DNA of 64,000 nt from Oceanipulchritudo coccoides (lineage in GTDB: Bacteria > Verrucomicrobiota > Verrucomicrobiia > Opitutales > Oceanipulchritudinaceae), in NCBI RefSeq assembly GCF_010500615.1, contig NZ_JAAGNX010000003.1, positions 434,001 to 498,000 on the forward strand, read 5' to 3'. The translations under genes and the position numbers were made by a program. Every line of letters begins with the position of its first letter. Position 1 is the first letter of the stretch. The notes under the pieces are model-generated. The model searched no databases. It worked only from the letters and a program-made list of their open reading frames with translations, and had not been told where the DNA came from. Below are positions 1 to 64,000 of this stretch, in pieces.

Positions 1-405
1 GTCGCCACTCCCAATAACAGCAGGCTCCTCTCTCTCAGCGTTCCTGACTCAGGAGATTCTACACCCGCAATCGAGCTTCCCAACACTGGAAGCTATGATA
101 CTTGGCAGTCAGTCGAATTGGGCGAAATAAACTTGATGGAAGGCCTCAATACGTTAACTATGACTACATCAACTGGTGGGTTCACCATTGCTGCGTTTGA
201 TGTCAGTGAAGGTGAGGGATCGGTCTGGAAAGGTCTAAACATAGATGCATTTGGAAACGCTCAAACAAACTCATGGCTGGGGCAGATCAATATCAATGCA
301 GCGCCATGGATTTATTCCTACCAGTTCGAAGACTACATCTTCATGCCGGTCGCTCTGGAAGACACCTTTAGCGCTGACAACCAGTGGATCTTCATTCCTC
401 GCTAA
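1..405 (+). CDS. C-terminal part of a secreted CBM6-like carbohydrate-binding protein (5' end outside window)
   Basis: The frame is open from base 1 to the TAA at 403-405, so only the last 134 codons are present. The first ~70 residues look like the end of a family-6 carbohydrate-binding beta-sandwich: an LPNTGSYDTWQSV strand, then a leucine-rich strand and 'GGFTIAAFDVS' near the end. CBM6 modules normally sit on secreted glycoside hydrolases or lyases. The last ~60 residues form a Trp/Tyr-rich module (W.G...WLG......PWIYSY) that recurs at the C-terminus of the next gene. The catalytic part, if any, lies upstream and cannot be judged. The next gene starts 44 bp downstream on the same strand, so co-transcription is likely. 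The CBM6 call is by pattern only. Confidence 0.7.
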   Translation, partial: VATPNNSRLLSLSVPDSGDSTPAIELPNTGSYDTWQSVELGEINLMEGLNTLTMTTSTGGFTIAAFDVSEGEGSVWKGLNIDAFGNAQTNSWLGQININAAPWIYSYQFEDYIFMPVALEDTFSADNQWIFIPR

Positions 406-449
406 TTTCCAACCCACAAAAAACCTCTAAAAACAAACCTATACTCATT

Positions 450-1316
450 ATGAACAAAAAAATAACCGTAGCAACCGCCCTGGCCCTCCTGACGGGTTCC
501 ATGGCCTTTTCAAATACCCCGTTGATTGAAAACCCGGATTTCTCCGCTGGTTACAAGGATTCTTGGATCCTCGGTGCCAACATCTTCCCGGGCGGAGTTT
601 GGGCAGCCTTCTTGACTGCTGATAACACCGACCAAATCAATCCATTCCTCTGGAGTAATCAAGTTGTCCCGGGTGGCTCGGGTGTCACCATTAATTCATG
701 GGATGACGGTGCCTCCGACCGGATCGAACAATATCTTTTCAATGAGCATACCGCCGCCTCGCCAAATGGTGATCCAGCCTTCCTCCGGGTTCTGTTCAAA
801 CCTGGCGACGTCATCCGCTTTACAGGTTCGGCAAGGGCGACACGTGTCGGCGCTGACACAAGTGATATGCTGATCCGTGCCTTCATCAAGACATTGGGAT
901 ATAACCCGGATGCATTCGGGATTATTCCGCAGTATACTGTATTTCACAATATTGGATCCGCATTGGAACCGTTCGACCTGACTATCACCTACCCGGATGA
1001 TGTGACAGCCGAGCCCTTTCAGGTTATCCAACTGGGCTTCGAAATCACTAATGAATTTGATGGGAATTCCTTCACCATGGATTCAGGAACGATCTACTTC
1101 GAAAACCTTTCAGGTTACATCGAAGGCGATGCATCTGTGACTTGGGCTGGGTACGATGTCGATGAGAACGGCTTCGCCGATACAGGCGCATGGATGGGCA
1201 TCGTTAATGTTACTTCGGATCCATGGATTTATGTCTATGACCTCGGGAAGTACATCTACATTCCAGCCGAGGCTGTCTCTGAATCAGGAGCGTGGATTTA
1301 CGCCCTTGACCAGTAA
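450..1316 (+). CDS. Secreted protein with carbohydrate-binding-like beta domain and C-terminal WIY module
   Basis: 288 residues. The ATG at 450 is chosen because it begins a clear signal peptide (MNKKITVATALALLTGSMAFS); an in-frame upstream start would put a polar stretch before it. After the signal comes 'LIENPDFSAGYKDSWIL', the usual opening of a jelly-roll carbohydrate-binding domain, and beta-rich sequence to about residue 225. The last ~60 residues (W.GYDVDENG..., PWIYVYDLGKYIYIP, ending in WIYALDQ) closely match the C-terminus of the preceding gene product. No catalytic motif was recognised. It sits between a CBM6-like protein and a TonB receptor, so a role in capturing or presenting a polysaccharide at the cell surface is inferred, not shown. 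A strong terminator follows. Confidence 0.8.
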   Translation: MNKKITVATALALLTGSMAFSNTPLIENPDFSAGYKDSWILGANIFPGGVWAAFLTADNTDQINPFLWSNQVVPGGSGVTINSWDDGASDRIEQYLFNEHTAASPNGDPAFLRVLFKPGDVIRFTGSARATRVGADTSDMLIRAFIKTLGYNPDAFGIIPQYTVFHNIGSALEPFDLTITYPDDVTAEPFQVIQLGFEITNEFDGNSFTMDSGTIYFENLSGYIEGDASVTWAGYDVDENGFADTGAWMGIVNVTSDPWIYVYDLGKYIYIPAEAVSESGAWIYALDQ

Positions 1317-1332
1317 TCATTCAAGTAATTCT

Positions 1333-1369
1333 GCCAGCCGGAGATCAACTCCGGCTGGCTCTTTTTTTT
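1333..1369 (+). terminator. Rho-independent terminator
   Basis: An 11-bp GC-rich stem (1333-1343 pairs with 1349-1359, GCCAGCCGGAG with its complement) with a 5-nt loop is followed by C and eight T. It lies 17 bp after the secreted-protein stop and only ~50 bp before the TonB receptor start, so it either separates the two units or works as a partial terminator. Confidence 0.9.
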
Positions 1370-1419
1370 AGCCCTCCCCTCTTACCCTCTCTTGATTGAA
1401 ACACCACAAACTTAGAAAA

Positions 1420-4400
1420 ATGGAAACAAACTCACCCCATTACAAACTGCTCGGCTTGTTCCTGGCCACGGTCCTATCAACGGGATCCGCCATTGGACAG
1501 GATGATGCCGGTTCAAATGATCCTGTATTTGAACTTTCACCCTTTGAAGTCGAGACCAGTGGCGACAAGGGTTACTACGCCTCAAATGCCATTTCCGGAT
1601 CACGTATCAGTGTTCCGATCCAGGACATGCCTTTGACCATCGAGGTGGTCACGTCAGAATTTATCGAGGACACCGGCGCCACTGACCTTCGGGATTCCCT
1701 GAAGTACAGTGCGGGTATTCTCCTCCAGTCCCAGAATGATGCCTACGGATCAACCAGCAATGTCGGCCAAATCAACAACCCTGAAGGGGCGACCGGCAAC
1801 AAGAGCGATTCCTCCTTCAAAATTCGGGGATTTGTTCTGGAGAACACTCTCCGAAACGGTTTTCGGCGGCAACATGCCACCGATACGATTAACATTGACC
1901 GTATCGAAGTAGTTCGCGGACCCAGTGCCCTCCTCTACGGGGTCGGGAACTTCGGAGGTGTGGTCAATTATGTCACCAAAACCCCTCTTCCCGAATTCCA
2001 GCAGAATTTCAGCATTGGGGTTGGTTCAGATAGTTTCCAGCGTGCATCCATAGACAGCACAGGCCCCCTTTTTCTCGAAAATCTCGGCTATCGCCTGAGT
2101 ATGGCCATCGAGGATCGTGAAAGCTGGACCGATATCAATACTGAGGATCACTTCTTCATTGCTCCCGTTTTGCAATGGCGGATTTTTGACCGCATCAAGC
2201 TGACTCTCGATTATGAGTATGGAAAAGCCGATGAGAACGGTGTCAGCTTCCGCAGTGTTCGGACTCCGTCCCTTGAAGGCGTGAACATCTTCCAGTCTGA
2301 CCGACTGGAGACCTTTGGCTTCCTGGAATTCTCGGAAGACAAGAACGCCAACCAAGTTCTGGATCCCGGAGAGGACCTGAATGACAATGGTCAGATCGAC
2401 TTTACGCGCGACCCCCGCACTTTCCGTTGGTCAGGTCCGGATACCTTCATCGATACAGAATCGCAAAACGCGAATTTCTCGGTTGAGGTCAAGATCCTCG
2501 ACAACCTGTATTACAATGGTGGTCTCAATTACTCCAGGGTGAATTTTGTCACCCGTGACGTCTTTGGCGGTATCTCCAGGGGTAGCGGGGCTGATGCAGC
2601 TCAGGTCATTCTTGATGACATGCAGGCCAATGGCCGTGGCTTCCTTGCCCGTCAGGTTATTGATGGTAAAAACAGTGATACGGTTGTGCCTGTTTATGAC
2701 GGCGTTTTCCAGTACAACTGGGTCGGTTCGGATGAGCAGATCGACTGGCTTCAACATCGTCACGAGCTGAACTTTAGCGACCGCATTTTCGAAGGAAACA
2801 AGTGGCTCGAGTCCGAACACAACATCCTTCTCGGCTACTCCTTTGAAAGTCAGGACTACGAGAACACTGCCTACCGGTCTAATGGGGCGACGGATGACTT
2901 CATGTACAAGGATCCGACCGACGAAAGCTACATCCGTTTCGACACAATCTGGGACGGATCCCCCAGTCTGCCCTACGAACCCCTGCGTATTGATGGCAAT
3001 ACGGCTGAGAATGTTGGCATGTATGGTGTTTATTCCGGCCGTTTCTTCGATGATCGCCTCTTCCTCGTTGCCGGTATTCGTGAAGATACGACCCAAAGCA
3101 AGGATGGATTTGGTGAGGTGATCGGATCACGTCAGGGTCGTCAGTTTTTTGAAGACTCAGAGGTGAAGAAGCAGACCAGTCAGTTTGGTATCAGCGTTGA
3201 AGTCATCGAAGGATTCACTCTCTTCGCCCTGCAATCGGAAGGTGTTGAGCCAAACTTTGGTGGTGAGCGTGATGGAAACGGCATTGCTCTGGATTCCACG
3301 GTTGCCGATGCCACCGAATACGGTTTCAAGTTCAATCTGTTCGACGGGCGTATTGCCGGTACTATCAGCAAGTTCAATATCCAGCGCGAAGGTCTGCCTT
3401 TCCGTTACTGGTGGGCCCCAGCTCCTGTGCATGGTCAGTTCAGACCATCTGATGACATCATTTACCGCTTGGACGGCGTCAACCCGGACATCGCGAACAG
3501 GGACCCGGATACCGGGGAAATCATCAATCCTTATCAAAGGGCAACTGAAGCCGAATGGCTTGCTGCGAAAGCAGCGACAGGATCAGGTCCGAAAGGAGCT
3601 GTTTATACGCAGTCAAATGATGACGGTACATTCACCTATTTGAATGCCTCGACACCTGAGGGAGCTGCGTGGCTTGATGCCATCTTCCGGGAACTGCAGG
3701 ACGCTTTTCTGCTTCCCCTGGATGACCCCAACAAGGATCTCGATCCATGGCTTGGATTCCTGTACGAGGGCTTGGACGACGAGGAGGTCAACACTGCAAG
3801 TGAGGACCGCTCCGACCAGGGTTATTACCAATCCATTTCCGATGAATCGGATGGTTGGGAAGCTCAAATTATCATGAGCCCGCTCGAGAACCTGCAGATT
3901 ATCTTAAACTACTCTCATGTTGAACGGCAAGTCATCGATCCAGGTGCTTTTGTACAAACACCATTTGTTGAGGGTAATGAAGACCGCTGGGCGACTTGGT
4001 TCTTCCCGAACGCAAACTGGGGACTTGGTGGCGCACCTGTTGAACTGGTCTATCCAGGCGGAGACGGTCCATACCTCCCGAACACCGATACATCCTCTTG
4101 GACCGGTGTTGGCTGGGGCAAGGGAGAATCACTCGATGATACTCCTGAGGATGTCGTTTCCTGGTGGGCCCATTACACCTTCCTTGAAGACAGCCTGTTC
4201 AGCGGGTTGGAAATCGGTTTTGGTGGCCAGTGGGAAAGCGAGCGCGAATACGCCTCCGCATTTACCTCGGCTGGACAGAAGAAACAGAATGAGACCGGAA
4301 CCACCATCAAGGCTGTCACCGACGCGCGTCTGACACTCAATGCGATGGCGAAGTATTCATGGGTCCGCGACTCATACGATGCCTTCCTCCAGCTGAATGT

Positions 4401-4488
4401 GGACAACTTCCTCGATGACCAAGACCAGTATGGTTACATCTGGGCACCCGGGATTTCCTGGAAGATCAACTTCGGAGTCACTTTCTAA
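1420..4488 (+). CDS. TonB-dependent outer-membrane receptor (large, carbohydrate-locus type)
   Basis: About 1022 residues. The ATG at 1420 begins a signal peptide; an in-frame TTG at 1396 is the alternative. After the signal is the short segment 'FELSPFEVETSGDKGYYA', common in verrucomicrobial receptors, in the TonB-box region. The plug follows (residues ~60-190: 'MPLTIEVVTSEFIEDTGA', 'FKIRGF', 'IDRIEVVRGPSALLYGVGN', 'GGVVNYVTKTP'), then a long beta-barrel ending in a terminal aromatic residue (INFGVTF). A DPGEDLNDNGQIDFTRDP loop (~310-330) resembles a calcium-binding loop. TonB receptors import large ligands across the outer membrane using ExbB/ExbD/TonB energy. The location beside carbohydrate-binding proteins and LacI regulators suggests an oligosaccharide substrate; this is inference. 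No SusD partner is seen here. Terminators bracket the gene. Confidence 0.93.
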   Translation: METNSPHYKLLGLFLATVLSTGSAIGQDDAGSNDPVFELSPFEVETSGDKGYYASNAISGSRISVPIQDMPLTIEVVTSEFIEDTGATDLRDSLKYSAGILLQSQNDAYGSTSNVGQINNPEGATGNKSDSSFKIRGFVLENTLRNGFRRQHATDTINIDRIEVVRGPSALLYGVGNFGGVVNYVTKTPLPEFQQNFSIGVGSDSFQRASIDSTGPLFLENLGYRLSMAIEDRESWTDINTEDHFFIAPVLQWRIFDRIKLTLDYEYGKADENGVSFRSVRTPSLEGVNIFQSDRLETFGFLEFSEDKNANQVLDPGEDLNDNGQIDFTRDPRTFRWSGPDTFIDTESQNANFSVEVKILDNLYYNGGLNYSRVNFVTRDVFGGISRGSGADAAQVILDDMQANGRGFLARQVIDGKNSDTVVPVYDGVFQYNWVGSDEQIDWLQHRHELNFSDRIFEGNKWLESEHNILLGYSFESQDYENTAYRSNGATDDFMYKDPTDESYIRFDTIWDGSPSLPYEPLRIDGNTAENVGMYGVYSGRFFDDRLFLVAGIREDTTQSKDGFGEVIGSRQGRQFFEDSEVKKQTSQFGISVEVIEGFTLFALQSEGVEPNFGGERDGNGIALDSTVADATEYGFKFNLFDGRIAGTISKFNIQREGLPFRYWWAPAPVHGQFRPSDDIIYRLDGVNPDIANRDPDTGEIINPYQRATEAEWLAAKAATGSGPKGAVYTQSNDDGTFTYLNASTPEGAAWLDAIFRELQDAFLLPLDDPNKDLDPWLGFLYEGLDDEEVNTASEDRSDQGYYQSISDESDGWEAQIIMSPLENLQIILNYSHVERQVIDPGAFVQTPFVEGNEDRWATWFFPNANWGLGGAPVELVYPGGDGPYLPNTDTSSWTGVGWGKGESLDDTPEDVVSWWAHYTFLEDSLFSGLEIGFGGQWESEREYASAFTSAGQKKQNETGTTIKAVTDARLTLNAMAKYSWVRDSYDAFLQLNVDNFLDDQDQYGYIWAPGISWKINFGVTF

Positions 4489-4507
4489 GCGATTCGAATA
4501 GGATCTG

Positions 4508-4540
4508 AAAAGGGCGGGATGCAAATCCCGCCCTTTTTTT
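4508..4540 (+). terminator. Rho-independent terminator after TonB receptor
   Basis: A perfect 13-bp inverted repeat (4508-4520 with 4525-4537, AAAAGGGCGGGAT and complement), GCAA tetraloop, and a T run to 4540. The A/T-flanked stem could also work in the opposite direction for the leftward LacI gene. The rest of 4541-4746 holds no gene that I can see. Confidence 0.92.
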
Positions 4541-4746
4541 ATTCCACTAAAAATGGGAAATTGGCCGTCGCAACAATCTTGCCTTCGCCTAACATTTATA
4601 GGAACAGGCGGGATGCCCCACTCCCTCCCTTGATGAAACACGGTTCACGATCCCGCACAAGCAATCTGCGCGCACAGAACAATGAATAATCCTGCAAATA
4701 AATTCCGTTGCCAGTTTATGAAATAGCCGGTTGCGAGGGGAAATTT

Positions 4747-5793
4747 TTATTTTCTGGGAGGGGCCGTTGTTTCTCCAGCAATCAGCCGACCCGCGACCAT
4801 AATATGCCGTCTGGGAGCTGATGGGTGTGTCACTCGCCTCAAAAGAGAAACCACGCTGGATACACCGATGTCCCGGAAAGGCGTCCGGATAGTGGTCATT
4901 TGGGGTAATCCCTCAGTGGGAACTTCCCCGTCAAATCCTGTGATGGAAACATCTTCCGGCACGCGGATGCCATCTTCCCGGAGAGCCTTGATGAGGGGGT
5001 AGGCCTGGTGATCGGCAGCGCAAACAATTCCGGTCACGCCTTCGCTGATCATTTTCTTCGCCCTCTGGAGAACTTCCGGCACCTCAATTTGCCCTTCGCG
5101 ATGCACATTGATCACCCGGTCACCATGAAATGGCAGGTGAAAACGGTATAAACTCTCCACAAAGGCCCCAAACCGCCTTTCTACCCAAGGGGTGGGCACC
5201 GTGTACTTCCAGCTGAGATAACCCAGTTCCCGATGGCCCAATTCCACCAGATGGTGGACCATCCGGACTATCCCCAAGGTCTGATTTACCCCTACACAAT
5301 CGACGTCAACCTCCTCAAAATCATTCAATACACAAATTGTCGGAAACTTGCTGATTAGATTCCTTACTGATTCCTCCCTGAAAGGATAGAGAAGGATAAA
5401 GCCTAGTAGATTTGCATTTCTCAATCCGGGAAGGATCCGGCGTGCCCGGGGTGTGAGATTGAAATCGGCAGGATCAACGTAATTCACATTTAAGGTCAAC
5501 TTTTCGGCCGCCAGACGCTCACTGATGCCCGCCAGAATCTCCCGCGCGGTCCCCACCCGACGGTCCGCGTTTGAAGGAATGCCCGCTACGACCGCAACCG
5601 AGTCGGCTGCCCGCGGACGCTTTTGTGTCAAATTTCTCGGCGGGGAATACGCATACCCGATTTCAGCTGCCAGCTCGAATACCCGCGCCCGGGTTTCCGG
5701 GTTGATTTTCGGGTGGTTTGTAAAACATCGTGATACTGTTGTCCGGGATAATCCCAGTCTCTCCGCAATTTCCTTCTGATTCATTAAACTCAT
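4747..5793 (-). CDS. LacI-family transcriptional regulator (paralogue A)
   Basis: 348 residues. The N-terminal LacI helix-turn-helix and hinge are clear (MNQKEIAERLGLSRTTVSR, NHPKINPETRARV, then the AAEIGYAYSP hinge), followed by a periplasmic-binding-protein-like sensor domain ending in 'VCAADHQAY', 'RVPEDVSITGFDG' and 'APRRHI'. The family binds palindromic operators and is released, or occasionally activated, by a sugar ligand. Two ATGs lie three codons apart (5793 and 5784). It is divergent from a second LacI gene at 5970; the two share much of their sensor domain (VCAADHQAY, FDG, APRRHI), so they look like diverged duplicates. Targets are probably the receptor locus to the left and/or the large gene to the right. 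Confidence 0.93.
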   Translation of the reverse strand: MSLMNQKEIAERLGLSRTTVSRCFTNHPKINPETRARVFELAAEIGYAYSPPRNLTQKRPRAADSVAVVAGIPSNADRRVGTAREILAGISERLAAEKLTLNVNYVDPADFNLTPRARRILPGLRNANLLGFILLYPFREESVRNLISKFPTICVLNDFEEVDVDCVGVNQTLGIVRMVHHLVELGHRELGYLSWKYTVPTPWVERRFGAFVESLYRFHLPFHGDRVINVHREGQIEVPEVLQRAKKMISEGVTGIVCAADHQAYPLIKALREDGIRVPEDVSITGFDGEVPTEGLPQMTTIRTPFRDIGVSSVVSLLRRVTHPSAPRRHIMVAGRLIAGETTAPPRK

Positions 5794-5907
5794 TCAGCTT
5801 GACCCGTCCCGCCTGTCAATGAAATCGCTTGAAGTTGCATCTTAATCACCTCTGTCCAGTCGGCCCGCCAGCCCAATAGATATGTTGGTGAAGACATCAA
5901 TTTAGAC

Positions 5908-5935
5908 TGCATATTTATGCAATTTTTTGTTGCAT
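5908..5935. promoter_or_regulatory. Overlapping inverted repeats between divergent LacI genes, candidate operator
   Basis: TGCATA-TT-TATGCA (5908-5921) is a perfect inverted repeat and overlaps a second one, ATGCAA-N7-TTGCAT (5917-5935). A lone TTGCAT half-site occurs at 5835-5840. They lie in the 176-bp gap between two divergent LacI regulators, where an autoregulatory operator is expected. LacI-family operators are usually shorter palindromes with a central CG, so this site is not a canonical match; assignment is by position and symmetry. Confidence 0.45.
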
Positions 5936-5969
5936 CACGATGGAGATACCTGAGATAACTTTAATCCTG

Positions 5970-7007
5970 ATGAGCCGAGTCAACCAGCACAAAATTGCCG
6001 AGATGCTACAGCTGTCACAAACGACAGTTTCCCGCTCTCTGGCGAACCACCCGGCCATTAACGCAGAGACAAAAGCCCTTGTTTTGGATACTGCGGCGAA
6101 ACTTGGCTACAGCCAGCGTATCAAGCGGACAAACACATCAGAATCAACAACGCAGCCATCCATCTGGGGAGTTCTGATTGCCATGCCCAAACAATTCAGT
6201 GGTCCCTCGGAGACCTTCCAGCAAGTCCTTCGGGGCATTGCCGACAAGAGCTCCCTCCACGAATCTGTTCTGGACGTTGTCTATTATGATCCTGCCGAGA
6301 AAAACTCCCAGAAAATCCTTCGCAGAGTCCGTTCCACCGGATGGAAAGGGGTCATCCTGATTTATCCTCTTGATCCAGTCATGGCACATGAAATCGCCAA
6401 CCAGGTGCCCTGCGTTTCCATCATTGAGAATTACCGGCACGATCTGATTGACAGCGTTGATGTGGATCAGAGCGAAGCCATTTATACGCTTATCAAACAA
6501 CTGCATGACCAGGGGCACCGTAAGATCGGCTTTATGAGCTGGGTCTACGGTGTCGACACGCCGTGGGTCATGCGCAGATTTGGCAGCTATGTCGAAGCAC
6601 TCTTCCGGTTGAAACTGGAATTCAATCAGTCCACTGCGATAAATGTTCACGCCGGACAGGAGCTAACGCCCGAAGAGTGCGCACAACGCGTTGCCGAACA
6701 AGTCCGAAACGGCGATATCACTGCTGTAGTATGCGCTGCAGACCATCAAGCATATGCCCTCATTGAAGACCTTGCCACTGAAGACATCCGTGTTCCGGAA
6801 GATCTTTCCGTGACTGGTTTTGATGGTGTCAATCCACCGCACCGGCAAAAACAGGTGGCCACTGTCCTGGTTCCTTATGAGGAATTAGGGCGATCCGCGA
6901 CGCATCAGTTAGTTCGCCGTATCGAACAGCCCACCGCTCCCCGGAGACACATCCTCGTGGATGGTGATATCCAAACCGGGGAAACCATTTCAAGAGCAAC
7001 TGGTTAG
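5970..7007 (+). CDS. LacI-family transcriptional regulator (paralogue B)
   Basis: 345 residues from the ATG at 5970, placed directly before the helix-turn-helix (VNQHKIAEMLQLSQTTVSRS). An in-frame ATG at 5940 would add ten residues. After the hinge (AAKLGYSQRI) is a sugar-sensor domain with 'VCAADHQAY', 'RVPEDLSVTGFDG' and 'APRRHI', shared with the divergent LacI protein at 4747-5793. The gene ends 27 bp before the large carbohydrate-active gene at 7035 and probably shares its transcript, which makes that gene its likeliest target. Confidence 0.93.
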   Translation: MSRVNQHKIAEMLQLSQTTVSRSLANHPAINAETKALVLDTAAKLGYSQRIKRTNTSESTTQPSIWGVLIAMPKQFSGPSETFQQVLRGIADKSSLHESVLDVVYYDPAEKNSQKILRRVRSTGWKGVILIYPLDPVMAHEIANQVPCVSIIENYRHDLIDSVDVDQSEAIYTLIKQLHDQGHRKIGFMSWVYGVDTPWVMRRFGSYVEALFRLKLEFNQSTAINVHAGQELTPEECAQRVAEQVRNGDITAVVCAADHQAYALIEDLATEDIRVPEDLSVTGFDGVNPPHRQKQVATVLVPYEELGRSATHQLVRRIEQPTAPRRHILVDGDIQTGETISRATG

Positions 7008-7034
7008 ACCCTTTGCTCGAAAGGAAAACACATT

Positions 7035-10000
7035 ATGACTAAAAAAACACACCTAGAGAACACCCCACCCTCATCGATTTCTCCCGATTGCCCCTTAACT
7101 GATAATCTTGAAAAGGAGGTCAAGGGAAGCGTATTGGAAGAAAGCGGACAGACTTGGTACCGTATTGAGCGAACAGACCTGATGGGCAGTTTCCTGATGA
7201 GCCTGATCAGTGACTCAGACCACTGGCTATTCATCACAAGTTCCGGAGCCTTGACGGCGGGCCGGATAAATCCCGACCATGCGCTGTTGCCCTACTACAC
7301 CCAGGACAAGATCGAGGACTTGTCCGCATCCACTGGCAGCCGGACGATCGTGCGAATCCACCAGGATGAAGGTGCGACAACTTACTGGGAACCCTTCACT
7401 GAGCACGGCAAGCGGGGCGCCTGTATTGAACGACATTTACAGAAGAATACGACCGGCAATCATATCATTCTCGAGGAACGAAACAAGGATCTGGGACTTC
7501 TGATCCGGATTAGCTGGCGCCCAAGCGGTCGCTTTGGATTTGTCAGGAAAGTCGAGATTTTGAATGAGAGCACCAAACCCCGCCGGATTGAAGTCCTGGA
7601 TGGTTTGCAGAACATTCTTCCTCCGGGATTGGCACAGCGTTTTCAGAATGAGTTCAGTATTCTTGGCAACGCCTACAAGCAAACCGAGCTGGTGGAACCG
7701 GCCGGGATGGGAATTTACCATTTGAGTTCCGAACCAACGGACCTTGCCTCTCCGATGGAGGCCCTGAGAGCGAATATCGCATGGCAATGCGGGCTTGATA
7801 AGCCACTTTATCTAATCTCTGAACAGCAGCTCTCGAGCTTTCTCGCTGGCGGGAAATTGGAGACGGAAAGCGAATGCCGGGGGAAGCGCGGTTCCTACCT
7901 GACATTGGACGGGCATGAATTGAAGGCAGGCGGGTCGGCTTGCTGGTACAACTGTGCGGATGTGGATAAGGAGCCGGGGGAAATTGAAGAGCTGCTCGAG
8001 CTTATCTCCTCTTCGACGGAATTGCAGGAGGAAATCGAAGCCGATTGTGAACGCACCCAGGAAAACCTTTTGAAAATGCTTGGCCAGGCAGATGGATTGC
8101 AAAAAAGCAATGAATCGAGCCGCACCATGAGGCACACCTCCAATACGGTTTTCAACCTCATGCGGGGCGGGGCCCTTATTACAGGTTACGAGCTACCGGT
8201 CGACGATGTGGTGAAGACAGTGACTCGTTTCAACAAGGAGGCGGGCAAGCGCCTCAAGGCACTGCTTCCGGCCGATGAAAAACTTCACTGCCGCGATCCG
8301 TGGAGCAGTGATCACCCGCTCTGCAAGGCGGATGGGGATGCCCGCCGTCTGGTCCGGGAATATCTCCCACTGAGTTTCAGTCGCCGACATGGTGATCCCA
8401 GCCGCCCTTGGAACCGTTTCAGCATTGAGATCAAGGAGGATGACGGCTCTCCCCGGTTCAATTACCAAGGCAATTGGCGGGACATTTTCCAAAACTGGGA
8501 AGCCCTGCTCCATTCGTATCCGGAATATCTCGAAGCCGCTATTTTCCGGTTTCTCAATGCCACCACTGCGGATGGTTACAATCCCTATCGCCTGACCAAG
8601 GAAGGGTTTGAATGGGAAGAGCTCGAACCGGGAGATGCCTGGGCCAACATTGGCTACTGGGGCGATCACCAGATTATTTATCTCCTGCGTCTGCTTGAAG
8701 CTTCAACGCGTTTTCATCCAGACCGGCTGGCTGGACTTCTCAGTGAGGAAGGATGCGTCTACGCGGAAATCCCTTACCGGATTCGGTCCTATGAGGAAAT
8801 CCTCAATGATCCTCGGGAAACGATTGATTATGACGAGGAGTGGGCCAAGCGGATTGAAGCCCGGGTCGAGCAAAAGGGATCAGACGGCAAGCTCATGCAC
8901 GGAGGCGAAGGCGCGATCATCAACGTCAGCCTCATGGAGAAGTTGCTCGCTCCGCTTATGGCCAAACTGTCGAACTTTGTCCCCAGTGGAGGGATTTGGA
9001 TGAATACGCAGCGGCCCGAGTGGAACGATGCCAATAACGCTCTTGTCGGCTACGGGATTTCCGTTGTTACGCTGGGGTACGTCGCCCGATACCTGCGATT
9101 CCTCATCACCGAATTCGGCGAAACCCTCGAATCCGGAGAATACGCCCTTTCCAGCGAGCTCGGCGAGCTTCTGACCGCGCAGATTAACGTGTTCACCGCC
9201 ACTCCTGGCGAGGTCTCACCTCAGGAACGCTTTGCCCTCATGCAAAAGCTCGGCCAGTCAGCCAGCGATTTTCGTGGCAGCCTGTACGACAATGCGCTTT
9301 CAGGAACGAAGACCCAGGTGACCGGCAAGGACATTCTCGAGTACGCCAAGTCTGCCTTGGCGCATGTGGAATTGTGCCTCAGGGAAAACAAACGCGAAGA
9401 CGCCCTCTGGCACTCCTACAACCTGATCAAGATCGAGGACAAGGCAATCGAAGTTTCCCACCTGCATGTCATGCTTGAAGGGCAAGTATCTATCTTGAGT
9501 GCTGGAATTCTCGATACAAATGAATCCCTTGAGCTGTTGAAGAGCCTGCGGGAAAGTGAGCTCTACCGGGCGGACCAGGACAGCTATATCCTGTACCCGA
9601 ACAAGAGGCTTCCCGACTTTCTCGATAAAAACTGTCTTTCCAAGGAGGATATTGATGCCATTCCCCTGCTATTGAAGCTGGTCTGGGCAGGCAACCAATC
9701 CCTGGTCCGCAAGCGTTCGAAGGGTTCATATGCCTTCAGCGGAAAACTCCGTAACAAGCAGGATGTGGAGAATGTACTGAATGGGTTGGCTGAGAACCCG
9801 GATTTCTCCGACCTTGTCTCCTCTGATGGTCCGGCGGTTCTGGAATTGTTCGAAAACACTTTTAATCACCATGCCTTCACGGGTCGTTCCGGAACATTCT
9901 TCGCTTATGAAGGATTGGGCAGCATTTACTGGCATATGGTCTCCAAGCTGGTTCTCGCCGTCCAGGAGCTCATCCCGATGGGAGATCAGCAAAAGGCCAC

Positions 10001-10505
10001 TCAGGAGCTTATTGAGCGGTACCGTGCCCTGCGTGACGGCATTGGCATCAGCAAAAACCCCGCCCTTTATGGGGCAATCCCCACCGATGCGTATTCCCAT
10101 ACGCCTGAAGGGGCGGGAGCACAGCAACCCGGGATGACCGGCCAGGTCAAGGAAGACCTCCTGATACGCATGGCGGAACTGGGAGTCTATGTTGCAGATG
10201 GCTTGATTGGATTCCGGACCGATCTTCTTTCACGGGAAGAGCTCCTCGATCATAAGACCGAGTTTGTCCTGCCGGGATTGACCGGAGGCGAGATCACCGA
10301 GGAACTGCCAGCAGGCTCGCTGGCATACAGCTTCTGTCAGGTACCCGTCATCTACCTCAGCGGACAGGACTCATCTTGCGTCAGCGTTGAGCTTGGAGAC
10401 GGCACTGTTGAAGAGTTACCCGACATGCGTATTCCCAAGGAGTTAAGCCGGGAAATATTCAACCGCACGGGGAAAGTTGCCCGAATTCGGGTTCGCTTTC
10501 CCTAA
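7035..10505 (+). CDS. Large cytoplasmic carbohydrate-active protein of (alpha/alpha)6-barrel type, GH94-like
   Basis: 1156 residues, with ATG at 7035 and AAGGA 9 nt upstream. There is no signal peptide, so it should be cytoplasmic. Residues ~30-300 are beta-rich and resemble the N-terminal beta-sandwich of cellobiose-phosphorylase-type enzymes. The middle and C-terminal parts resemble a six-hairpin barrel (motifs 'GNWRDIFQNWEALL', 'NATTADGYNPYRL', 'WANIGYWGDHQIIYLLRLLE', 'MNTQRPEWNDANNALVGYG'). By overall look it is closest to GH94-like phosphorylases and related uncharacterised proteins, but I cannot place it in a numbered family or name the catalytic acid. It follows LacI paralogue B by 27 bp. 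Likely role: intracellular breakdown of the oligosaccharide imported by this locus (inference). Confidence 0.7.
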   Translation: MTKKTHLENTPPSSISPDCPLTDNLEKEVKGSVLEESGQTWYRIERTDLMGSFLMSLISDSDHWLFITSSGALTAGRINPDHALLPYYTQDKIEDLSASTGSRTIVRIHQDEGATTYWEPFTEHGKRGACIERHLQKNTTGNHIILEERNKDLGLLIRISWRPSGRFGFVRKVEILNESTKPRRIEVLDGLQNILPPGLAQRFQNEFSILGNAYKQTELVEPAGMGIYHLSSEPTDLASPMEALRANIAWQCGLDKPLYLISEQQLSSFLAGGKLETESECRGKRGSYLTLDGHELKAGGSACWYNCADVDKEPGEIEELLELISSSTELQEEIEADCERTQENLLKMLGQADGLQKSNESSRTMRHTSNTVFNLMRGGALITGYELPVDDVVKTVTRFNKEAGKRLKALLPADEKLHCRDPWSSDHPLCKADGDARRLVREYLPLSFSRRHGDPSRPWNRFSIEIKEDDGSPRFNYQGNWRDIFQNWEALLHSYPEYLEAAIFRFLNATTADGYNPYRLTKEGFEWEELEPGDAWANIGYWGDHQIIYLLRLLEASTRFHPDRLAGLLSEEGCVYAEIPYRIRSYEEILNDPRETIDYDEEWAKRIEARVEQKGSDGKLMHGGEGAIINVSLMEKLLAPLMAKLSNFVPSGGIWMNTQRPEWNDANNALVGYGISVVTLGYVARYLRFLITEFGETLESGEYALSSELGELLTAQINVFTATPGEVSPQERFALMQKLGQSASDFRGSLYDNALSGTKTQVTGKDILEYAKSALAHVELCLRENKREDALWHSYNLIKIEDKAIEVSHLHVMLEGQVSILSAGILDTNESLELLKSLRESELYRADQDSYILYPNKRLPDFLDKNCLSKEDIDAIPLLLKLVWAGNQSLVRKRSKGSYAFSGKLRNKQDVENVLNGLAENPDFSDLVSSDGPAVLELFENTFNHHAFTGRSGTFFAYEGLGSIYWHMVSKLVLAVQELIPMGDQQKATQELIERYRALRDGIGISKNPALYGAIPTDAYSHTPEGAGAQQPGMTGQVKEDLLIRMAELGVYVADGLIGFRTDLLSREELLDHKTEFVLPGLTGGEITEELPAGSLAYSFCQVPVIYLSGQDSSCVSVELGDGTVEELPDMRIPKELSREIFNRTGKVARIRVRFP

Positions 10506-10523
10506 GGGGATAAAGAAACTCAA

Positions 10524-10907
10524 TCAGTTCTCGAGAATTTCCAGTTCGTACCCGTCGGGATCGGTAAGGAAAGCCATCCGGAAATTGTTGGCAGCGGCTT
10601 TCTCTTTCCAGTCTCCTGGCCAGATTTCAAAGCCGTCGGCCTCCAGCTTTGCGCAGTATTCGGCGATATCATCGACACCGATACAAGTATGCATGAGGTC
10701 CTCCGGGACTTGTACTGTATAGTCCGGGGAATAGGTCAGCTCCAGCGTGTGGGCATTCCCGGGTAATTGAAGATGAACAATCTGGTTACCGGCTGGTGAC
10801 TTGTCGTTGCGTTTAAGCACTTCAAATCCGCAAGTTCGGGAATACCAATCGATGGAGCGCTCGAGGTCACTGACCCGAATTCGCGTATGGAGGAATTTTG
10901 TTGTCAT
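10524..10907 (-). CDS. gloA: Glyoxalase I (lactoylglutathione lyase), VOC family
   Basis: 127 residues, ATG at 10907 with AAAGGA upstream. Two VOC half-domains are visible. The metal ligands expected of glyoxalase I are all present: H7 (FLHTRIRV), E56 (HTLELTYS), H73 (DLMHTCIGV) and E121 (DGYELEIL). The enzyme isomerises the methylglyoxal-glutathione hemithioacetal to S-lactoylglutathione in the cytosol. It lies 25 bp downstream of a small unknown gene and converges on the 7035-10505 gene. The VOC fold is shared with other enzymes, but length and ligand pattern fit GloA well. Confidence 0.9.
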   Translation of the reverse strand: MTTKFLHTRIRVSDLERSIDWYSRTCGFEVLKRNDKSPAGNQIVHLQLPGNAHTLELTYSPDYTVQVPEDLMHTCIGVDDIAEYCAKLEADGFEIWPGDWKEKAAANNFRMAFLTDPDGYELEILEN

Positions 10908-10932
10908 GATTCGATCCTTTCTCAGTTGCCAG

Positions 10933-11367
10933 CTACATCATTCCAGACTTCTCAACAGCCTGCCGCAGCTCGTTTTGGAAATCCTGCAAGTCTTCCTGCG
11001 AGGGCTTGTAGCCGGGCTGTTTCGCATTCAGGGAAAGTCGCCCCATTTGATCGAGATGCCACTGTGCGGAAACGCCATCGCTGAACGTGACCTGCCCGCT
11101 TACCAAGGCGTCCGGACGCGTGACCTTGTCGAGCGTCACAGATACCTTGCCTGCTTGGGCTGAGCCCACCTCCTCGACTTTTGGGTCATCAAACTGGGGC
11201 CCTACCGCCTTGATTTCCAGATCGAGATCATCAACCAGAAAGCGCAAGTCCATGTACGTTATTCGTACATCCATCTCAGTCTCAAGGCGCTTTTGTACAT
11301 CGGAAAGACTGGCTCCTTCGCGAATCCAGGCCGCTACAGACGATTTTTGCTCATCAGTTAAACTCAT
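10933..11367 (-). CDS. Small conserved-looking protein of unknown function
   Basis: 144 residues, ATG at 11367. I do not recognise the family. Residues ~1-50 are helical and look like a small helix-turn-helix or resolvase-like start (AAWIREGASLSDVQKRL). Residues ~70-115 are beta-rich (VSVTLDKVTRPDALVSGQV, 'VSAQWHLDQMGRLSL'), and the C-terminus is helical. There is no signal peptide or membrane segment. It lies between dnaA (50 bp upstream) and gloA (25 bp downstream) on the same strand, probably in one transcript. Confidence 0.7.
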   Translation of the reverse strand: MSLTDEQKSSVAAWIREGASLSDVQKRLETEMDVRITYMDLRFLVDDLDLEIKAVGPQFDDPKVEEVGSAQAGKVSVTLDKVTRPDALVSGQVTFSDGVSAQWHLDQMGRLSLNAKQPGYKPSQEDLQDFQNELRQAVEKSGMM

Positions 11368-11417
11368 ACCCTATCAGGGTGAGTAAAGATTCCCTGGAGG
11401 CAACTGTGGAGTCCAGA

Positions 11418-12815
11418 TTATTGACGGTTCCCGCGCAACTGGCGGACAAGATACTCAACCGAGTTCCGGACCTTTTCGTCCTGCTCCATCATATTCTCCA
11501 CTGTCTTGACCGCATGGATAACCGTTCCGTGGTCGCGCCCGCCAAAGGACTCCCCGATTTCCTTCAAGGGATGATGGGTGAGCAGTCGGCTCAGATACAT
11601 CGCCACCTGCCGCGGAAAGGCAATATGGCTCGGACGGCGCCGATTCTGCATGTCGCTGAGACGAAGGTCATACATTTCAACAACTTTGCGCTGGATGCGC
11701 TCAATGGTGATCTGGTGCTGGACCTCCTCTTGAAGGATATCGTGGATAAGCTCCTCCGCCTTGCGACGTGTCAAAGGCTCGCGGATGAGGCGGGCGAATG
11801 TTCCCACCTTGATAAGGGCCCCTTCCAGGCGACGTACGTTCCGCGTGATTCGACTGGCAAGGAATTCGAGAACTTCCTCGGGGATCAGGTCAAAGCCCAT
11901 GGCCATGGCCTTCTTCTTCAAAATGGCGGCCCGGGTTTCCAGGTCCGGCGGCTGGATGTCTGTTACCATTCCCCACTGGAAACGGCTGATCAAGCGGCTT
12001 TCGAGCTTGTTTATCTCGCTTGCCGGGCGATCACTGGAAAGGCAGAGCTGGCGCTGGCTTTCAAAGAGCTCATTGAAAGTGTGGAAAAATTCTTCCTGGG
12101 TCCGCTCCTTGCCCTCAAGGAATTGGATGTCGTCAATCAGAAGAACGTCGACTTTGCGATAGAAGCGCCGAAAGGAATCGAGGGAATTTTCCCGGATTGC
12201 CCGCAGAAAGTTGTTGGTGAACTTCTCACAGGAGAGGTAGACCACTTTGGCCTCCGGATTGGATTGCTGAATGGCATGAGCCATTGCATGCATCAGGTGA
12301 GTTTTGCCCAGCCCGGTATCCCCATAAACAAAAAGCGGATTGTAGGCGCTTCCCGGAGAGTCCGCGACAGCGGTCGCCGCTGCATGAGCGAGCTGGTTAC
12401 TCGGGCCGACAATAAAGTTATCAAAGGTATTTCTCGGATTCAGGTATGGGTTGCGGGCTGGATGGAGTGTGCGTTGCCCTGTCCTGCCAAATTTACCTCC
12501 ACGACCGCGGTCTGAATCAACATCAACAGGCTCCCTTGGAGCCACCTGGACAGAACCACTGTCTTGGGCCGTAATCCGGACCATGACTTCCTCCCCGGCA
12601 ATGGCCGCGGCCTTCTCCCGGATCAGCTCGAGGTAATTATCCTCAAGCCAGATACGGGCAAATTCGTTCGCGGCCCGTAATTCAAGTGTCCCGCTTTCGT
12701 CAAGAATGGCATCAATCGACTGAAACCAATTTGCGTAAATGTCTTGGGATAGGGAATTTCGGAAGTCTTGTAGGACTTCCGTCCAGAGGGATTCCGTCAC
12801 AGAGGAGTGTGGCAT
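11418..12815 (-). CDS. dnaA: Chromosomal replication initiator protein DnaA
   Basis: 465 residues, the usual length. Domain I (1-85) is followed by a short linker rich in Arg/Gly/Asp, then the AAA+ core opening with 'NPRNTFDNFIVGPSN'. Walker A is GDTGLGKT (165-172) and Walker B is LLIDDIQF (225-232). The C-terminal DNA-binding domain carries the DnaA signature 'GGRDHGTVIHAVKTVEN' from residue 425. DnaA binds 9-mer boxes and opens the origin. No dnaN or recF follows; instead a small unknown gene and gloA lie downstream. The upstream spacer is AT-rich with at least one DnaA-box match. Confidence 0.98.
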   Translation of the reverse strand: MPHSSVTESLWTEVLQDFRNSLSQDIYANWFQSIDAILDESGTLELRAANEFARIWLEDNYLELIREKAAAIAGEEVMVRITAQDSGSVQVAPREPVDVDSDRGRGGKFGRTGQRTLHPARNPYLNPRNTFDNFIVGPSNQLAHAAATAVADSPGSAYNPLFVYGDTGLGKTHLMHAMAHAIQQSNPEAKVVYLSCEKFTNNFLRAIRENSLDSFRRFYRKVDVLLIDDIQFLEGKERTQEEFFHTFNELFESQRQLCLSSDRPASEINKLESRLISRFQWGMVTDIQPPDLETRAAILKKKAMAMGFDLIPEEVLEFLASRITRNVRRLEGALIKVGTFARLIREPLTRRKAEELIHDILQEEVQHQITIERIQRKVVEMYDLRLSDMQNRRRPSHIAFPRQVAMYLSRLLTHHPLKEIGESFGGRDHGTVIHAVKTVENMMEQDEKVRNSVEYLVRQLRGNRQ

Positions 12816-13247
12816 GATCGTTCAGATGGCAATTTATTCACACTGCGGGAACGACCTGGCAGTCCACACCAAGACTCACGGGAAAAGAAGCAGTAACTGC
12901 CTCACTATCAATGATCTTTGAAATAAAAATTTCTTCATGGAATTCAGTCTGGTTAGGAAAGAGCATATCTGTAAATTGTTGTAGTTTAATTACTTAGAGA
13001 AAATTAGTTTGGTAAGGAGACAAGAGGAATAGAATGTGGAAGAGCGAAATCTGCAGCAATGACCTTTTTACGAAGGCAGATGAGACGATGAGTCTCCAAT
13101 GCCTTATGAGTCTTTTCAAGCCATACTTCTACACAAGTTATTAACACTCTCCCCACCAATAACTTTTAGTACAAAAGCGTTGAATTTGTGAAACAATTCT
13201 TGCGAGCCGCGGATCATCGGGGCTGAGGGGTACCTGAGGGGAATAAT
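12816..13247. other. AT-rich spacer upstream of dnaA; possible origin or dnaA regulatory region
   Basis: 432 bp without a convincing gene, visibly more AT-rich than its surroundings, especially 12910-13020. It holds TTATTCACA at 12834-12842, which fits the DnaA-box consensus TTATNCACA and lies just upstream of dnaA. Weaker relatives occur at 13138-13146 (TTATTAACA) and as reverse-strand near-matches around 13036 and 13188. One good box can serve dnaA autoregulation; calling it oriC would need more boxes and a strand-skew change. Confidence 0.35.
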
Positions 13248-14213
13248 TCACTCTCCCTCCTCTGCCATGAAGGCAATTAATCGGTCATTAAATTCCTTTG
13301 CCGAGTCGTGTCCCATTTTTTTCAGGGAATGGACCATGGCGGCAACTTCAACGAGGCGAGCAAGATCGCGTCCCGGCCGAACCGGAAGAATGATGTGCGG
13401 AATGCGGATTCCCATGACCTCGAAGACATCATGCTCCAGACCGGTTCGCTCCTCGTCCATTCCATGTTTCCAGACCTCAAAGGTGATGACCATATTGATC
13501 TCCTTGGAAAGCCGGACTGAACGGATGCCAAAGAGCTCGCTGATATCGATGATTCCGAGGCCACGACACTCCATATAACCGCGATTGAGCTCGCTACTGC
13601 GCCCTGTGAGAATGCGTTCATTCTCAAGTTTAATGTAGACAAGGTCGTCAGCGACAAGACTGTGCCCACGTTCAATCAAAGCGAGGGCGCACTCGCTCTT
13701 GCCCACACCGCTCTCACCACGGATTAATGTTCCAATCCCCTTGATATCCATGAGCGTCCCGTGCTCGGCCACTTGCGGGGCAAAAAGATCCTCCAAGAGA
13801 AGCATCGCCTGGGCGGAGAAATCCTTGGTTGTGAGGGAACTCCGGAAAAGCGGCGTGCCTGACTTTTCGCACATCGTTTCCATGGCTGGCGTCGGGAGCA
13901 GATTCCTCGAGACAACAATACAGGGAATCTTTTTCTCCACCATCCTGCTCATCACATCCAACTGTCGGCTGGCGGGAATTTCCCTCATGTAAGCCATTTC
14001 TCCAGCCCCAAAGAGCTGGATCCGCTTGTAACCAAAACTCTTGAAGAACCCAGTCAGGGCCAGCGCCGGACGATTCATTGATTTGTCCCGGATTGACCGG
14101 GACAGGCCCTTCTCCCCTGCGACTAGACTCAAGTGCAGATCTCCATCTGCCGCTTTAAGAAAACTTTTAACAGGAACACTTTCGACAAACTTGGGCTGGG
14201 CTCTGAGCGGCAT
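13248..14213 (-). CDS. hprK: HPr(Ser) kinase/phosphorylase
   Basis: 321 residues, ATG at 14213 with AAGGGGT just upstream. The N-terminal domain (1-135) precedes a kinase domain. That domain has the conserved His in 'AEHGTLMDI', Walker A GESGVGKS (166-173) and the HprK signature [10 protein letters not shown] (215-224). The enzyme phosphorylates and dephosphorylates HPr on Ser46; in many Gram-negatives it belongs to a regulatory rather than a transporting PTS. It is the last gene of a leftward run with lptC-lptA-lptB, 33 bp after lptB, reminiscent of the lpt-rpoN-ptsN-hprK neighbourhoods of proteobacteria, but without rpoN, hpf or ptsN here. Confidence 0.95.
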
Positions 14214-14246
14214 TACCCCTTCACTCTGGAAGAATTAACAGCAGGA

Positions 14247-14990
14247 TTAAAGCGCAAAATCCTCACCAAGATAAAATCTCCGGCTATCGGGATCGTTTAT
14301 CAGCGATTCGCTGTTTCCTTCGGCAAGGACCTGTCCGTCATGCAGCAGATAAGCCCGGTCCACAATGCGTAACGTTTCGCGGACGTTGTGGTCTGTAATG
14401 AGGACCCCAATACCTTTGTCCTTGAGACCCAGGACAATCTTCTGCACCTCGCTGACGCTGATCGGGTCAACTCCACTGAATGGCTCATCCATCAGCAAAA
14501 AACGGGGCTCGGTAAGGAGGGCCCGGGCAATTTCGAGCCGGCGCCGCTCTCCACCACTGAGGGTGTAGGCCTTCTGGCGGACAACCGTCTCAAGGCCCAA
14601 CTCGTGCAGCAATTGCTCAACCCGCTCCTTGCGGGCGACCTTTTTCATGGGCAGCGATTGGGCGATACAGTCCAGGTTGTCATAGACTGAGAGCCGCCTG
14701 AAGACGGAGGGTTCCTGCGGAAGATACCCGATACCCATACGGGCCCGGCGGAACATCGGCAGTCGCGTGACCACTTTCCCGTTGATAGACACGTCCCCGG
14801 AGCTGGCTGGAACCAGACCGACAATTATATAAAAAGAAGTCGTCTTGCCTGCCCCGTTTGGCCCAAGAAGTCCGACAATCTCACCTCCAAAAACCTTCAA
14901 GTCGACACCGCGCACAACTTCGCGCTTTCCGTAACGCTTGACGAGGCCACGAGTCTCAATGGAATGCGCTTCCGGCTTAGGGATCGACAC
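14247..14990 (-). CDS. lptB: LPS export ABC transporter ATP-binding protein LptB
   Basis: About 247 residues. I start it at the GTG at 14990, which has a good Shine-Dalgarno (AGGAAGGGG) 6-7 nt upstream and gives the usual LptB length; an ATG at 15011 is the alternative. Motifs: Walker A GPNGAGKT, Q-loop 'GYLPQEPSVFRRLSV', signature LSGGERRR, Walker B 'RFLLMDEPFSGVDP', H-loop ITDHN. LptB powers extraction of lipopolysaccharide from the inner membrane with LptF/G (not in this window). Its start overlaps the end of lptA by 14 bp, so translation is probably coupled. Confidence 0.96.
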   Translation of the reverse strand: MSIPKPEAHSIETRGLVKRYGKREVVRGVDLKVFGGEIVGLLGPNGAGKTTSFYIIVGLVPASSGDVSINGKVVTRLPMFRRARMGIGYLPQEPSVFRRLSVYDNLDCIAQSLPMKKVARKERVEQLLHELGLETVVRQKAYTLSGGERRRLEIARALLTEPRFLLMDEPFSGVDPISVSEVQKIVLGLKDKGIGVLITDHNVRETLRIVDRAYLLHDGQVLAEGNSESLINDPDSRRFYLGEDFAL

Positions 14991-15627
14991 GATCAACCCC
15001 TTCCTCTTCATCGATTTCGTCAGGTGTGGCCTGATTGTCCTCGGGAATACTTTCGATACGGTCGTCGACCGTGATTTCCTCCTCGGTCTGGTCAAACCCC
15101 ATATCCGGCATGGCCCCCAATCGAACAACTGAGCGGCTTGGAGCATCAGCGGGAGCATTGGGATCCGGGATAGACTCGAATTTTCGTTCACCTTTATGGA
15201 GGACAAACTGGTAGCCTTCGACCTCGACCTCCCCATCAATGATTTTGGGGTTCTCCGACAAAGTGACGGTCCCTACCTTCGGGTTGACTTCGGCCAACCC
15301 GGCATAGGCACTACGGCCGGCTTGGTGAATCTCGACAGAACCGCGGGCGGTAATCTGCTGAATCGCATCAATTTCCCCGATAGTCGCAGTCTCCTCCCCC
15401 TTCCTCATGGCCACAATCGTCAGCTCGTTGCAAAGGATCTGCAGGTTCGTGCCATCCACTTTCACTTCCCCTGTAAAGTAGAAGTAATTCCGGTCGGGCG
15501 TGCCCTGCATTTCGAGCCGGTCACTGGTGATGATTGTCTCCCGCAGGTCGGGCGTTTGTCCCGATAATCCGGAGACGGCCAGAACACACGGAATGAGTAA
15601 CAGTAATCTTCGCGTAAATTGTATCAT
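14977..15627 (-). CDS. lptA: LPS transport periplasmic protein LptA (OstA-like)
   Basis: 216 residues. A signal peptide (MIQFTRRLLLLIPCVLAVSG) is followed by an OstA/LptA beta-jellyroll: 'ITSDRLEMQG....FTGEVKV', 'LQILCNELTI', 'ITARGSVEIHQAGRSAYA'. This protein forms the periplasmic bridge carrying LPS between membranes. Residues ~165-216 form a very acidic, low-complexity tail (many Glu/Asp) that is longer than in typical LptA and has no obvious function. It lies 13 bp after lptC and overlaps lptB. Confidence 0.9.
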   Translation of the reverse strand: MIQFTRRLLLLIPCVLAVSGLSGQTPDLRETIITSDRLEMQGTPDRNYFYFTGEVKVDGTNLQILCNELTIVAMRKGEETATIGEIDAIQQITARGSVEIHQAGRSAYAGLAEVNPKVGTVTLSENPKIIDGEVEVEGYQFVLHKGERKFESIPDPNAPADAPSRSVVRLGAMPDMGFDQTEEEITVDDRIESIPEDNQATPDEIDEEEGVDRVDP

Positions 15628-15640
15628 ATGAATAAGAAAT

Positions 15641-16099
15641 TTAATCCAGAATGTCTACGGTCCCGGAAAAGGAAACGCGCACGGACTCCCTGACCGTGAT
15701 TTTCCGCTTCGATCCTTCCCATGTCCAATTCCGGCCCTGGATTTCATACCCGGGGCCCAAAACAAAGAGCGATGAATCGCCCTCAGCCCGGGCTTCCTTG
15801 AGGTAAATCGTAGCCTTCGGGCTGCGAATGCTGGTCTCCTCAAAGACAAACTCGTCCCCAGAGAATACCACCAGTTCAAGACCCTCCACAAGTGCTTCGG
15901 AATCACTGAGATAACTGCCCTTCAATCCGCGCAACTCCCAGCTCTTGTAACCGTTCTCGCCAAACATGGGGAGACGAAAATGCTGGATAGGCGCATCAGG
16001 AACCATTTGCCCCAACAGTACCAAAGAAGAAAAAAGCCCGGCGACAACGCTCAGAACGGCTATCGGCGAACGCCATAGTCCCGGGAAACTCCTGATCAT
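15641..16099 (-). CDS. lptC: LPS export protein LptC
   Basis: About 152 residues from the ATG at 16099, which overlaps the elbB stop in an ATGA junction; a longer start at 16120 is possible. One N-terminal membrane segment (SPIAVLSVVAGLFSSLVLLG) is followed by a jelly-roll domain ('FGENGYKSWELRGLKGSYL', 'ATIYLKEA', 'WTWEGSKRKITVRESV'). LptC anchors the periplasmic bridge to LptBFG. The call rests on the weak family pattern plus the strong context lptC-lptA-lptB. Confidence 0.87.
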   Translation of the reverse strand: MIRSFPGLWRSPIAVLSVVAGLFSSLVLLGQMVPDAPIQHFRLPMFGENGYKSWELRGLKGSYLSDSEALVEGLELVVFSGDEFVFEETSIRSPKATIYLKEARAEGDSSLFVLGPGYEIQGRNWTWEGSKRKITVRESVRVSFSGTVDILD

Positions 16100-16755
16100 T
16101 GAATCCACTCTGCAACGCACTGAACTAACTTCTCAATTCCCGAGGAAACTTCCAGAATATTCTGTCCCAACATGTAAGCAGGTGTGGAAACAATCTTCCG
16201 GTCTGGATCCATGTGGATTTCCGAAACGCTGCAATTCACATGGTGCGCCCCAAGGGACTCAATGGCTTCAGCGGTCCCCGGGTCATCGCCAATAGTGAGT
16301 TCGACCCCGGTTTCCCCAAGAACCATCGCCCCCACCGCCGGGGAAATACAGATGAACCCCATCGGCTTGCGGGCAGCGAAAATATCCCTGACAAGACGCC
16401 GCACCTCAGGGTTTACCTTCCCTTTGGGTCCATCAATGGCAAAGCTGCATAGATTCTTGGCGGCCCCGTACCCGCCCGGCAGGATGAGCGCATCAATCTC
16501 TTTGCCAGTGATCTCAGCAATGTTCTTGATATTTCCGCGCGCAATGCGAGCCGCCTCGACGAGAACATTCCGCTTTTCCGCGACCTCATTCCCGGTCAGG
16601 TGGTTAATCACATGATGCTGTTCCACGTCAGGCGCCATGCAGACGGCTTCCAGCCCTGCTTTCTCAAGGGCAATCAGCGTTAGCACGCTCTCATAAATTT
16701 CCGCACCGTCCAGAAAGCCGCAACCGGACAGAATAACCCCAACTCGCTTTTTCAT
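16096..16755 (-). CDS. elbB: ElbB-type glyoxalase, DJ-1/PfpI family
   Basis: 219 residues, ATG at 16755 with GAAGGG 9 nt upstream. The whole protein matches the ElbB pattern: 'VGVILSGCGFLDGAEIYES', 'LILPGGYGAAKNLCSFA', 'PMGFICISPA' carrying the nucleophile cysteine, 'VNCSVSEIHMD', and 'STPAYMLGQ'. ElbB (also called enhancing lycopene biosynthesis protein 2) has weak glyoxalase activity; its physiological role is unsettled. It is 26 bp downstream of an aldo/keto reductase and overlaps lptC by 4 bp, so this is one transcript. Confidence 0.95.
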   Translation of the reverse strand: MKKRVGVILSGCGFLDGAEIYESVLTLIALEKAGLEAVCMAPDVEQHHVINHLTGNEVAEKRNVLVEAARIARGNIKNIAEITGKEIDALILPGGYGAAKNLCSFAIDGPKGKVNPEVRRLVRDIFAARKPMGFICISPAVGAMVLGETGVELTIGDDPGTAEAIESLGAHHVNCSVSEIHMDPDRKIVSTPAYMLGQNILEVSSGIEKLVQCVAEWIQ

Positions 16756-16781
16756 ATTCTTAACCCTTCTTATTATTCAGT

Positions 16782-17762
16782 TTATTCGGACACAGCCTCT
16801 TCAATCGCCGCCTTGATCTCACTGTCCAGCTTTGGCAGGACATCGAGTGAACTGAGGTTTTCCTCAAGTTGTTCGGGCCTTGATGCCCCGAGAATGACAG
16901 TACTGACATGGGGATTGGTCAGGCACCAGGCAATCGACATCTGGGCTAATGAAACCCCCAACCCATCGGCAATTCCTCCCAGAGCTTTTATCTTGGAAAG
17001 TTTTCTATCCCAGCCATCTGGGTCCTTTTCCACCATATCCCGTAGCCATTGCATGTTCTTCTGGGCGAGCCTGCTTCCTTCGGGAATCCCCTTGTTATAT
17101 TTGCCAGTCAGGAAACCGCTCGCAAGTGGTGACCAGATCGTGGTTCCCAAACCGTCCGCACTTTTAAATAGCGGATCATATTCGGATTCCACCCGATCCC
17201 TGTGCAATAAATTATACTGGGGTTGTTCCATGGTCGGCCCGATCAAGTTCAGGCGGGAGGCAATCCCTTTTGCCTCCTGGATTTCGCGGGCACTCCATTC
17301 GCTTGTCCCCCAATAAAGAACCTTGCCCTGCTCAATCAGCGTGTTCATTGCCCGCACAGTTTCCTCGATTGGCGTGTGCGGGTCCGGACGGTGGCAGAAA
17401 TACAAGTCGAGATAGTCGACCTGCAGGCGCCGCAAAGCGGCATGGCAAGCCTCCATGACGTGTTTGCGGGACAATCCCGACTGGTTGGGCAATTTGCCGC
17501 CCCAGAAGACCTTGCTCGAGACGAGGAAGGTGTCCCGCCTCCATCCAAGTTTCTTGAGGATTCGGCCCATCACCTCTTCGGATTTACCGTCTGAGTAGGC
17601 CTCCGCGTTATCGAAAAAATTCACTCCCCTCTCATACGCCATGCGCATGCAGGATTCCGCCGTATCATCCCCTATCTGGCTCCCGAAAGTCACCCATGAA
17701 CCAAATGAAAGGGCACTCACTTGGAGTCCCGAATGGCCAAGCCGCCTGTATTCCATATCCAT
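16782..17762 (-). CDS. Aldo/keto reductase, voltage-gated K+ channel beta-subunit-like
   Basis: 326 residues. It is a TIM-barrel NADPH-dependent oxidoreductase with the full catalytic tetrad D51, Y56, K84 and H124 ('VNFFDNAEAY', 'LVSSKVFWGG', 'LDLYFCHRPD'). The Kv-beta-like subgroup is suggested by 'WSPLASGFLTGKYNKGIP', 'GASRPEQLEENL' and overall length. It reduces aldehydes or ketones in the cytosol; the substrate is unknown. Together with elbB it gives this run an aldehyde-detoxification flavour. It is divergent from the HIT gene with only 45 bp between starts. The second Met (17756) is an alternative start. Confidence 0.93.
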   Translation of the reverse strand: MDMEYRRLGHSGLQVSALSFGSWVTFGSQIGDDTAESCMRMAYERGVNFFDNAEAYSDGKSEEVMGRILKKLGWRRDTFLVSSKVFWGGKLPNQSGLSRKHVMEACHAALRRLQVDYLDLYFCHRPDPHTPIEETVRAMNTLIEQGKVLYWGTSEWSAREIQEAKGIASRLNLIGPTMEQPQYNLLHRDRVESEYDPLFKSADGLGTTIWSPLASGFLTGKYNKGIPEGSRLAQKNMQWLRDMVEKDPDGWDRKLSKIKALGGIADGLGVSLAQMSIAWCLTNPHVSTVILGASRPEQLEENLSSLDVLPKLDSEIKAAIEEAVSE

Positions 17763-17807
17763 AAGGTAAAAATTAGCAGAGAACCGCGAAGTTCCAAGGG
17801 AAATTCG

Positions 17808-18359
17808 ATGCTTTACACGCCATGGGCAGAGTCCATCCTGACAAAAGACTTGTGTCCCTCCTTCATGGATATCTTACACGCATACTGGCGCATGGATTAT
17901 GTCACCTCCGAGGCTGACCCGGAAGAGGGCATCAAAAGCCCCTTTTCCGACCTGCCGCAGTTGGGCGACGACCGGAAAGCCCTCATTGTCCACCGGGCAG
18001 AACATACCTACCTTGTTCTCAACCGCTACCCGTACAATCCCGGACATATCCTTGTGGTCCCCTTCCGGGAAGTCCCGGAGATTCGCGACCTTGACAAAGC
18101 GGAGCGGCTTGAGCTGATGGACATGATTGTCTTTGCCCAGGATATCCTCACCAAGGCCATGAAGCCCAACGGTTTCAATGTCGGTTTCAACCTGGGCCGG
18201 TCCAGCGGAGCCGGGATCCCGAAACATCTCCATTGTCATGTTGTTCCCCGATGGAACGGCGATTCGAACTTTCTTCCTGTCATAGGAAAAACCCGCAGCC
18301 TTCCCCAAGCCCTTGACCAGACTTGGGAGGTTCTCACAAAACAAATTTCGCATGCCTGA
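17808..18359 (+). CDS. HIT-family nucleotide hydrolase/transferase (Ap4A phosphorylase-like)
   Basis: 183 residues, ATG at 17808 with AAGGG 7 nt upstream. It contains the histidine triad 'HLHCHVVPRW' and, before it, 'YPYNPGHILVVPFREV', typical of the HIT fold. The extra N- and C-terminal segments and the triad sequence fit the Ap4A phosphorylase-like branch rather than short HinT. Likely substrates are dinucleoside polyphosphates or nucleotide conjugates. Its stop overlaps the phoH start by 8 bp, so the two are translationally coupled. Confidence 0.92.
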   Translation: MLYTPWAESILTKDLCPSFMDILHAYWRMDYVTSEADPEEGIKSPFSDLPQLGDDRKALIVHRAEHTYLVLNRYPYNPGHILVVPFREVPEIRDLDKAERLELMDMIVFAQDILTKAMKPNGFNVGFNLGRSSGAGIPKHLHCHVVPRWNGDSNFLPVIGKTRSLPQALDQTWEVLTKQISHA

Positions 18360-19368
18360 GGAAACACTCTTTTTTCAAAGCCCTCGGTTCCTTTCGGAAC
18401 TTTATTGCGGCCGGGATTCCAACCTGGCCGAGGTGGAAAAGGCCCTCGGGACGCATGTCGTCTCAAGGGATGATTGGATCAAATTCGACGGGGACGTGGA
18501 GAAGGTGGCGATCGCCAAGACCTTCTTCCAGTTGCTGGAAAAAGCCCGACGACAGGGAATGCGGATCGCCCAAAGCGATTTCCGGAACATGCTGGCGCTT
18601 GCGGCAAGCGGCTCCCTCGATGAATTGCGGGAGGTCTTTGACCAGGCGGTCAAGATAGAGCTGCGGTCGAAGAGTATTGTTCCCAAGTCCTTGAACCAGA
18701 AGCGATACCTTCAATCCATTTCGAAGGGGGACATTGTCTTTGCTATCGGTCCGGCCGGTACCGGCAAGACCTACCTTGCCGTTGCAGCCGCCCTCAAGGC
18801 CCTGCTCGAGGAAAAGGTTGAAAAAGTGATCCTGACGCGCCCCGCCGTCGAGGCCGGGGAGGCGCTTGGATTCCTCCCGGGTGACCTCACTGAAAAGATC
18901 CAGCCATACCTGCTTCCCTTGTATGACGCCATTTATGACATGATGGGACAGGCAGAGGGCAAACGAATGATCGGAATAGACAGTGACCGGAAAGATGATC
19001 GTAATTCGCGCATCGAAATTGCTCCGCTTGCATACATGCGAGGAAGAACCCTATCAAATGCCTTCATCATTCTTGATGAGGCACAAAATACCACCCCGGA
19101 GCAAATGATGATGTTTCTCACCCGGTTGGGCGATGGCTCCCAAATGGTCATCACAGGGGACAAAACACAGATTGATCTGCCCCGCCACAAGTATTCAGGC
19201 CTCAAGGAGGCGGAAAAGGTCCTTGTCAACATTCCTGATGTGGACTTCCATTATTTCGAAGGCAAGGACGTGGTCCGAAACCCGATCGTCCAGAAGATAA
19301 TTGATGCCTATGCCCAGTACGAAGCCAAAACTGGCGCACACCAACCCCGTGAAGTCAGTGCCGATTGA
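18352..19368 (+). CDS. phoH: PhoH family protein (PhoH-like ATPase)
   Basis: 338 residues, starting at the ATG inside the end of the HIT gene. An N-terminal KH-like region (1-110) precedes the P-loop ATPase. Walker A is GPAGTGKT, followed by the 'ILTRPAVEAGEALGFLPGDL' signature; Walker B is 'FIILDEAQNTTPEQMMMFLTRLG', and the core ends in 'MVITGDKTQIDLP'. PhoH is an RNA-linked ATPase commonly encoded beside ybeY. The order phoH-pgpH-ybeY seen here is widely conserved. The next gene begins 35 bp downstream. Confidence 0.96.
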   Translation: MPEETLFFQSPRFLSELYCGRDSNLAEVEKALGTHVVSRDDWIKFDGDVEKVAIAKTFFQLLEKARRQGMRIAQSDFRNMLALAASGSLDELREVFDQAVKIELRSKSIVPKSLNQKRYLQSISKGDIVFAIGPAGTGKTYLAVAAALKALLEEKVEKVILTRPAVEAGEALGFLPGDLTEKIQPYLLPLYDAIYDMMGQAEGKRMIGIDSDRKDDRNSRIEIAPLAYMRGRTLSNAFIILDEAQNTTPEQMMMFLTRLGDGSQMVITGDKTQIDLPRHKYSGLKEAEKVLVNIPDVDFHYFEGKDVVRNPIVQKIIDAYAQYEAKTGAHQPREVSAD

Positions 19369-19403
19369 CTGGAGTGAAACGCTCCCGATACGCAGGTAGC
19401 ATA

Positions 19404-21836
19404 ATGATATTTTCAAGAAAATCGCAAAAGCAACGCACCGAGGATAACCGGAAGCGCCGGTTAGGCACCCGCCGAGAGGCCACGGTCAAGCCACGTGTGG
19501 ACATGGCGATGGTGAAGCGCTTTTTCCTCTATTTGGGATTTGGTCTCGTAGCGGTATTCCTCTGCTTTTACGGACTTTCCTCGGCCGGACCCCTTGTCCA
19601 GGAAGGCCAGGTCTCCCGGATCCGTATTACCGCCGAAATCCCGTTTTCCTATGTGAGCGAAATCGAGACTTCCAAGCGGATGGAGGCTGTCCGGCAGAAG
19701 GTCGCCCCGGTATTCCTGCTCAACCTCGAACCCTACAGGAATTTCCGTTCATATATGGAACGGCTTGGGGAGGACCTGGATGCCTTTGCAAAGGTTCCCG
19801 AAAACACACCCGAAGACTTGGCCCGTCTGCAAGTTGCCGAAGTGGAGGCCTTTCTGGCTGAGTATGCGGCGGGAAACCCGTTTAGCCTGCGCCCAAATGA
19901 CCTCGCGACCCTTCATAACCAACTGGGTGGAGAGCGCTTGCGGGCCTCCATTGGCGAAGGTCTGATTGTCCTGGGGGAAATTTTTCGCAAGGGTGTTTAC
20001 CCGGCTGATACCGCATTTAATATTGGGACCGGGGAACGCTTGAGCCTGTTCACTGTTGAGGACGAGTTTGGAAACATCCAGGAAGTACAAATCCTCTCGG
20101 AAGAAGAGGGATTGAGAACCCTCCGCATTCAATTGGCCGCATTGGACATTCCGCGGGAAAGTACCATTGCCCTCTTTCGCATTCTGCGCTCTGCCCTGCG
20201 GCCCAATTTGATTTTTGATTCAGAGCGTACACAGGATCGTGTCCTTGCTGCGCAGGAGTCATTGAAACCGACCATTATTGAGATTCCCGAAGGGCAGTCG
20301 ATCATCGAGCCCAACTCAAGAGTCAATGCCCTGCAATACGAACAACTGGAAGCCTACCGTAAAGCGCTTCGCCAGTCGGAGGCAGGGGATTTTGGATTGA
20401 ATGCCCTTTTCTATGAACGGGCCCTGCTGACCCTCCTCCTGGTCATGGGAGCTGTCTTCTTCCTGAAAACATCCCGGCACAAGGTTCGTCACAACCCGAG
20501 AATCTTCAGCCTGTCAGGAATCCTGATTCTTTGTAATCTCGGCTTAATCCGCCTTGTTATCGAACTCGGGGACAGCGTATTGGCCGAGTCCACACCGATT
20601 CTCGTCCAACTCCTGCCATTTCTCGTTCCCGTCATATTGGGTCCGATGATCATCACCATCCTGGTGGGGGCCGGCCCAGGTATCCTGGCCGCCGGGCTGG
20701 TCAGTACGCTCAACGCCATGATGCAGGGCAATTCCCTCTCCGTGCTCCTGCTCTCTCAATTGGTCTGTCTGGTCGCCATTGCCTACTGCCGCAACATCCA
20801 ACTGCGGGCCTCCCTTGTACGGGCCGGCTCCATTTCTGGGGCGACAATGGCTATTGGGGCTCTCCTATTCGGTCTTCGGGATAATCTCCCGCTGACAATG
20901 GTACTTTACCAGATTCTCGCGAGTGTCGGAACAGGTGTCATTTCCGGTGTCCTGATTGTCGGTATTCTTCCGATCCTCGAAAACTTGTTCAAGTACACGA
21001 CCGACATCACCCTGCTGGAATTGACAGACTTCAACCACCCGCTTCTGCGAAAGATGCAGTTGGAGGCTCCGGGGTCTTACCACCACAGCTTGATGGTCGC
21101 CAATCTGGCCGAGAATGCCGCTGCCGCCATTGGGGCCAATCCACTCGTCTGCAGGGTTTGCGCGCTCTTTCACGATATCGGCAAAATGATCAAACCGGAG
21201 TATTTTGTCGAAAACCAGCGCTCTGGACAAAATCCCCATATCGAGCGCAATCCTTCGATGAGCGCTTTGGTCATCAAGAGCCACGTCAAGGAAGGCGTGC
21301 AGATGGCCAAGGATTATCGTCTTCCAAAGGTGATCATGGATGTCATCCAGCAACATCATGGCACCTCCCTCATCCAATACTTCTATTATAAAGCGCTCCA
21401 ACAGCAAAAGGAGGAGGGCGTGATTGAATCAATCTATCCGAATGCACCCCGGATTGAGCTAAACCAAGTCAATGAAGACACTTACCGGTATGAGGGGCCC
21501 ATCCCGCAATTCATGGAAAGTGCACTCGTTATGCTTGCCGACAGCGTGGAAGCCGCTAGCCGCAGCCTGAAAAAGGTGAATCCGCAAAGCGTGGAGGAAC
21601 TTGTGGAGAAAATCTTCATGGCCCGCCTCAAGGATGGACAGTTGGACGCGACTCCCCTCACCTTCAAACAACTGATCAAGATTCGCGAAAATTTTGTTTT
21701 TACTTTGCTGAACATGCTTCACGCCCGCGTGGAATACCCCGACGGAAAAACCGAGAATGGTGGAGGAAACCGTGCCAGGAAAAGGGCTGCAGCCGCCAAC
21801 CAGGAATTGCCCCCACCTGCGACTAGCGGGGATTGA
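19404..21836 (+). CDS. pgpH: 7TM-HD cyclic-di-AMP phosphodiesterase, PgpH/YqfF family
   Basis: About 810 residues from the ATG at 19404 (AGGTAG upstream). The architecture matches the family: one N-terminal membrane segment (~32-55), an extracytoplasmic 7TMR-HDED domain (~60-340), a block of membrane helices (~350-530), then an HD domain. The HD motif is 'CALFHDIGKM', preceded by 'SYHHSLMVANLAENAA' and followed by 'DVIQQHHGTSL' and 'VMLADSVEAASRSL'. PgpH-type enzymes hydrolyse c-di-AMP to pApA. The C-terminal ~30 residues are basic and low-complexity. A c-di-AMP cyclase is not in the window. Confidence 0.93.
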   Translation: MIFSRKSQKQRTEDNRKRRLGTRREATVKPRVDMAMVKRFFLYLGFGLVAVFLCFYGLSSAGPLVQEGQVSRIRITAEIPFSYVSEIETSKRMEAVRQKVAPVFLLNLEPYRNFRSYMERLGEDLDAFAKVPENTPEDLARLQVAEVEAFLAEYAAGNPFSLRPNDLATLHNQLGGERLRASIGEGLIVLGEIFRKGVYPADTAFNIGTGERLSLFTVEDEFGNIQEVQILSEEEGLRTLRIQLAALDIPRESTIALFRILRSALRPNLIFDSERTQDRVLAAQESLKPTIIEIPEGQSIIEPNSRVNALQYEQLEAYRKALRQSEAGDFGLNALFYERALLTLLLVMGAVFFLKTSRHKVRHNPRIFSLSGILILCNLGLIRLVIELGDSVLAESTPILVQLLPFLVPVILGPMIITILVGAGPGILAAGLVSTLNAMMQGNSLSVLLLSQLVCLVAIAYCRNIQLRASLVRAGSISGATMAIGALLFGLRDNLPLTMVLYQILASVGTGVISGVLIVGILPILENLFKYTTDITLLELTDFNHPLLRKMQLEAPGSYHHSLMVANLAENAAAAIGANPLVCRVCALFHDIGKMIKPEYFVENQRSGQNPHIERNPSMSALVIKSHVKEGVQMAKDYRLPKVIMDVIQQHHGTSLIQYFYYKALQQQKEEGVIESIYPNAPRIELNQVNEDTYRYEGPIPQFMESALVMLADSVEAASRSLKKVNPQSVEELVEKIFMARLKDGQLDATPLTFKQLIKIRENFVFTLLNMLHARVEYPDGKTENGGGNRARKRAAAANQELPPPATSGD

Positions 21837-21842
21837 GCAGCA

Positions 21843-22301
21843 ATGCGCACGGTCGAGTTGGTCATTTCCGATGAACGCCTTTCCATGGTTGAGCCATCGC
21901 TCGTCCAATGCATTGAAGTCCTTGAACAGTGCCCGGAAATATGCCTGCCAGACGGGGCATTGGAGGTAGCCTTTGTTGACGAAACAACCTGCAGCCAGCT
22001 GCATGAATCTTTTTTTGACGATCCGGAAGTGACTGACGTAATGACCTTTCCCGGGTCGCCGGAAGATGACCACGCAGGGGACATTGCCATCTGTCCGGCT
22101 GTCGCCATGGAGGCTTCACAGCATTCCGGGATGTCTTTCCACGAAGAACTCAGTCTCTACCTTGTGCACGCCTGTCTTCACCTGACCGGGTTGGATGACC
22201 GCGAGGAAGATGATGTTAAGGAGATGCGCGCCGCCGAAGAGTCTGTCATGCGGCAATTGCGGAAAGCCAAGGCACTGCTTAATGCCGAGTGGAGCGGCTG
22301 A
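21843..22301 (+). CDS. ybeY: Endoribonuclease YbeY (16S rRNA maturation)
   Basis: 152 residues, 6 bp after pgpH. It shows the YbeY pattern 'DVMTFPGSPEDDHAGDIAIC' and the metal motif around 'VHACLHLTGLDD'. The usual motif is H-x3-H-x5-H; here H109 and H113 are kept but the third position is D119. Aspartate in this place occurs in some Bacteroidetes-type YbeY proteins, so activity is likely preserved. YbeY acts in 16S rRNA 3'-end processing and ribosome quality control. Position after phoH and pgpH is the standard one. Confidence 0.92.
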   Translation: MRTVELVISDERLSMVEPSLVQCIEVLEQCPEICLPDGALEVAFVDETTCSQLHESFFDDPEVTDVMTFPGSPEDDHAGDIAICPAVAMEASQHSGMSFHEELSLYLVHACLHLTGLDDREEDDVKEMRAAEESVMRQLRKAKALLNAEWSG

Positions 22302-22360
22302 ATCCAAGCGTTCCCTTTACCTTGCCATGAAGCTGCCTCCATCACAATCTTAATCCAATT

Positions 22361-23038
22361 ATGTTACGCAACCTGCGCAATGCCTTTGTCTCGGGCCTCC
22401 TTTTGCTGGCGCCTGTGGGAGTTACCTTCTTTGTCATTAATTTCCTGATACAGAAGATTGGCATTCCCACGCGCCAATTGATATTCTTCTTCATCCCACC
22501 CAAACAATTCAGTCATGTCTGGCTTGAATACAGCCTCTATGTCGCGGCAATTGTCGTTGTCGGATGCCTCATCACCCTGCTGGGCTGGCTCTCAAAGCTT
22601 CTCATTGGCCGAATCCTCGTCAATACCTTCGAACGGGTTGTCGACAATGTGCCGGTGGTTCGCAACGTTTACAATACAGTCAAGCAGATCCGGGACACTT
22701 TTGTTCAGCAGGAGAAGGCCGTCTTCCAGAAATCAGTTTTGATTGAGTATCCACGTAAAGGCATCTGGGTCCTCGGATTCATGACCGGCCACGGAAAAGG
22801 GGAAATTCAGGCGCAAACCCACTCCGAGCTGATCAATGTCTTTATCCCAACGACGCCCAACCCCACGAGCGGATTTCTTTTGATGGTCCCGAAGGAGGAA
22901 GTCCGTGAATTGGACATGTCGATCCCCGATGCCATGAAGCTAATCATTTCGGGAGGCGCAGTTGTCCCGCCCTGGAAGGACGCCCTTCCTGAGGATAGCA
23001 AGTCACTTCAGTCAAGTGATACAACCCCAATGGTTTAA
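22361..23038 (+). CDS. DUF502 family inner-membrane protein
   Basis: 225 residues. Two membrane segments (about 8-32 and 55-85) precede the hallmark 'NTFERVVDNVPVVRNVYNTVKQI' block (quoted in part: VDNVPVVRNVYNTVKQ) and a soluble beta domain containing 'FIPTTPNPTSGFLLMVPKE'. This matches DUF502, a widespread family of unknown function. The C-terminus is hydrophilic. It lies in the phoH-pgpH-ybeY run, 59 bp after ybeY and 14 bp before the recO-like gene. Confidence 0.93.
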   Translation: MLRNLRNAFVSGLLLLAPVGVTFFVINFLIQKIGIPTRQLIFFFIPPKQFSHVWLEYSLYVAAIVVVGCLITLLGWLSKLLIGRILVNTFERVVDNVPVVRNVYNTVKQIRDTFVQQEKAVFQKSVLIEYPRKGIWVLGFMTGHGKGEIQAQTHSELINVFIPTTPNPTSGFLLMVPKEEVRELDMSIPDAMKLIISGGAVVPPWKDALPEDSKSLQSSDTTPMV

Positions 23039-23052
23039 CCGCTTCTTTCACC

Positions 23053-23673
23053 GTGTTCATTTCCGATCAAGGATGTTTGTTGCGGAAATCCGATTCCGGG
23101 GAACACAATCTTCTGCTGGTCTATTTCCTTCGCGAGAATGGACTGAAGTATGTGCTCGCCCGGAGATCTTCCAAATTGCCAGGCGGGGCCGCACTGCCGG
23201 ATCTCTTCGAAACGGGACAGCTCATCGTCGAACAGAAGGAGGAGGGAAAGCCCGCATTCCTGAAGGAATATTCCGGATCAGTGGCCCATAAAGGCATTGG
23301 AAGATCCTATGCCCATCTTCAAGCAGCCTCCAGCTTGGCGCGATTCTTCGAAAAGAATCTCCTCCACATGGAGCACTTTCCTGAAGCATGGGATTTACTT
23401 CAGGATTCCTTGGCTGCCCTGTCGGAAAAGCCCAACCCCGAGGCCCTTCTGCTAAAGACATGCTTTCTCTTTGCCCGCTCAGAAGGATATCCCGTGGCCG
23501 CCCATTGGCTTGAAGGGAAAAATGAAGGGGAACGACATTCCATTGCCGCAATCCTCAAGAGCCCACTTGATCAAATTGACACCAACCCAAAGGAAGTGAA
23601 TTCCTGGGTGAACGATTTGGGCCGCTTCTTCAAAAGGGAAACCGACTTATTGCCAATCACTGATGTGAACTGA
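23053..23673 (+). CDS. RecO-like DNA repair protein (divergent)
   Basis: 206 residues from a GTG at 23053. The first ~70 residues look like the RecO OB-fold: 'GCLLRKSDSGEHNLLLVYF' and 'LKYVLARRSSKLPGG' parallel the usual GIVL..RDYGE..LLTLFT and ...AVARGARK patterns. A helical domain follows ('LLLKTCFLFARSEGYPVAAHW'), as in RecO, but the zinc cysteines of canonical RecO are absent. RecO anneals ssDNA and loads RecA with RecR. Location downstream of ybeY also fits the usual era/recO surroundings. Sequence is weak, so this is a fold-level call. Confidence 0.65.
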   Translation: MFISDQGCLLRKSDSGEHNLLLVYFLRENGLKYVLARRSSKLPGGAALPDLFETGQLIVEQKEEGKPAFLKEYSGSVAHKGIGRSYAHLQAASSLARFFEKNLLHMEHFPEAWDLLQDSLAALSEKPNPEALLLKTCFLFARSEGYPVAAHWLEGKNEGERHSIAAILKSPLDQIDTNPKEVNSWVNDLGRFFKRETDLLPITDVN

Positions 23674-23725
23674 GCAGACAGGGATTGAAGTTGCCAGAAG
23701 TCAGTAAATTTACAACTTTTCAGTC

Positions 23726-24559
23726 ATGAGGAAAATTCTGCCACTCGCCTTTCTCGCTCTGCTGAGCGCCAACACTCCTCTCGCCCACGCGCAGGAAACA
23801 CCGCCACCTCCGGTCAATTCCTTCTGGCCAGGTCTGACAAAACCCTCCCAGACGGATCCTACCAGCGCCAAGATTATTGATTTGCATATAAAGGCTCGTG
23901 GAGGGCGCGAAGCCATGGAGGCAGTTCGTTCGCTCCGTCTAAAAGGAAAGCTCTTCGAAGGGAAGAAAGACTTTAAAATCGAGGGGGTTTTCTCACCGAG
24001 TGGAGAAGCACGATTTGAAATCTTCTTTGAGAAGCGGGGAGATGAACACAGGACCGTCAAGGCAAGTGACGGCAAGCACACCTGGCAACGGGTACTTCTC
24101 CCGGAAAAGGAACGTCCGGCTGGCATCACGGGAAATGAAGGCAAGTTGCTTGACCTTGAAGCAAGGCTGCCGTTTCTCCTGCTTGATCATGTTGGGCAGA
24201 ACCATGTGTTCACCTACATTGGCAAGAAAGATTACCTCGGAAGAGCCGCCTATGTTCTCCATGGATGGCTTGTTTCGGGATTGGAAATCGATATCTTTCT
24301 CGATGCGAAATCCTTTCAGATCCTGAATTACCGGCACCCCTACAAAATTGGCGGCCGGGAAGTCCTGGTCAATCTCACACCGTCGAAGTTGAAGCGCTTG
24401 GGAAATGTCTGGTGGGAGATGGAGTACAAGATGAACCACCGGAACAAGACGTTTAGAAGGGTCACCTACGAAAGGATAAAATTGAACGTGCCCACCGAAG
24501 ACTCGTTCTTTGCCCAGCCTGAAATCAAGGAATTCTGGCTACGGTCATCCCGCAACTAG
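23726..24559 (+). CDS. Secreted LolA-like fold protein, function unknown
   Basis: 277 residues. A signal peptide (MRKILPLAFLALLSANTPLAHA) is followed by a proline-rich linker, then a domain opening with 'IIDLHIKARGGREAMEAVRSL'. That opening is common in periplasmic lipoprotein-sorting-like (LolA/LolB-fold) proteins, and long beta strands follow ('DFKIEGVFSPSGEARFEI', 'SGLEIDIFLDAKSFQIL', 'WWEMEYKM'). It lacks a lipobox. These proteins bind hydrophobic ligands or lipoproteins in the periplasm; the substrate is unknown here. It ends 5 bp from the convergent response-regulator gene. Confidence 0.75.
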   Translation: MRKILPLAFLALLSANTPLAHAQETPPPPVNSFWPGLTKPSQTDPTSAKIIDLHIKARGGREAMEAVRSLRLKGKLFEGKKDFKIEGVFSPSGEARFEIFFEKRGDEHRTVKASDGKHTWQRVLLPEKERPAGITGNEGKLLDLEARLPFLLLDHVGQNHVFTYIGKKDYLGRAAYVLHGWLVSGLEIDIFLDAKSFQILNYRHPYKIGGREVLVNLTPSKLKRLGNVWWEMEYKMNHRNKTFRRVTYERIKLNVPTEDSFFAQPEIKEFWLRSSRN

Positions 24560-24564
24560 CAGGG

Positions 24565-25224
24565 CTACTTCAGCTCCCGCTTGTAGCGGTTTTGAAAATC
24601 CGTCTGGTTCACGAACCCTTTTTGCATCGCATAGCGAATCAGGTCCACGGTGTTGTGCAGCCCAAGCTTGCGCATGATACGCGCCTTGTGGTTTTGCACA
24701 CTGACTGGTCTCAAATCAAGGGCCTCTGCGATTTTCTCATTGGAGGCACCTGCTCCAAAATGGCGTAGCAGTTCCTGTTCACGTTCAGTCAGGACTTTTG
24801 AAAATGCGTTTGGATCGGTTTTCTGGATGAGCATGTTCTGTTGAACGGTAGCAGCGTAGTAGCAGTTTCCCTCGCCCAATTGATGAACGGCCCGGCGCAG
24901 CTCTTCAATGGATTCTGTGTTCTTGTCAACAAAACCGAATAAGCCCGTCATGAAAACCCGATACAAGGTATATTCATCAGTCCGTCCGGAAACGCCAAGT
25001 ATCCTCACGGAAGAATCCTTCTTCAATATTCTGTTTGCCAGATCCAGCCCACTCCCGTCGGGCAGTTCTATATCCAGAATAACTGCCTTTGGGTGAAATT
25101 TCTCAAATGCTTTCCAGCCTTCCTTGATGGTCTGGCAAGTGGCAACAAGTTCGAATTTGTCCGTCAGGCATTGGCGTACCAGATCAATTCCAAGTTTCTG
25201 GTCTTCAACAATAATGGTTTTCAT
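24565..25224 (-). CDS. NarL/LuxR-type response regulator
   Basis: 219 residues, ATG at 25224 overlapping the kinase stop in an ATGA junction, so it is co-translated with the kinase. The receiver domain has acidic residues E7-D8 and the phosphorylation site D51 (AVILDIELPDGSGLDL). The C-terminal helix-turn-helix is of LuxR type ('LTEREQELLRHFGAGASNEK', 'VQNHKARIMRKLGLHNTVDL'). It should be the DNA-binding output of the hybrid kinase encoded upstream. Confidence 0.95.
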   Translation of the reverse strand: MKTIIVEDQKLGIDLVRQCLTDKFELVATCQTIKEGWKAFEKFHPKAVILDIELPDGSGLDLANRILKKDSSVRILGVSGRTDEYTLYRVFMTGLFGFVDKNTESIEELRRAVHQLGEGNCYYAATVQQNMLIQKTDPNAFSKVLTEREQELLRHFGAGASNEKIAEALDLRPVSVQNHKARIMRKLGLHNTVDLIRYAMQKGFVNQTDFQNRYKRELK

Positions 25225-28200
25225 CGGCGATCCCATTGTTGAAGTTCAGCAAGCCCGATGTGGATCTCCTCCACATTCCCCGATTGGGCAGATACTTGCA
25301 AATCTCTACAAACTTGTTGCATGGCGGGATTATTCCTCATCAACGCCAAGGTCGTCAAGCGATGTGCACATCTTCTCAAATTCTCCCATTCCGATTGATG
25401 GCCAAACCTCAGACAATCCCTGATATGTTTGTAAATTTCCTCATTCAATTCCTCGCTATCGACCATGTCCATTGTCGACGGGCGCTGCAACTGTTTGTCC
25501 TCAACATTCGCCATCGCATAAGCTAAGCGGCTGGCAGTGAGTGGCTTGGAAATGTATCCATTCATCCCGGCTTGCTCGCTTTCCCGAAGTTTCTCCCCGT
25601 CTGTGTAGGCCGTGAGGGCAATGATGATCACTTTGTCTTCCGGATGCTTGTGACGGTGCATTGCCGCGATTTCCGGCCCCATCAAGCCCGGAAGGTCCCA
25701 GTCAAGCAAGGCCAGATCATAGGAATTGTCCTCAAGCATCTGGAGGGCCTCACGGCCATTTTCACAATCATCACAATCACAACCGATTGTCTTGAAGAAA
25801 TCCACGATGGACCGGCGGTTGTAGGACAAGTCGTCGACAATAAGCACCTTCTTTCCCCTCAGCTGGCTCAGCACGGCATCCTGATCAAGCTCCTTCGCCC
25901 CGGCCACACGGGCAAAGCGCCCCTTCAGGAAAAAGTTACAACCACTTGGCTCATTATCAGAAAGCCCAAGATGGGCACCCATGGCATGGGCCACATCCTG
26001 GCAAATTGACAAGCCGAGGCCAGTCCCGTGCTTTCCGCTGTCGATACCACTCTCTCCACGATAAAACCGCTCAAAGACAAACCCTTTCTCGGCATCGTCA
26101 ATGCCCAGCCCCCAGTCCTTCACAAATATCTCCAACTCAACATGTTCAGGACTCAACTTGTGGCATTTCGCGCCCACCTCAATCCGCTCGGATTCGGAAT
26201 ACTCAAGGGCATTCACGATCAGGTTAGTGAGGATCTTGATCATCCAGTTACGGTCGGTTTTGATGACCACTTCCTTCAATTCAGGATCTATCGCCAAGGT
26301 TATATTGACCAGCGCCTTCTGGATATTGAACTGATTCTGCTTCACTGAAGTTCCCAGAATATCCGTGATGGACACGGGGATTAACGCCATCGGGAGATTT
26401 GCCTGGTCAATCGCCGAAAAATCCAGGATTTCCCCAAGCATGCGATCCACAATGATCCCGAATTCGGTCAGGTCCTTGAGCCGCGAATCGTCACCGCTGC
26501 GAGGTGGATCCCGCGTCAGGGTCTCGGCAATCATGAGCACGCCATTCAACGGATTGCGAATGTCATGCGAAAGGCCCGCCAGGAAGTTGATCCGCGCCGC
26601 ATTCGCTGCTTCCAGCTCGCGTGTGGCTTTCCGGACCTCGTTTTCCAGCCAGATGTTTCGCTTCTTCAGCTGTGCATTTCGGAACATGTAGATCGCCCAT
26701 GAAAGGATGAGCAAAAGCAGAAAAAGTATCCCCTGGAAAATCGGATTGAGATACCATGGTGGGGCAATTCCAAACTGAACCCGCCGCGGAACTGAACTCA
26801 TCCCGTTTGGATGCACCGCCCGCAGCTCAACCGCGAATTCCCCATGCCCGGCAAATTGTAGTGAGGGATCCTTCAGGTTAACATTTCGCCAGCGGCCTTC
26901 GTTGATCCGGTATTGTACCTGACTTGGAATTTCCGGGCGCCCCAGGTCAATCTTGAGATCAATATAATGCATCCCGCTGCGGATTGTCCGGTCCGCCACG
27001 GGCTGGTTGTCCAGAAAGAGATCAAATCGAACAGCTGGAATAGACACAGGCTCCAACTCATCCAGAGCATACCAACCCACACCGTTGGAGCCGAGCACGC
27101 CAAGCCGTGCTGCATTGGCCATCAGGCCTATGGGTTCACCGCAAAGCTCAAGATAGGGAATCGAAAGCATGTGAGTGCTGCCTCCGCCGTACACTGCCAC
27201 TCCATGCTCCGCCGTTATAGGATTATAATAGGAAATATAATTTGATTCACCACTGGAGGCAACTCCCCGCACTTGCCAGTCTTGGGCAATAGGGATTCTG
27301 GTAATTTCCCCGGTATTGGAAATTCGATACAGCCCTGAATCTTGAGAGAAAACAATCTGATTGTCGCTAATTGCTGAGTATTGGAAACTGCCCTTCAGCG
27401 ATTCGCTCAGCGTCTCGACCATCCAGATCTCCCCGTTATGTGAAAGCGAGACAAGAAGTCCCCTTTCGCTCAAGGCAAAGAAGCGTCCATGCAATTCACC
27501 AAGAATATTCATCTCCTGGTCGGTCGGATAGACCAGTTCCATCTCCAGATCTTCGGTTACGGTGTACAAGCCATTCTGCCCAGATGCCAAGGCTACGGAG
27601 CTACCCCATTTTAAGTCATGAACTGGCTCGGGAAGTACTCCAAGTGATAAATCCCCCTGTTCCAAAGTATTGTAGTTGACCACATTTCCAAAGGCAACGC
27701 TCCCGCCAGGTGTAACACTCGACCATTTGGATATCCCGCTGATGCTGCCCCTCAGGAATCCATTTGCATCGAACTTTACCCAGCTCTTTTCAGAAAAAAC
27801 AAACCCATCTGAGGAATCTGCAAGAAAGGTCCTAACCAGGTTTTCTTCAAAAATCACATTGGATGGAAAAAACAAACTATCCGCATTCGGGTCGACACGA
27901 GCCACTCCTTCTGTACCCAAAACTACGATATCAGTTCCTGACCCTTTCTCTATTTTATAAACATCGCCGATATCCAAGCCGCTGTAAACCGATGCATAAC
28001 CAGTTATTGATAACTGCCTCTTATCAAGAAACGCCACCCCGGAAGGATAGTCGGTTATCAAAATATAAGGCCCCCAATCAATCGCATTACTGATGCCCTT
28101 TTTGAAATAGTCCGGATAATTGGAATTCACCAGCTCTGGATATTCCCCTTCTACTCCACTCCAGGTGTATATCGAAGTTGATGTCCCCAAAATATATTGA

Positions 28201-28841
28201 TCATTGCTCCAGGCCATCCAGGTAACAACATTACCTCCAGTCATTTCAATGGGAACAACCTGTTCATGTCCGTTTTCATCAATTTTCCATAACCCGGAGA
28301 AAAGTCCGATCAAAAGGCCATCTAAAGGACCCCCCGGATCCATCGTGAAGGGGCGCGGTTCGAAAGACTTCTCAACAGACAGGTTAATAGAAAAATTCAC
28401 CGGATCAATCCAACCATAGCCGGATGAGCCCACAAACCAGAGTTTCCCCTTCCGGAATACAATGTCCCAAATGTAACCTGCTTCGATTGAAACGGTACCA
28501 CCCGGGGCGCGATTATTTGCCTTTAGCCAACCAACCCCGTCCGGTCCAGCAAACCACACATGTTTGCCCTCCGGGTCGGAGGCGAGTGAGGTGTAGCGAC
28601 CTTCCGTATACACATCGTGCCAGACTCCATTTTCCAGGACAGACAAACCCTCCCCGGCAAACCAAAGGGAATCCTTAAGTTTAAGAACATCGTAAAATTC
28701 CCGCTCAGGGACCAGTTCCAGCTTGTCCGCGAAAAAGTAAGCCGGTCCAGTTTGATACTCTGCATGGAGCGGATTGATAAAATTTAATCCAATCAGCAAT
28801 AAGAACTGTGGAAATATTATATAAGACAGAAAGCGAAACAT
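25221..28841 (-). CDS. Hybrid sensor histidine kinase with periplasmic propeller, receiver and Hpt-like tail
   Basis: About 1206 residues from the ATG at 28841, which gives a good signal peptide ending in 'NFINPLHA'. An upstream ATG at 28880 would overlap the divergent peptide gene. Domains: periplasmic beta-propeller-like repeats (~30-600), a Y_Y_Y-like beta domain (~610-700), one membrane helix (~705-730), HisKA with 'FLAGLSHDIRNPLNGV' (His ~759), HATPase ('NLIVNALEYSES', 'GLGIDD', 'HGTGLGLSICQDVA'), receiver ('VLIVDDLSYNRRS', phospho-Asp ~1047 in LLDWDLPG, 'SKPL'), then a helical tail with 'RRCAHRLTTLALM' (His ~1160), which looks like an Hpt domain. Propeller-type hybrid kinases usually sense an extracellular ligand. 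The separate regulator overlaps the stop by 4 bp. Confidence 0.95.
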   Translation of the reverse strand: MFRFLSYIIFPQFLLLIGLNFINPLHAEYQTGPAYFFADKLELVPEREFYDVLKLKDSLWFAGEGLSVLENGVWHDVYTEGRYTSLASDPEGKHVWFAGPDGVGWLKANNRAPGGTVSIEAGYIWDIVFRKGKLWFVGSSGYGWIDPVNFSINLSVEKSFEPRPFTMDPGGPLDGLLIGLFSGLWKIDENGHEQVVPIEMTGGNVVTWMAWSNDQYILGTSTSIYTWSGVEGEYPELVNSNYPDYFKKGISNAIDWGPYILITDYPSGVAFLDKRQLSITGYASVYSGLDIGDVYKIEKGSGTDIVVLGTEGVARVDPNADSLFFPSNVIFEENLVRTFLADSSDGFVFSEKSWVKFDANGFLRGSISGISKWSSVTPGGSVAFGNVVNYNTLEQGDLSLGVLPEPVHDLKWGSSVALASGQNGLYTVTEDLEMELVYPTDQEMNILGELHGRFFALSERGLLVSLSHNGEIWMVETLSESLKGSFQYSAISDNQIVFSQDSGLYRISNTGEITRIPIAQDWQVRGVASSGESNYISYYNPITAEHGVAVYGGGSTHMLSIPYLELCGEPIGLMANAARLGVLGSNGVGWYALDELEPVSIPAVRFDLFLDNQPVADRTIRSGMHYIDLKIDLGRPEIPSQVQYRINEGRWRNVNLKDPSLQFAGHGEFAVELRAVHPNGMSSVPRRVQFGIAPPWYLNPIFQGILFLLLLILSWAIYMFRNAQLKKRNIWLENEVRKATRELEAANAARINFLAGLSHDIRNPLNGVLMIAETLTRDPPRSGDDSRLKDLTEFGIIVDRMLGEILDFSAIDQANLPMALIPVSITDILGTSVKQNQFNIQKALVNITLAIDPELKEVVIKTDRNWMIKILTNLIVNALEYSESERIEVGAKCHKLSPEHVELEIFVKDWGLGIDDAEKGFVFERFYRGESGIDSGKHGTGLGLSICQDVAHAMGAHLGLSDNEPSGCNFFLKGRFARVAGAKELDQDAVLSQLRGKKVLIVDDLSYNRRSIVDFFKTIGCDCDDCENGREALQMLEDNSYDLALLDWDLPGLMGPEIAAMHRHKHPEDKVIIIALTAYTDGEKLRESEQAGMNGYISKPLTASRLAYAMANVEDKQLQRPSTMDMVDSEELNEEIYKHIRDCLRFGHQSEWENLRRCAHRLTTLALMRNNPAMQQVCRDLQVSAQSGNVEEIHIGLAELQQWDRR

Positions 28842-28860
28842 ACTGTATAAAGACGACCCT

Positions 28861-29028
28861 ATGAAGAAGACAAAACGCATGATCCTGCTTGTTGTAGCTA
28901 CATCCCTAGCCGCAATAGGCCTTACTACTCAAGCCGAAACAATTACTAAGGTGGTTGTTTCTGATTTAAACGCCGATGATTCGGGTTCCATCCTGATGAC
29001 TATCTACTGCATGTCTGGTAACAGATAG
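28861..29028 (+). CDS. Short secreted peptide (55 codons), upstream of YcaO-like gene
   Basis: ATG at 28861 to TAG at 29026-29028, 55 residues. It has a textbook signal peptide: basic start (MKKTKR), hydrophobic core (MILLVVATSLAAIGL) and a cleavage-like TTQA-ET site. The predicted mature part is about 30 residues, contains one Cys, and ends in 'SILMTIYCMSGNR'. The Shine-Dalgarno is poor. It starts only ~20 bp from the divergent kinase start and ends 53 bp before the YcaO-like gene on the same strand. Possibilities: an exported signal peptide, a modified-peptide precursor, or the remnant of a longer gene. I do not recognise a family. Signal-peptide quality is the main evidence that it is coding. 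Confidence 0.55.
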   Translation: MKKTKRMILLVVATSLAAIGLTTQAETITKVVVSDLNADDSGSILMTIYCMSGNR

Positions 29029-29081
29029 ACCCTTCCAGAACACATTATTCACCAACCCATCCCGTAAGAAAGAGGTAAACC

Positions 29082-30062
29082 ATGTCCACGTATACGCACG
29101 CAACCGATATTCCCTTCCCATATGACTTCGCCAGCGCGCCGGAATGGTTCATGAAGAAGGCCCGCTTTGCCAAGCGATTCTTCCTGAATCTGGCTCCGAT
29201 CCGCTATGCGATGGTGGCGGAGGACGGAGGCCCCGTCTCAAACCTGGAATATGGAAGTACCTCTTACCTTGGGGAAACCTGGCAACTCTGCAGGGCTACT
29301 TTGCAGAGGGAATTCCAGCACCCGATGAACAGCCAGTTGTGCCTGTTCAGCTCGGCCGATGGATCAGGGATGGGCCAGACCCGTTTGGAAGCACGCGCCA
29401 AGGCTGTTTCAGAGGCTTTGGAACGCTGGGCCTTCCAGGAGACAAGTTCTGGTCCGGATTCCATGTTGTATGGGTACCAGCACTCGATGAGCACTAAGGG
29501 CATGGCCGCCTTTCCGGGAATTTTCCCGGGTCAGGCACGGCGCTCGGCCATTGATGAAGCATTCGAGTACTATTCAGTTGACGCGTGGTGGGGCGGCACC
29601 CTGAAACATTGGATTATTAATCGGGATGACTCGACTATCGTGTTCATCGACCAACCCGAATACAAGGGATTCATCGCCATTGCCATCCGCCATCTGGACT
29701 TGGACAACTATGTCGCGTCCTACGGTATCGGCTCGGGCATGACCCCGGAAGACGCTGAATTGAAGGCGCAATTGGAAGCCTGCCGGTCACAGACTATCCT
29801 CGAACGGCGTGAGGCAACTCCAGAGAGATCACGGATACGCCCGGTTCTTGAGACTGAGCAGAACCTGCTTCAGTTTGCCTCGGCGTCAGGGTTTGAGATG
29901 GTCAAGGACCGACTTGCAACTCAGCCATGGCTTCCAGCATTGAAGCCAAAGGTCATCTTTGACGGTCCTGTCAAGGGTGCCTGGAACAAATACACTCACG
30001 TCTGGCGCTATGCTCTGGAACCATTCCCGATCAAGAGTCAGCAGATCAAGTTTGTCGCCTAA
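29082..30062 (+). CDS. YcaO-like protein (stand-alone)
   Basis: 326 residues, ATG at 29082 with AGAGGT 6 nt upstream. Residues 91-120 contain 'GSGMGQT' and 'EARAKAVSEALERWAFQE', matching the YcaO ATP-binding helix (S..EALER). A second block (214-241, 'GIGSGMTPEDAELKAQLEA') matches the later YcaO helix, although the usual Q-S-R after it reads R-S-Q. YcaO proteins activate amide backbones with ATP to make azolines or thioamides; E. coli YcaO itself acts in ribosomal protein S12 methylthiolation. This copy is shorter than typical (~400) and has no adjacent E1-like partner, TfuA or dehydrogenase. It sits between a short secreted-peptide gene and a receiver gene. YcaO membership is likely; activity is uncertain. 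Confidence 0.72.
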   Translation: MSTYTHATDIPFPYDFASAPEWFMKKARFAKRFFLNLAPIRYAMVAEDGGPVSNLEYGSTSYLGETWQLCRATLQREFQHPMNSQLCLFSSADGSGMGQTRLEARAKAVSEALERWAFQETSSGPDSMLYGYQHSMSTKGMAAFPGIFPGQARRSAIDEAFEYYSVDAWWGGTLKHWIINRDDSTIVFIDQPEYKGFIAIAIRHLDLDNYVASYGIGSGMTPEDAELKAQLEACRSQTILERREATPERSRIRPVLETEQNLLQFASASGFEMVKDRLATQPWLPALKPKVIFDGPVKGAWNKYTHVWRYALEPFPIKSQQIKFVA

Positions 30063-30215
30063 GACATCCAATTCCATCCCCCCACCCTCGACCGAAGTAA
30101 CACCAGCGGACACATGAGCACGCAAGAAGACAGTTTCCATTTTCCATTCATCTCAAATCTTATGAATGGGAAAATCTCTTCGCGCTCAGCTCTGCATCAC
30201 AGGAGATCAGTATCG

Positions 30216-30611
30216 ATGAAGGAAATGGCACTTTGCCTGGATGATGATCCCCTGTCTCTAAGACTCGTCGAACATCTCCTGAAAAAGCGCTACGAAGTTA
30301 TATCGTGCGCTACCATCGATAAGGCAATCCGCGCCGTCCAAAAGTATGACATGGCATTGTTTCTTTGCGATTACCACCTTGGCGAGTCGTTTACGGGATC
30401 ACAGGCTTACGAAACCCTTCGGCAGGATTTTGGCTATAATCCGGTCCATCGGGTCTTGATCACTTCCTATCCTTCTTCCGAGATTGAGGCAGAAGCCCTT
30501 GCCTCTGGCTTTGACCGGGTCTTTTCCAAGCCTCTCCGCAAGGAGTTTCAGATGTACTGTCTGAACTTGAATATGCCGAGGATCAGGAATCCTCTTGCAG
30601 CTGGTCAGTAG
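30216..30611 (+). CDS. Receiver-only response regulator
   Basis: 131 residues from the ATG at 30216 (AGGAG about 11 nt upstream); an in-frame ATG at 30114 would add 34 residues without domain similarity. It is a complete receiver: acidic pocket D9-D11 (CLDDDP), phosphorylation site D52 (LFLCDYHLG), 'LITSY' switch region and K105 (FSKPLRKE). No output domain follows, so it probably relays phosphate or binds another protein, for example the Hpt-like tail of the nearby hybrid kinase. It follows the YcaO-like gene on the same strand and is followed by a terminator, so peptide-YcaO-receiver looks like one operon. Confidence 0.88.
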   Translation: MKEMALCLDDDPLSLRLVEHLLKKRYEVISCATIDKAIRAVQKYDMALFLCDYHLGESFTGSQAYETLRQDFGYNPVHRVLITSYPSSEIEAEALASGFDRVFSKPLRKEFQMYCLNLNMPRIRNPLAAGQ

Positions 30612-30675
30612 CCTCTAACTGACGCTTTCAGGTTTTTAAATTGCAACCAGCTCTTTTCGAGCGCTTTTAGGTAGC

Positions 30676-30718
30676 ATCTGGCTGTCGCCCTGGACTTGGG
30701 ACGCCAGATTTTCATTTT
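30676..30718 (+). terminator. Probable rho-independent terminator after receiver gene
   Basis: ATCTGGC (30676-30682) pairs with GCCAGAT (30703-30709). The stem continues inward through GTC/GAC and CCC/GGG with two single-base bulges, and is followed by TTTTCATTTTT. It marks the end of the peptide-YcaO-receiver unit. The rest of 30612-30836 is AT-rich and shows no gene. Confidence 0.65.
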
Positions 30719-30836
30719 TAAAAACTTGGTAAATAATTTCAAAGTCCCGGAAAACTAGTTGGGAGCGAATGAGATTCGCTGCAGAGTGAAATAAATCAGC
30801 AGCAGCCTCTGAATAAAATATCTCAATCAATTTCAA

Positions 30837-31301
30837 ATGAAATTCCAAATCCCAAGAAAGAAGTCGGGCTTCACGCTGGTTGAAACCATGATTACCGTCA
30901 CAATTATTGGTCTGCTCACCTCAGTTTCCGTACCGGCTGTCATGTCAGCCAAGGACAGGGCACTGGCTGTTTCCCTTGCCAATGATTTCAGGACTTATGC
31001 TGCCGCCTTTGAAATCTACGCTCTTGAAGAAGGATCTTGGCCGGCGGACGGCCTTCCAGGCAGCATTCCTGCAGGTATGGAAGATCAATTACCAAAGTTT
31101 GCTGAAACAACTTATCAAAACGGCAAATGGGATTGGGAACACAATGCTGTCGGCGTGACAGCTGGTGTGAGTCTACGCCTCAGCTCAATTGATGAGAAGG
31201 TCCTGACCCGGATTGATGAGATGCTTGATGATGGCAACCTCACGGCAGGTAAATTCCGTAAGACAAATGGCAACGGAGTAACCTTGGTCCTTGAGGAATA
31301 A
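30837..31301 (+). CDS. Type IV pilin-like / pseudopilin protein
   Basis: 154 residues. A short basic leader ends at the prepilin peptidase motif 'KSGFTLVETMITVTIIGLL' (cleavage after Gly, Phe+1, Glu+5), followed by the hydrophobic helix and a small globular domain. Such proteins are type IV pilins or type II secretion pseudopilins; verrucomicrobial genomes carry many single copies. No assembly genes lie nearby. It is separated from the YcaO unit by a terminator and converges on the 31332 gene. Confidence 0.9.
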   Translation: MKFQIPRKKSGFTLVETMITVTIIGLLTSVSVPAVMSAKDRALAVSLANDFRTYAAAFEIYALEEGSWPADGLPGSIPAGMEDQLPKFAETTYQNGKWDWEHNAVGVTAGVSLRLSSIDEKVLTRIDEMLDDGNLTAGKFRKTNGNGVTLVLEE

Positions 31302-31331
31302 GAAGGCGCAATAAGGGTTCCTTGCCTGGTG

Positions 31332-32501
31332 TCATGGTTCGGAAACAAACCGTGCAAATCGGCCTGAAACCACTCCCTCAATTCGCCGTTCAAACTGACC
31401 CATGGGCAAACCGGCCCTGATCTCAATTGTTTTGGGAGATCCTTCGTCGACAATTGCCATTCGCGTCCAAGTGATCGTGTCGATGCTACTTTCCAACTGG
31501 AGCACGGTCTCACTAGCTAGATTCTTCCAATAGCTGATGATAAGGGTACCGTTTGACGAAAAGGAAATTTCCAGCTGGGGTTTTGAGGTATCCAATAGCG
31601 GGTTTCCGCCGAGCATGTACTCCATGTAGTTGTTCCACTTATCCTGATCAGGATCCTCTCCGGGAACAGGATTTAATCCAAACTGGATTGCCCAATCGGA
31701 GAAGGAGATCGTCTCTATCGAGGCAGGATTCAGAACTCCCACTGCGTCCAGATCAAATCCGGATGTAATGATTGTTGGATACGGATCGTAAACAGCAAAG
31801 CCTTCACAATCCGGATTGCTACCGTCACCAACAACGTCGATAATCCGGACATATTTCACCTGGGATGGGTCCAGATGGGGATAATTCTGCAAAAGAGCAT
31901 TAGTGAACTCGCCGGAAAACAACTGCTCTCCAGCCAGCGCGGAAGCATGGGCCTCAGCAAGGATGCTCAAATCAAAGGGTGTCCCCCAACCTGCCCGGTA
32001 CTTCCCGCCAAACCCCTCGATAAATGTTGCCTGGACATCTCCAAACGCACCAACCGGATCCGCCGTCAACGAGTAATTCGGAAACCGGACGAAGTGAACC
32101 CCGTCAGAGGAGACCTCGACATAGGCGAGTTCCAGGAAGGCGTCCCGGAAGGCATTCTCAAATACAGCAAAATCCCATCCATCCTGATCAGCAATGCCAG
32201 GAACAAACTCAAGGGTCACTGATCCTCCGCGTCCAAGCACCAGGACATCTTGAGCGGACTCCCGAGCGGGACCCAGGGCGGCTGCGGGGTTCTTGTACTC
32301 ATCGCCAACATCACTTCCGAAATTGACACTCACAACAGCATTAGCCCATCCAGTGAATTCCGGATCATCGAATGGGATGGCGGTTGATCCCTCTTGTCCG
32401 GCGGCTGGCGCGTAGGGAAAAACGGGGGGCGTGTAGGCCACCAACCGTCCGACTGCCAGCAAAACCAATCCTGTTAGAATTAGATGTCCCATACAGTACA
32501 T
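31332..32501 (-). CDS. Secreted cell-surface protein partnered with a TonB receptor
   Basis: 389 residues. A signal peptide ([18 protein letters not shown]) leads into a ~230-residue domain with '[12 protein letters not shown]', 'AALGPA', '[12 protein letters not shown]', '[10 protein letters not shown]' and '[19 protein letters not shown]'. The same pattern is found in Bacteroidetes surface proteins from vitamin-uptake loci, often annotated only as 'cell surface protein'. A linker '[20 protein letters not shown]' and a beta-rich C-terminal domain follow, a layout common in this phylum. It begins 3 bp after the TonB receptor, so the two are tightly coupled. A role in capturing the receptor's ligand, possibly a corrinoid, is an inference. 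Confidence 0.8.
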
Positions 32502-32504
32502 TGT

Positions 32505-34556
32505 TTAGAAAATTCCCTTCAGTCCGACACGAAACTCCCTGCCGGATCCCGGATAAAACCCTCCACTGTACGCTGTTGAAAAATACTCCCTGTCGAAGAG
32601 ATTGTTGATGCGCACGGTGAGCTTAAAATCATCAATAAAATTCCACTGGAGCGAAACGCCACCAAGGAAATATTCTGGAATCGTTCTTTCTGTATTTAAA
32701 AAGTCGTTTCCTTGTATCTGGTCTGACTGGTACTGCAAATCAACAGACACACGCCAGTCTACGGCAATCAAAAGCCAAGCTGAGAAAGAAGCATTCAATT
32801 CGGGCACAAGCGGAATCCTGTCACCGGCGTGAAGAGACCTTATTCCCCTGAACCCTGCCTCCACCCACGCAATTCGCGCATAATAGCCATACCTTTCAGC
32901 CTGCCAGGAGGTGTCCAGTTCGATGCCCAGTCGTTCGGTCTTGCCCATATTTCGGTTAAGGCGAACCGATTCATCGAAGAAGATCTCATCGTTCATCAAC
33001 ATGTAGAATACGGTCAATCCTCCACTCCACTGTGAACCGGATCGCTTGATGCCCAGCTCGAAATTATTCCCCGTCTCCGGATCGAGGTCAGTGTTGAAAG
33101 GAATCGCTAATGGATAATCTTGATACGATGCCGTCTCATCAAGTGATGGATACCGGTAGACACGATCCCAACCGCCCCAGACCGAGAGGGTTTTCGAAAG
33201 CATCTTAACAAGGGAAATCTCCGCTGCCCAGCCTGACTTCTTCACCGGCCCGTCAAAAGAGAGGAACGGATCGATTTCAGGGGGATTTTTATAGAGGGGA
33301 TTCGGTATGGTGCCCCTGTTTGTAATCAATTCAGGACGAAGCTGTTCCTCTTTAAACCGAATATACTGGTAGTCCGTGTCAGCCGACTCGATGCGGATTC
33401 CTCCAGAGATCTTCCACGCATCAGTGAGCATTAATTGGCCGAAAGCATAACCACCAGCTGCTGTTCGTTCGAGATCAGCCTCCGCTCGTTTGATATTCCC
33501 GTTTGCGCTCAGGTAATTTTCGGTTTCCAGCCAATCGCGGCTTAGATCGGTACCAAATATCAACGAGTTTTGTCCCAATGGAATCAAAAGTCTTGGTGAA
33601 AACGTTGCCCGGCGTTGTAGGTTCCGTGATTCAGTCGCTGAAGAAATACCACTTGCTCCCTCCCGCCATGTTCGATCCCGACTTAGGAATCCCGCTTGTG
33701 CCTCCCACTGACCCCACTCCTCGGATCCTGTGGTCCCAATTGTGGCCAACAGGGAATCTATCTGGGAGCTCTGTTCCTCAAGAAATCCTGACTGTCTCGG
33801 GTTTTCCTTGGCCTGCTGGTAAGTTAGTGGCCCCGGATACTGAATCTCTGACCGATCGAGATGAATGCGCCCGGTCCAGCTCGCACTCTCCTCCCCTCCA
33901 TGTTTCCAGGCAAGCTGTGCGCCTCTCGATTCAGCTGCTGAATTATCACGAAAACCATCTGTATCCGAATAATAAATACCTCCACGAATTCCAACCCCGT
34001 GCATTGTCTGCCCCAACCCCCAGGAACCACGAAACGCGGAGTTACTTCCCGCCTCCAGAAGTGATCTCCCTTCCAATTTATCACCCGGTTCACGCGTTTT
34101 CAGCTTGATGACACCCGATACCGCGTGATTCCCGTAAAGTACGCTCTGTCCACCGCGGATCACTTCCACCGATTGCAATTCCCCGACATCCAATCCCATC
34201 CAGTTGATGCCGCTCATGTCTCCGGGATTGTAGCTAAGTCCGTCAACCAGTACCAGTACCCGCAGTCCGCTGTTGTCCCCAAATCCGCGCATCGCCAACT
34301 GCCCTTCCGTCCCGTTGCCCGTAAACCCGCTGAAGCGTATGCCCGCCAGTTGGCCCAGCAATTCCGGGACACTCGCTCCAAGGCTGGTTTCCAACTCAGA
34401 TTGCTCAAGCCGTACCACGTCTGCCGGTACCTCTAACCCCAAGGTGTCAAAATGCCACGCCTCCACTGTATACGGCTCCAATTCCAGCACCTCCTCCCCA
34501 GACAGGACGCCGGCCAGCCACATCATCATCAAGACTCCTCGATGTCTCCCTTTCAC
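32505..34556 (-). CDS. TonB-dependent receptor, BtuB-like
   Basis: 683 residues, starting at a GTG (34556); ATGs at 34529/34526/34523 are alternatives but shorten the signal peptide. The plug has 'VPADVVRLEQSELETSLGAS', 'QLAMRGFGDNSGLRVLVLVD', 'VEVIRGGQSVLYGNHAVSG'. The barrel ends with 'INNLFDREYFSTAY' and 'YPGSGREFRVGLKGIF', the usual receptor C-terminus ending in Phe. Size and plug resemble BtuB/colicin-I type receptors for vitamins or siderophores. It lies between a trypsin-like secreted protein and a secreted surface protein. I see no cobalamin riboswitch upstream, so the substrate is open. Confidence 0.93.
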   Translation of the reverse strand: MKGRHRGVLMMMWLAGVLSGEEVLELEPYTVEAWHFDTLGLEVPADVVRLEQSELETSLGASVPELLGQLAGIRFSGFTGNGTEGQLAMRGFGDNSGLRVLVLVDGLSYNPGDMSGINWMGLDVGELQSVEVIRGGQSVLYGNHAVSGVIKLKTREPGDKLEGRSLLEAGSNSAFRGSWGLGQTMHGVGIRGGIYYSDTDGFRDNSAAESRGAQLAWKHGGEESASWTGRIHLDRSEIQYPGPLTYQQAKENPRQSGFLEEQSSQIDSLLATIGTTGSEEWGQWEAQAGFLSRDRTWREGASGISSATESRNLQRRATFSPRLLIPLGQNSLIFGTDLSRDWLETENYLSANGNIKRAEADLERTAAGGYAFGQLMLTDAWKISGGIRIESADTDYQYIRFKEEQLRPELITNRGTIPNPLYKNPPEIDPFLSFDGPVKKSGWAAEISLVKMLSKTLSVWGGWDRVYRYPSLDETASYQDYPLAIPFNTDLDPETGNNFELGIKRSGSQWSGGLTVFYMLMNDEIFFDESVRLNRNMGKTERLGIELDTSWQAERYGYYARIAWVEAGFRGIRSLHAGDRIPLVPELNASFSAWLLIAVDWRVSVDLQYQSDQIQGNDFLNTERTIPEYFLGGVSLQWNFIDDFKLTVRINNLFDREYFSTAYSGGFYPGSGREFRVGLKGIF

Positions 34557-34607
34557 GACATCCCATCCCCTCTTATTGGCAGGGGAATGTCAATAAGCAA
34601 GGGCGCC

Positions 34608-35912
34608 TCAGGGGACGGTTGTTGCGGAGAGGGAGAGAAGCTGGGGCATTCCGGAGGCAAGCGGGTCGGACAGGCGGAGGACAAGCTGCCAGACACCGCT
34701 ACCCAGATCAGTTTGCGAGTTTACTGAGAAAGCGGATGGATCTTCGCTGGACCAGGATCCGCCGGAAAAGTCCAGACTGACGGAATTCCAGGCGAGCAAA
34801 TTGCTTCCCACACGAAGGGCGTACTGGAGATCAGGATCCTCACGGGCTAAAAATGTTATCTCGATGTAGGAGGAGCCGCCATCATCGACAGGCTGGACCA
34901 TTGCGGGTGTGAGGGAAGCGGGCGAAAGGGGGTCGAGGACGAATACATACTCCGAGAAATTATCGAGCCCGTCGGCATCACTATCAAGCGAAGGCCCCGT
35001 CTGGGCCAAATCCGTCAGCCCGCCAAAAGCTGTCTGGGCCCAGGTGAGATAACCAGTCGTCGCATCCACCTGAAAGGCATCAACGACTCCCTGAATCTCG
35101 GCTGCGTAATTGCCGACGTAGGCAAACCCACTGAAATCCCGCAACTCCTCCCGGTTGGGACGGGGATCAATATCAAGGTCAGTGCCAGCATACCAATTTA
35201 GCCCGACAATAACTAATGAACCTCCGACATCCAGAAGAACCGGTGCGGAGGAATCAAAAATCACCAACCGGGATTCAAAAGGCACCCACTCAGCATCACT
35301 TGAAATATGTTTAATTGTTTCAATTGCTGAGTCTGTAACGCCTGTAAGGGTATCCGTGAACGATTGGTTCCAATTTTCGATCCGGTTTCTTCCCAAGGCA
35401 ATATTGGTCACCGAGCCCCCGGAACCATTTGAGCGCCCAACCATAAAGACTTCTGCCTCCGCAATGGATGAATTATTGAATTGGGTGGAGTTACTGACGG
35501 GTTCGTCCAGAAAGGGAAAGGGCGAGTACTGGGGAGGCAGCGATTGATCAAGGATTCCCACCCAGACATCAGAAGCCGGGACCGGCTGACCACCGATTAC
35601 GGTACGCGTGATGCTGGGTCCAAGCGGATCATTGGTTTCATAAAAGGTCAGTGTGTTTCCGATTGCAGGATGAAAATGTGCAGATGACAGAAAAACATTC
35701 TGGCTGACTACACTTCCCCATTTATTACTGGAAGAACGGGCCAAGCCTGACAGGTCGTAAGCTGCAGCGATAAAACTCGAATCATTAGCAAAGCGATCAT
35801 TCGTCAATGGATCATAGCCATCAATCAGCATTTGCCCTGACATTGTCAGCTGGGAGAGAACCAGGCACAGCCCGGTCAGCGAAAAAAAATCCCTGAAACT
35901 AATAGCCAGCAT
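34608..35912 (-). CDS. Secreted trypsin-like serine protease domain protein, possibly degenerate
   Basis: About 434 residues from the ATG at 35912 (signal peptide to about 'SQLTMSG'); a TTG at 35963 is the longer option. The region 'WGSVVSQNVFLSSAHFHP' resembles the trypsin catalytic-His segment, 'DVWVGILDQ' could hold the Asp, and 'DSSAPVLLDVGGSLVIVGL' parallels the catalytic-Ser segment GDSGSPVL....LVLVG, with the first Gly and the Gly after Ser replaced. Whether it is active is therefore unclear. A 'DSDADGLDNFSEYVFVLDP' linker and a beta-rich tail follow. It is the first gene of a leftward operon with the TonB receptor (52 bp) and a surface protein. Confidence 0.7.
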   Translation of the reverse strand: MLAISFRDFFSLTGLCLVLSQLTMSGQMLIDGYDPLTNDRFANDSSFIAAAYDLSGLARSSSNKWGSVVSQNVFLSSAHFHPAIGNTLTFYETNDPLGPSITRTVIGGQPVPASDVWVGILDQSLPPQYSPFPFLDEPVSNSTQFNNSSIAEAEVFMVGRSNGSGGSVTNIALGRNRIENWNQSFTDTLTGVTDSAIETIKHISSDAEWVPFESRLVIFDSSAPVLLDVGGSLVIVGLNWYAGTDLDIDPRPNREELRDFSGFAYVGNYAAEIQGVVDAFQVDATTGYLTWAQTAFGGLTDLAQTGPSLDSDADGLDNFSEYVFVLDPLSPASLTPAMVQPVDDGGSSYIEITFLAREDPDLQYALRVGSNLLAWNSVSLDFSGGSWSSEDPSAFSVNSQTDLGSGVWQLVLRLSDPLASGMPQLLSLSATTVP

Positions 35913-36085
35913 TAGCAAAGGAGATGACACTCCGGGGGACTCGACAAGCCAAAATTGAGGCAAGAAAGCAGCCCGCCGAATGTTAAGGGAGGCCTGCTCA
36001 TCCTCTTTTTTGAATTACACTTTCTAATAAAGTACTTGCCTGTATTAAGCTAAACTAATTAAAAACTTTTCGGACAAGTCAGCTT

Positions 36086-36862
36086 ATGAAAATACATTAC
36101 TACCTCTCCCTTATTCCGGAATCACTCATTGCCTCGATGCTGCCTCCGGAAGAATTCGGTAATTATTACGCCTTGGGCTCGCACAAGCGTTCGCGAGGAC
36201 AAGCGATCTTCTTTGAAATCGACCCGGAAAAAGCAGGCGATGCCTTGGACACAAAAACCGCGGAGGAGAAATGCATCCCCCATGAGGATGGCAGCCCGCG
36301 AAAGTCGTCATACTTGAAAATCTATCGAGCTCTCGAAGCCATCCCGACGGATGCTCTTGTACGTCTGTATCTGACAACAGATGACGGCCGGACCCTGACC
36401 ATTGAGCCCGGTGAATATATAGCCGAGGAGGACCGCCCGCTTCACCTGTATCAGGAAGTCTGTCCGGTCAATCCGCGTGTCGTCAGCAAACTGAACCCGA
36501 TTGACTTCTGCAAGCGACTGACTTCACCCACCGGTCCCATCCACGTCCCGCGAATAGTCTTTGCTGAAATGAAACTGGAAGACCTCGCCCGCGATCCGGA
36601 TTCCATGGAAGTCGAAAACCTGCCGTACATGAATCTGGATCATTTAAGGGATTGCCTGAGAGAGTTGCGGCACACCTACGCCAAACCAAACAAGACGGTC
36701 ATTCGCCAGATGAAGCAGGATGTCCTTTTCCGGACCATTCGAGGAGGCTTTTATCTGGGTGACCAGGAATCCTTTGTCTACTTCCCGCTGCCAAGCAAAG
36801 AAGACCTGGAAACGATCCATTATCCATGGTGGCGGTCGGCTCTGTCAGGCTACGGAGCCTGA
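36086..36862 (+). CDS. Unrecognised protein upstream of membrane pyrophosphatase
   Basis: 258 residues, ATG at 36086. No signal peptide, membrane segment or motif that I recognise. The start (MKIHYYLSLIPESLIASMLP), 'GNYYALGSHKRSRGQAIFFE' and the tail 'GGFYLGDQESFVYFPLPSKE' look like a compact cytosolic alpha/beta protein. Composition and codon use fit the neighbours. It is 32 bp upstream of hppA on the same strand and probably co-transcribed. It is divergent from the protease operon; the 173-bp gap between the two starts is AT-rich next to this gene. Confidence 0.75.
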   Translation: MKIHYYLSLIPESLIASMLPPEEFGNYYALGSHKRSRGQAIFFEIDPEKAGDALDTKTAEEKCIPHEDGSPRKSSYLKIYRALEAIPTDALVRLYLTTDDGRTLTIEPGEYIAEEDRPLHLYQEVCPVNPRVVSKLNPIDFCKRLTSPTGPIHVPRIVFAEMKLEDLARDPDSMEVENLPYMNLDHLRDCLRELRHTYAKPNKTVIRQMKQDVLFRTIRGGFYLGDQESFVYFPLPSKEDLETIHYPWWRSALSGYGA

Positions 36863-36894
36863 GAAGAAGAAAATCTCAAATTGAAATTATCATC

Positions 36895-39117
36895 ATGAAC
36901 AATCTTCTTTTCTGGATCACACCTGTCGCCTCCATTGCCGCACTCGGATTCGCCTTCATGTTCTTCCGGAACATGCTCAAGAGCTCTGAGGGAACTGAAA
37001 CCATGCGGACCATCGCCCAGCATGTTCGTGTCGGTGCAATGGCCTATCTGAAACAGCAATACAAGGTAGTTGCAGTATTCTTTGTCATCATATTCCTCGT
37101 CTTTGCCTATCTGGCTTACGGTCTGCATCTGCAAAACAAATGGGTCCCCTTCGCATTCATCACGGGAGGGTTTTTCTCAGGACTGGCCGGTTTCTTCGGC
37201 ATGAAGACAGCCACTTACGCTTCGGCACGCGTTGCCAACGCCGCCCGGGAGTCACTTGACGAGGGATTGAAGCTCGCCTTCCGAAGCGGTGCAGTGATGG
37301 GGCTTGTCGTCGTTGGTCTGGCACTGCTGGATATTTCGGTCTGGTTCCTTGTCCTGAACAAGTTTGTCGTGACCGATTCCCCCCAGGAGAAGCTGGCCAT
37401 TATCACGACGACCATGCTGACCTTCGGCATGGGAGCCTCCCTTCAAGCCCTCTTTGCTCGCGTTGGTGGAGGCATTTTCACCAAGGCAGCCGATGTCGGT
37501 GCCGACCTTGTTGGAAAAGTCGAGGCCAGCATACCTGAGGACGATCCGCGAAATGCCGCCACGATTGCAGACAATGTGGGTGACAACGTCGGAGATGTCG
37601 CCGGCATGGGTGCCGACCTGTATGAATCCTACTGTGGATCCATCCTCGCCACAGCCGCCCTTGGGGCGGCGGCCTACGCACAAGGTGATCCCGAAATTCA
37701 ATATAAGGCCGTCATTGCCCCCATGATCATTGCCGGTCTTGGTACCCTTCTTTCAATAGCGGGAGTCTACATCGTCCGGACAAAACCCGGCGCCCGCCAA
37801 CGCGAGCTGATGAGCTCCCTCGGCAGGGCAATCAACTTCAGCTCGATCTTGATCGTTGTGGCGTCATTTTTTCTGCTCCGCGCACTTGGGCTTCCCAACT
37901 GGGCCGGGATCTGGGGCGCAATCGTCACAGGCCTCGTGACCGGGATTGTTATCGGCAAGGCGACCGAGTATTATACAAGCCACGAATTCAAACCAACTCG
38001 CTCGATCGCCGAATCTGGAAAAACCGGCCCGGCAACCGTCATTATCTCCGGAATGGGCGTGGGCTTTATTTCAACTGTGATTCCAGTACTTGCCGTGGTT
38101 GTCGGAACTACCCTCGCCTATGGCTTCGCTTCGGGCAATTGGCAGTTCAGTTCCAGTTCAATGAGCCAGGGACTGTATGGGATTGGCATTGCCGCGGTTG
38201 GCATGCTTTCAACGCTGGGACTTACCCTCGCTACGGATGCCTACGGCCCGATCGCCGACAACGCCGGCGGTAATGCGGAAATGAGTGGTCTGGGGCCGGA
38301 AGTACGGGCACGCACAGACGCTCTCGATGCTCTTGGAAATACAACGGCCGCTACCGGCAAAGGATTTGCCATCGGATCAGCCGCCCTCACAGCACTGGCT
38401 CTACTTGCTTCGTATATCGAGGAACTGAAAATCGGTTTGATCCACCTAATGGACAAGGGAACCGCCTTCACTTTTCCAAATGGGATCGAACTGACTACCC
38501 AGGAGGCAATCCGAAACCTCGATCTGATGACCTTCATGGATTACTTTGAGGTCACCCTCATGAATCCCAAGGTCCTGATCGGAATATTCCTCGGCTCGAT
38601 GATGGCTTTTCTCTTTTGCGGCCTGACGATGAATGCTGTTGGTCGCGCCGCCCAGAAAATGGTTGAGGAGGTGCGCCGACAGTTCCGCGAAATAGAAGGA
38701 ATCCTGACCGGCAAGGCCGAACCCGACTACGCCCGCTGCGTGGAAATCTCCACCGTGGGGGCACAGCAGGAAATGATCCTGCCATCCACAATTGCCGTTT
38801 TAGTACCAGTAATCGTGGGCGTCATCTTTGGAGTGCCCGGTGTCTTCGGGCTTTTGGCAGGCGGCTTGGCGACAGGCTTTGTCCTCGCCGTGTTCATGGC
38901 CAATTCCGGAGGTGCATGGGATAACGCTAAAAAGTATGTCGAGGAAGGCCACCTCGGGGGCAAGGGCGGTGACACGCACAAGGCAACGGTCATCGGGGAT
39001 ACTGTCGGTGATCCATTCAAGGACACCTCCGGGCCTTCGCTGAACATCCTCATCAAGCTCATGAGCATGGTCTCGATCGTCATGGCTGGAGTTACCGTGG
39101 CATACAGCGTATTCTGA
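36895..39117 (+). CDS. hppA: Membrane-bound K+-dependent pyrophosphatase (ion-pumping)
   Basis: About 740 residues with some 16 membrane segments. The start is the ATG at 36895, just before the first helix. Catalytic loops are intact: 'DVGADLVGKVEASIPEDDPR', 'NVGDNVGDVAGMGADLYESY', 'DAYGPIADNAGGNAEMSG' and 'KATVIGDTVGDPFKDTSGPS'. The segment 'GNTTAATGKGFAIGSAALTA' has Ala in the position that marks the K+-dependent class (Lys in the K+-independent class). The enzyme couples PPi hydrolysis to H+ or Na+ export; which ion cannot be told from this reading. A terminator follows. Confidence 0.97.
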   Translation: MNNLLFWITPVASIAALGFAFMFFRNMLKSSEGTETMRTIAQHVRVGAMAYLKQQYKVVAVFFVIIFLVFAYLAYGLHLQNKWVPFAFITGGFFSGLAGFFGMKTATYASARVANAARESLDEGLKLAFRSGAVMGLVVVGLALLDISVWFLVLNKFVVTDSPQEKLAIITTTMLTFGMGASLQALFARVGGGIFTKAADVGADLVGKVEASIPEDDPRNAATIADNVGDNVGDVAGMGADLYESYCGSILATAALGAAAYAQGDPEIQYKAVIAPMIIAGLGTLLSIAGVYIVRTKPGARQRELMSSLGRAINFSSILIVVASFFLLRALGLPNWAGIWGAIVTGLVTGIVIGKATEYYTSHEFKPTRSIAESGKTGPATVIISGMGVGFISTVIPVLAVVVGTTLAYGFASGNWQFSSSSMSQGLYGIGIAAVGMLSTLGLTLATDAYGPIADNAGGNAEMSGLGPEVRARTDALDALGNTTAATGKGFAIGSAALTALALLASYIEELKIGLIHLMDKGTAFTFPNGIELTTQEAIRNLDLMTFMDYFEVTLMNPKVLIGIFLGSMMAFLFCGLTMNAVGRAAQKMVEEVRRQFREIEGILTGKAEPDYARCVEISTVGAQQEMILPSTIAVLVPVIVGVIFGVPGVFGLLAGGLATGFVLAVFMANSGGAWDNAKKYVEEGHLGGKGGDTHKATVIGDTVGDPFKDTSGPSLNILIKLMSMVSIVMAGVTVAYSVF

Positions 39118-39152
39118 TACACTTTGTAGCCAATAATTAGTGACAAACAAAG

Positions 39153-39175
39153 AGGGTGCGAGCGGCACCCTTTTT
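39153..39175 (+). terminator. Rho-independent terminator between convergent genes
   Basis: AGGGTGC (39153-39159), 5-nt loop, GCACCCT (39165-39171), then TTTT. A-rich sequence on the other side means it could stop both hppA and the convergent FAD gene that ends at 39177. Confidence 0.85.
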
Positions 39176-39176
39176 G

Positions 39177-40445
39177 TTACTCTTTGGGAACGATTTCCAT
39201 CCCGAGGAGGTCTGCGAATGACCCAAGCGTATCCAAGGAGGCCGGGATACACTCCATTAAACGATCCGAGTATCTTGCCAAGAGCGGGCTTGTCACCGCC
39301 GTTTCCATCATCATGACATCAAGCCCCATCAGGCTTCGCCATTCCTTCAGCCGGGATGCTCCGTACTCTTCAAGTTGGTCGGCGCCACTCTTCCCATCAA
39401 GGACATCGGCAATTATTTGTGCGAGCAAATGGCCTTCCTGGACTCCCAGGTTCATGCTCTGCATCCCAATTGGTGCGGCCAGATGGCATGCATCGCCGGC
39501 AAGCCAAGTGCGCCCCTTCCCGAATGACTCGGCCAGGCGCTTTTCAAAACGGACAATCATTCTCCAGCGGAACTGGCCGATGGATCCGTTGAACCAGGGG
39601 GCGCGTTCCTTGATCAAGGCCTCCAACATTTGAGTTTCCAAAACATGATAGCCATGTGCGCCGACCTGGACAAACAGGCGGTCCTTATCCCGTGAGAACT
39701 GCTCAGCCTTGGACTCCTCAATTTCAAAACCCCAGCGACAATAACCACCCGGTAATGGCCAAAGGATGGAAGTCCCCTCTTCACCCATGACAATGTGGGC
39801 CCGGTTATTATGGTTGAAATCAGTTTTAAATTCAAAGACGGCAAAACTCTGCGTCGGGGCCACATTAGGAAACTCGATACCCAATTTTCTTCTCACCATG
39901 GAAAAGTGTCCATCTGCCCCGATGACATAATCAGCCTGCGTGTGTAACTCCTTGTCGACCTGCCACTCCAGACGCGCCATGGCGTATCCACTCATTCCCT
40001 CCGACAGACGCTCCAATTCCAAGTCCAGGCCGTCCTCGTCTTGCTGCATGGTGGACAGGCGGTGGCTCCAGCTTAACTTGACACCTGCTCGTTCGAGCGG
40101 TCGTACCAGCGCCTCCTCCAAGTGGTCCTGGCCGACAATGAGCAATCCTGAGTCATGCCCGTTGACCTTGGAAAGGTCCAACTCGTGGCGAGGTCCATTT
40201 TCATCGCAAAAGGCCAGATGGGAAACAGTTACGGAAGATTTCTCAAGTTCCTCACTCACGCCCCACTCGCGCAGGAGGGAGAGGGTCTTCGGGTGTAATG
40301 CCAAAGCATAGCTATGCGTCCCGGGTCGATCGTCCCGTTCAATCAATTCCACCTCTACATCCCTGGCCTTTAGGGTGAGAGCTGCAGCAAGACCAACAGG
40401 TCCGGCACCAACAACGACAACTTTCCGACGTAACTTCCCTTCCAT
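39177..40445 (-). CDS. FAD-dependent monooxygenase (UbiH/PHBH-type)
   Basis: About 422 residues from the ATG at 40445, placed just before the FAD-binding beta strand ('KVVVVGAGPVGLAAALTLKA', GxGxxG). The longer frame upstream has no domain content. The second FAD motif is 'GRTWLAGDACHLAAPIGMQS', and 'YVIGADGHFSMVRRKLGI' is the DG motif. These class A flavoprotein monooxygenases hydroxylate aromatic or polyketide-like substrates with NAD(P)H; the substrate here is unknown. It is divergent from the deaminase gene with 92 bp between. Confidence 0.92.
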   Translation of the reverse strand: MEGKLRRKVVVVGAGPVGLAAALTLKARDVEVELIERDDRPGTHSYALALHPKTLSLLREWGVSEELEKSSVTVSHLAFCDENGPRHELDLSKVNGHDSGLLIVGQDHLEEALVRPLERAGVKLSWSHRLSTMQQDEDGLDLELERLSEGMSGYAMARLEWQVDKELHTQADYVIGADGHFSMVRRKLGIEFPNVAPTQSFAVFEFKTDFNHNNRAHIVMGEEGTSILWPLPGGYCRWGFEIEESKAEQFSRDKDRLFVQVGAHGYHVLETQMLEALIKERAPWFNGSIGQFRWRMIVRFEKRLAESFGKGRTWLAGDACHLAAPIGMQSMNLGVQEGHLLAQIIADVLDGKSGADQLEEYGASRLKEWRSLMGLDVMMMETAVTSPLLARYSDRLMECIPASLDTLGSFADLLGMEIVPKE

Positions 40446-40537
40446 AAGAAAAATATTAAAGGCCCTGAGCTGGGCGTCAATTGAATTCAAGAACGCCGGA
40501 GTTGCACGGTGCGGCATTCTGCCTACAGTATGAGTGC

Positions 40538-41116
40538 ATGGAACGAGCAAAGCTTTATACTTCGGTTTCCCTGTCACTCCCTGAATGGGTTCGGGATTGG
40601 GAAGTGAATCTGGATAAGAAGTATCCCACGGATGAGGACAAGATGCGTCTCGCCGTCGAACTTTCAGCTAAGAATGTGGAAGAATCAAGCGGTGGACCCT
40701 TCGGGGCGGCTATCTTTAATTCCGATACAGGCGAGGTTATCTCCATCGGGGTCAATCGCGTCGTTCCGCTATTCAACTCAACTGCTCATGCGGAAATGAT
40801 GGCCTTTATGCTCGCCCAACACCGGTTGCGCAATCATCGCCTCAATGCCTCGCGTCACCATTTTGTCATGGCAACCAGCGCTCAACCCTGCGCGATGTGC
40901 TATGGAGCATCCGTCTGGGCGGGTATTAACCGGATTCTTATTGGAGCACGCCGTGAGGATGTGGAATCGCTGACGGAGTTTGATGAAGGTCCCATGCCCA
41001 GAAACTGGATACAGGGACTTAAACGCCGCGGCATTTCTGTGGATCGCGATATTCTTAGAAAAGAAGCTTCCGAAGTCCTCAGGGAATACGCCCGCCAGAC
41101 TGGACAGACCTACTGA
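40538..41116 (+). CDS. Cytidine/deoxycytidylate-deaminase-fold nucleoside deaminase (guanine deaminase-like)
   Basis: 192 residues, ATG at 40538 chosen over an upstream frame start with no similarity. Zinc motifs are 'STAHAEMMAF' (HAE) and 'SAQPCAMCYGASVWAG' (PCxxC). Length and the 'GGPFGAAIFNSDTGEVISIG' region fit the guanine deaminase / tRNA-adenosine-deaminase-like group; guanine deaminase is slightly preferred because the tRNA-specific C-terminal features of TadA are not evident. It overlaps the convergent exbD gene by 7 bp. Confidence 0.9.
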   Translation: MERAKLYTSVSLSLPEWVRDWEVNLDKKYPTDEDKMRLAVELSAKNVEESSGGPFGAAIFNSDTGEVISIGVNRVVPLFNSTAHAEMMAFMLAQHRLRNHRLNASRHHFVMATSAQPCAMCYGASVWAGINRILIGARREDVESLTEFDEGPMPRNWIQGLKRRGISVDRDILRKEASEVLREYARQTGQTY

Positions 41117-41526
41117 GCTTCAACTGACGTTACGGAAATTTTTTCCGCTCCGCCGACTTTCGCCCGGTCCATGACTTGAACCATTACGCCTGCCAGGGCG
41201 CCTCGCTCAACCTGCATGATGACAGGGACATCAGACTTGGAGATTGCCGTTTTGACGAGAGTTTCCACACGATTGAGGGTCACTACATTCCCATCGTGGA
41301 TAACCTGGTTATTGGTCGTTACCCGCAAAATGACAGGCTCATCACGCTCTTCCTGCTCTTTGTCAGGAGGTTGCGGAGTTGGCTTGTCGACTGAGATGCC
41401 TTCTTCCTCAACAAAAACGGTCGTTACGATAAAGAAAATGAGGAGAATGAAGACCATATCAATCATCGGGGAGATGTTGATATCGGTGCGTTCCTCGGTC
41501 TTGTTAAGTCTGCTACGGCTACTCAT
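41110..41526 (-). CDS. exbD: ExbD/TolR family biopolymer transport protein
   Basis: 138 residues. A short cytoplasmic N-terminus (TEERTDINISPMIDMVFILL) leads into the single membrane helix with the conserved Asp that carries protons, followed by a periplasmic domain (~55-138). ExbD works with ExbB to energise TonB; TolR is the close relative. No exbB/tolQ or tonB is adjacent; the gene upstream on the same strand is an NhaC-type antiporter (46 bp). The three TonB receptors of this window would need such a system, but this copy alone is not sufficient. Confidence 0.93.
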   Translation of the reverse strand: MSSRSRLNKTEERTDINISPMIDMVFILLIFFIVTTVFVEEEGISVDKPTPQPPDKEQEERDEPVILRVTTNNQVIHDGNVVTLNRVETLVKTAISKSDVPVIMQVERGALAGVMVQVMDRAKVGGAEKISVTSVEAQ

Positions 41527-41572
41527 GGGGTAATCAAGTTATCAACAAAGGATGAGATTCCCGCTCCGCGGG

Positions 41573-43192
41573 TCAAGCTTTGGATGCTTTCTCGCCCCAA
41601 ATTGAAGAAAATACGACGAGCATCGCGGCAAAAACGAGGGCTGCCAAGGGTGAGGCCCATGCCGGCCCGCCCAGAATTCCCACACCAAGAAAGCCCAGCG
41701 TGGCAGCAGCCATGGCCGCCAGCAAGGCGTATGGCAACTGGGTTCGGACGTGATCCATGGGATCGATGCCGCAGGCCATCGAGGAGACGATTGTCGTGTC
41801 GCTGATCGGCGAGCAGTGGTCCCCGAAAACGGCTCCACTGAAGACTGCCCCCACGACCATCGGCATCACCCGCATGCCTTCGGCGTAATCTCCGCCCGAG
41901 ATACTGAATCCCAGCGGAATGGCCAGAGGCATCAGCAGACCCATCGTCCCCCAGGATGTCCCGGTAGTAAAAGCGACAAGACTCCCCGTGAGGAATACCG
42001 CTAGAGGGAAAAGGGAAACGGGAATCCGGTCGCCAAGGAGCTCTCCAAGATAATCGGCCGCTTGGAGATCCTTGAGTGTGCTACTGAGCATCCAGGCCAT
42101 AATGAGGATCAGTACCGGCTGGAAAAGCTGGATCATCCCCTCCATAAAAACCCCTCCACCGGTTTCGCCCTTCTTGAGGACTGAACGGGGAAGGAACCAC
42201 CACGCAAGAAGGGCTCCGACTGCACTGCCAATGATCAGGATGGCTGGCACGTTTGCCTCAGCAAAACTCATCGCCAGCTTGTCGAAGGTCAGTGGCAGGA
42301 GGGCTTTGCCCGCCCGATGAACCCCGTCGGTGTAGATTCCAACAAAGATGATCGCCAAAAGAGCGGCCACCGGAATCCAGGCCCGCCAAAGCGCTCCCTT
42401 GAATGCCTCCTCAGGCAGATCAATACCACCTGAATCTGGTTGGGTCTCTTCTGCGGCCTTCATCGGGCCGAAATTCCATTGTTTCCAAATCGCGAAACCC
42501 ATCAGCAGCAGGGCAAACCATGCGTAGTAGTTATGCGGCAAGCTGGCAAAAAAGAGGTGGTACGGTTCCGCGTTGGCCTCCTGTCCGGCAAGAATAAATC
42601 CCTCACGAATCATCGCCAATTGGTAGGCGATCCAAGTGGAAATAAAGGCCAGGCACGCAACCGCTGCGCTGGTTGTGTCGACAATGTAGGCCAGCCTCAC
42701 GCGGCTCACTCCGGCATTTGCCGCAAGGGGCTGGAAAAGGCGCCCGACCATGAGGCTGTTCGCCAAGCCATCAAAGAAACACACCAGTCCGAAAAGCCCG
42801 GCACCCGCTTCCACTTTTCGTTTTGACCGTCCATGCAGGAGCCGGGTTAACAGGGCTTGGAGCACCCCACCCCGTTCAAGCAAGTGGACAAATCCACCCA
42901 GGATCAGCGTGAATAGAATGGCCCCGCTTTTCCACGAGCTGCCAAAATTGGGCAAAAGGTGCCGTTCCACCAGCTGCAAAGGCACCAGCCAGAGCTGTCC
43001 GTCGACCAGAAGCACGGTCCCGATGAGAGCACCGCCAAGGAGGCCCATCAACACGTTGCGTGTTGTGAAGACGAGCAGGAGGGCCGCCACACTTGGCCAA
43101 ATCGAAGCCATTCCCAGACCGGCGATCTCAATCAGCGCAGTCACCACGGCAATCCCGGCCAGGAGCCAGATTAATCGCTTGCCCTTCATCAT
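41573..43192 (-). CDS. NhaC-family Na+/H+ antiporter
   Basis: 539 residues, about 13 membrane helices, ATG at 43192 (a second ATG follows directly). Family patterns: 'FFDGLANSLMVGRLFQPLA', 'TTSAAVACLAFISTWIAYQL', 'FTTGTSWGTMGLLMPLAIPL', 'FGDHCSPISDTTIVSSMACG'. Members exchange Na+ for H+ or amino acids such as malate/lactate pairs; the specific ions are not determined here. Divergent from rlmN with 93 bp between. Confidence 0.93.
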   Translation of the reverse strand: MMKGKRLIWLLAGIAVVTALIEIAGLGMASIWPSVAALLLVFTTRNVLMGLLGGALIGTVLLVDGQLWLVPLQLVERHLLPNFGSSWKSGAILFTLILGGFVHLLERGGVLQALLTRLLHGRSKRKVEAGAGLFGLVCFFDGLANSLMVGRLFQPLAANAGVSRVRLAYIVDTTSAAVACLAFISTWIAYQLAMIREGFILAGQEANAEPYHLFFASLPHNYYAWFALLLMGFAIWKQWNFGPMKAAEETQPDSGGIDLPEEAFKGALWRAWIPVAALLAIIFVGIYTDGVHRAGKALLPLTFDKLAMSFAEANVPAILIIGSAVGALLAWWFLPRSVLKKGETGGGVFMEGMIQLFQPVLILIMAWMLSSTLKDLQAADYLGELLGDRIPVSLFPLAVFLTGSLVAFTTGTSWGTMGLLMPLAIPLGFSISGGDYAEGMRVMPMVVGAVFSGAVFGDHCSPISDTTIVSSMACGIDPMDHVRTQLPYALLAAMAAATLGFLGVGILGGPAWASPLAALVFAAMLVVFSSIWGEKASKA

Positions 43193-43285
43193 GGGGCCAG
43201 CATGCCGTCATCGCGACGAGGATCAAGGTTCCATTTCCCGATTGCCACTACGCCCCGCTTTCACACACCTTTCATCCTTAACCCT

Positions 43286-44392
43286 ATGCGTTTCCAACCG
43301 TCCAAGCCTTCCCTCTATGGCATGTCACCTGATCAACTGGTGGCCTTTCTCAAGCCTGCAGGATTTCCGGCCTTCCGTGCCAAGCAGATCCTCGACTGGC
43401 TCTACCGGAAACGCGTCGCCTCCTTCAAGGAGATGACCAACCTGCCCACCGCCCTCATTGAATGGCTCGATCTTAACGCCTGCATGAGCCCGAACTCCGT
43501 CCTTCTTGTGAAAAAGGCCAGCGACGTCACCGAGAAGCTGCTCCTCGAGGGCGAGGACAAGTCACTCGTGGAAACAGTCCTTATTCGTTACCCTCAGCGT
43601 GGAGTGGGTTCGGAATCATCACGCAAGACCATCTGCGTCTCTTCACAGGTTGGCTGTGCTTATGGATGCAAGTTTTGTGCTTCCGGGCTAGCCGGTTGGA
43701 AGCGCGACCTGACCGACGCTGAAATCATCGCCCAGTTCATCCATGTTGCCCGGATTGAACAGGAGAGGGATGCAAGCCGGCCCGACCAAAGCGTTCCCTT
43801 TGACAATATCGTCTTCATGGGCATGGGCGAACCGCTCGCCAACTACGATAATGTCGTCAATGCCATTCGCACACTGAATGCCGAATGGGGCCTCCATTTT
43901 GGCGCACGCCGCATCACTGTCTCCACCTCCGGCCTCGTCCCGCAAATTCACAAGCTCGCCGACGAGCCGATCCAATTTCGACTCGCCCTCAGCCTCCATG
44001 GAGCCACCAACGAGGTCAGGCAGAAAATTATGCCCATCAACAAGCGATACCCGCTTGAAGAGCTGATTCCCGCAGTCCAGGCTTTCTCGGACAAACATGG
44101 TCGCATGCTTACCCTCGAGTTTATCCTCATCGACAGCGTCAATGATTCGTTCGAGCAGGCTCATAAGCTTGCTCAAATTGCCCAGTCCCTCCATGCGCAT
44201 GTGAACATCATTCCCTATAATCGCGTCGAAGGGCTTCCCTGGAAACGCCCCAATATCAACCGCCAGATGGCTTTTTCCAAAATCCTCAAGGAGGCCCGGA
44301 TCTCCCACACCGTCCGCAAGGAAAAGGGCCACGATATCGATGCCGCCTGTGGCCAGCTTCGCCTCCAGACTGAGAAACAACGCCAGGCCTGA
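43286..44392 (+). CDS. rlmN: Dual-specificity 23S rRNA/tRNA adenine-C2 methyltransferase RlmN
   Basis: 368 residues from the ATG at 43286 (upstream in-frame start at 43202 has no domain content). The radical-SAM cluster is C124-x3-C128-x2-C131 (VGCAYGCKFCASG). The methyl-carrying cysteine is C355 in 'DIDAACGQLR', and 'FMGMGEPLANYDNV' is the family signature. The enzyme methylates A2503 of 23S rRNA and A37 of some tRNAs. Confidence 0.97.
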   Translation: MRFQPSKPSLYGMSPDQLVAFLKPAGFPAFRAKQILDWLYRKRVASFKEMTNLPTALIEWLDLNACMSPNSVLLVKKASDVTEKLLLEGEDKSLVETVLIRYPQRGVGSESSRKTICVSSQVGCAYGCKFCASGLAGWKRDLTDAEIIAQFIHVARIEQERDASRPDQSVPFDNIVFMGMGEPLANYDNVVNAIRTLNAEWGLHFGARRITVSTSGLVPQIHKLADEPIQFRLALSLHGATNEVRQKIMPINKRYPLEELIPAVQAFSDKHGRMLTLEFILIDSVNDSFEQAHKLAQIAQSLHAHVNIIPYNRVEGLPWKRPNINRQMAFSKILKEARISHTVRKEKGHDIDAACGQLRLQTEKQRQA

Positions 44393-44467
44393 TCCCCTGC
44401 TCCCTCGCTGGTCAGCCCAGGCCTTTTGTCTTTACATCCAAACCCATCATCCCATCCTTATATCTTG

Positions 44468-45349
44468 ATGTCTAAAAACCGTCCAATAACTGAATTTCTG
44501 TCCCGAAATCGCCCAGTGATCTCGGTGGAATTTTTTCCCCCGAAGGATGAATCGGGCGGGGAACAGATCGTAGCGGCGGCGAAGGAGATCCGGGAACAGA
44601 TAGATCCCGATTTTGTCTCAATCACGTATGGAGCCGGTGGCGGGACACGTGAGCGGACCTACCGCTACGCTTCGATCCTGAAGGATGAATACGGGTTTGA
44701 AGTCATGCCACACCTGACCTGTGTCGGTTCCTCCCGCGAGGAGCTGCTGGAGATCATTTCGGCTTACCAGGCGGCAGGATTCTGCAACATCATGGCCCTT
44801 CGGGGGGACCCGCCAAGTGGAGAAAGCACCTTCACACCGCATCCCGACGGACTTCCCTATGCGGGTGATCTGGTCAAGCTGATCCGGGACAACTACTCCG
44901 GGTTCAGCATCGGCGTGGCCGGCTATCCGGAGGTGCATCCGGAGGCAACTTCCGCCGAAGACGACCTGTGCCACTTGAAGGGAAAAGTGGACGCTGGGGC
45001 TTCCTTCATCACGACGCAGCTTTTCTACGATAACGCCAACTTTCTGGAATTTGTAAAGCGATGCCAGGGAGCGGGTATTGACATCCCTATCATACCGGGG
45101 CTGATGCCAATCCGTTCCGCCAAGCAGGCCAAGCGCTTTTGCCAGCACATTCCTGCTGAGTTGGAAGCAGCCTTGGAAGCGGCTGGTGATGACCCGAAAA
45201 AGACTCGTGAAGTTGGCGTCGACTGGACCCACCGGCAAATAGCCGGCTTGATGGATGCCGGCATCAAGGCCTTTCACATGTATATCATGAATCGCAGCGG
45301 AATGGCCGTGGAAGTGATCAAGCGTCTCCGGCAATCAGGCCGCCTCTAG
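44468..45349 (+). CDS. metF: 5,10-methylenetetrahydrofolate reductase
   Basis: 293 residues, ATG at 44468. It is a TIM-barrel flavoprotein: 'ISVEFFPPKDESGGEQ', 'FVSITYGAGGGTRERT', 'PHLTCVGSSREEL', 'NIMALRGDPPSGE', 'TTQLFYDNANFLEFV'. It reduces methylene-THF to methyl-THF for methionine synthesis. The gene is 75 bp downstream of rlmN on the same strand. I saw no SAM or B12 riboswitch in that gap. Confidence 0.97.
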   Translation: MSKNRPITEFLSRNRPVISVEFFPPKDESGGEQIVAAAKEIREQIDPDFVSITYGAGGGTRERTYRYASILKDEYGFEVMPHLTCVGSSREELLEIISAYQAAGFCNIMALRGDPPSGESTFTPHPDGLPYAGDLVKLIRDNYSGFSIGVAGYPEVHPEATSAEDDLCHLKGKVDAGASFITTQLFYDNANFLEFVKRCQGAGIDIPIIPGLMPIRSAKQAKRFCQHIPAELEAALEAAGDDPKKTREVGVDWTHRQIAGLMDAGIKAFHMYIMNRSGMAVEVIKRLRQSGRL

Positions 45350-45407
45350 GCGGAGTTACTGGCTCAATATAAAACCGGTTGCCAGACTTTGTTTAAAGCC
45401 AGCTCTT

Positions 45408-45812
45408 CTACCAGAATTTCCACCACTTCTTGCGCTTTTCCTGCGCTTCAGGAGCGGCCTTGTCGGCATCCTTCTGAACCTGTTCAGCCTTCTTTTCCGA
45501 TTGTTTAGCCAGCCCGGGTGGCATTTCCCCTTCCTTCTTGGCCATACCGGGAGACTTGTCCTTTTTCACCGCCTTGGCTTTCTTCACTTCCCGGGAGACA
45601 TCTTCCTCAACCTCCACTTGCTTTTTCTCAACAATCTCGCCTGATTCCTCGACCTTTTTAGTGACTTCCTTCTTGTTGGCGGCCTTTTCAAGCTCAGCTT
45701 CGCCATCCTGCTTCATCATTTTTGCCTTTCGTTCGGCCATTGCCCCGCCCGTTTCGGCATTCAGGAAAACAGGAACAAAACAGAATAATAGTGTGATCAG
45801 TAGAATTTTCAT
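45408..45812 (-). CDS. Small secreted Lys/Glu-rich coiled-coil protein
   Basis: 134 residues. Signal peptide (MKILLITLLFCFVPVFLNA), then a highly charged Lys/Glu/Val-rich helical stretch (~25-125) with heptad-like 'KKVEESGEIVEKKQVEVEED', and an aromatic-cationic end 'KRKKWWKFW'. No family recognised. The charged body suggests an extended periplasmic or envelope rod; the WWKFW tail could touch a membrane. It is 58 bp from the convergent metF end. Confidence 0.7.
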   Translation of the reverse strand: MKILLITLLFCFVPVFLNAETGGAMAERKAKMMKQDGEAELEKAANKKEVTKKVEESGEIVEKKQVEVEEDVSREVKKAKAVKKDKSPGMAKKEGEMPPGLAKQSEKKAEQVQKDADKAAPEAQEKRKKWWKFW

Positions 45813-45871
45813 GGCCTCGAACCTATCCGACGAGGGCTCCCCTGTCCATCCACAAAACCCTCATTGGATCT

Positions 45872-46837
45872 TTAGGCCTTGCGCGGATGGAACCGCTTGT
45901 GCGCGCTAATGAGCTGTTTGCGATCCACTTTCGTGTAAATCTCTGTTGTGCCAATATCTGCATGTCCAAGCATCTCCTGAATAGCACGAAGGTCCGCTCC
46001 ATTACTGAGCAGATGCGTCGCAAAGGAGTGCCGGAGGCCGTGGGGCTTCACCGACTTCTCGATACCAGCTACTTGCGCATACTTCTTGATCCAGTGCCAG
46101 ACGGTCTTCCTCGAAAGGGCTGTTCCCCTGTTACTGAGAAAAACCACACTTCCAGTCTTTGGACGGACCAACTGCGGGCGCGCAGTATGCAGATAAGCTT
46201 TGATCGCTTCGATGGCCCGGCCGCCGACGGGGGTTAGTCGATCTTTGCCGCGTTTGCCCGCCTCCACCCGGAGGAAGCCTTCCTCAAGATCAAGGTTCTG
46301 GAGCGTCAGGGCACAAAGCTCCGAAACGCGCAACCCGCTGCTGTACATCAACTCAAGGAATGCCCGGTCCCTCAGCCCCTGTGCGGAATGCCGGCTGGGT
46401 GCCTCAAGCAAGGCGTCCACTTCCTCCGGAGAGAGCGTGTCCGGCAAATGACGGGCCAGTTTGGGGGCGCTCAACAGCTCGGTAAAATCATCCCGAATGA
46501 CTTTCTCAGCGACCAAAAAGCGGGCGCAATGCTTCAAGGCACTCAGTTTGCGGGCCAGGGACGCTGCACTGTAGTCCTCGTCATCCAGCGATTGCAGCCA
46601 GGCCGAGATATCCTCGCCCTTGACGGATTCCCATATCTGGCGCTTGCACTTTGTAGCAACAAATTGGGCACATTGACAAATATCGCGCTGATACCCTTCC
46701 ACCGTGTGCCGGGAATGCCCCTTCTCGAGCTCGATAAAGACCCCGAAAGCATCCACCCCATCGGCCAGTGCGGGCGGCAGGGAATCAATCGCACGGTCGA
46801 TCGAATCACTCCAGCGCTTGCTTTTGAGGGAACCCAT
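45872..46837 (-). CDS. xerD: Tyrosine recombinase XerC/XerD
   Basis: 321 residues from the ATG at 46837. The N-terminal SAM-like domain includes 'FIELEKGHSRHTVEGYQRD'. The catalytic domain holds all active-site residues: Arg in 'SSGLRVSEL', Lys in 'GKRGKDRLTPVG', H-x2-R in 'HGLRHSFATHLL', His in 'LGHADIGTTEIYTKV' and the nucleophile Tyr in the same block. It resolves chromosome dimers at dif. The name XerD rather than XerC is a best fit. No mobile-element context. Confidence 0.93.
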   Translation of the reverse strand: MGSLKSKRWSDSIDRAIDSLPPALADGVDAFGVFIELEKGHSRHTVEGYQRDICQCAQFVATKCKRQIWESVKGEDISAWLQSLDDEDYSAASLARKLSALKHCARFLVAEKVIRDDFTELLSAPKLARHLPDTLSPEEVDALLEAPSRHSAQGLRDRAFLELMYSSGLRVSELCALTLQNLDLEEGFLRVEAGKRGKDRLTPVGGRAIEAIKAYLHTARPQLVRPKTGSVVFLSNRGTALSRKTVWHWIKKYAQVAGIEKSVKPHGLRHSFATHLLSNGADLRAIQEMLGHADIGTTEIYTKVDRKQLISAHKRFHPRKA

Positions 46838-46945
46838 CCGTTCAGATTGAATAGGATACCGGATCCATATCAACCGCTAATTTAGCATCCGACCCGCCTG
46901 TACTTAACCTTGAAAAGCCCGCTTCATTGCGCTTTCCTCTGCTCC

Positions 46946-48256
46946 ATGAAACTAGACGGAAGGGAAAATGACCGGGAGCTGAACCCGGCCGACCTGCGCG
47001 GCATTCTGAAATATGTCCCGCAATGGCGTCACCATACTTTCGTCATCGCGCTGGATGGCTCAGTCGTTGAGGAGGACACGATCAACAACCTCATGCTCCA
47101 ACTGGCTGTCCTGCGAAACCTTGGCATTCGCCTGGTGGTTGTCTACGGGATCGGCGAACAGGTCATGAAGCTGGCCAAGGACAAACATCTAAAAGTGTCG
47201 GAAGCGCGTGGCTACGGGCCCACGGATTATGCAACCCTCGAGGTGGCCATTAATGCGGCTGGACGGGTTGGTCACCAGATAGAGCGAGGGCTCACCCGCA
47301 ACGGGCTCAAGTGCGCGCGCGTCAACGCCGTTCGGGCAACCGACCGTGGCATCATCAAGGGAGTGAACCAACTCTTCACCGGTAAAGTGGAAAAAATCGA
47401 CGCCGAGCTGATTATAAAGCTCATGGCCGATGAAATGGTCCCCCTCATCAGCCCGGTGGCCTTCACCAAGGACGGTTCCGAGCGGCGGATTAATTCGGAT
47501 CTTCTTGGCGCTGAACTCGCGATTGCCCTCAAGGCCTCCAAGTTAATTTATATCCTGCCCTACCCGGGATTAACCTACAAGGGACAGCTTCGGCTCAATG
47601 TCGACTTTCAGGAGGTCAAGAAACACCTCGATTCCAAACAAAAGCTCATTGATGAGGCTGTCCGCTCAAAGGCGGAATACGCCGTTAAGGCAATCGAGGG
47701 CGGCACGCCGCGGGCCCACATTATCGACTGTCGCATCCACGACGGACTCCTGATGGAGGTCTTCTCCAAAGTCGGTATCGGATCCATGATTCATTCCAAT
47801 CCGTACTCCCAGATCCGGGCCGCCCGACGCAAGGATGTCGGGGCAATCTTCACGCTTACCAAGTCGGCGGTGCGCGAGGAAATTCTTCGGCCGCGCTCCC
47901 GGGCCAGCATTGAAGCGGACATCGCGGACTACCATGTCTACGAGATTGATGACAGCATCATCGGATGCTTCCGCATCACCAACTTTCCCCGGTCAAGGAC
48001 CTCCGAGCTTGGGGCAGTCTACGTCCATCCTGCTTATCAGGGACGCCGGATTGGCAAAGCCATGGTGCAGTTTGCCGCTGAAGCATGCGCGAAAAAGAAC
48101 AAGAACCGGCTGGTCGCCCTGACCACGCAGACCTCCGCCTTTTTCCGGGATACCTGCGGGTTTTCGGTCGGCCAGCGCGCTCTCCTGCCAAAGCCTTTGC
48201 GAGAACAACTCGAACGCAGCGATCGCAACTCGCAGATTTTCTACAAGGACTTGTAG
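46946..48256 (+). CDS. argA: Amino-acid N-acetyltransferase (N-acetylglutamate synthase), ArgA type
   Basis: 436 residues, ATG at 46946 preferred over an upstream TTG. It is a fusion of an amino-acid-kinase domain (~25-285, 'HHTFVIALDGSVVEED', 'LVVVYGIGEQ', 'INSDLLGAELAIAL') with a C-terminal GNAT domain (~295-436, 'AVYVHPAYQGRRIGKAMVQF', 'TTQTSAFFRDTCGFSVG'). This is the classical ArgA arrangement, catalysing the first step of arginine synthesis with feedback control through the kinase-like domain. The gene ends 8 bp from rnpB on the other strand. Confidence 0.95.
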   Translation: MKLDGRENDRELNPADLRGILKYVPQWRHHTFVIALDGSVVEEDTINNLMLQLAVLRNLGIRLVVVYGIGEQVMKLAKDKHLKVSEARGYGPTDYATLEVAINAAGRVGHQIERGLTRNGLKCARVNAVRATDRGIIKGVNQLFTGKVEKIDAELIIKLMADEMVPLISPVAFTKDGSERRINSDLLGAELAIALKASKLIYILPYPGLTYKGQLRLNVDFQEVKKHLDSKQKLIDEAVRSKAEYAVKAIEGGTPRAHIIDCRIHDGLLMEVFSKVGIGSMIHSNPYSQIRAARRKDVGAIFTLTKSAVREEILRPRSRASIEADIADYHVYEIDDSIIGCFRITNFPRSRTSELGAVYVHPAYQGRRIGKAMVQFAAEACAKKNKNRLVALTTQTSAFFRDTCGFSVGQRALLPKPLREQLERSDRNSQIFYKDL

Positions 48257-48263
48257 AAAAAAG

Positions 48264-48653
48264 GACCGGTTGGCGGTAAGCCGGATTCTGTCCCCTCCCC
48301 GACAAGTCGGGGAAAGTGGCTCCCATTTATCTATCCCGCCGAAGCGGAATCCCCCGACAAGTCGGAGGTGCGACTAACCCGGGATCATCGGACGGGCCGC
48401 CCGATCCCCTATTCAGTCTTGCACCAGATTGGGTTTACCGTGCCCCGTCAGTTACCTTCCGGGCGGTGAGCTCTTACCTCACCATTTCACCCTTACCTCG
48501 ACGAATCGAGGCGGTATATTTTCTGTGGCACTGTCCGTCACGCCGGCTTCGCAGCCTGCGTGCCCCTGCTTTCACAAGGAATCCCGCCCTATGGTGTCCG
48601 GACTTTCCTCTACCGTCCCGAAGAACGACAGCGGGAGCCCGCCAACCGGTTAA
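48264..48653 (-). ncRNA. rnpB: RNase P RNA, bacterial class A
   Basis: About 390 nt on the minus strand. The 5' part reads AGAGGAAAGTCCGGACACC (the universal P4 strand) just after P2/P3, and the 3' part ends ACAGAATCCGGCTTACC, the conserved class A end. The terminal helix P1 is perfect: 48639-48650 pairs with 48265-48276 (ACCGGTTGGCGG and complement). Two P-stem hairpins carry the same CCGACAAGTCGG core. The P1 helix is followed by a T run (complement of 48257-48262), which likely ends transcription. Ends are set by P1 and are approximate. Confidence 0.95.
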
Positions 48654-48737
48654 CTCAAAGCGTGGATCATTGAAGCCCTCTGGCAACCACAATTGTTAAA
48701 CCCTAAACCCAAAGAGGGAACAATAGCCAAATGCACA

Positions 48738-49694
48738 TCAGGGCCATTCAGTCCAACCGGACAGGAAACGGTAGTGCCATCCGCCCCACAAGTCGCTCGC
48801 CCAGATCCAGTTCTCATCCGTCGCGCTCCACAGCCATAGGTTGAAAGGACCCGTGCTGGCGGATGTGCTTACCCAGAGCCAGCCACCCTCCCCATAATGA
48901 TAAATCCAGGGAAAGTTCTGGTCATCGATGACTCCGATTCCGGTCAACTTCCGCCCAGTGCGCGGATCCGGCGGAACGGTCGACCAGTAACCACTGCCGT
49001 AGGTTGGAAGAGCTCCACCAAAGTCACCGAGTTCCCAGACATAGGACCAGACTGGATCTGAACTGGAATTTTCCACCCCCACCGGACCATAGCCGTATAA
49101 GATCGCATAGGTCGTCGAAATCTCACGCGTGAAAATGGTTGAGGTACCATCATCCACCGTCATTTGGACGTCAATCTTCACAATCGCCACCGGAATGACC
49201 GTATTTGCCACCAAACGTCTCTCAAACCTGGCGAAAAACACATCACCGCTAAAAGTGCAGGTGACCGGAATTGACCCGGGATTCACCGTGCCACTGGCAG
49301 ATCCGGAAAACGGCACGACAACACCTTCGGTCAATCCCAGAGGACACAAGGGGACACCCGGCAAGCCGAAATCTACAAAAAGGCTTTGGCCTCCTCCATC
49401 CAACCAGTAGGCATTCACCCAATGCAGACCATCCGGGGTCAGTTGAAACTGGTCCCGGTAATCCCGGTCAATATCCTTGAAGGAGGTCCGGAAGAAGGGA
49501 CCGCCGATCGACTCAACCCGGAGCGGTTCGGTCGATTCAGAGGTCATGACCCATTGGTTAAATGAGACCAAAGGCAGGTAGTCCACCCAGTTGAATCCGT
49601 AGGAAGAAGACAGCCCTATGGTCAGAAAGGCTGCTACCCCTCGAAAAACTGCCCTGCCCCTGACACCGATGAAAGACAAGATAGATAAGTTCAT
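48738..49694 (-). CDS. Secreted protein with C-terminal Trp-rich module, function unknown
   Basis: About 318 residues from the ATG at 49694; an ATG at 49715 is also possible. The N-terminus looks like a signal peptide ending near 'IGLSSSYGF'. The middle is a beta-rich domain with two cysteines. The last ~70 residues are aromatic: 'GIGVIDDQNFPWIYHYGEGG', 'WLWSATDENWIWASDL' and a final GWTEWP. This resembles the WIY modules at 1-1316. No catalytic motif seen. The 84 bp to the next gene upstream (49779) hold nothing clear. Confidence 0.8.
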   Translation of the reverse strand: MNLSILSFIGVRGRAVFRGVAAFLTIGLSSSYGFNWVDYLPLVSFNQWVMTSESTEPLRVESIGGPFFRTSFKDIDRDYRDQFQLTPDGLHWVNAYWLDGGGQSLFVDFGLPGVPLCPLGLTEGVVVPFSGSASGTVNPGSIPVTCTFSGDVFFARFERRLVANTVIPVAIVKIDVQMTVDDGTSTIFTREISTTYAILYGYGPVGVENSSSDPVWSYVWELGDFGGALPTYGSGYWSTVPPDPRTGRKLTGIGVIDDQNFPWIYHYGEGGWLWVSTSASTGPFNLWLWSATDENWIWASDLWGGWHYRFLSGWTEWP

Positions 49695-49778
49695 CGAATA
49701 GGGTCTATAAATCATGCAGAGTCCCGAAGTCAATGCCCTGTTTTTGTAAATCCCACAGGGAAACCCGTGAACCTGCGC

Positions 49779-50489
49779 CTACCGGTCAAAGTAAAGGATT
49801 CGGCCGCAACTGTCGCAGCGGACAAGTTCCTTCCCCCGCCGGGTAGTGGACTCGATATCGCCAGATACCTTGAGGTGACATCCCTGGCAACGGCCATCCT
49901 CCAACTGCACGACAACGGGTGGGCGCTTCACCTGCCCCTTGACGTACTTGTATTGCTGGAGAACAGATTCATCCACCTCCTTCGCACAAGCTTCAACTGC
50001 CTCACCGGCAGCTTTCAATTCGGATTGGAAGGAGGTAAAATTGTCCTTCAGTAACTGGATATGCGCCTCGAGGGTGTGCTTTTGCTCCTTGGTCAACTGG
50101 CTCAATTTCTCCAGCTCGGATTGATACAGCTCGATATCCTCAAGGACCTGGAGCTCCTTATCCTCCAGATCTGAAATGGATGATTGCAGGTTCTTGATCT
50201 CGTTTTCGAGGGCCGTGAATTCCTCGTTCTTTTTGACCTGCATCTGCTGGGTCTTGTACTTGATGATATGCTCCTCCGCTTCAGCGACATCTCCCTCAAG
50301 TTCGAGCCGGCGCACTTCCAAGGCTTTCAGCCCATTCTCCTTTTCGGCCAGCGCAAACTCAAGCTGGCCGATGGCCACCTCCTCTTTTTGGATTTCCCGT
50401 GGGATATCATCCAGTTGTCGACGAATGGAATCACAGCGAGTATCCCGATCTTGCAGGATTAAAAGCTTTTGAATCCAGTCAGCAACCAT
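49779..50489 (-). CDS. Coiled-coil protein with C-terminal zinc ribbon (CT398-like)
   Basis: About 236 residues; the ATG at 50489 gives the family's usual start 'WIQKLLILQDRDTRCDSIRR'. Residues 10-170 are a long coiled coil. The C-terminal zinc ribbon carries C-x2-C ('RCQGCHLKVSGD') and C-x2-C ('VRCDSCGRILYF'). These proteins are widespread; the chlamydial homologue CT398 has been linked to sigma-54 and secretion, but no common function is settled. Divergent from the dinG gene with ~100 bp between starts. Confidence 0.9.
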   Translation of the reverse strand: MVADWIQKLLILQDRDTRCDSIRRQLDDIPREIQKEEVAIGQLEFALAEKENGLKALEVRRLELEGDVAEAEEHIIKYKTQQMQVKKNEEFTALENEIKNLQSSISDLEDKELQVLEDIELYQSELEKLSQLTKEQKHTLEAHIQLLKDNFTSFQSELKAAGEAVEACAKEVDESVLQQYKYVKGQVKRPPVVVQLEDGRCQGCHLKVSGDIESTTRRGKELVRCDSCGRILYFDR

Positions 50490-50591
50490 GCCTGAGATTT
50501 GTCGAGTGCCATGCCAATTGGCAATTGGAAAAACCTTTTTATGTGCTTTTTGCCATTGCCGCGAATCCCACTGTCCCCGCATCATCCTGAC

Positions 50592-52634
50592 ATGATCGGG
50601 CTGAATGATGCTTTTCTGGAAGGATCTGTAGCGAAAATCCCCGCACAGGAGACTTGGGAGGCCGTTGCCCGTATTTTCAAAAAGGAGGGCACCCTCCAAA
50701 AGAAGATGCAGCTGGAACACCGTCCGCAGCAGGAGCAAATGGCGCTACGGACGCTGGAGGCGTGGCAAAGGGACCAGCCCGTTTTCTTTGAGGCCGGCAC
50801 AGGCGTCGGGAAGAGCCTTGCCTACCTGATCCCGGGTATCATGCAGGCCGTATCGGCCGAACGACCGCTCGTCGTCTCCACCCATACGATCGCCTTGCAG
50901 GAACAGATTGAGACTAAAGACCTGTCACTCTGCCGGAAGCTGTTCCAGAGTGATCCCATTCTGGCGCATTTTGCGAAATTTCGTCACGCAGTACTCCTCG
51001 GGCGTGGCAACTACCTCTGTGGAACGCGCCTGAAACAGGCCCTCAAGACCCGCACAGAGCTTTTTCCCTCAAATGAGCAGAAGGAGCTCGAGCGCATTGC
51101 CGACTGGGCACAGACAACCACCACCGGTTTGCGTCAGGAACTGAGCCCGGAACCACTTCCGGAGGTCTGGGACTGGGTCCAGGCAGACGGACATTCCTGC
51201 AACCCAAGGAATTGTTCCCCCAAAAGCTGTTTCTTCCGCAAGGCGCGGGAAGCCGTCAGGGACAGCAACCTGATTATCGTGAATCACAGCCTGCTGTTTG
51301 CCCTTTTGGCGGCAGGCCACTTCCCGACCGGGGATGTTCCCGGAATCCTCTTTCCCGAGGATTTCATGGTGATTGATGAAGCCCATACCCTCCCGGCTAT
51401 TGCCACCGAGTATTTCGGCCTGCAAATCAGCGGCCTCGGTCTGAGGCGGCAATTGCTCAAACTCTATCATCCGCACAAGCGGAAGTCCCGTGGGCTGCTG
51501 GTGAAAAACGGAGACCCGGGCCTTCGTAGCCAGGTCATGATCCTTACCGATGAGGTGGAGGGCTTTTTTGAATCTGTAAAGCAGGAGCATCTCGGGGCCG
51601 GACGCCCGTTCCGCCTGCGCGTCGCGGATTGGCACGAGAATTCCTTGGATATTCCCTTGAGAGACCTCATCCACGGCATCTGCAAATGCGAAAGCCGTAT
51701 GGAAGAAGGTGCCGAGCGGGATGAACTAGAGGGAGTCCGACGCAGGTTGCAGGCTTATCGCGAGGGCATTAACGAGGCTCTTCAGATCAGCGATCCGGAA
51801 TCCGTCTACTGGATTGAGGGTACCGGACAGCAGGGCAAGCGCGTGCATTTGAGGTCGGCGCCGCTTGAAGTGGCCGGCCCATTGCGTGAACGGCTCTTTG
51901 AGCGAAATACTGGACTGCTCCTGACGAGCGCAACCTTGGCCGAAGGTCCGGACATGGACTCCTTCAAGCGAAAGGTGGGGGCGCCCGAGGCTGATTCAGA
52001 GCAGGTTGCCTCGCCTTTCGATTATCCTCTACAGATGGAAATCCTCATCCATGAAGGGGCTCCGGGCCCCTCCTCCGAGGACGGTAGCCTGAACACGAAA
52101 TTCCTTGAAAAGGAAATTCTCCGGCTGGCCTGTGAAGTGAAAGGCGGATCACTTGTCCTGTTCACGAGTTATCGCGATCTTCTGGCTGTTGACAAAGGTC
52201 TTCGTCCCCAGTGCAGCCGCCTTGGCCGGCCGCTATTCAGCCAGGGAACCGGAATGGGACGATCGGAATTGCTCACCGCCTTCCGCGAAACGGGCAATGG
52301 CATTCTACTTGGCACCGATTCCTTCTGGACCGGCGTCGATGTGCCCGGACCCGCGCTTTCGCAGGTCATCATCACCCGCCTCCCATTCGAAAATCCCTCC
52401 CATCCCATTGCCGAGGCAAGGGGTGAGAAATGCCGTGAGGAAGGCCGCAGTGCATTCTCCGAGCTCACCCTGCCAGCGGCATTGGTCAAATTCCGTCAAG
52501 GCCTCGGGCGACTTATCCGAAACCAGACCGATGAGGGCCGACTGGCGATTCTCGACTCCCGGATTCTCTCAAAACCGTATGGGAGGCTCTTTTTGGATGT
52601 CCTTCCACATAGTCAATACAAACGGATCTCCTGA
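50592..52634 (+). CDS. dinG: DinG/XPD-type ATP-dependent DNA helicase
   Basis: About 680 residues from the ATG at 50592. Superfamily 2 motifs: Walker A 'FFEAGTGVGKSLAYL', DEAH box 'MVIDEAHTLP', motif VI 'QGLGRLIRNQTDEGRLAILD'. The four cysteines of the Fe-S domain are visible ('NYLCGTRL' and 'CNPRNCSPKSCFFRKA'). It unwinds DNA structures such as R-loops and damage-stalled forks. Start codon is uncertain; an upstream in-frame start exists at 50499. Confidence 0.93.
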   Translation: MIGLNDAFLEGSVAKIPAQETWEAVARIFKKEGTLQKKMQLEHRPQQEQMALRTLEAWQRDQPVFFEAGTGVGKSLAYLIPGIMQAVSAERPLVVSTHTIALQEQIETKDLSLCRKLFQSDPILAHFAKFRHAVLLGRGNYLCGTRLKQALKTRTELFPSNEQKELERIADWAQTTTTGLRQELSPEPLPEVWDWVQADGHSCNPRNCSPKSCFFRKAREAVRDSNLIIVNHSLLFALLAAGHFPTGDVPGILFPEDFMVIDEAHTLPAIATEYFGLQISGLGLRRQLLKLYHPHKRKSRGLLVKNGDPGLRSQVMILTDEVEGFFESVKQEHLGAGRPFRLRVADWHENSLDIPLRDLIHGICKCESRMEEGAERDELEGVRRRLQAYREGINEALQISDPESVYWIEGTGQQGKRVHLRSAPLEVAGPLRERLFERNTGLLLTSATLAEGPDMDSFKRKVGAPEADSEQVASPFDYPLQMEILIHEGAPGPSSEDGSLNTKFLEKEILRLACEVKGGSLVLFTSYRDLLAVDKGLRPQCSRLGRPLFSQGTGMGRSELLTAFRETGNGILLGTDSFWTGVDVPGPALSQVIITRLPFENPSHPIAEARGEKCREEGRSAFSELTLPAALVKFRQGLGRLIRNQTDEGRLAILDSRILSKPYGRLFLDVLPHSQYKRIS

Positions 52635-52680
52635 GCCTTGGTGGCTTGATCATTTTGTCAGCTTTGCATTTGCCTCACAG

Positions 52681-52703
52681 CCTACCTCAGGTAGGATTAA
52701 ATC
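52681..52703 (+). promoter_or_regulatory. Palindrome covering the Shine-Dalgarno of the PP2C gene
   Basis: CCTACCTCAGGTAGG (52681-52695) is a near-perfect palindrome whose right arm contains the only Shine-Dalgarno-like sequence (AGGTAGGA) before the ATG at 52704. In RNA it can form a 5-bp stem with a 5-nt loop that would cover the ribosome site; in DNA it could be an operator. Purely structural observation. Confidence 0.3.
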
Positions 52704-53408
52704 ATGATTAAAGCCTCCTTCGGCCTGACTGAAACAGGGTCCGTTCGCCGTGAGAACCAGGACAGCTACCTCGTAGACCCAGCGATGGGATTGTTTGCTG
52801 TGGCAGATGGATTGGGCGGCCTCCCGAATGGGGATCGAGCCAGCAAACTGGCCCTCGATATTCTCAAGCGCCAATTGCGAGAGCATCCTCAAATGACCCT
52901 TGAAATGGCCATTGGCATCATCAATGAGGAATCCCGCAAGGTGGGATATGAAATAGATGAGTCGGGATTCGGAACAACCCTGACTATCGGCCGATACAAG
53001 GCGGAAGAAGAAATCCTGGAGTTGGTTCACATCGGTGATTCGGCGGCTTACCTCGTGACAAACGATAAGGCTCACTTGATCACTGTTGAACACACCGTCG
53101 CTGCCCGCATGATCGCGAGCCAGTTTGAGGAGGCTTGCGAGGCAATTCCAGCCTCCGCCCACCATACGCTGACACAATGCATCGGCCAGGACTTGTACAT
53201 CGATCCGCAGGTAGCGGAATTTAAAATACAGGAAGGCGATCGTCTTTTTCTCTTAACAGACGGAGTGACCAAGGCCCTCGATGAGGAATCCTTGAGGGAA
53301 TCACTCGAGGTCAGGGAATCACTCGAGAGTATCTGCCAGACCCTGACTTTCAGGATTGAAGTTGCCGGCTCACCCGACAACTACACGATCGCCGCAGTAG
53401 AGTTTTAG
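52704..53408 (+). CDS. PP2C-type Ser/Thr protein phosphatase
   Basis: 234 residues. All PP2C metal-binding motifs are present: 'SVRRENQDSYLVD', 'FAVADGLGG', 'GFGTTLTIG', 'LVHIGDSAAYLV', 'FLLTDGVTKAL', and a final 'DNYTIAAVEF'. It is a soluble single-domain phosphatase of the Stp/PrpC type; no partner kinase lies nearby. Its start is 69 bp after dinG. A short palindrome covers its Shine-Dalgarno. Residues ~190-205 contain a small repeat (LRESLEVRESLE). Confidence 0.94.
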   Translation: MIKASFGLTETGSVRRENQDSYLVDPAMGLFAVADGLGGLPNGDRASKLALDILKRQLREHPQMTLEMAIGIINEESRKVGYEIDESGFGTTLTIGRYKAEEEILELVHIGDSAAYLVTNDKAHLITVEHTVAARMIASQFEEACEAIPASAHHTLTQCIGQDLYIDPQVAEFKIQEGDRLFLLTDGVTKALDEESLRESLEVRESLESICQTLTFRIEVAGSPDNYTIAAVEF

Positions 53409-53431
53409 GCGGTAACCGGTATAAGAAGCCG

Positions 53432-55891
53432 CTATCTCAGGGGTTCGTCCTCAAGCGCAATCAAATCCTGCAAGCTTCCAAATTGCTTGAAGATGTCGAC
53501 AGGCGCATCCATGTCCGAGAGCAGATCCTCAAACAACTGGCCCTTGTCGTGCTTGAGGCGCTCTATTCGCTCCTCGATCGTGCCCTTTGTGATCATACGG
53601 TAGACAATGACCCGCTTTTTCTGGCCAATCCGGTGAACCCGGTCGATCGCTTGGGCTTCCACAGCTGGATTCCACCAGGGGTCCAGAAGGAAAACGTAAT
53701 CAGCCGTCTGCAGGTTGAGGCCCGTGCCACCAGCCCGGAGGCTGACAAAAAATACGGCCGCACCATCCGCTTCTCGGAAGCGTTTCACAGGTTGCTCCCG
53801 ATCGAGTGTCGACCCGGTCAGCTCCATTTGCGGAATATGCGGATATTCTGATTTGACGGCGATCCGGGCCCGGCGGAGAAACTGTACAAACTGGCTGAAG
53901 ATGACGACTTTTGACCCGCCCTCAAAGGCTTCTTCCAAGCGTCCGATCAGGCTCATCAGCTTCCCGCTGTGCGTCCAGTGGTCACTATGGTCAGGAAGCA
54001 GGGATGGATCGCAACAGGCCTGGCGCAGGCGTGTCAGAAGACTGAAAAGGTGCATCCGCTTGTGCTTGAGAGCCGTTGAGAGGCCATCCTTGAACTCCCC
54101 GGAAGCCCCCTTGGTGAGTTCCTCGTAGAAGCGGCGTTGCTGCGATGTGAGTGGGCAGATCCAGTCAAACTCCACCTTCGGCGGCAAGTCACTCGCCACG
54201 GCAAGCTTGGTCCTTCGCAGGACGAAGGGTGTGATCTGCGTACGCAGGCGAGGCAGGAAGGTTTCGTCAAGCTTCACGAGATCTTCAAACTGGCGTCGGC
54301 TCCCGAGAAAGCCGGGCATCAGAAACCGGAAAAGTGTCCAGAGATCAAGGGGACGGTTTTCCATTGGTGTTCCCGTCAGGGCAATGCGCTGACGGCTGCG
54401 AATGGCAAAACAGGCATGGGTCACTTTTGCATCCGGATTCTTGATGCTCTGGGCCTCGTCGAGAATGGCATAGGCAAACTCAATCTCCTCCAGTTGATGC
54501 TTGTTGCGACGTAGTTGTGTGTAACTACAAATCCAGAGGGCGGGCGAATCGGCATCAAGAGGGTTTGTCCTGGAAAGAATCCTGATCGGGGTTCCCGGAA
54601 AGAAGCGTTCCACCTCAGCCTGCCAGACCGGGACCACACTCGCCGGGCAGACTACCATCACGGGCTTTTCCCCGAGGGCATCCTGGGCGTTGAGGTAAGT
54701 GAGGATCTGCAGGGTTTTCCCAAGCCCCATTTCATCGGCAAGAAGTGTATGACAACCAGCCGCCTCCAGTTTTCTCAACCATGAAACGCCCTCCTTCTGA
54801 TACGGCCGGAGATAGTCTGGAAGTTCCACTTCCTCAAGTCCCTCGCTGGCCTCCTCCAGCTGGCGCCGCCATCGGGCCACTTCCCGCGATAGTCGCAAAT
54901 CAACATTCGGATCACGGGCAAACGTGAAAAGAAGATAACGGGGAAGAATCCCCTCACCTTCCGACGGAAGAAGCGATTTCCATTCATGGACGCTTCCCAG
55001 CGAGCCCGGATCAACTTTGAAAATCCCCTCACCAGGGACAAAATGAACATGCCCGGGATGCCGGAAAAGCTGCTGGCGAATCTCCTCGGAGACGGAAGTT
55101 CCACGGTGGGAAAAATCGAACCGGAAACGGCTCTGAATCCCATCCGCTTTCACATCGATGGAGGGCCGTACGAGGGCAAGCCCCCGTTTCCACGCAGCGA
55201 CACCCTCGCCTTCGACCAATCCGTAACGACGTTTCCATTCGCTTATCTCACGAAGGAAAAACCGCTCAATGACCTCGGGTTCCTGCAGGCGGTAAGTCCC
55301 CTCGCGATCTCCCGGTCGGAAACCGCAACGGTGTGCCCTCGCAGTGTATCCAATCAATTGTTCTCGTTCCCAACTGGTGAGCTCTCGCAGGGAAAATTTA
55401 GACCAGTCAATCTTGTCCTCCTTGCCTTTCCATCCCGACTCCAGCCATAAGCCGTCGGTGCGTGTTGTCAGGCGCACCCGAAGTCTGCGGCCGGTTTTGT
55501 CTGTCTTTTTGGGCTGCTCGATCGGGCGCTCAAAAGGCTTCGGTCCCTCACCATTGTTCTCCAATCGATCGTGCTGTCCCTTCTCGGTCTCCGTCACCGG
55601 CGGAAGCTCGTCCGCGATGAACTCCTCAAGTTCATACATCCCGGCCACGGCCAGGCCATGACCGGGGGCCACATCAGGATGAGACTCCCGGAAACTGGGC
55701 CCCGATTCATCCCAGTCAACAATGACATACAGCGGTTCCTTACCCTGCTTGAAATGGATAATCGCACTCTTCGGTAGTAGCTCAGTCGAACGCACTTCGC
55801 TGGTCCGGTAATAATTCCTACCCCAGCGCAGTTCCTTCTCGGTAAAGAAATTCTCCCAATCACGGTTCAGGCGCTCAAACCAGGTTTCCAT
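53432..55891 (-). CDS. SNF2/RapA-type DEAD/DEAH helicase
   Basis: About 819 residues from the ATG at 55891. The N-terminal ~320 residues are a charged, non-conserved region, then the SNF2 ATPase: Walker A 'LLADEMGLGKTLQI', DEAQ box 'YAILDEAQSIKN', 'ALTGTPMENRPLDLW', and the C-terminal helicase half 'VFFVSLRAGGTGLNLQTADY' and 'DPWWNPAVEAQAIDRVHRIG'. Bacterial members remodel protein-DNA or RNA polymerase complexes; no specific role is known here. Converges on the PP2C gene. Confidence 0.95.
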   Translation of the reverse strand: METWFERLNRDWENFFTEKELRWGRNYYRTSEVRSTELLPKSAIIHFKQGKEPLYVIVDWDESGPSFRESHPDVAPGHGLAVAGMYELEEFIADELPPVTETEKGQHDRLENNGEGPKPFERPIEQPKKTDKTGRRLRVRLTTRTDGLWLESGWKGKEDKIDWSKFSLRELTSWEREQLIGYTARAHRCGFRPGDREGTYRLQEPEVIERFFLREISEWKRRYGLVEGEGVAAWKRGLALVRPSIDVKADGIQSRFRFDFSHRGTSVSEEIRQQLFRHPGHVHFVPGEGIFKVDPGSLGSVHEWKSLLPSEGEGILPRYLLFTFARDPNVDLRLSREVARWRRQLEEASEGLEEVELPDYLRPYQKEGVSWLRKLEAAGCHTLLADEMGLGKTLQILTYLNAQDALGEKPVMVVCPASVVPVWQAEVERFFPGTPIRILSRTNPLDADSPALWICSYTQLRRNKHQLEEIEFAYAILDEAQSIKNPDAKVTHACFAIRSRQRIALTGTPMENRPLDLWTLFRFLMPGFLGSRRQFEDLVKLDETFLPRLRTQITPFVLRRTKLAVASDLPPKVEFDWICPLTSQQRRFYEELTKGASGEFKDGLSTALKHKRMHLFSLLTRLRQACCDPSLLPDHSDHWTHSGKLMSLIGRLEEAFEGGSKVVIFSQFVQFLRRARIAVKSEYPHIPQMELTGSTLDREQPVKRFREADGAAVFFVSLRAGGTGLNLQTADYVFLLDPWWNPAVEAQAIDRVHRIGQKKRVIVYRMITKGTIEERIERLKHDKGQLFEDLLSDMDAPVDIFKQFGSLQDLIALEDEPLR

Positions 55892-56051
55892 GGTGTTGGG
55901 CGTGTAGCTGCGTTGAGGGGTGCGGTGGATCATAAGGACACAATGAAACCTCCATTTACTAACACCCCGCCGCGCGGATCAAGCTTTGAAGGGAATTTTG
56001 CCACAAAAGACCACTCTTGCCTCTCCAGCAAGCAGGGACACACTCCCTGAT

Positions 56052-56492
56052 ATGAGTTCTGTATCCTGTCCGCTCACAATTGAGCGTCGCGTTGAGTTCT
56101 CCCAGACAGACGCGGCGGGAATTATCCATTTCTCCAACTATTTCAAGCTGATGGAAGCCGCCGAGGCGGAATTATTCCGTGAATTGGGGCTTTCCCTGCT
56201 TTGGCAGGAAGGAGACAATTTTTTCGGCTTTCCGCGGGTAGACTGCCAATGCCGGTTCCGGAGACCGCTCAAATTCGACGAGCAGGTACGTGTGGAATTG
56301 GAAATTGAGGAGATCGACTCGGCGAGAATCCATTACCGGTTCGTTTTCCTGAATGCAAAAGGCCGCCGCTGTGCAACTGGCACCATGGTCACTGCCTGTG
56401 CGAAAAAGGCCCATGATGGCGAACTCGAGGGGATCGACCTGCCCCGGAATATCCGTGAAGCCCTCTTAAATTGGAAAAATCAAGCGAGTTGA
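56052..56492 (+). CDS. Acyl-CoA thioesterase, 4-hydroxybenzoyl-CoA thioesterase/YbgC family
   Basis: 146 residues, ATG at 56052. A hot-dog-fold protein with the catalytic Asp in 'EFSQTDAAGIIHFSNYFKLM' and 'FPRVDCQCRFRRPLKFDEQV'. These enzymes hydrolyse short or aromatic acyl-CoAs; in bacteria with the Tol-Pal operon they are often YbgC, but no tol genes are adjacent. A DHNA-CoA thioesterase role in menaquinone synthesis is an alternative, as these belong to the same family. Confidence 0.9.
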   Translation: MSSVSCPLTIERRVEFSQTDAAGIIHFSNYFKLMEAAEAELFRELGLSLLWQEGDNFFGFPRVDCQCRFRRPLKFDEQVRVELEIEEIDSARIHYRFVFLNAKGRRCATGTMVTACAKKAHDGELEGIDLPRNIREALLNWKNQAS

Positions 56493-56569
56493 AGCGCTGA
56501 ACCTTGCATTTTTCGGAGAGCTCCCATTACTGGGTCCCATAGCGATAAATCGCGAATACCAACGAGCAA

Positions 56570-57184
56570 ATGTCCCCCGCCATCAAGATCACTAAAGAGG
56601 AAATCAACGACCTGCCCCTTAACGCATACGAGGGTCCGATTACCATCGTCGACGACGATGAGAAACTGGCCAAGGCGCTGAAAGAACTGCGTAAGGAAAA
56701 GATCCTCGGCTTCGATACGGAGTCCCGACCATCTTTCAAGAAGGGCCAGAATTATCCGGCTTCCCTGATCCAATTGGGCGGGGAACATCATATCTGGCTC
56801 TTTCAGATCAGTAACTTTGCCAGTCTTGATGCCCTCTGGGAAATCCTTGCTGATGAAGAAATCATCAAAGCCGGGGTCGCCATTGCCGATGACATCAAGA
56901 AGCTTCAGGAACTGCAGGATTTTACTCCGGGAGGATTTGTCGAGATCGCCACCTTGAGCACGCAAGCTGGTATCCTCAACACCGGTCTGCGAAGCCTTGC
57001 CGCCCTGCTTCTGGGTTTTCGCATCTCAAAGCGCGCCCAGGTTTCCAATTGGGCCAAGAATACGCTCACCGATATTCAGATCCAATACGCGGCAACCGAT
57101 GCCTGGGTCAGTCGGGAGCTCTACCTGCATATGCAACAGTTGAGCCAGCGGGCGGCTGCCAGGGCAAAGACCGCTTCCAGTTGA
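56570..57184 (+). CDS. 3'-5' exonuclease, RNase D/WRN-like
   Basis: 204 residues. DEDD-y exonuclease motifs: Exo I 'ILGFDTESRPSF', Exo II 'IKAGVAIADDIKKL', Exo III 'YAATDAWVSRELY'. It lacks the HRDC domains of full RNase D, so it resembles the small stand-alone WRN-exonuclease type. Substrate, RNA or DNA ends, cannot be told. It lies 77 bp after the thioesterase and 14 bp before an EamA permease. Confidence 0.93.
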   Translation: MSPAIKITKEEINDLPLNAYEGPITIVDDDEKLAKALKELRKEKILGFDTESRPSFKKGQNYPASLIQLGGEHHIWLFQISNFASLDALWEILADEEIIKAGVAIADDIKKLQELQDFTPGGFVEIATLSTQAGILNTGLRSLAALLLGFRISKRAQVSNWAKNTLTDIQIQYAATDAWVSRELYLHMQQLSQRAAARAKTASS

Positions 57185-57198
57185 GATAGCTACTGGCC

Positions 57199-58071
57199 AT
57201 GTGGTACCTGCTCGCCGTTTCGATTCTCTGGGGCTTCTCCTTTGGGCTGGTCAAGTCAGAATTCTCAGACCTCAGCGGGGCTACTCTCGCCTGCACAAGG
57301 CTCCTGATCGCCCTCCCTTGCTTTATTCCTTTTCTCAAGCGGCCTTACCTCCGCTGGACGCAGCCCAATATCAGGCTGATCTTCACCGGCGCAGTCCAGT
57401 ATGGACTGATGTATGTCGCCCTCTTCAACGCCTTCACATGGCTGACTGGATATGAGGTCGCCCTTCTGACTATTTTCACGCCCTTGTACGTTGTACTTGC
57501 CCATGCTGTAGTGAAAAGACAACTACCCCCGGGATGGTTCTGGTGGACTTCAATCCTTGCCGTCATGGGTGCGCTGTGGATTTTCCAGCCGCAGGCCATT
57601 CCGGCAAAATGGCCCGGAATCCTCCTCATGCAGTTGGCCAACCTCTGTTTTGCCTCGGGCCAGATTGCCTGGCGACAAATCCGTGCAAAGCAGCCAACTG
57701 CACGCGACACCGACGGATATGCCCTTCTTTATCTGGGGGGCGTACTCGCTGCCCTGCCTTTTGCTCTTCTCCAGAATCCCGTACATGAGCTGGCCCAGCT
57801 ATCGGGATCCCAATGGGGTGCTTTGCTCTACCTCGGGGCAATTGCTTCCGGACTCGGCTTTTTCCTCTGGAATGCCGGGGCGGCACGCGTCAACCCAGCC
57901 ACCCTGGCCGTCTTCAACAACCTCAAGATTCCTGTGGCCATCCTGATTTCCATCAACCTCTTCCGGGAACAGGCCAATCTGGCCAGCCTGCTTCCCGGAC
58001 TGGCTATATTGTTGATCGCCCTTGGCTGGGCCGAATGGGCCAGCCGTCGACAAGCTACCAAGAGTAGCTGA
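57199..58071 (+). CDS. EamA/DMT superfamily transporter
   Basis: 290 residues, ten predicted membrane helices in two EamA repeats ('SILWGFSFGLVKSEFSDLSG', 'AFTWLTGYEVALLTIFTPLY'; second half 'YLGAIASGLGFFLWNAGAAR', 'PATLAVFNNLKIPVAILISI'). The family exports amino acids, metabolites or drugs; substrate unknown. Its 3' end overlaps the convergent TonB receptor gene by 17 bp. Confidence 0.92.
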   Translation: MWYLLAVSILWGFSFGLVKSEFSDLSGATLACTRLLIALPCFIPFLKRPYLRWTQPNIRLIFTGAVQYGLMYVALFNAFTWLTGYEVALLTIFTPLYVVLAHAVVKRQLPPGWFWWTSILAVMGALWIFQPQAIPAKWPGILLMQLANLCFASGQIAWRQIRAKQPTARDTDGYALLYLGGVLAALPFALLQNPVHELAQLSGSQWGALLYLGAIASGLGFFLWNAGAARVNPATLAVFNNLKIPVAILISINLFREQANLASLLPGLAILLIALGWAEWASRRQATKSS

Positions 58072-59899
58072 GCGTTGCCCGCCCTTCCCGTCCCGGTCCA
58101 GGCGTACCGGGGATCGGCTGGAACTTCTCGTCGGTCAAGTTGTCCAATCGAACAACGAGCCGCCAGTCTTTGTGGAAAAAGTTATCCCAATCTGCCTGCA
58201 GGTGCAGGCGAAAGGCCTCATCCCCCCCAGCGCGCAGAGCGTTTGAAGGATGCTCCCGGTATTCCACTTCGGCACGCACCGAGAGCCCCTTGAATAATTC
58301 CTTCTCCGCTGAAGCCAGCAGGCGATGACGGGCATAATTCAAGGCATAGAAGCTGGCTGGATCGACCAGGTTACTCGCGTAGGTGGATTCCTTGTCCAGA
58401 TAGGCGTAACCCAGATCAAGACGCGTCGTCCCGGCACTCCAGCTCAGCCAGGCCTCGATGCCCTCCACGGTAATATCCACAGGGGCCGCCTGACGGGCAT
58501 TCGGGGAGGCTGATGAAAAGACCCAATCGACCAGATTGGAATCCCTGCGCTGGAACAGGACCAGCTTACCCGCAATATTTCCCTGCTGTGCATGAAAGCC
58601 GGCCTCAATCGTTTCCGCATGTTCCCTTCCTAGATCAGGATTGCCCCCGAACAGGCCACTCGGTCCGGAATTCAGGACGGTGTAACCCGGAACCTGACTA
58701 CTCTCTGAATATTCAGCGTACAAAGTCCATGAACCGTCTTCCAGTGATCCACTTAATCGAGCGCCCGCTTGAGGAGAGCCGACTGTGGAGTCTTGGTCAC
58801 TGCTTTCAATCCCCATGCCACCGTAAAGGGTCAGTTCCCCAAAATCTGTCCCAATCCGTCGCTGCCCCAAAAGGGCCAACTCCCCGTATTCACGCTTTGA
58901 AAAACTGCCATTGACGAGGCTTGTACTGCTTATCAGGTCATCCTTGACGAGGGTCCACCGGTAAATGAAATCCACCACGGCAGTCGAAAAGGCCCCGTCG
59001 CCCTGCAGGCTGAATACTTCCGTCTCGTGCTCGAAGAACTTGTTCGGGGCGCTCCGGTTGAATTCGTAATCATCGTCCAGCATGCGCCAGTATCCACCTA
59101 TCCGGTGAAAGCTTCGGTCACCACGGGTCTCATACTGCCAGCCAACGAGGCTTACTTGATAATGGTCCGTTTCATTCAGGCTGGAAATCCCAGTATACAT
59201 GCTCGGCCAACCATAAAACTTGTCCACGTACCCTCCAAATATCCGCAAGGTGCCTGATCCCAATTTCCACTCGATCCTGCCACTGACCCGGGTCAGGTCA
59301 AAATCCCCGAACTGGACACTGCCATCACCAGATTCACGGCCAACCGCCAGTTGCAGACCCGTCCTTTCATCCAGTTCCTCGCTCACCACGGCCGAAAGGC
59401 CCCATTGGTTGTCTGATCCAAGACTGAAACTCAGCCGTCCCCCCGGTTCAATGGCGGCCCAGCTCCAGTCAATGCTACCGGCCGTCGAGTTGAAACCGTT
59501 CAGCGCGTTATTCACCCCGGTATACAGTTGCGCCCCACTGAAAAAAGCCGGATCCAGGGGGATTTCCGAAAAGTAGTGCCCCGTCTGGGGATCAAAAAGG
59601 GACAGGCCACCAACCATGAGGCCGGTTCCTTCAAAAATTCCTCCGCGGATGGAGATGTCGTTCTGATAGCGCGAACCGCCGCGGCTTTGCAGATCCACCC
59701 GGACTTCCCGTTCCATGCGTTCGCTCAGCTGGCCAACAACCTGATCCGGGCCAGCAAGGCTTGAACCGGCATAAACCGGAAATGCGGTCAGCTCCACCAC
59801 TGGATCACTCCACGCCACAGCCTGAGTCATCAGCACCAATGCTATGAGAAAACCCTTTGTCTCAGGGCTTGTCCTTTTCCAATTTTCCATGCCCCACAT
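58055..59899 (-). CDS. TonB-dependent receptor (small)
   Basis: 614 residues, ATG at 59899 (second ATG at 59890). A signal peptide (FLIALVLMTQAVAWS) is followed by a plug: 'VVELTAFPVYAG', 'SRYQNDISIRGGIFEGTGLM', 'FFSGAQLYTGVNNALNGFNS'. The barrel ends in 'VRLDNLTDEKFQPIPGTPGP' and a final 'GRATLSYSW', ending in an aromatic residue as usual. It is shorter than the other two receptors here and resembles the BtuB-like size class. No adjacent lipoprotein or uptake gene suggests a substrate. It lies downstream of ftsZ but its function is unrelated; an inverted repeat sits between them. Confidence 0.92.
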   Translation of the reverse strand: MWGMENWKRTSPETKGFLIALVLMTQAVAWSDPVVELTAFPVYAGSSLAGPDQVVGQLSERMEREVRVDLQSRGGSRYQNDISIRGGIFEGTGLMVGGLSLFDPQTGHYFSEIPLDPAFFSGAQLYTGVNNALNGFNSTAGSIDWSWAAIEPGGRLSFSLGSDNQWGLSAVVSEELDERTGLQLAVGRESGDGSVQFGDFDLTRVSGRIEWKLGSGTLRIFGGYVDKFYGWPSMYTGISSLNETDHYQVSLVGWQYETRGDRSFHRIGGYWRMLDDDYEFNRSAPNKFFEHETEVFSLQGDGAFSTAVVDFIYRWTLVKDDLISSTSLVNGSFSKREYGELALLGQRRIGTDFGELTLYGGMGIESSDQDSTVGSPQAGARLSGSLEDGSWTLYAEYSESSQVPGYTVLNSGPSGLFGGNPDLGREHAETIEAGFHAQQGNIAGKLVLFQRRDSNLVDWVFSSASPNARQAAPVDITVEGIEAWLSWSAGTTRLDLGYAYLDKESTYASNLVDPASFYALNYARHRLLASAEKELFKGLSVRAEVEYREHPSNALRAGGDEAFRLHLQADWDNFFHKDWRLVVRLDNLTDEKFQPIPGTPGPGREGRATLSYSW

Positions 59900-59923
59900 C
59901 CGATGGATATTGGGCTGGTTGGC

Positions 59924-59958
59924 AATTGTTAATTAGAATTATTTCTTAGTTAACAATT
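59924..59958. repeat. AT-rich inverted repeat between ftsZ and TonB receptor
   Basis: AATTGTTAA (59924-59932) and TTAACAATT (59950-59958) form a perfect 9-bp inverted repeat with a 17-nt AT-rich spacer. The right arm touches the ftsZ stop. It lacks a T run, so it is a poor terminator; it could be an operator for the receptor gene. Confidence 0.4.
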
Positions 59959-61219
59959 ATCCACGAGGAATCTTAATTTCCCGGCGGAGATAGGTCGGAA
60001 TATCGAGGTCATCTCCCTCGTAAATGTTACGGCCGGTTTTTTCGAAGACGCCGCGGTTGTCTTCCGGACGGGGAAAAGCAAATTCCTCCTGCTGTTTCCG
60101 GCCGATATCCGGAGGGAGACTGAGCTCGAGCTCGGGAGCGGGACGTTTCAAGGGCGGAGCCACCGGCTCATTCGGAGGAATGCTGGCGGACGGAACAGGG
60201 TCGTACCCTTTTACAGAGGGGACCCGCCGGAGTGTCCCCATGACGGTAATGCGGAGCTGATTATAGAAGCTGCCATCGATCGAGGCCCCCATGACAATGG
60301 AATTGCGGCAACCAAACTTCTCTGAAACAGCATCCATGACCTTGTTGACCATCGCCATTGTCAGGTCGGGCCCACCGGTCAGGTTCACAATCAGCTGATC
60401 GGTGTCCTTCACAAAACCTGAATCGGGCAGATGCAAAAGGGGGCAATTGAGAAGGTCGTCGAGAGCCTGCTCCACGAGATCGTCCCCTTTGCCATAGCCC
60501 GTGCCGAAAAGCGTTTTGCCGCCTGGTTGAGCAAGCGCGCTTTGCAGGGTGGAAAAGTCGACGTTGATGAGCCCAGTATTGAAGAGCATCGACCAGATCG
60601 AGTGCACCCCGAGTTTGATCCACTTGTCAGCCATGGCAAACGCCTCCATCAAGGTGGCAGAATCATCGACTTGCTTGAAAATCAAATCGTTGGGAAGGGA
60701 AATCACCGCATGACAACTTTTCTGAAGGGTTTCCAAGGCGTTTCGGGCGCGTTCACCGCGGGCATTGCCTTCGCGCTGGAAGGGCATGGCGACAAAAGCA
60801 ATTACAAGGGCGCCCTCCTCGGCGGCAAGATCGGCCAGCACGGGGGCGGCCCCGCTCCCGGTTCCACCCCCTAATCCGGAAAGGATGAAGACAAGATCGA
60901 CCCCTTTAATGAGGCGCTGCAGGAATTCCCGGTCCGCCTCGGCCGCCATGCGCCCTTTTTCCACCGAGCCACCGGAGCTCTTGCCCAATGTGACCGTCTT
61001 GCCAAGGAGGAAGGACTCCTCGACCGGTGAGGAAGAAAGAACCTGGCTGTCGGTATCAACAACCGTCAGGTGGACTTGTTCAAGATCCTCCAGCTTGATG
61101 CGGTCAACGGCATTTGTTCCAGCTCCGCCAACACCAATAATTTTGATTCGCAAGCCTCCGTCCGGCAACTGGTCGTCGACGAGCGGGTCCTGTTCGGGAA
61201 AAAATCCGGGTTGTTCCAT
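59957..61219 (-). CDS. ftsZ: Cell division protein FtsZ
   Basis: 420 residues from the ATG at 61219, 19 bp after ftsA. The tubulin-type GTP-binding elements are present: 'IKIIGVGGAGTNAVDR', GGGTGSG (117-123), 'AMPFQREGNARGERARNALE', 'NDLIF'. The T7 synergy loop reads N219-V-D221-F-S-T224; canonical FtsZ has N-x-D-F-x-D, so the second Asp is replaced by Thr. A proline-rich linker (~320-365) and a basic C-terminal tail (TYLRREIKIPRG) follow. It forms the division ring. It is the last dcw gene here. Confidence 0.96.
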   Translation of the reverse strand: MEQPGFFPEQDPLVDDQLPDGGLRIKIIGVGGAGTNAVDRIKLEDLEQVHLTVVDTDSQVLSSSPVEESFLLGKTVTLGKSSGGSVEKGRMAAEADREFLQRLIKGVDLVFILSGLGGGTGSGAAPVLADLAAEEGALVIAFVAMPFQREGNARGERARNALETLQKSCHAVISLPNDLIFKQVDDSATLMEAFAMADKWIKLGVHSIWSMLFNTGLINVDFSTLQSALAQPGGKTLFGTGYGKGDDLVEQALDDLLNCPLLHLPDSGFVKDTDQLIVNLTGGPDLTMAMVNKVMDAVSEKFGCRNSIVMGASIDGSFYNQLRITVMGTLRRVPSVKGYDPVPSASIPPNEPVAPPLKRPAPELELSLPPDIGRKQQEEFAFPRPEDNRGVFEKTGRNIYEGDDLDIPTYLRREIKIPRG

Positions 61220-61238
61220 AGTTCGGCCTGGTTTGGGG

Positions 61239-62453
61239 TTATCCAAAAAATCCTGTCATTTTCTTGAGCCACTTGGTCTGTGGCTTGGCGCCTTTGTCGC
61301 GCTCTTCCGCCTGTTGGTCATGCAGGGCATTGTAGAGGAGTCCAAGCACGGTGGCATATTCAGGCTGCCGCAGCTCCTCATGTTGCACCCAGGAGGGACT
61401 TGTCCCAAGACTGACCGGAACATCGAGGGTGAGCTCAGCCAGTTCAGCAATCTGGGCCGTTTTTGAAACACCACCCGTCAGGATCACACCCCCCGGAAGA
61501 TTTTTTCGCGTGAGGGCGCTGCCGAGTTTGTTTTTGAGGATGATAAACAATTCCTCAAGGCGTGCATGCGTAATCTTGTTGATGGAAAGTTGCGAATGAA
61601 AGCTGTCCCCGATGCTCAAGTCACCAACCAGTGGAACTTTCTGGGTCCGGTCTTCTTTCTGGATAATTGCCTTGGCAGAGCGCTTCTTCAATCCTTCCGC
61701 CAACTTGCTTTTTACCCGGAGCCCGAGACTGAGATCATTGGTTACATGGTCGCCACCGACGGGAATGACACCTGTCTGAACAGCCCGCCGTCCACGATAA
61801 AGTACGTAATCAGTCGTCCCTTTGCCGATATCAACGACAAGGACGCCCATGCGTTTCTCCTCCTCCGTTGCAAGCAAGGTTCCGGAGGCCAAGGCCGACA
61901 CGACAATGTCATTCACATCAAGTCCAAAGCCGTTGATTACATTGATGCTGTCCTTGACCTGACGCTCGTCAGCAACGACATGCCAGTATTGAACTTCAAG
62001 GTGTGACCCACTGCGCCCCAGGGGATTGTCCACCGGCGTCCCGTCGAGGAGAAAGCCATTGCGGATATGGTGAATATACACTTCACCCGGTTCAAGGGCC
62101 TTGTTTCTGGCGTTTTCGACTGCTCGCAGGATATCGTTACGGGAAACCAAATTCTCACTGCTGCTGATACTCGTTGCTCCCGGATGCCGGAATCCCCACA
62201 AATGGCTCCCGGTAAGGGATAAATAGACATGCTCAATCTGGGTTCCAGCGGATCGTTCAGCGGCAAGAATGGCGGCATGTGTACAATCGCTGACGCTCCG
62301 GATATCCATGATCTGGCCCTTCTTCATCCCCACATTCGTGGATTGGCCGCGACCGATGATGTTCATCATTCTGCCTTCCGACATTTCCGCCACCAGGACG
62401 ACCACCTTTGAAGTTCCTATTTCAATTGCTCCGACTATTTTTGACCGACTCAT
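61239..62453 (-). CDS. ftsA: Cell division protein FtsA
   Basis: 404 residues, ATG at 62453 with AAAGGAC upstream. Actin-fold motifs: phosphate-1 'GAIEIGTSKVVVLVAEM', phosphate-2 'VLVVDIGKGTTDYVLYRG', adenosine 'PGGVILTGGVSKTAQIAEL'. The SHS2/1C region carries 'HVYLSLTGSHLWGF'. The C-terminus 'WLKKMTGFFG' is the conserved amphipathic membrane-binding helix. FtsA tethers FtsZ to the membrane. It lies between ftsQ (27 bp) and ftsZ (19 bp). Confidence 0.96.
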   Translation of the reverse strand: MSRSKIVGAIEIGTSKVVVLVAEMSEGRMMNIIGRGQSTNVGMKKGQIMDIRSVSDCTHAAILAAERSAGTQIEHVYLSLTGSHLWGFRHPGATSISSSENLVSRNDILRAVENARNKALEPGEVYIHHIRNGFLLDGTPVDNPLGRSGSHLEVQYWHVVADERQVKDSINVINGFGLDVNDIVVSALASGTLLATEEEKRMGVLVVDIGKGTTDYVLYRGRRAVQTGVIPVGGDHVTNDLSLGLRVKSKLAEGLKKRSAKAIIQKEDRTQKVPLVGDLSIGDSFHSQLSINKITHARLEELFIILKNKLGSALTRKNLPGGVILTGGVSKTAQIAELAELTLDVPVSLGTSPSWVQHEELRQPEYATVLGLLYNALHDQQAEERDKGAKPQTKWLKKMTGFFG

Positions 62454-62480
62454 GTCCTTTATCGTTCCCGTTTCAGATAT

Positions 62481-63371
62481 TTATTTGTAGCGGATAATAG
62501 CTTCTTCCCCGTAAGACAAGTCAATGAAGACCGGTTGTCCCATTTGGTAGCGTTGTGTATGTTCAAGAATTCCCGCCAGCCGCTCGATTTGCTCCTCGAT
62601 GCCGTTTACAGAAAAGACCAATTCCTCGATGTGGGCGCTCTTGATCCTCACCAAAGATGGGCGATAACCGTCCTCCGTATTCCAATCGCCAAGGTCGACG
62701 ACGCGCCAATGCCGGGAGACTGCAGGAAGCGTTTCCTTCGCGTACTCAAGCAGGCGCGCGACGGATTCAATTCCCTCTACCGGCATGTATCCGTCACCTT
62801 TCCGACGAATTTTCAATCCCGTTGCACCGGGTAATCCGCGAAGGGCATCAGTCGGATATCCAAATCCACGATACAACGACCCGTCACGGGCCAGGAGAAG
62901 AACGAGAGGCTCACCGTTTTCATCGCGAATGCGGATACGCAGGATGGGGTTTCGCTCGGAAACCTCCACTGTCATGGTTGATGGAAGGGCGACGGCTACC
63001 ACGGCCGAAGCAATCTGCCCAGAAGCTTCCAACTCCTCCTTGATCTGGCCCACATCAATCTGTCGGGCATCCTCCTGCAGCTCATCAGCGAATTTCTCGA
63101 TGAACCATTGCTCACTCAAAACACCATCAGACTTGAAGACGAGATCCACCGAAAGGGGCACTCCCTGAATAGTGGCAGTTTGGGAAACCGTGAAAAAATA
63201 CCGGATACCCAGAACACCGACAACGATTGCCGCCAAGAGCAGGACCGCCAAGGCGGCTCGGAAAATAATCACCAGTTGGCGCTGCCTGGAGGCCTTGGTT
63301 TTGTTGGTACGCCGGGTTCCTTGCTGGATTTTCCTCCATGAGGTGCCTTGGGGCTTTTTCTGACGGGCCAT
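62481..63371 (-). CDS. ftsQ: Cell division protein FtsQ/DivIB
   Basis: About 296 residues from the ATG at 63371, which overlaps the ddl stop (TGATG). A basic cytoplasmic tail (~1-30), one membrane helix (~35-60) and a periplasmic part with a POTRA-like domain ('MTVEVSERNPILRIRI') are visible. Sequence conservation is weak, as usual for FtsQ; the position between ddl and ftsA secures the call. Confidence 0.88.
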   Translation of the reverse strand: MARQKKPQGTSWRKIQQGTRRTNKTKASRQRQLVIIFRAALAVLLLAAIVVGVLGIRYFFTVSQTATIQGVPLSVDLVFKSDGVLSEQWFIEKFADELQEDARQIDVGQIKEELEASGQIASAVVAVALPSTMTVEVSERNPILRIRIRDENGEPLVLLLARDGSLYRGFGYPTDALRGLPGATGLKIRRKGDGYMPVEGIESVARLLEYAKETLPAVSRHWRVVDLGDWNTEDGYRPSLVRIKSAHIEELVFSVNGIEEQIERLAGILEHTQRYQMGQPVFIDLSYGEEAIIRYK

Positions 63372-64000
63372 CAATCGCTCCTCCTTCCCTGTTTTCGATC
63401 AAGGGCAAACCCAATCCATTCAAGAACAAGTGATTCAAAAGTGAACCCAAGACAGCTGGCTGATTTTGGTAGTAGGCTGGTCGGTGTCATTCCAGGGAGC
63501 GTATTGATTTCAAGAAAAAGGAGTTCGCCGTTTCCCCCAAGCCGGAAATCCACACGGGCAAGATCGCGGCAACCGCAGGCATGGAATAACCGTGCTGACC
63601 AATCCTCCAGGCGAACTCTCTGGGCATCCTCGATTTCTGCGGGCACCTCATAACGGCTAAGCCCGGAGGTGTATTTATGTTCGTAATCGTATAATCCCCC
63701 ATCCGGAAAAACCGCTACCACGCCAAGGGGTTTTCCATTCAGGATACCAATGGTCAGGTCGTGACCCTCAAGGAAACTTTCCGCAAGGTAATCGCGACTG
63801 GAAAGTTCATCAGCAAGGGATTCAAAACCGGATTTATCATGGACCAGATGCAATCCAACACTGCTGCCATCCAGTCGCGGCTTGATGATCATTTTTTGTC
63901 CCAGTCGGGCTGCTAGATTTTCAAATGGCACAGGTTCGCCCGGGAGGAGAAGAAAATCCTCCGCAACGGGAATTCCAATGCGGGCCGCAACAGCCTTGCA
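63371..64000 (-). CDS. ddl: D-alanine--D-alanine ligase (5' end outside window)
   Basis: The frame is open to the window end; the stop at 63371 overlaps the ftsQ start. ATP-grasp features: 'GIPVAEDFLLLPGE', 'IIKPRLDGSSVGLHLVHD', 'YDYEHKYTSGLSRYEVPA', 'ARVDFRLGGNGELLFLEINT', 'LPGMTPTSLLPKSA'. This part holds the central and C-terminal ATP-grasp domains; about 100 N-terminal residues are missing. It makes the D-Ala-D-Ala dipeptide for peptidoglycan. The dcw order ddl-ftsQ-ftsA-ftsZ is standard. Confidence 0.95.
   Translation of the reverse strand, partial: CKAVAARIGIPVAEDFLLLPGEPVPFENLAARLGQKMIIKPRLDGSSVGLHLVHDKSGFESLADELSSRDYLAESFLEGHDLTIGILNGKPLGVVAVFPDGGLYDYEHKYTSGLSRYEVPAEIEDAQRVRLEDWSARLFHACGCRDLARVDFRLGGNGELLFLEINTLPGMTPTSLLPKSASCLGFTFESLVLEWIGFALDRKQGRRSD

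Follow-up and report, generated by a model that had tools for sequence, protein, structure and literature searches.

Stand-alone YcaO domains with a small precursor encoded adjacent to them are known from the bottromycin YcaOs, the streptamidine enzyme AmiD and ItfB. The locus described here lies in a window, the whole 64,000-nucleotide stretch of Oceanipulchritudo coccoides DNA that was analyzed, and shares this arrangement, but differs from these systems in its precursor family, its hosts and its tailoring genes. The YcaO fold and the Cys, Ser or Thr core residues are also found in the azoline (TOMM) clusters with McbD/LynD-type YcaO; unlike in those clusters, no E1-like or RRE partner was seen beside the YcaO, and neither a dehydrogenase nor an exporter was present.

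Sec-like leaders are rare among bacterial RiPPs and have so far been demonstrated experimentally only for the MNIO bufferins (PMC12452194). As in bufferins and other MNIO RiPPs, the precursor is small and contains Cys, a Sec-like signal replaces the classical leader, and the gene lies directly 5' of the enzyme gene. In contrast to bufferins, a YcaO takes the place of the MNIO (DUF692), a DUF2063-type partner was not conserved and a kinase is present; a link to copper is known from the bufferins.

The kinase resembles the Bacteroides HTCS proteins BT4663 and BT4673, in which a periplasmic propeller sensor with a Y_Y_Y domain is joined to a hybrid kinase. Unlike them, it has an Hpt-like tail and a separate LuxR regulator, and it is linked to a RiPP operon, not to glycan utilization genes. 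BT4663 is a heparin/heparan sulfate sensor according to its PDB title, and to our knowledge the propeller HTCSs with known function sense glycans and not peptides.

None of the known partner-free YcaO RiPP systems combines a Sec-like leader with a constant propeller kinase partner, and these three features were not found together in the literature searched. A YcaO system in Opitutae was not described in the literature searched, which was mostly open access, and Opitutus terrae appeared there only as training data. Judged from sequence, the small peptide, the YcaO, the propeller hybrid kinase and the LuxR regulator are one co-inherited unit in Opitutales. The reading that we prefer, with a probability of about one half, is that of a YcaO-RiPP module whose leaders are mostly Sec-like and whose expression is autoregulated through a propeller kinase dedicated to it.

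Organization and co-inheritance of the locus

An ORF check on the window recovered the five ORFs of the preliminary description, each where it had been placed. The minus strand carries a response regulator with a receiver and a LuxR/GerE DNA-binding domain (24565–25236; PF00072 (Response_reg), 9.6e-17; PF00196 (GerE), 4.1e-16) and the hybrid sensor kinase (25221–28841). The kinase ORF is readable from 28880, and the start at 28841, which gives a signal-like N-terminus (MFRFLSYIIFP...), was considered the more likely one. About 20 bp separate this start from that of the 55-aa precursor peptide (28861–29028, plus strand), which is followed on the same strand by the gene for a 326-aa stand-alone YcaO (29082–30062) and by that for a receiver-only protein (30114–30611; PF00072, 1.1e-10) with its phospho-acceptor Asp in the motif LFLCDYHL.

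The order of these genes was not accidental. Among the 75 homologous loci examined, peptide, YcaO and divergent kinase recurred in the same order in nearly all, so that dozens of genomes showed the arrangement for which a search in relatives had been proposed. A small ORF with the shared leader lay directly 5' of the YcaO gene in nearly all 75 loci, a divergent hybrid kinase was found in 63 of the 65 with more than 3.5 kb upstream, and a LuxR regulator stood beside the kinase in 51 of the 57 with more than 5.4 kb upstream (L047, scored as having a same-strand regulator, is probably a match to the kinase's own receiver). The regulator gene lies behind the kinase in the clade of the window and is convergent in other loci. 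Loci that keep the YcaO without the peptide or the kinase, which the preliminary description had regarded as evidence against a linked system, were limited to rare exceptions: L034 has the peptide and the YcaO and lacks the kinase, and of two distant loci labeled as Bdellovibrionota, L101 has neither kinase nor precursor, whereas in L095 the precursor was not found and the contig is too short to reach the kinase position.

Besides YcaO, peptide, kinase and regulator, no further gene was conserved across the loci, exporter, peptidase and immunity genes included. The receiver-only protein, previously counted as part of the unit, does belong to the operon in the window clade (L022–L025 and L027, five loci), but is optional, being absent downstream of the YcaO gene in the other clades. 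A terminator had also been placed behind it. The hairpin at 30676–30709 (plus strand; fold −15.8 kcal/mol, z −1.5), followed up to 30719 by the U-rich tail UUUUCAUUUUU, is a plausible intrinsic terminator on sequence and folding, but a consensus scan gave no match there.

The YcaO subfamily was detected in 27 of 273 genomes of Opitutales and, in a sample of 387 genomes of the phylum, only in members of this order; its distant relatives were found on the two Bdellovibrionota-labeled contigs. Cultured isolates with the locus include Cerasicoccus arenae, C. frondis and a Coraliomargarita sp. The genome of the window contains the module twice, the other copy (L020) being divergent. Distances between YcaO proteins and between kinase cores were correlated across 56 loci (r = 0.94), as expected for a unit, with a contribution from shared species history. 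The distances between peptides correlated almost equally with those of the kinase sensor (0.72), the YcaO (0.71) and the kinase core (0.68); these values do not discriminate and hence do not demonstrate co-evolution of ligand and receptor.

A palindrome upstream of the precursor gene

The palindrome TACC-N8-GGTA was found in 22 of 71 regions between −130 and −30 of the precursor start, whereas the same loci held just 10 sites in the 925 kb outside these regions. It occupied positions about −64, −86 and −108, in steps of 22 bp, all three being occupied in L053. In the example CTACCGGAATTCCGGTAG, two 7-base arms surround 2 bases, a spacing that we take to be that of NarL-type sites. The window clade keeps a different sequence: its candidate operator TTGATAAAATTTAATCCAA (28774–28792, at −87 to −69 relative to the start of the precursor) overlaps the first codons of the kinase gene, and in L027 the corresponding position holds CTTGGGTTAAATTTAACCCAAG, which is palindromic without a mismatch over 22 bp. 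In the window itself the symmetry is imperfect and the site lies within coding sequence; it is the sole copy in the genome at up to two mismatches, and a regulon search with it gave no second convincing site.

In ten genomes chosen for having the site 5' of the precursor, so that copy number and other places are informative and presence is not independent, the strict site occurred 1–8 times per genome and the reversed control almost never; in three of them it occurred at one place only. The genes that follow the additional sites encode receiver-only proteins, PAS kinases, TonB receptors and a MacB-like permease. The LuxR regulator of the locus is the likely binder of the palindrome, and since the palindrome precedes other genes in some genomes, other LuxR regulators might bind it as well. 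Gene order, co-varying divergence and this palindrome upstream of the precursor support the earlier proposal that peptide, YcaO and kinase form one system.

Precursor peptide, YcaO enzyme and sensor kinase

The window peptide has a Sec-like leader to about residue 25 and the core ETITKVVVSDLNADDSGSILMTIYCMSGNR with a conserved Cys50 (codon 29008–29010, plus strand), the presumed modification site, which falls in the first core Cys column. Across 72 aligned precursors, leader columns were fixed (G 97%, A 97%, D 83%), followed by a variable stretch and the core Cys (94%); a second core Pro-Cys was present in about 62% (67/62%). Cys made up 6.6% of the residues after position 32 versus 1% before it, and the C-terminus was hypervariable with a conserved Cys, often as Pro-Cys. 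Core repeats of 2–4 units occurred in six loci: GCAQLPCYHRDFN three times in L035 and L086, DTCTWPCE three times in L066, AFTETVCNF three times in L077, AFCDTVCNF four times in L115 and ACTAAC twice in L082.

Cys and Thr were exchanged in two subfamilies. Cerasicoccus-type cores follow the pattern KA(W/P/Y)P(S/T)(Y/W/F)P(C/T)EV, with KAPPTWPCEV in L097 versus KAPPTYPTEV in L070 and KAYPTFPTEV in L125, and the repeat FCDTVC of L115 corresponds to FTETVC in L077. L037 stands apart, with a core that lacks Cys and does not belong to the exchanged type. This interchange of beta-nucleophiles favors azoline formation over simple binding of metal by thiols, and an azoline is, by a small margin over even odds, the expected product of the YcaO.

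Ten precursors compared with Pfam and NCBIfam gave nothing meaningful; the family is thus a RiPP family without a precursor model in either. Searches for orphan precursors elsewhere in the genomes of the family gave weak, unconvincing matches only, the strong matches being located at YcaO loci. The layout of leader and core is, from the alignment, that of a RiPP precursor, and because of this anatomy a role of the peptide as the YcaO substrate is strongly supported and almost certain. A reading of the peptide as a lipoprotein was rejected by eye, because a lipobox Cys is missing where the leader ends.

Of 87 precursors, 72 have a strongly hydrophobic core segment, and several, such as those of Cerasicoccus, are without it. 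Leaders of the Cerasicoccus type are poor Sec signals, so Sec export would not be universal in the family; in the window species it is probable. The leader is conserved beyond the needs of a signal peptide and may therefore double as the recognition sequence of the YcaO, an idea proposed earlier for bufferins (PMC12452194).

The profile search that had been suggested for the YcaO-like protein placed it in PF02624 (E 3.9e-8; 33.4 bits, the curated cut-off being 25.7), a profile matched by 70 of 74 family members (E ≤ 0.01). A sequence search of the PDB with the YcaO, singly or as a profile, gave no significant match, so a comparison of structures was needed to place it. In the structural alignment of the AlphaFold model built from 74 relatives (pLDDT 90.7), the best 14 chains were all YcaO (Z 9.9–17.2) and the next, an unrelated chain, scored Z 6. 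The matches included McbD (Z 17.2), LynD (16.1), 7u58 (15.9), a methanogen YcaO (15.7) and E. coli YcaO (12.6), with TruD also among the top ones; 7u58 is a YcaO peptidase. By profile and predicted fold, the YcaO is real and complete, and its sequence is far from that of every solved YcaO. E111, E114, E159, E162, E232 and R309 were invariant in 74 sequences and, as candidate residues of the ATP/Mg site, sit on the helices expected for it, whereas Ser, Thr, Ala or Tyr stands in this family where the GKG motif normally has its Lys.

A genome-wide search covering TfuA (PF07812) and the PqqD-type RRE (PF05402) gave no match in the window genome, and neither such an RRE nor an E1-like partner was conserved at the loci. 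A six-frame search with PF02624 also missed both YcaO copies of the genome, which a protein query recovered, because the family is divergent, and a divergent partner could escape likewise. The premise that a YcaO acts with an E1-like partner or TfuA had been too strict, since the bottromycin YcaOs function without a partner (PMC8442711), which makes a missing partner unusual and not contradictory. The YcaO at this locus may act without an E1-like, TfuA or RRE partner.

The kinase runs from a signal/TM helix through a beta-propeller, a Y_Y_Y/Ig-like domain and a TM helix to HisKA, HATPase_c, a receiver and an Hpt-like tail. In the window protein, Pfam detected HisKA, HATPase_c and Response_reg, did not detect the propeller, and gave a weak Hpt match below the cut-off (E 0.038). 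An AlphaFold model of residues 1–746 (pLDDT 88) had an all-beta fold that includes a terminal Ig-like domain, and its best Foldseek match was to the periplasmic domains of BT4673/BT4663 (E 1.9e-22). The kinases of relatives contained Reg_prop, Y_Y_Y, HisKA, HATPase_c, REC and Hpt by Pfam. The earlier assignment as a propeller-type hybrid kinase was therefore borne out by Pfam in relatives and by the predicted fold in the window protein, and on these data the sensors are of the double-propeller HTCS type.

Proposed mechanism and alternative readings

In the mechanism that we propose, the N-terminal ~25 residues of the peptide would direct its export and probably also be what the YcaO recognizes as leader. 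At the expense of ATP, the cytoplasmic YcaO would activate the backbone amide that precedes the conserved core Cys (Thr or Ser in some relatives) and most likely close it to an azoline. The modified peptide would cross the inner membrane via Sec, with removal of the leader, and the mature product would build up in the periplasm or outside. Through its propeller, the kinase would detect this product or a bound form of it, and a phosphorelay from HisKA through REC and Hpt would reach the LuxR regulator. By binding the palindrome 5' of the precursor, the regulator would control peptide-YcaO transcription and close an autoregulatory loop, tuned in the window clade by the receiver-only protein from the operon. 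Sensing of the product by the kinase, on which the loop depends, is a tentative proposal, somewhat short of an even chance. Slightly more tentative again is its fullest form, an undescribed signaling system of Gram-negative bacteria in which a propeller hybrid kinase reads a peptide pheromone that the YcaO modifies and Sec exports; each species would have its own core with a sensor to match, and the export signal would double as the YcaO leader.

The secreted RiPP could instead be an antagonist or effector, with a kinase cued by a glycan, a competitor or stress, and the peptide not its ligand. The HTCS propellers of known structure belong to glycan sensors, the cores show a hypervariability like that of bacteriocins and are repeated in several loci, and the palindrome precedes TonB receptors, PAS kinases, receivers and a MacB-like permease in several genomes; but an immunity gene, a dedicated exporter or a peptidase was not conserved at the loci, and an effector would not need a kinase of its own at each peptide locus, inherited along with the YcaO. 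We consider this a live but less likely alternative. A metallophore or metal buffer made by the YcaO, with a role like that of methanobactin or bufferins, a kinase sensing the metal or its complex and uptake through TonB, would fit the Cys-rich Pro-Cys cores, the TonB receptors 3' of the palindrome in L178, L182 and L183 and the TonB receptor in the window (32505–34556), and RiPP precursors with Sec signals are otherwise known from the copper-binding bufferins (PMC12452194). The window receptor and its partner gene, however, occur at this place only in L022 among close relatives, no metal transporter, P-type ATPase or metal regulator was conserved at the loci, several members have Thr for Cys and L037 has no Cys, which leaves this reading less probable still than that of an effector.

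The same module might also operate with a YcaO whose product is a thioamide or an amidine and not an azoline, or with one that acts by cleaving the peptide. Stand-alone YcaOs form amidines in streptamidine (AmiD, PMC8442711) and at C-terminal residues (ItfB, PMC10352776), and the peptidase 7u58 was among the structural matches (Z 15.9); such chemistry is nonetheless improbable, given that the conserved, interchanging core Cys/Thr fit cyclodehydration and that TfuA is absent from the genome (PF07812 search). In a last reading, the small ORF would be unrelated to the YcaO, whose target would be another protein. This is hardly credible against a conserved leader and a core with repeats lying directly 5' of the YcaO in nearly all loci, and against strong precursor matches located at YcaO loci.

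The preferred reading, a YcaO-RiPP module controlled by its own propeller kinase, may thus represent an undescribed family of modified peptides, possibly self-controlled signals, in an order whose members live in water and soil. Should the kinase read the peptide, the module would be a peptide communication system for Gram-negative hosts, and the peptide a new kind of ligand for HTCS sensors.

Precursor gene starts and tandem copies

At the precursor gene starts, in the window (28861) and in its relatives, a -10-like hexamer (xAxxxT) was found with a peak 12-16 bases 5' of the ATG, and Shine-Dalgarno-like motifs were rare (14/72). On these sequence features, the precursor mRNA is possibly leaderless. 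Precursors were arranged in tandem pairs at the loci L028, L029, L031, and L099, where the second, YcaO-proximal copy mostly lacked the core Cys (FDPVFFGGRFGVADDNLGG...).

Genes around YcaO and outlying relatives

A second complete peptide/YcaO/kinase/LuxR module was located in the same genome as the window (L020, G000:C1:713000-732000, positions 8963-14644); its peptide, which is divergent in sequence, has the C-terminal end GTLPCGSSKKY. A short distance 3' of the window operon, a gene (30837-31301, + strand) encodes a pilin-like protein in which a prepilin N-methylation motif was recognized (PF07963). At nine loci, among them L049 (9110-9874) and L080 (7052-7855), a gene for a protein of ~260 aa follows YcaO, and the domain scan, which covered two of the nine, detected a HATPase_c domain in both.

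YcaO relatives were also encoded on two Bdellovibrionota-labelled contigs, L095 and L101. A precursor was searched for at both loci and none was found; the kinase was likewise absent at L101, where the YcaO relative stands after genes similar to a solute-binding protein. The Agromyces-labelled contig L026 is probably a mis-binned MAG contig, since its match equaled that of the Opitutales contig L023 in identity (73%), coordinates, and E-value.

Palindrome copies

Upstream of the precursor start, the palindrome was repeated at -109/-87/-65 in L053 and at -86/-64 in L081, with a spacing of exactly 22 bp, i.e., two DNA turns. Copies of TACCGGANNTCCGGTA were also observed in several Opitutae genomes (L164, L166, L173, L178, and L181-L184), 5' of genes encoding receiver-only proteins, PAS hybrid kinases, and TonB receptors, which may constitute a regulon.
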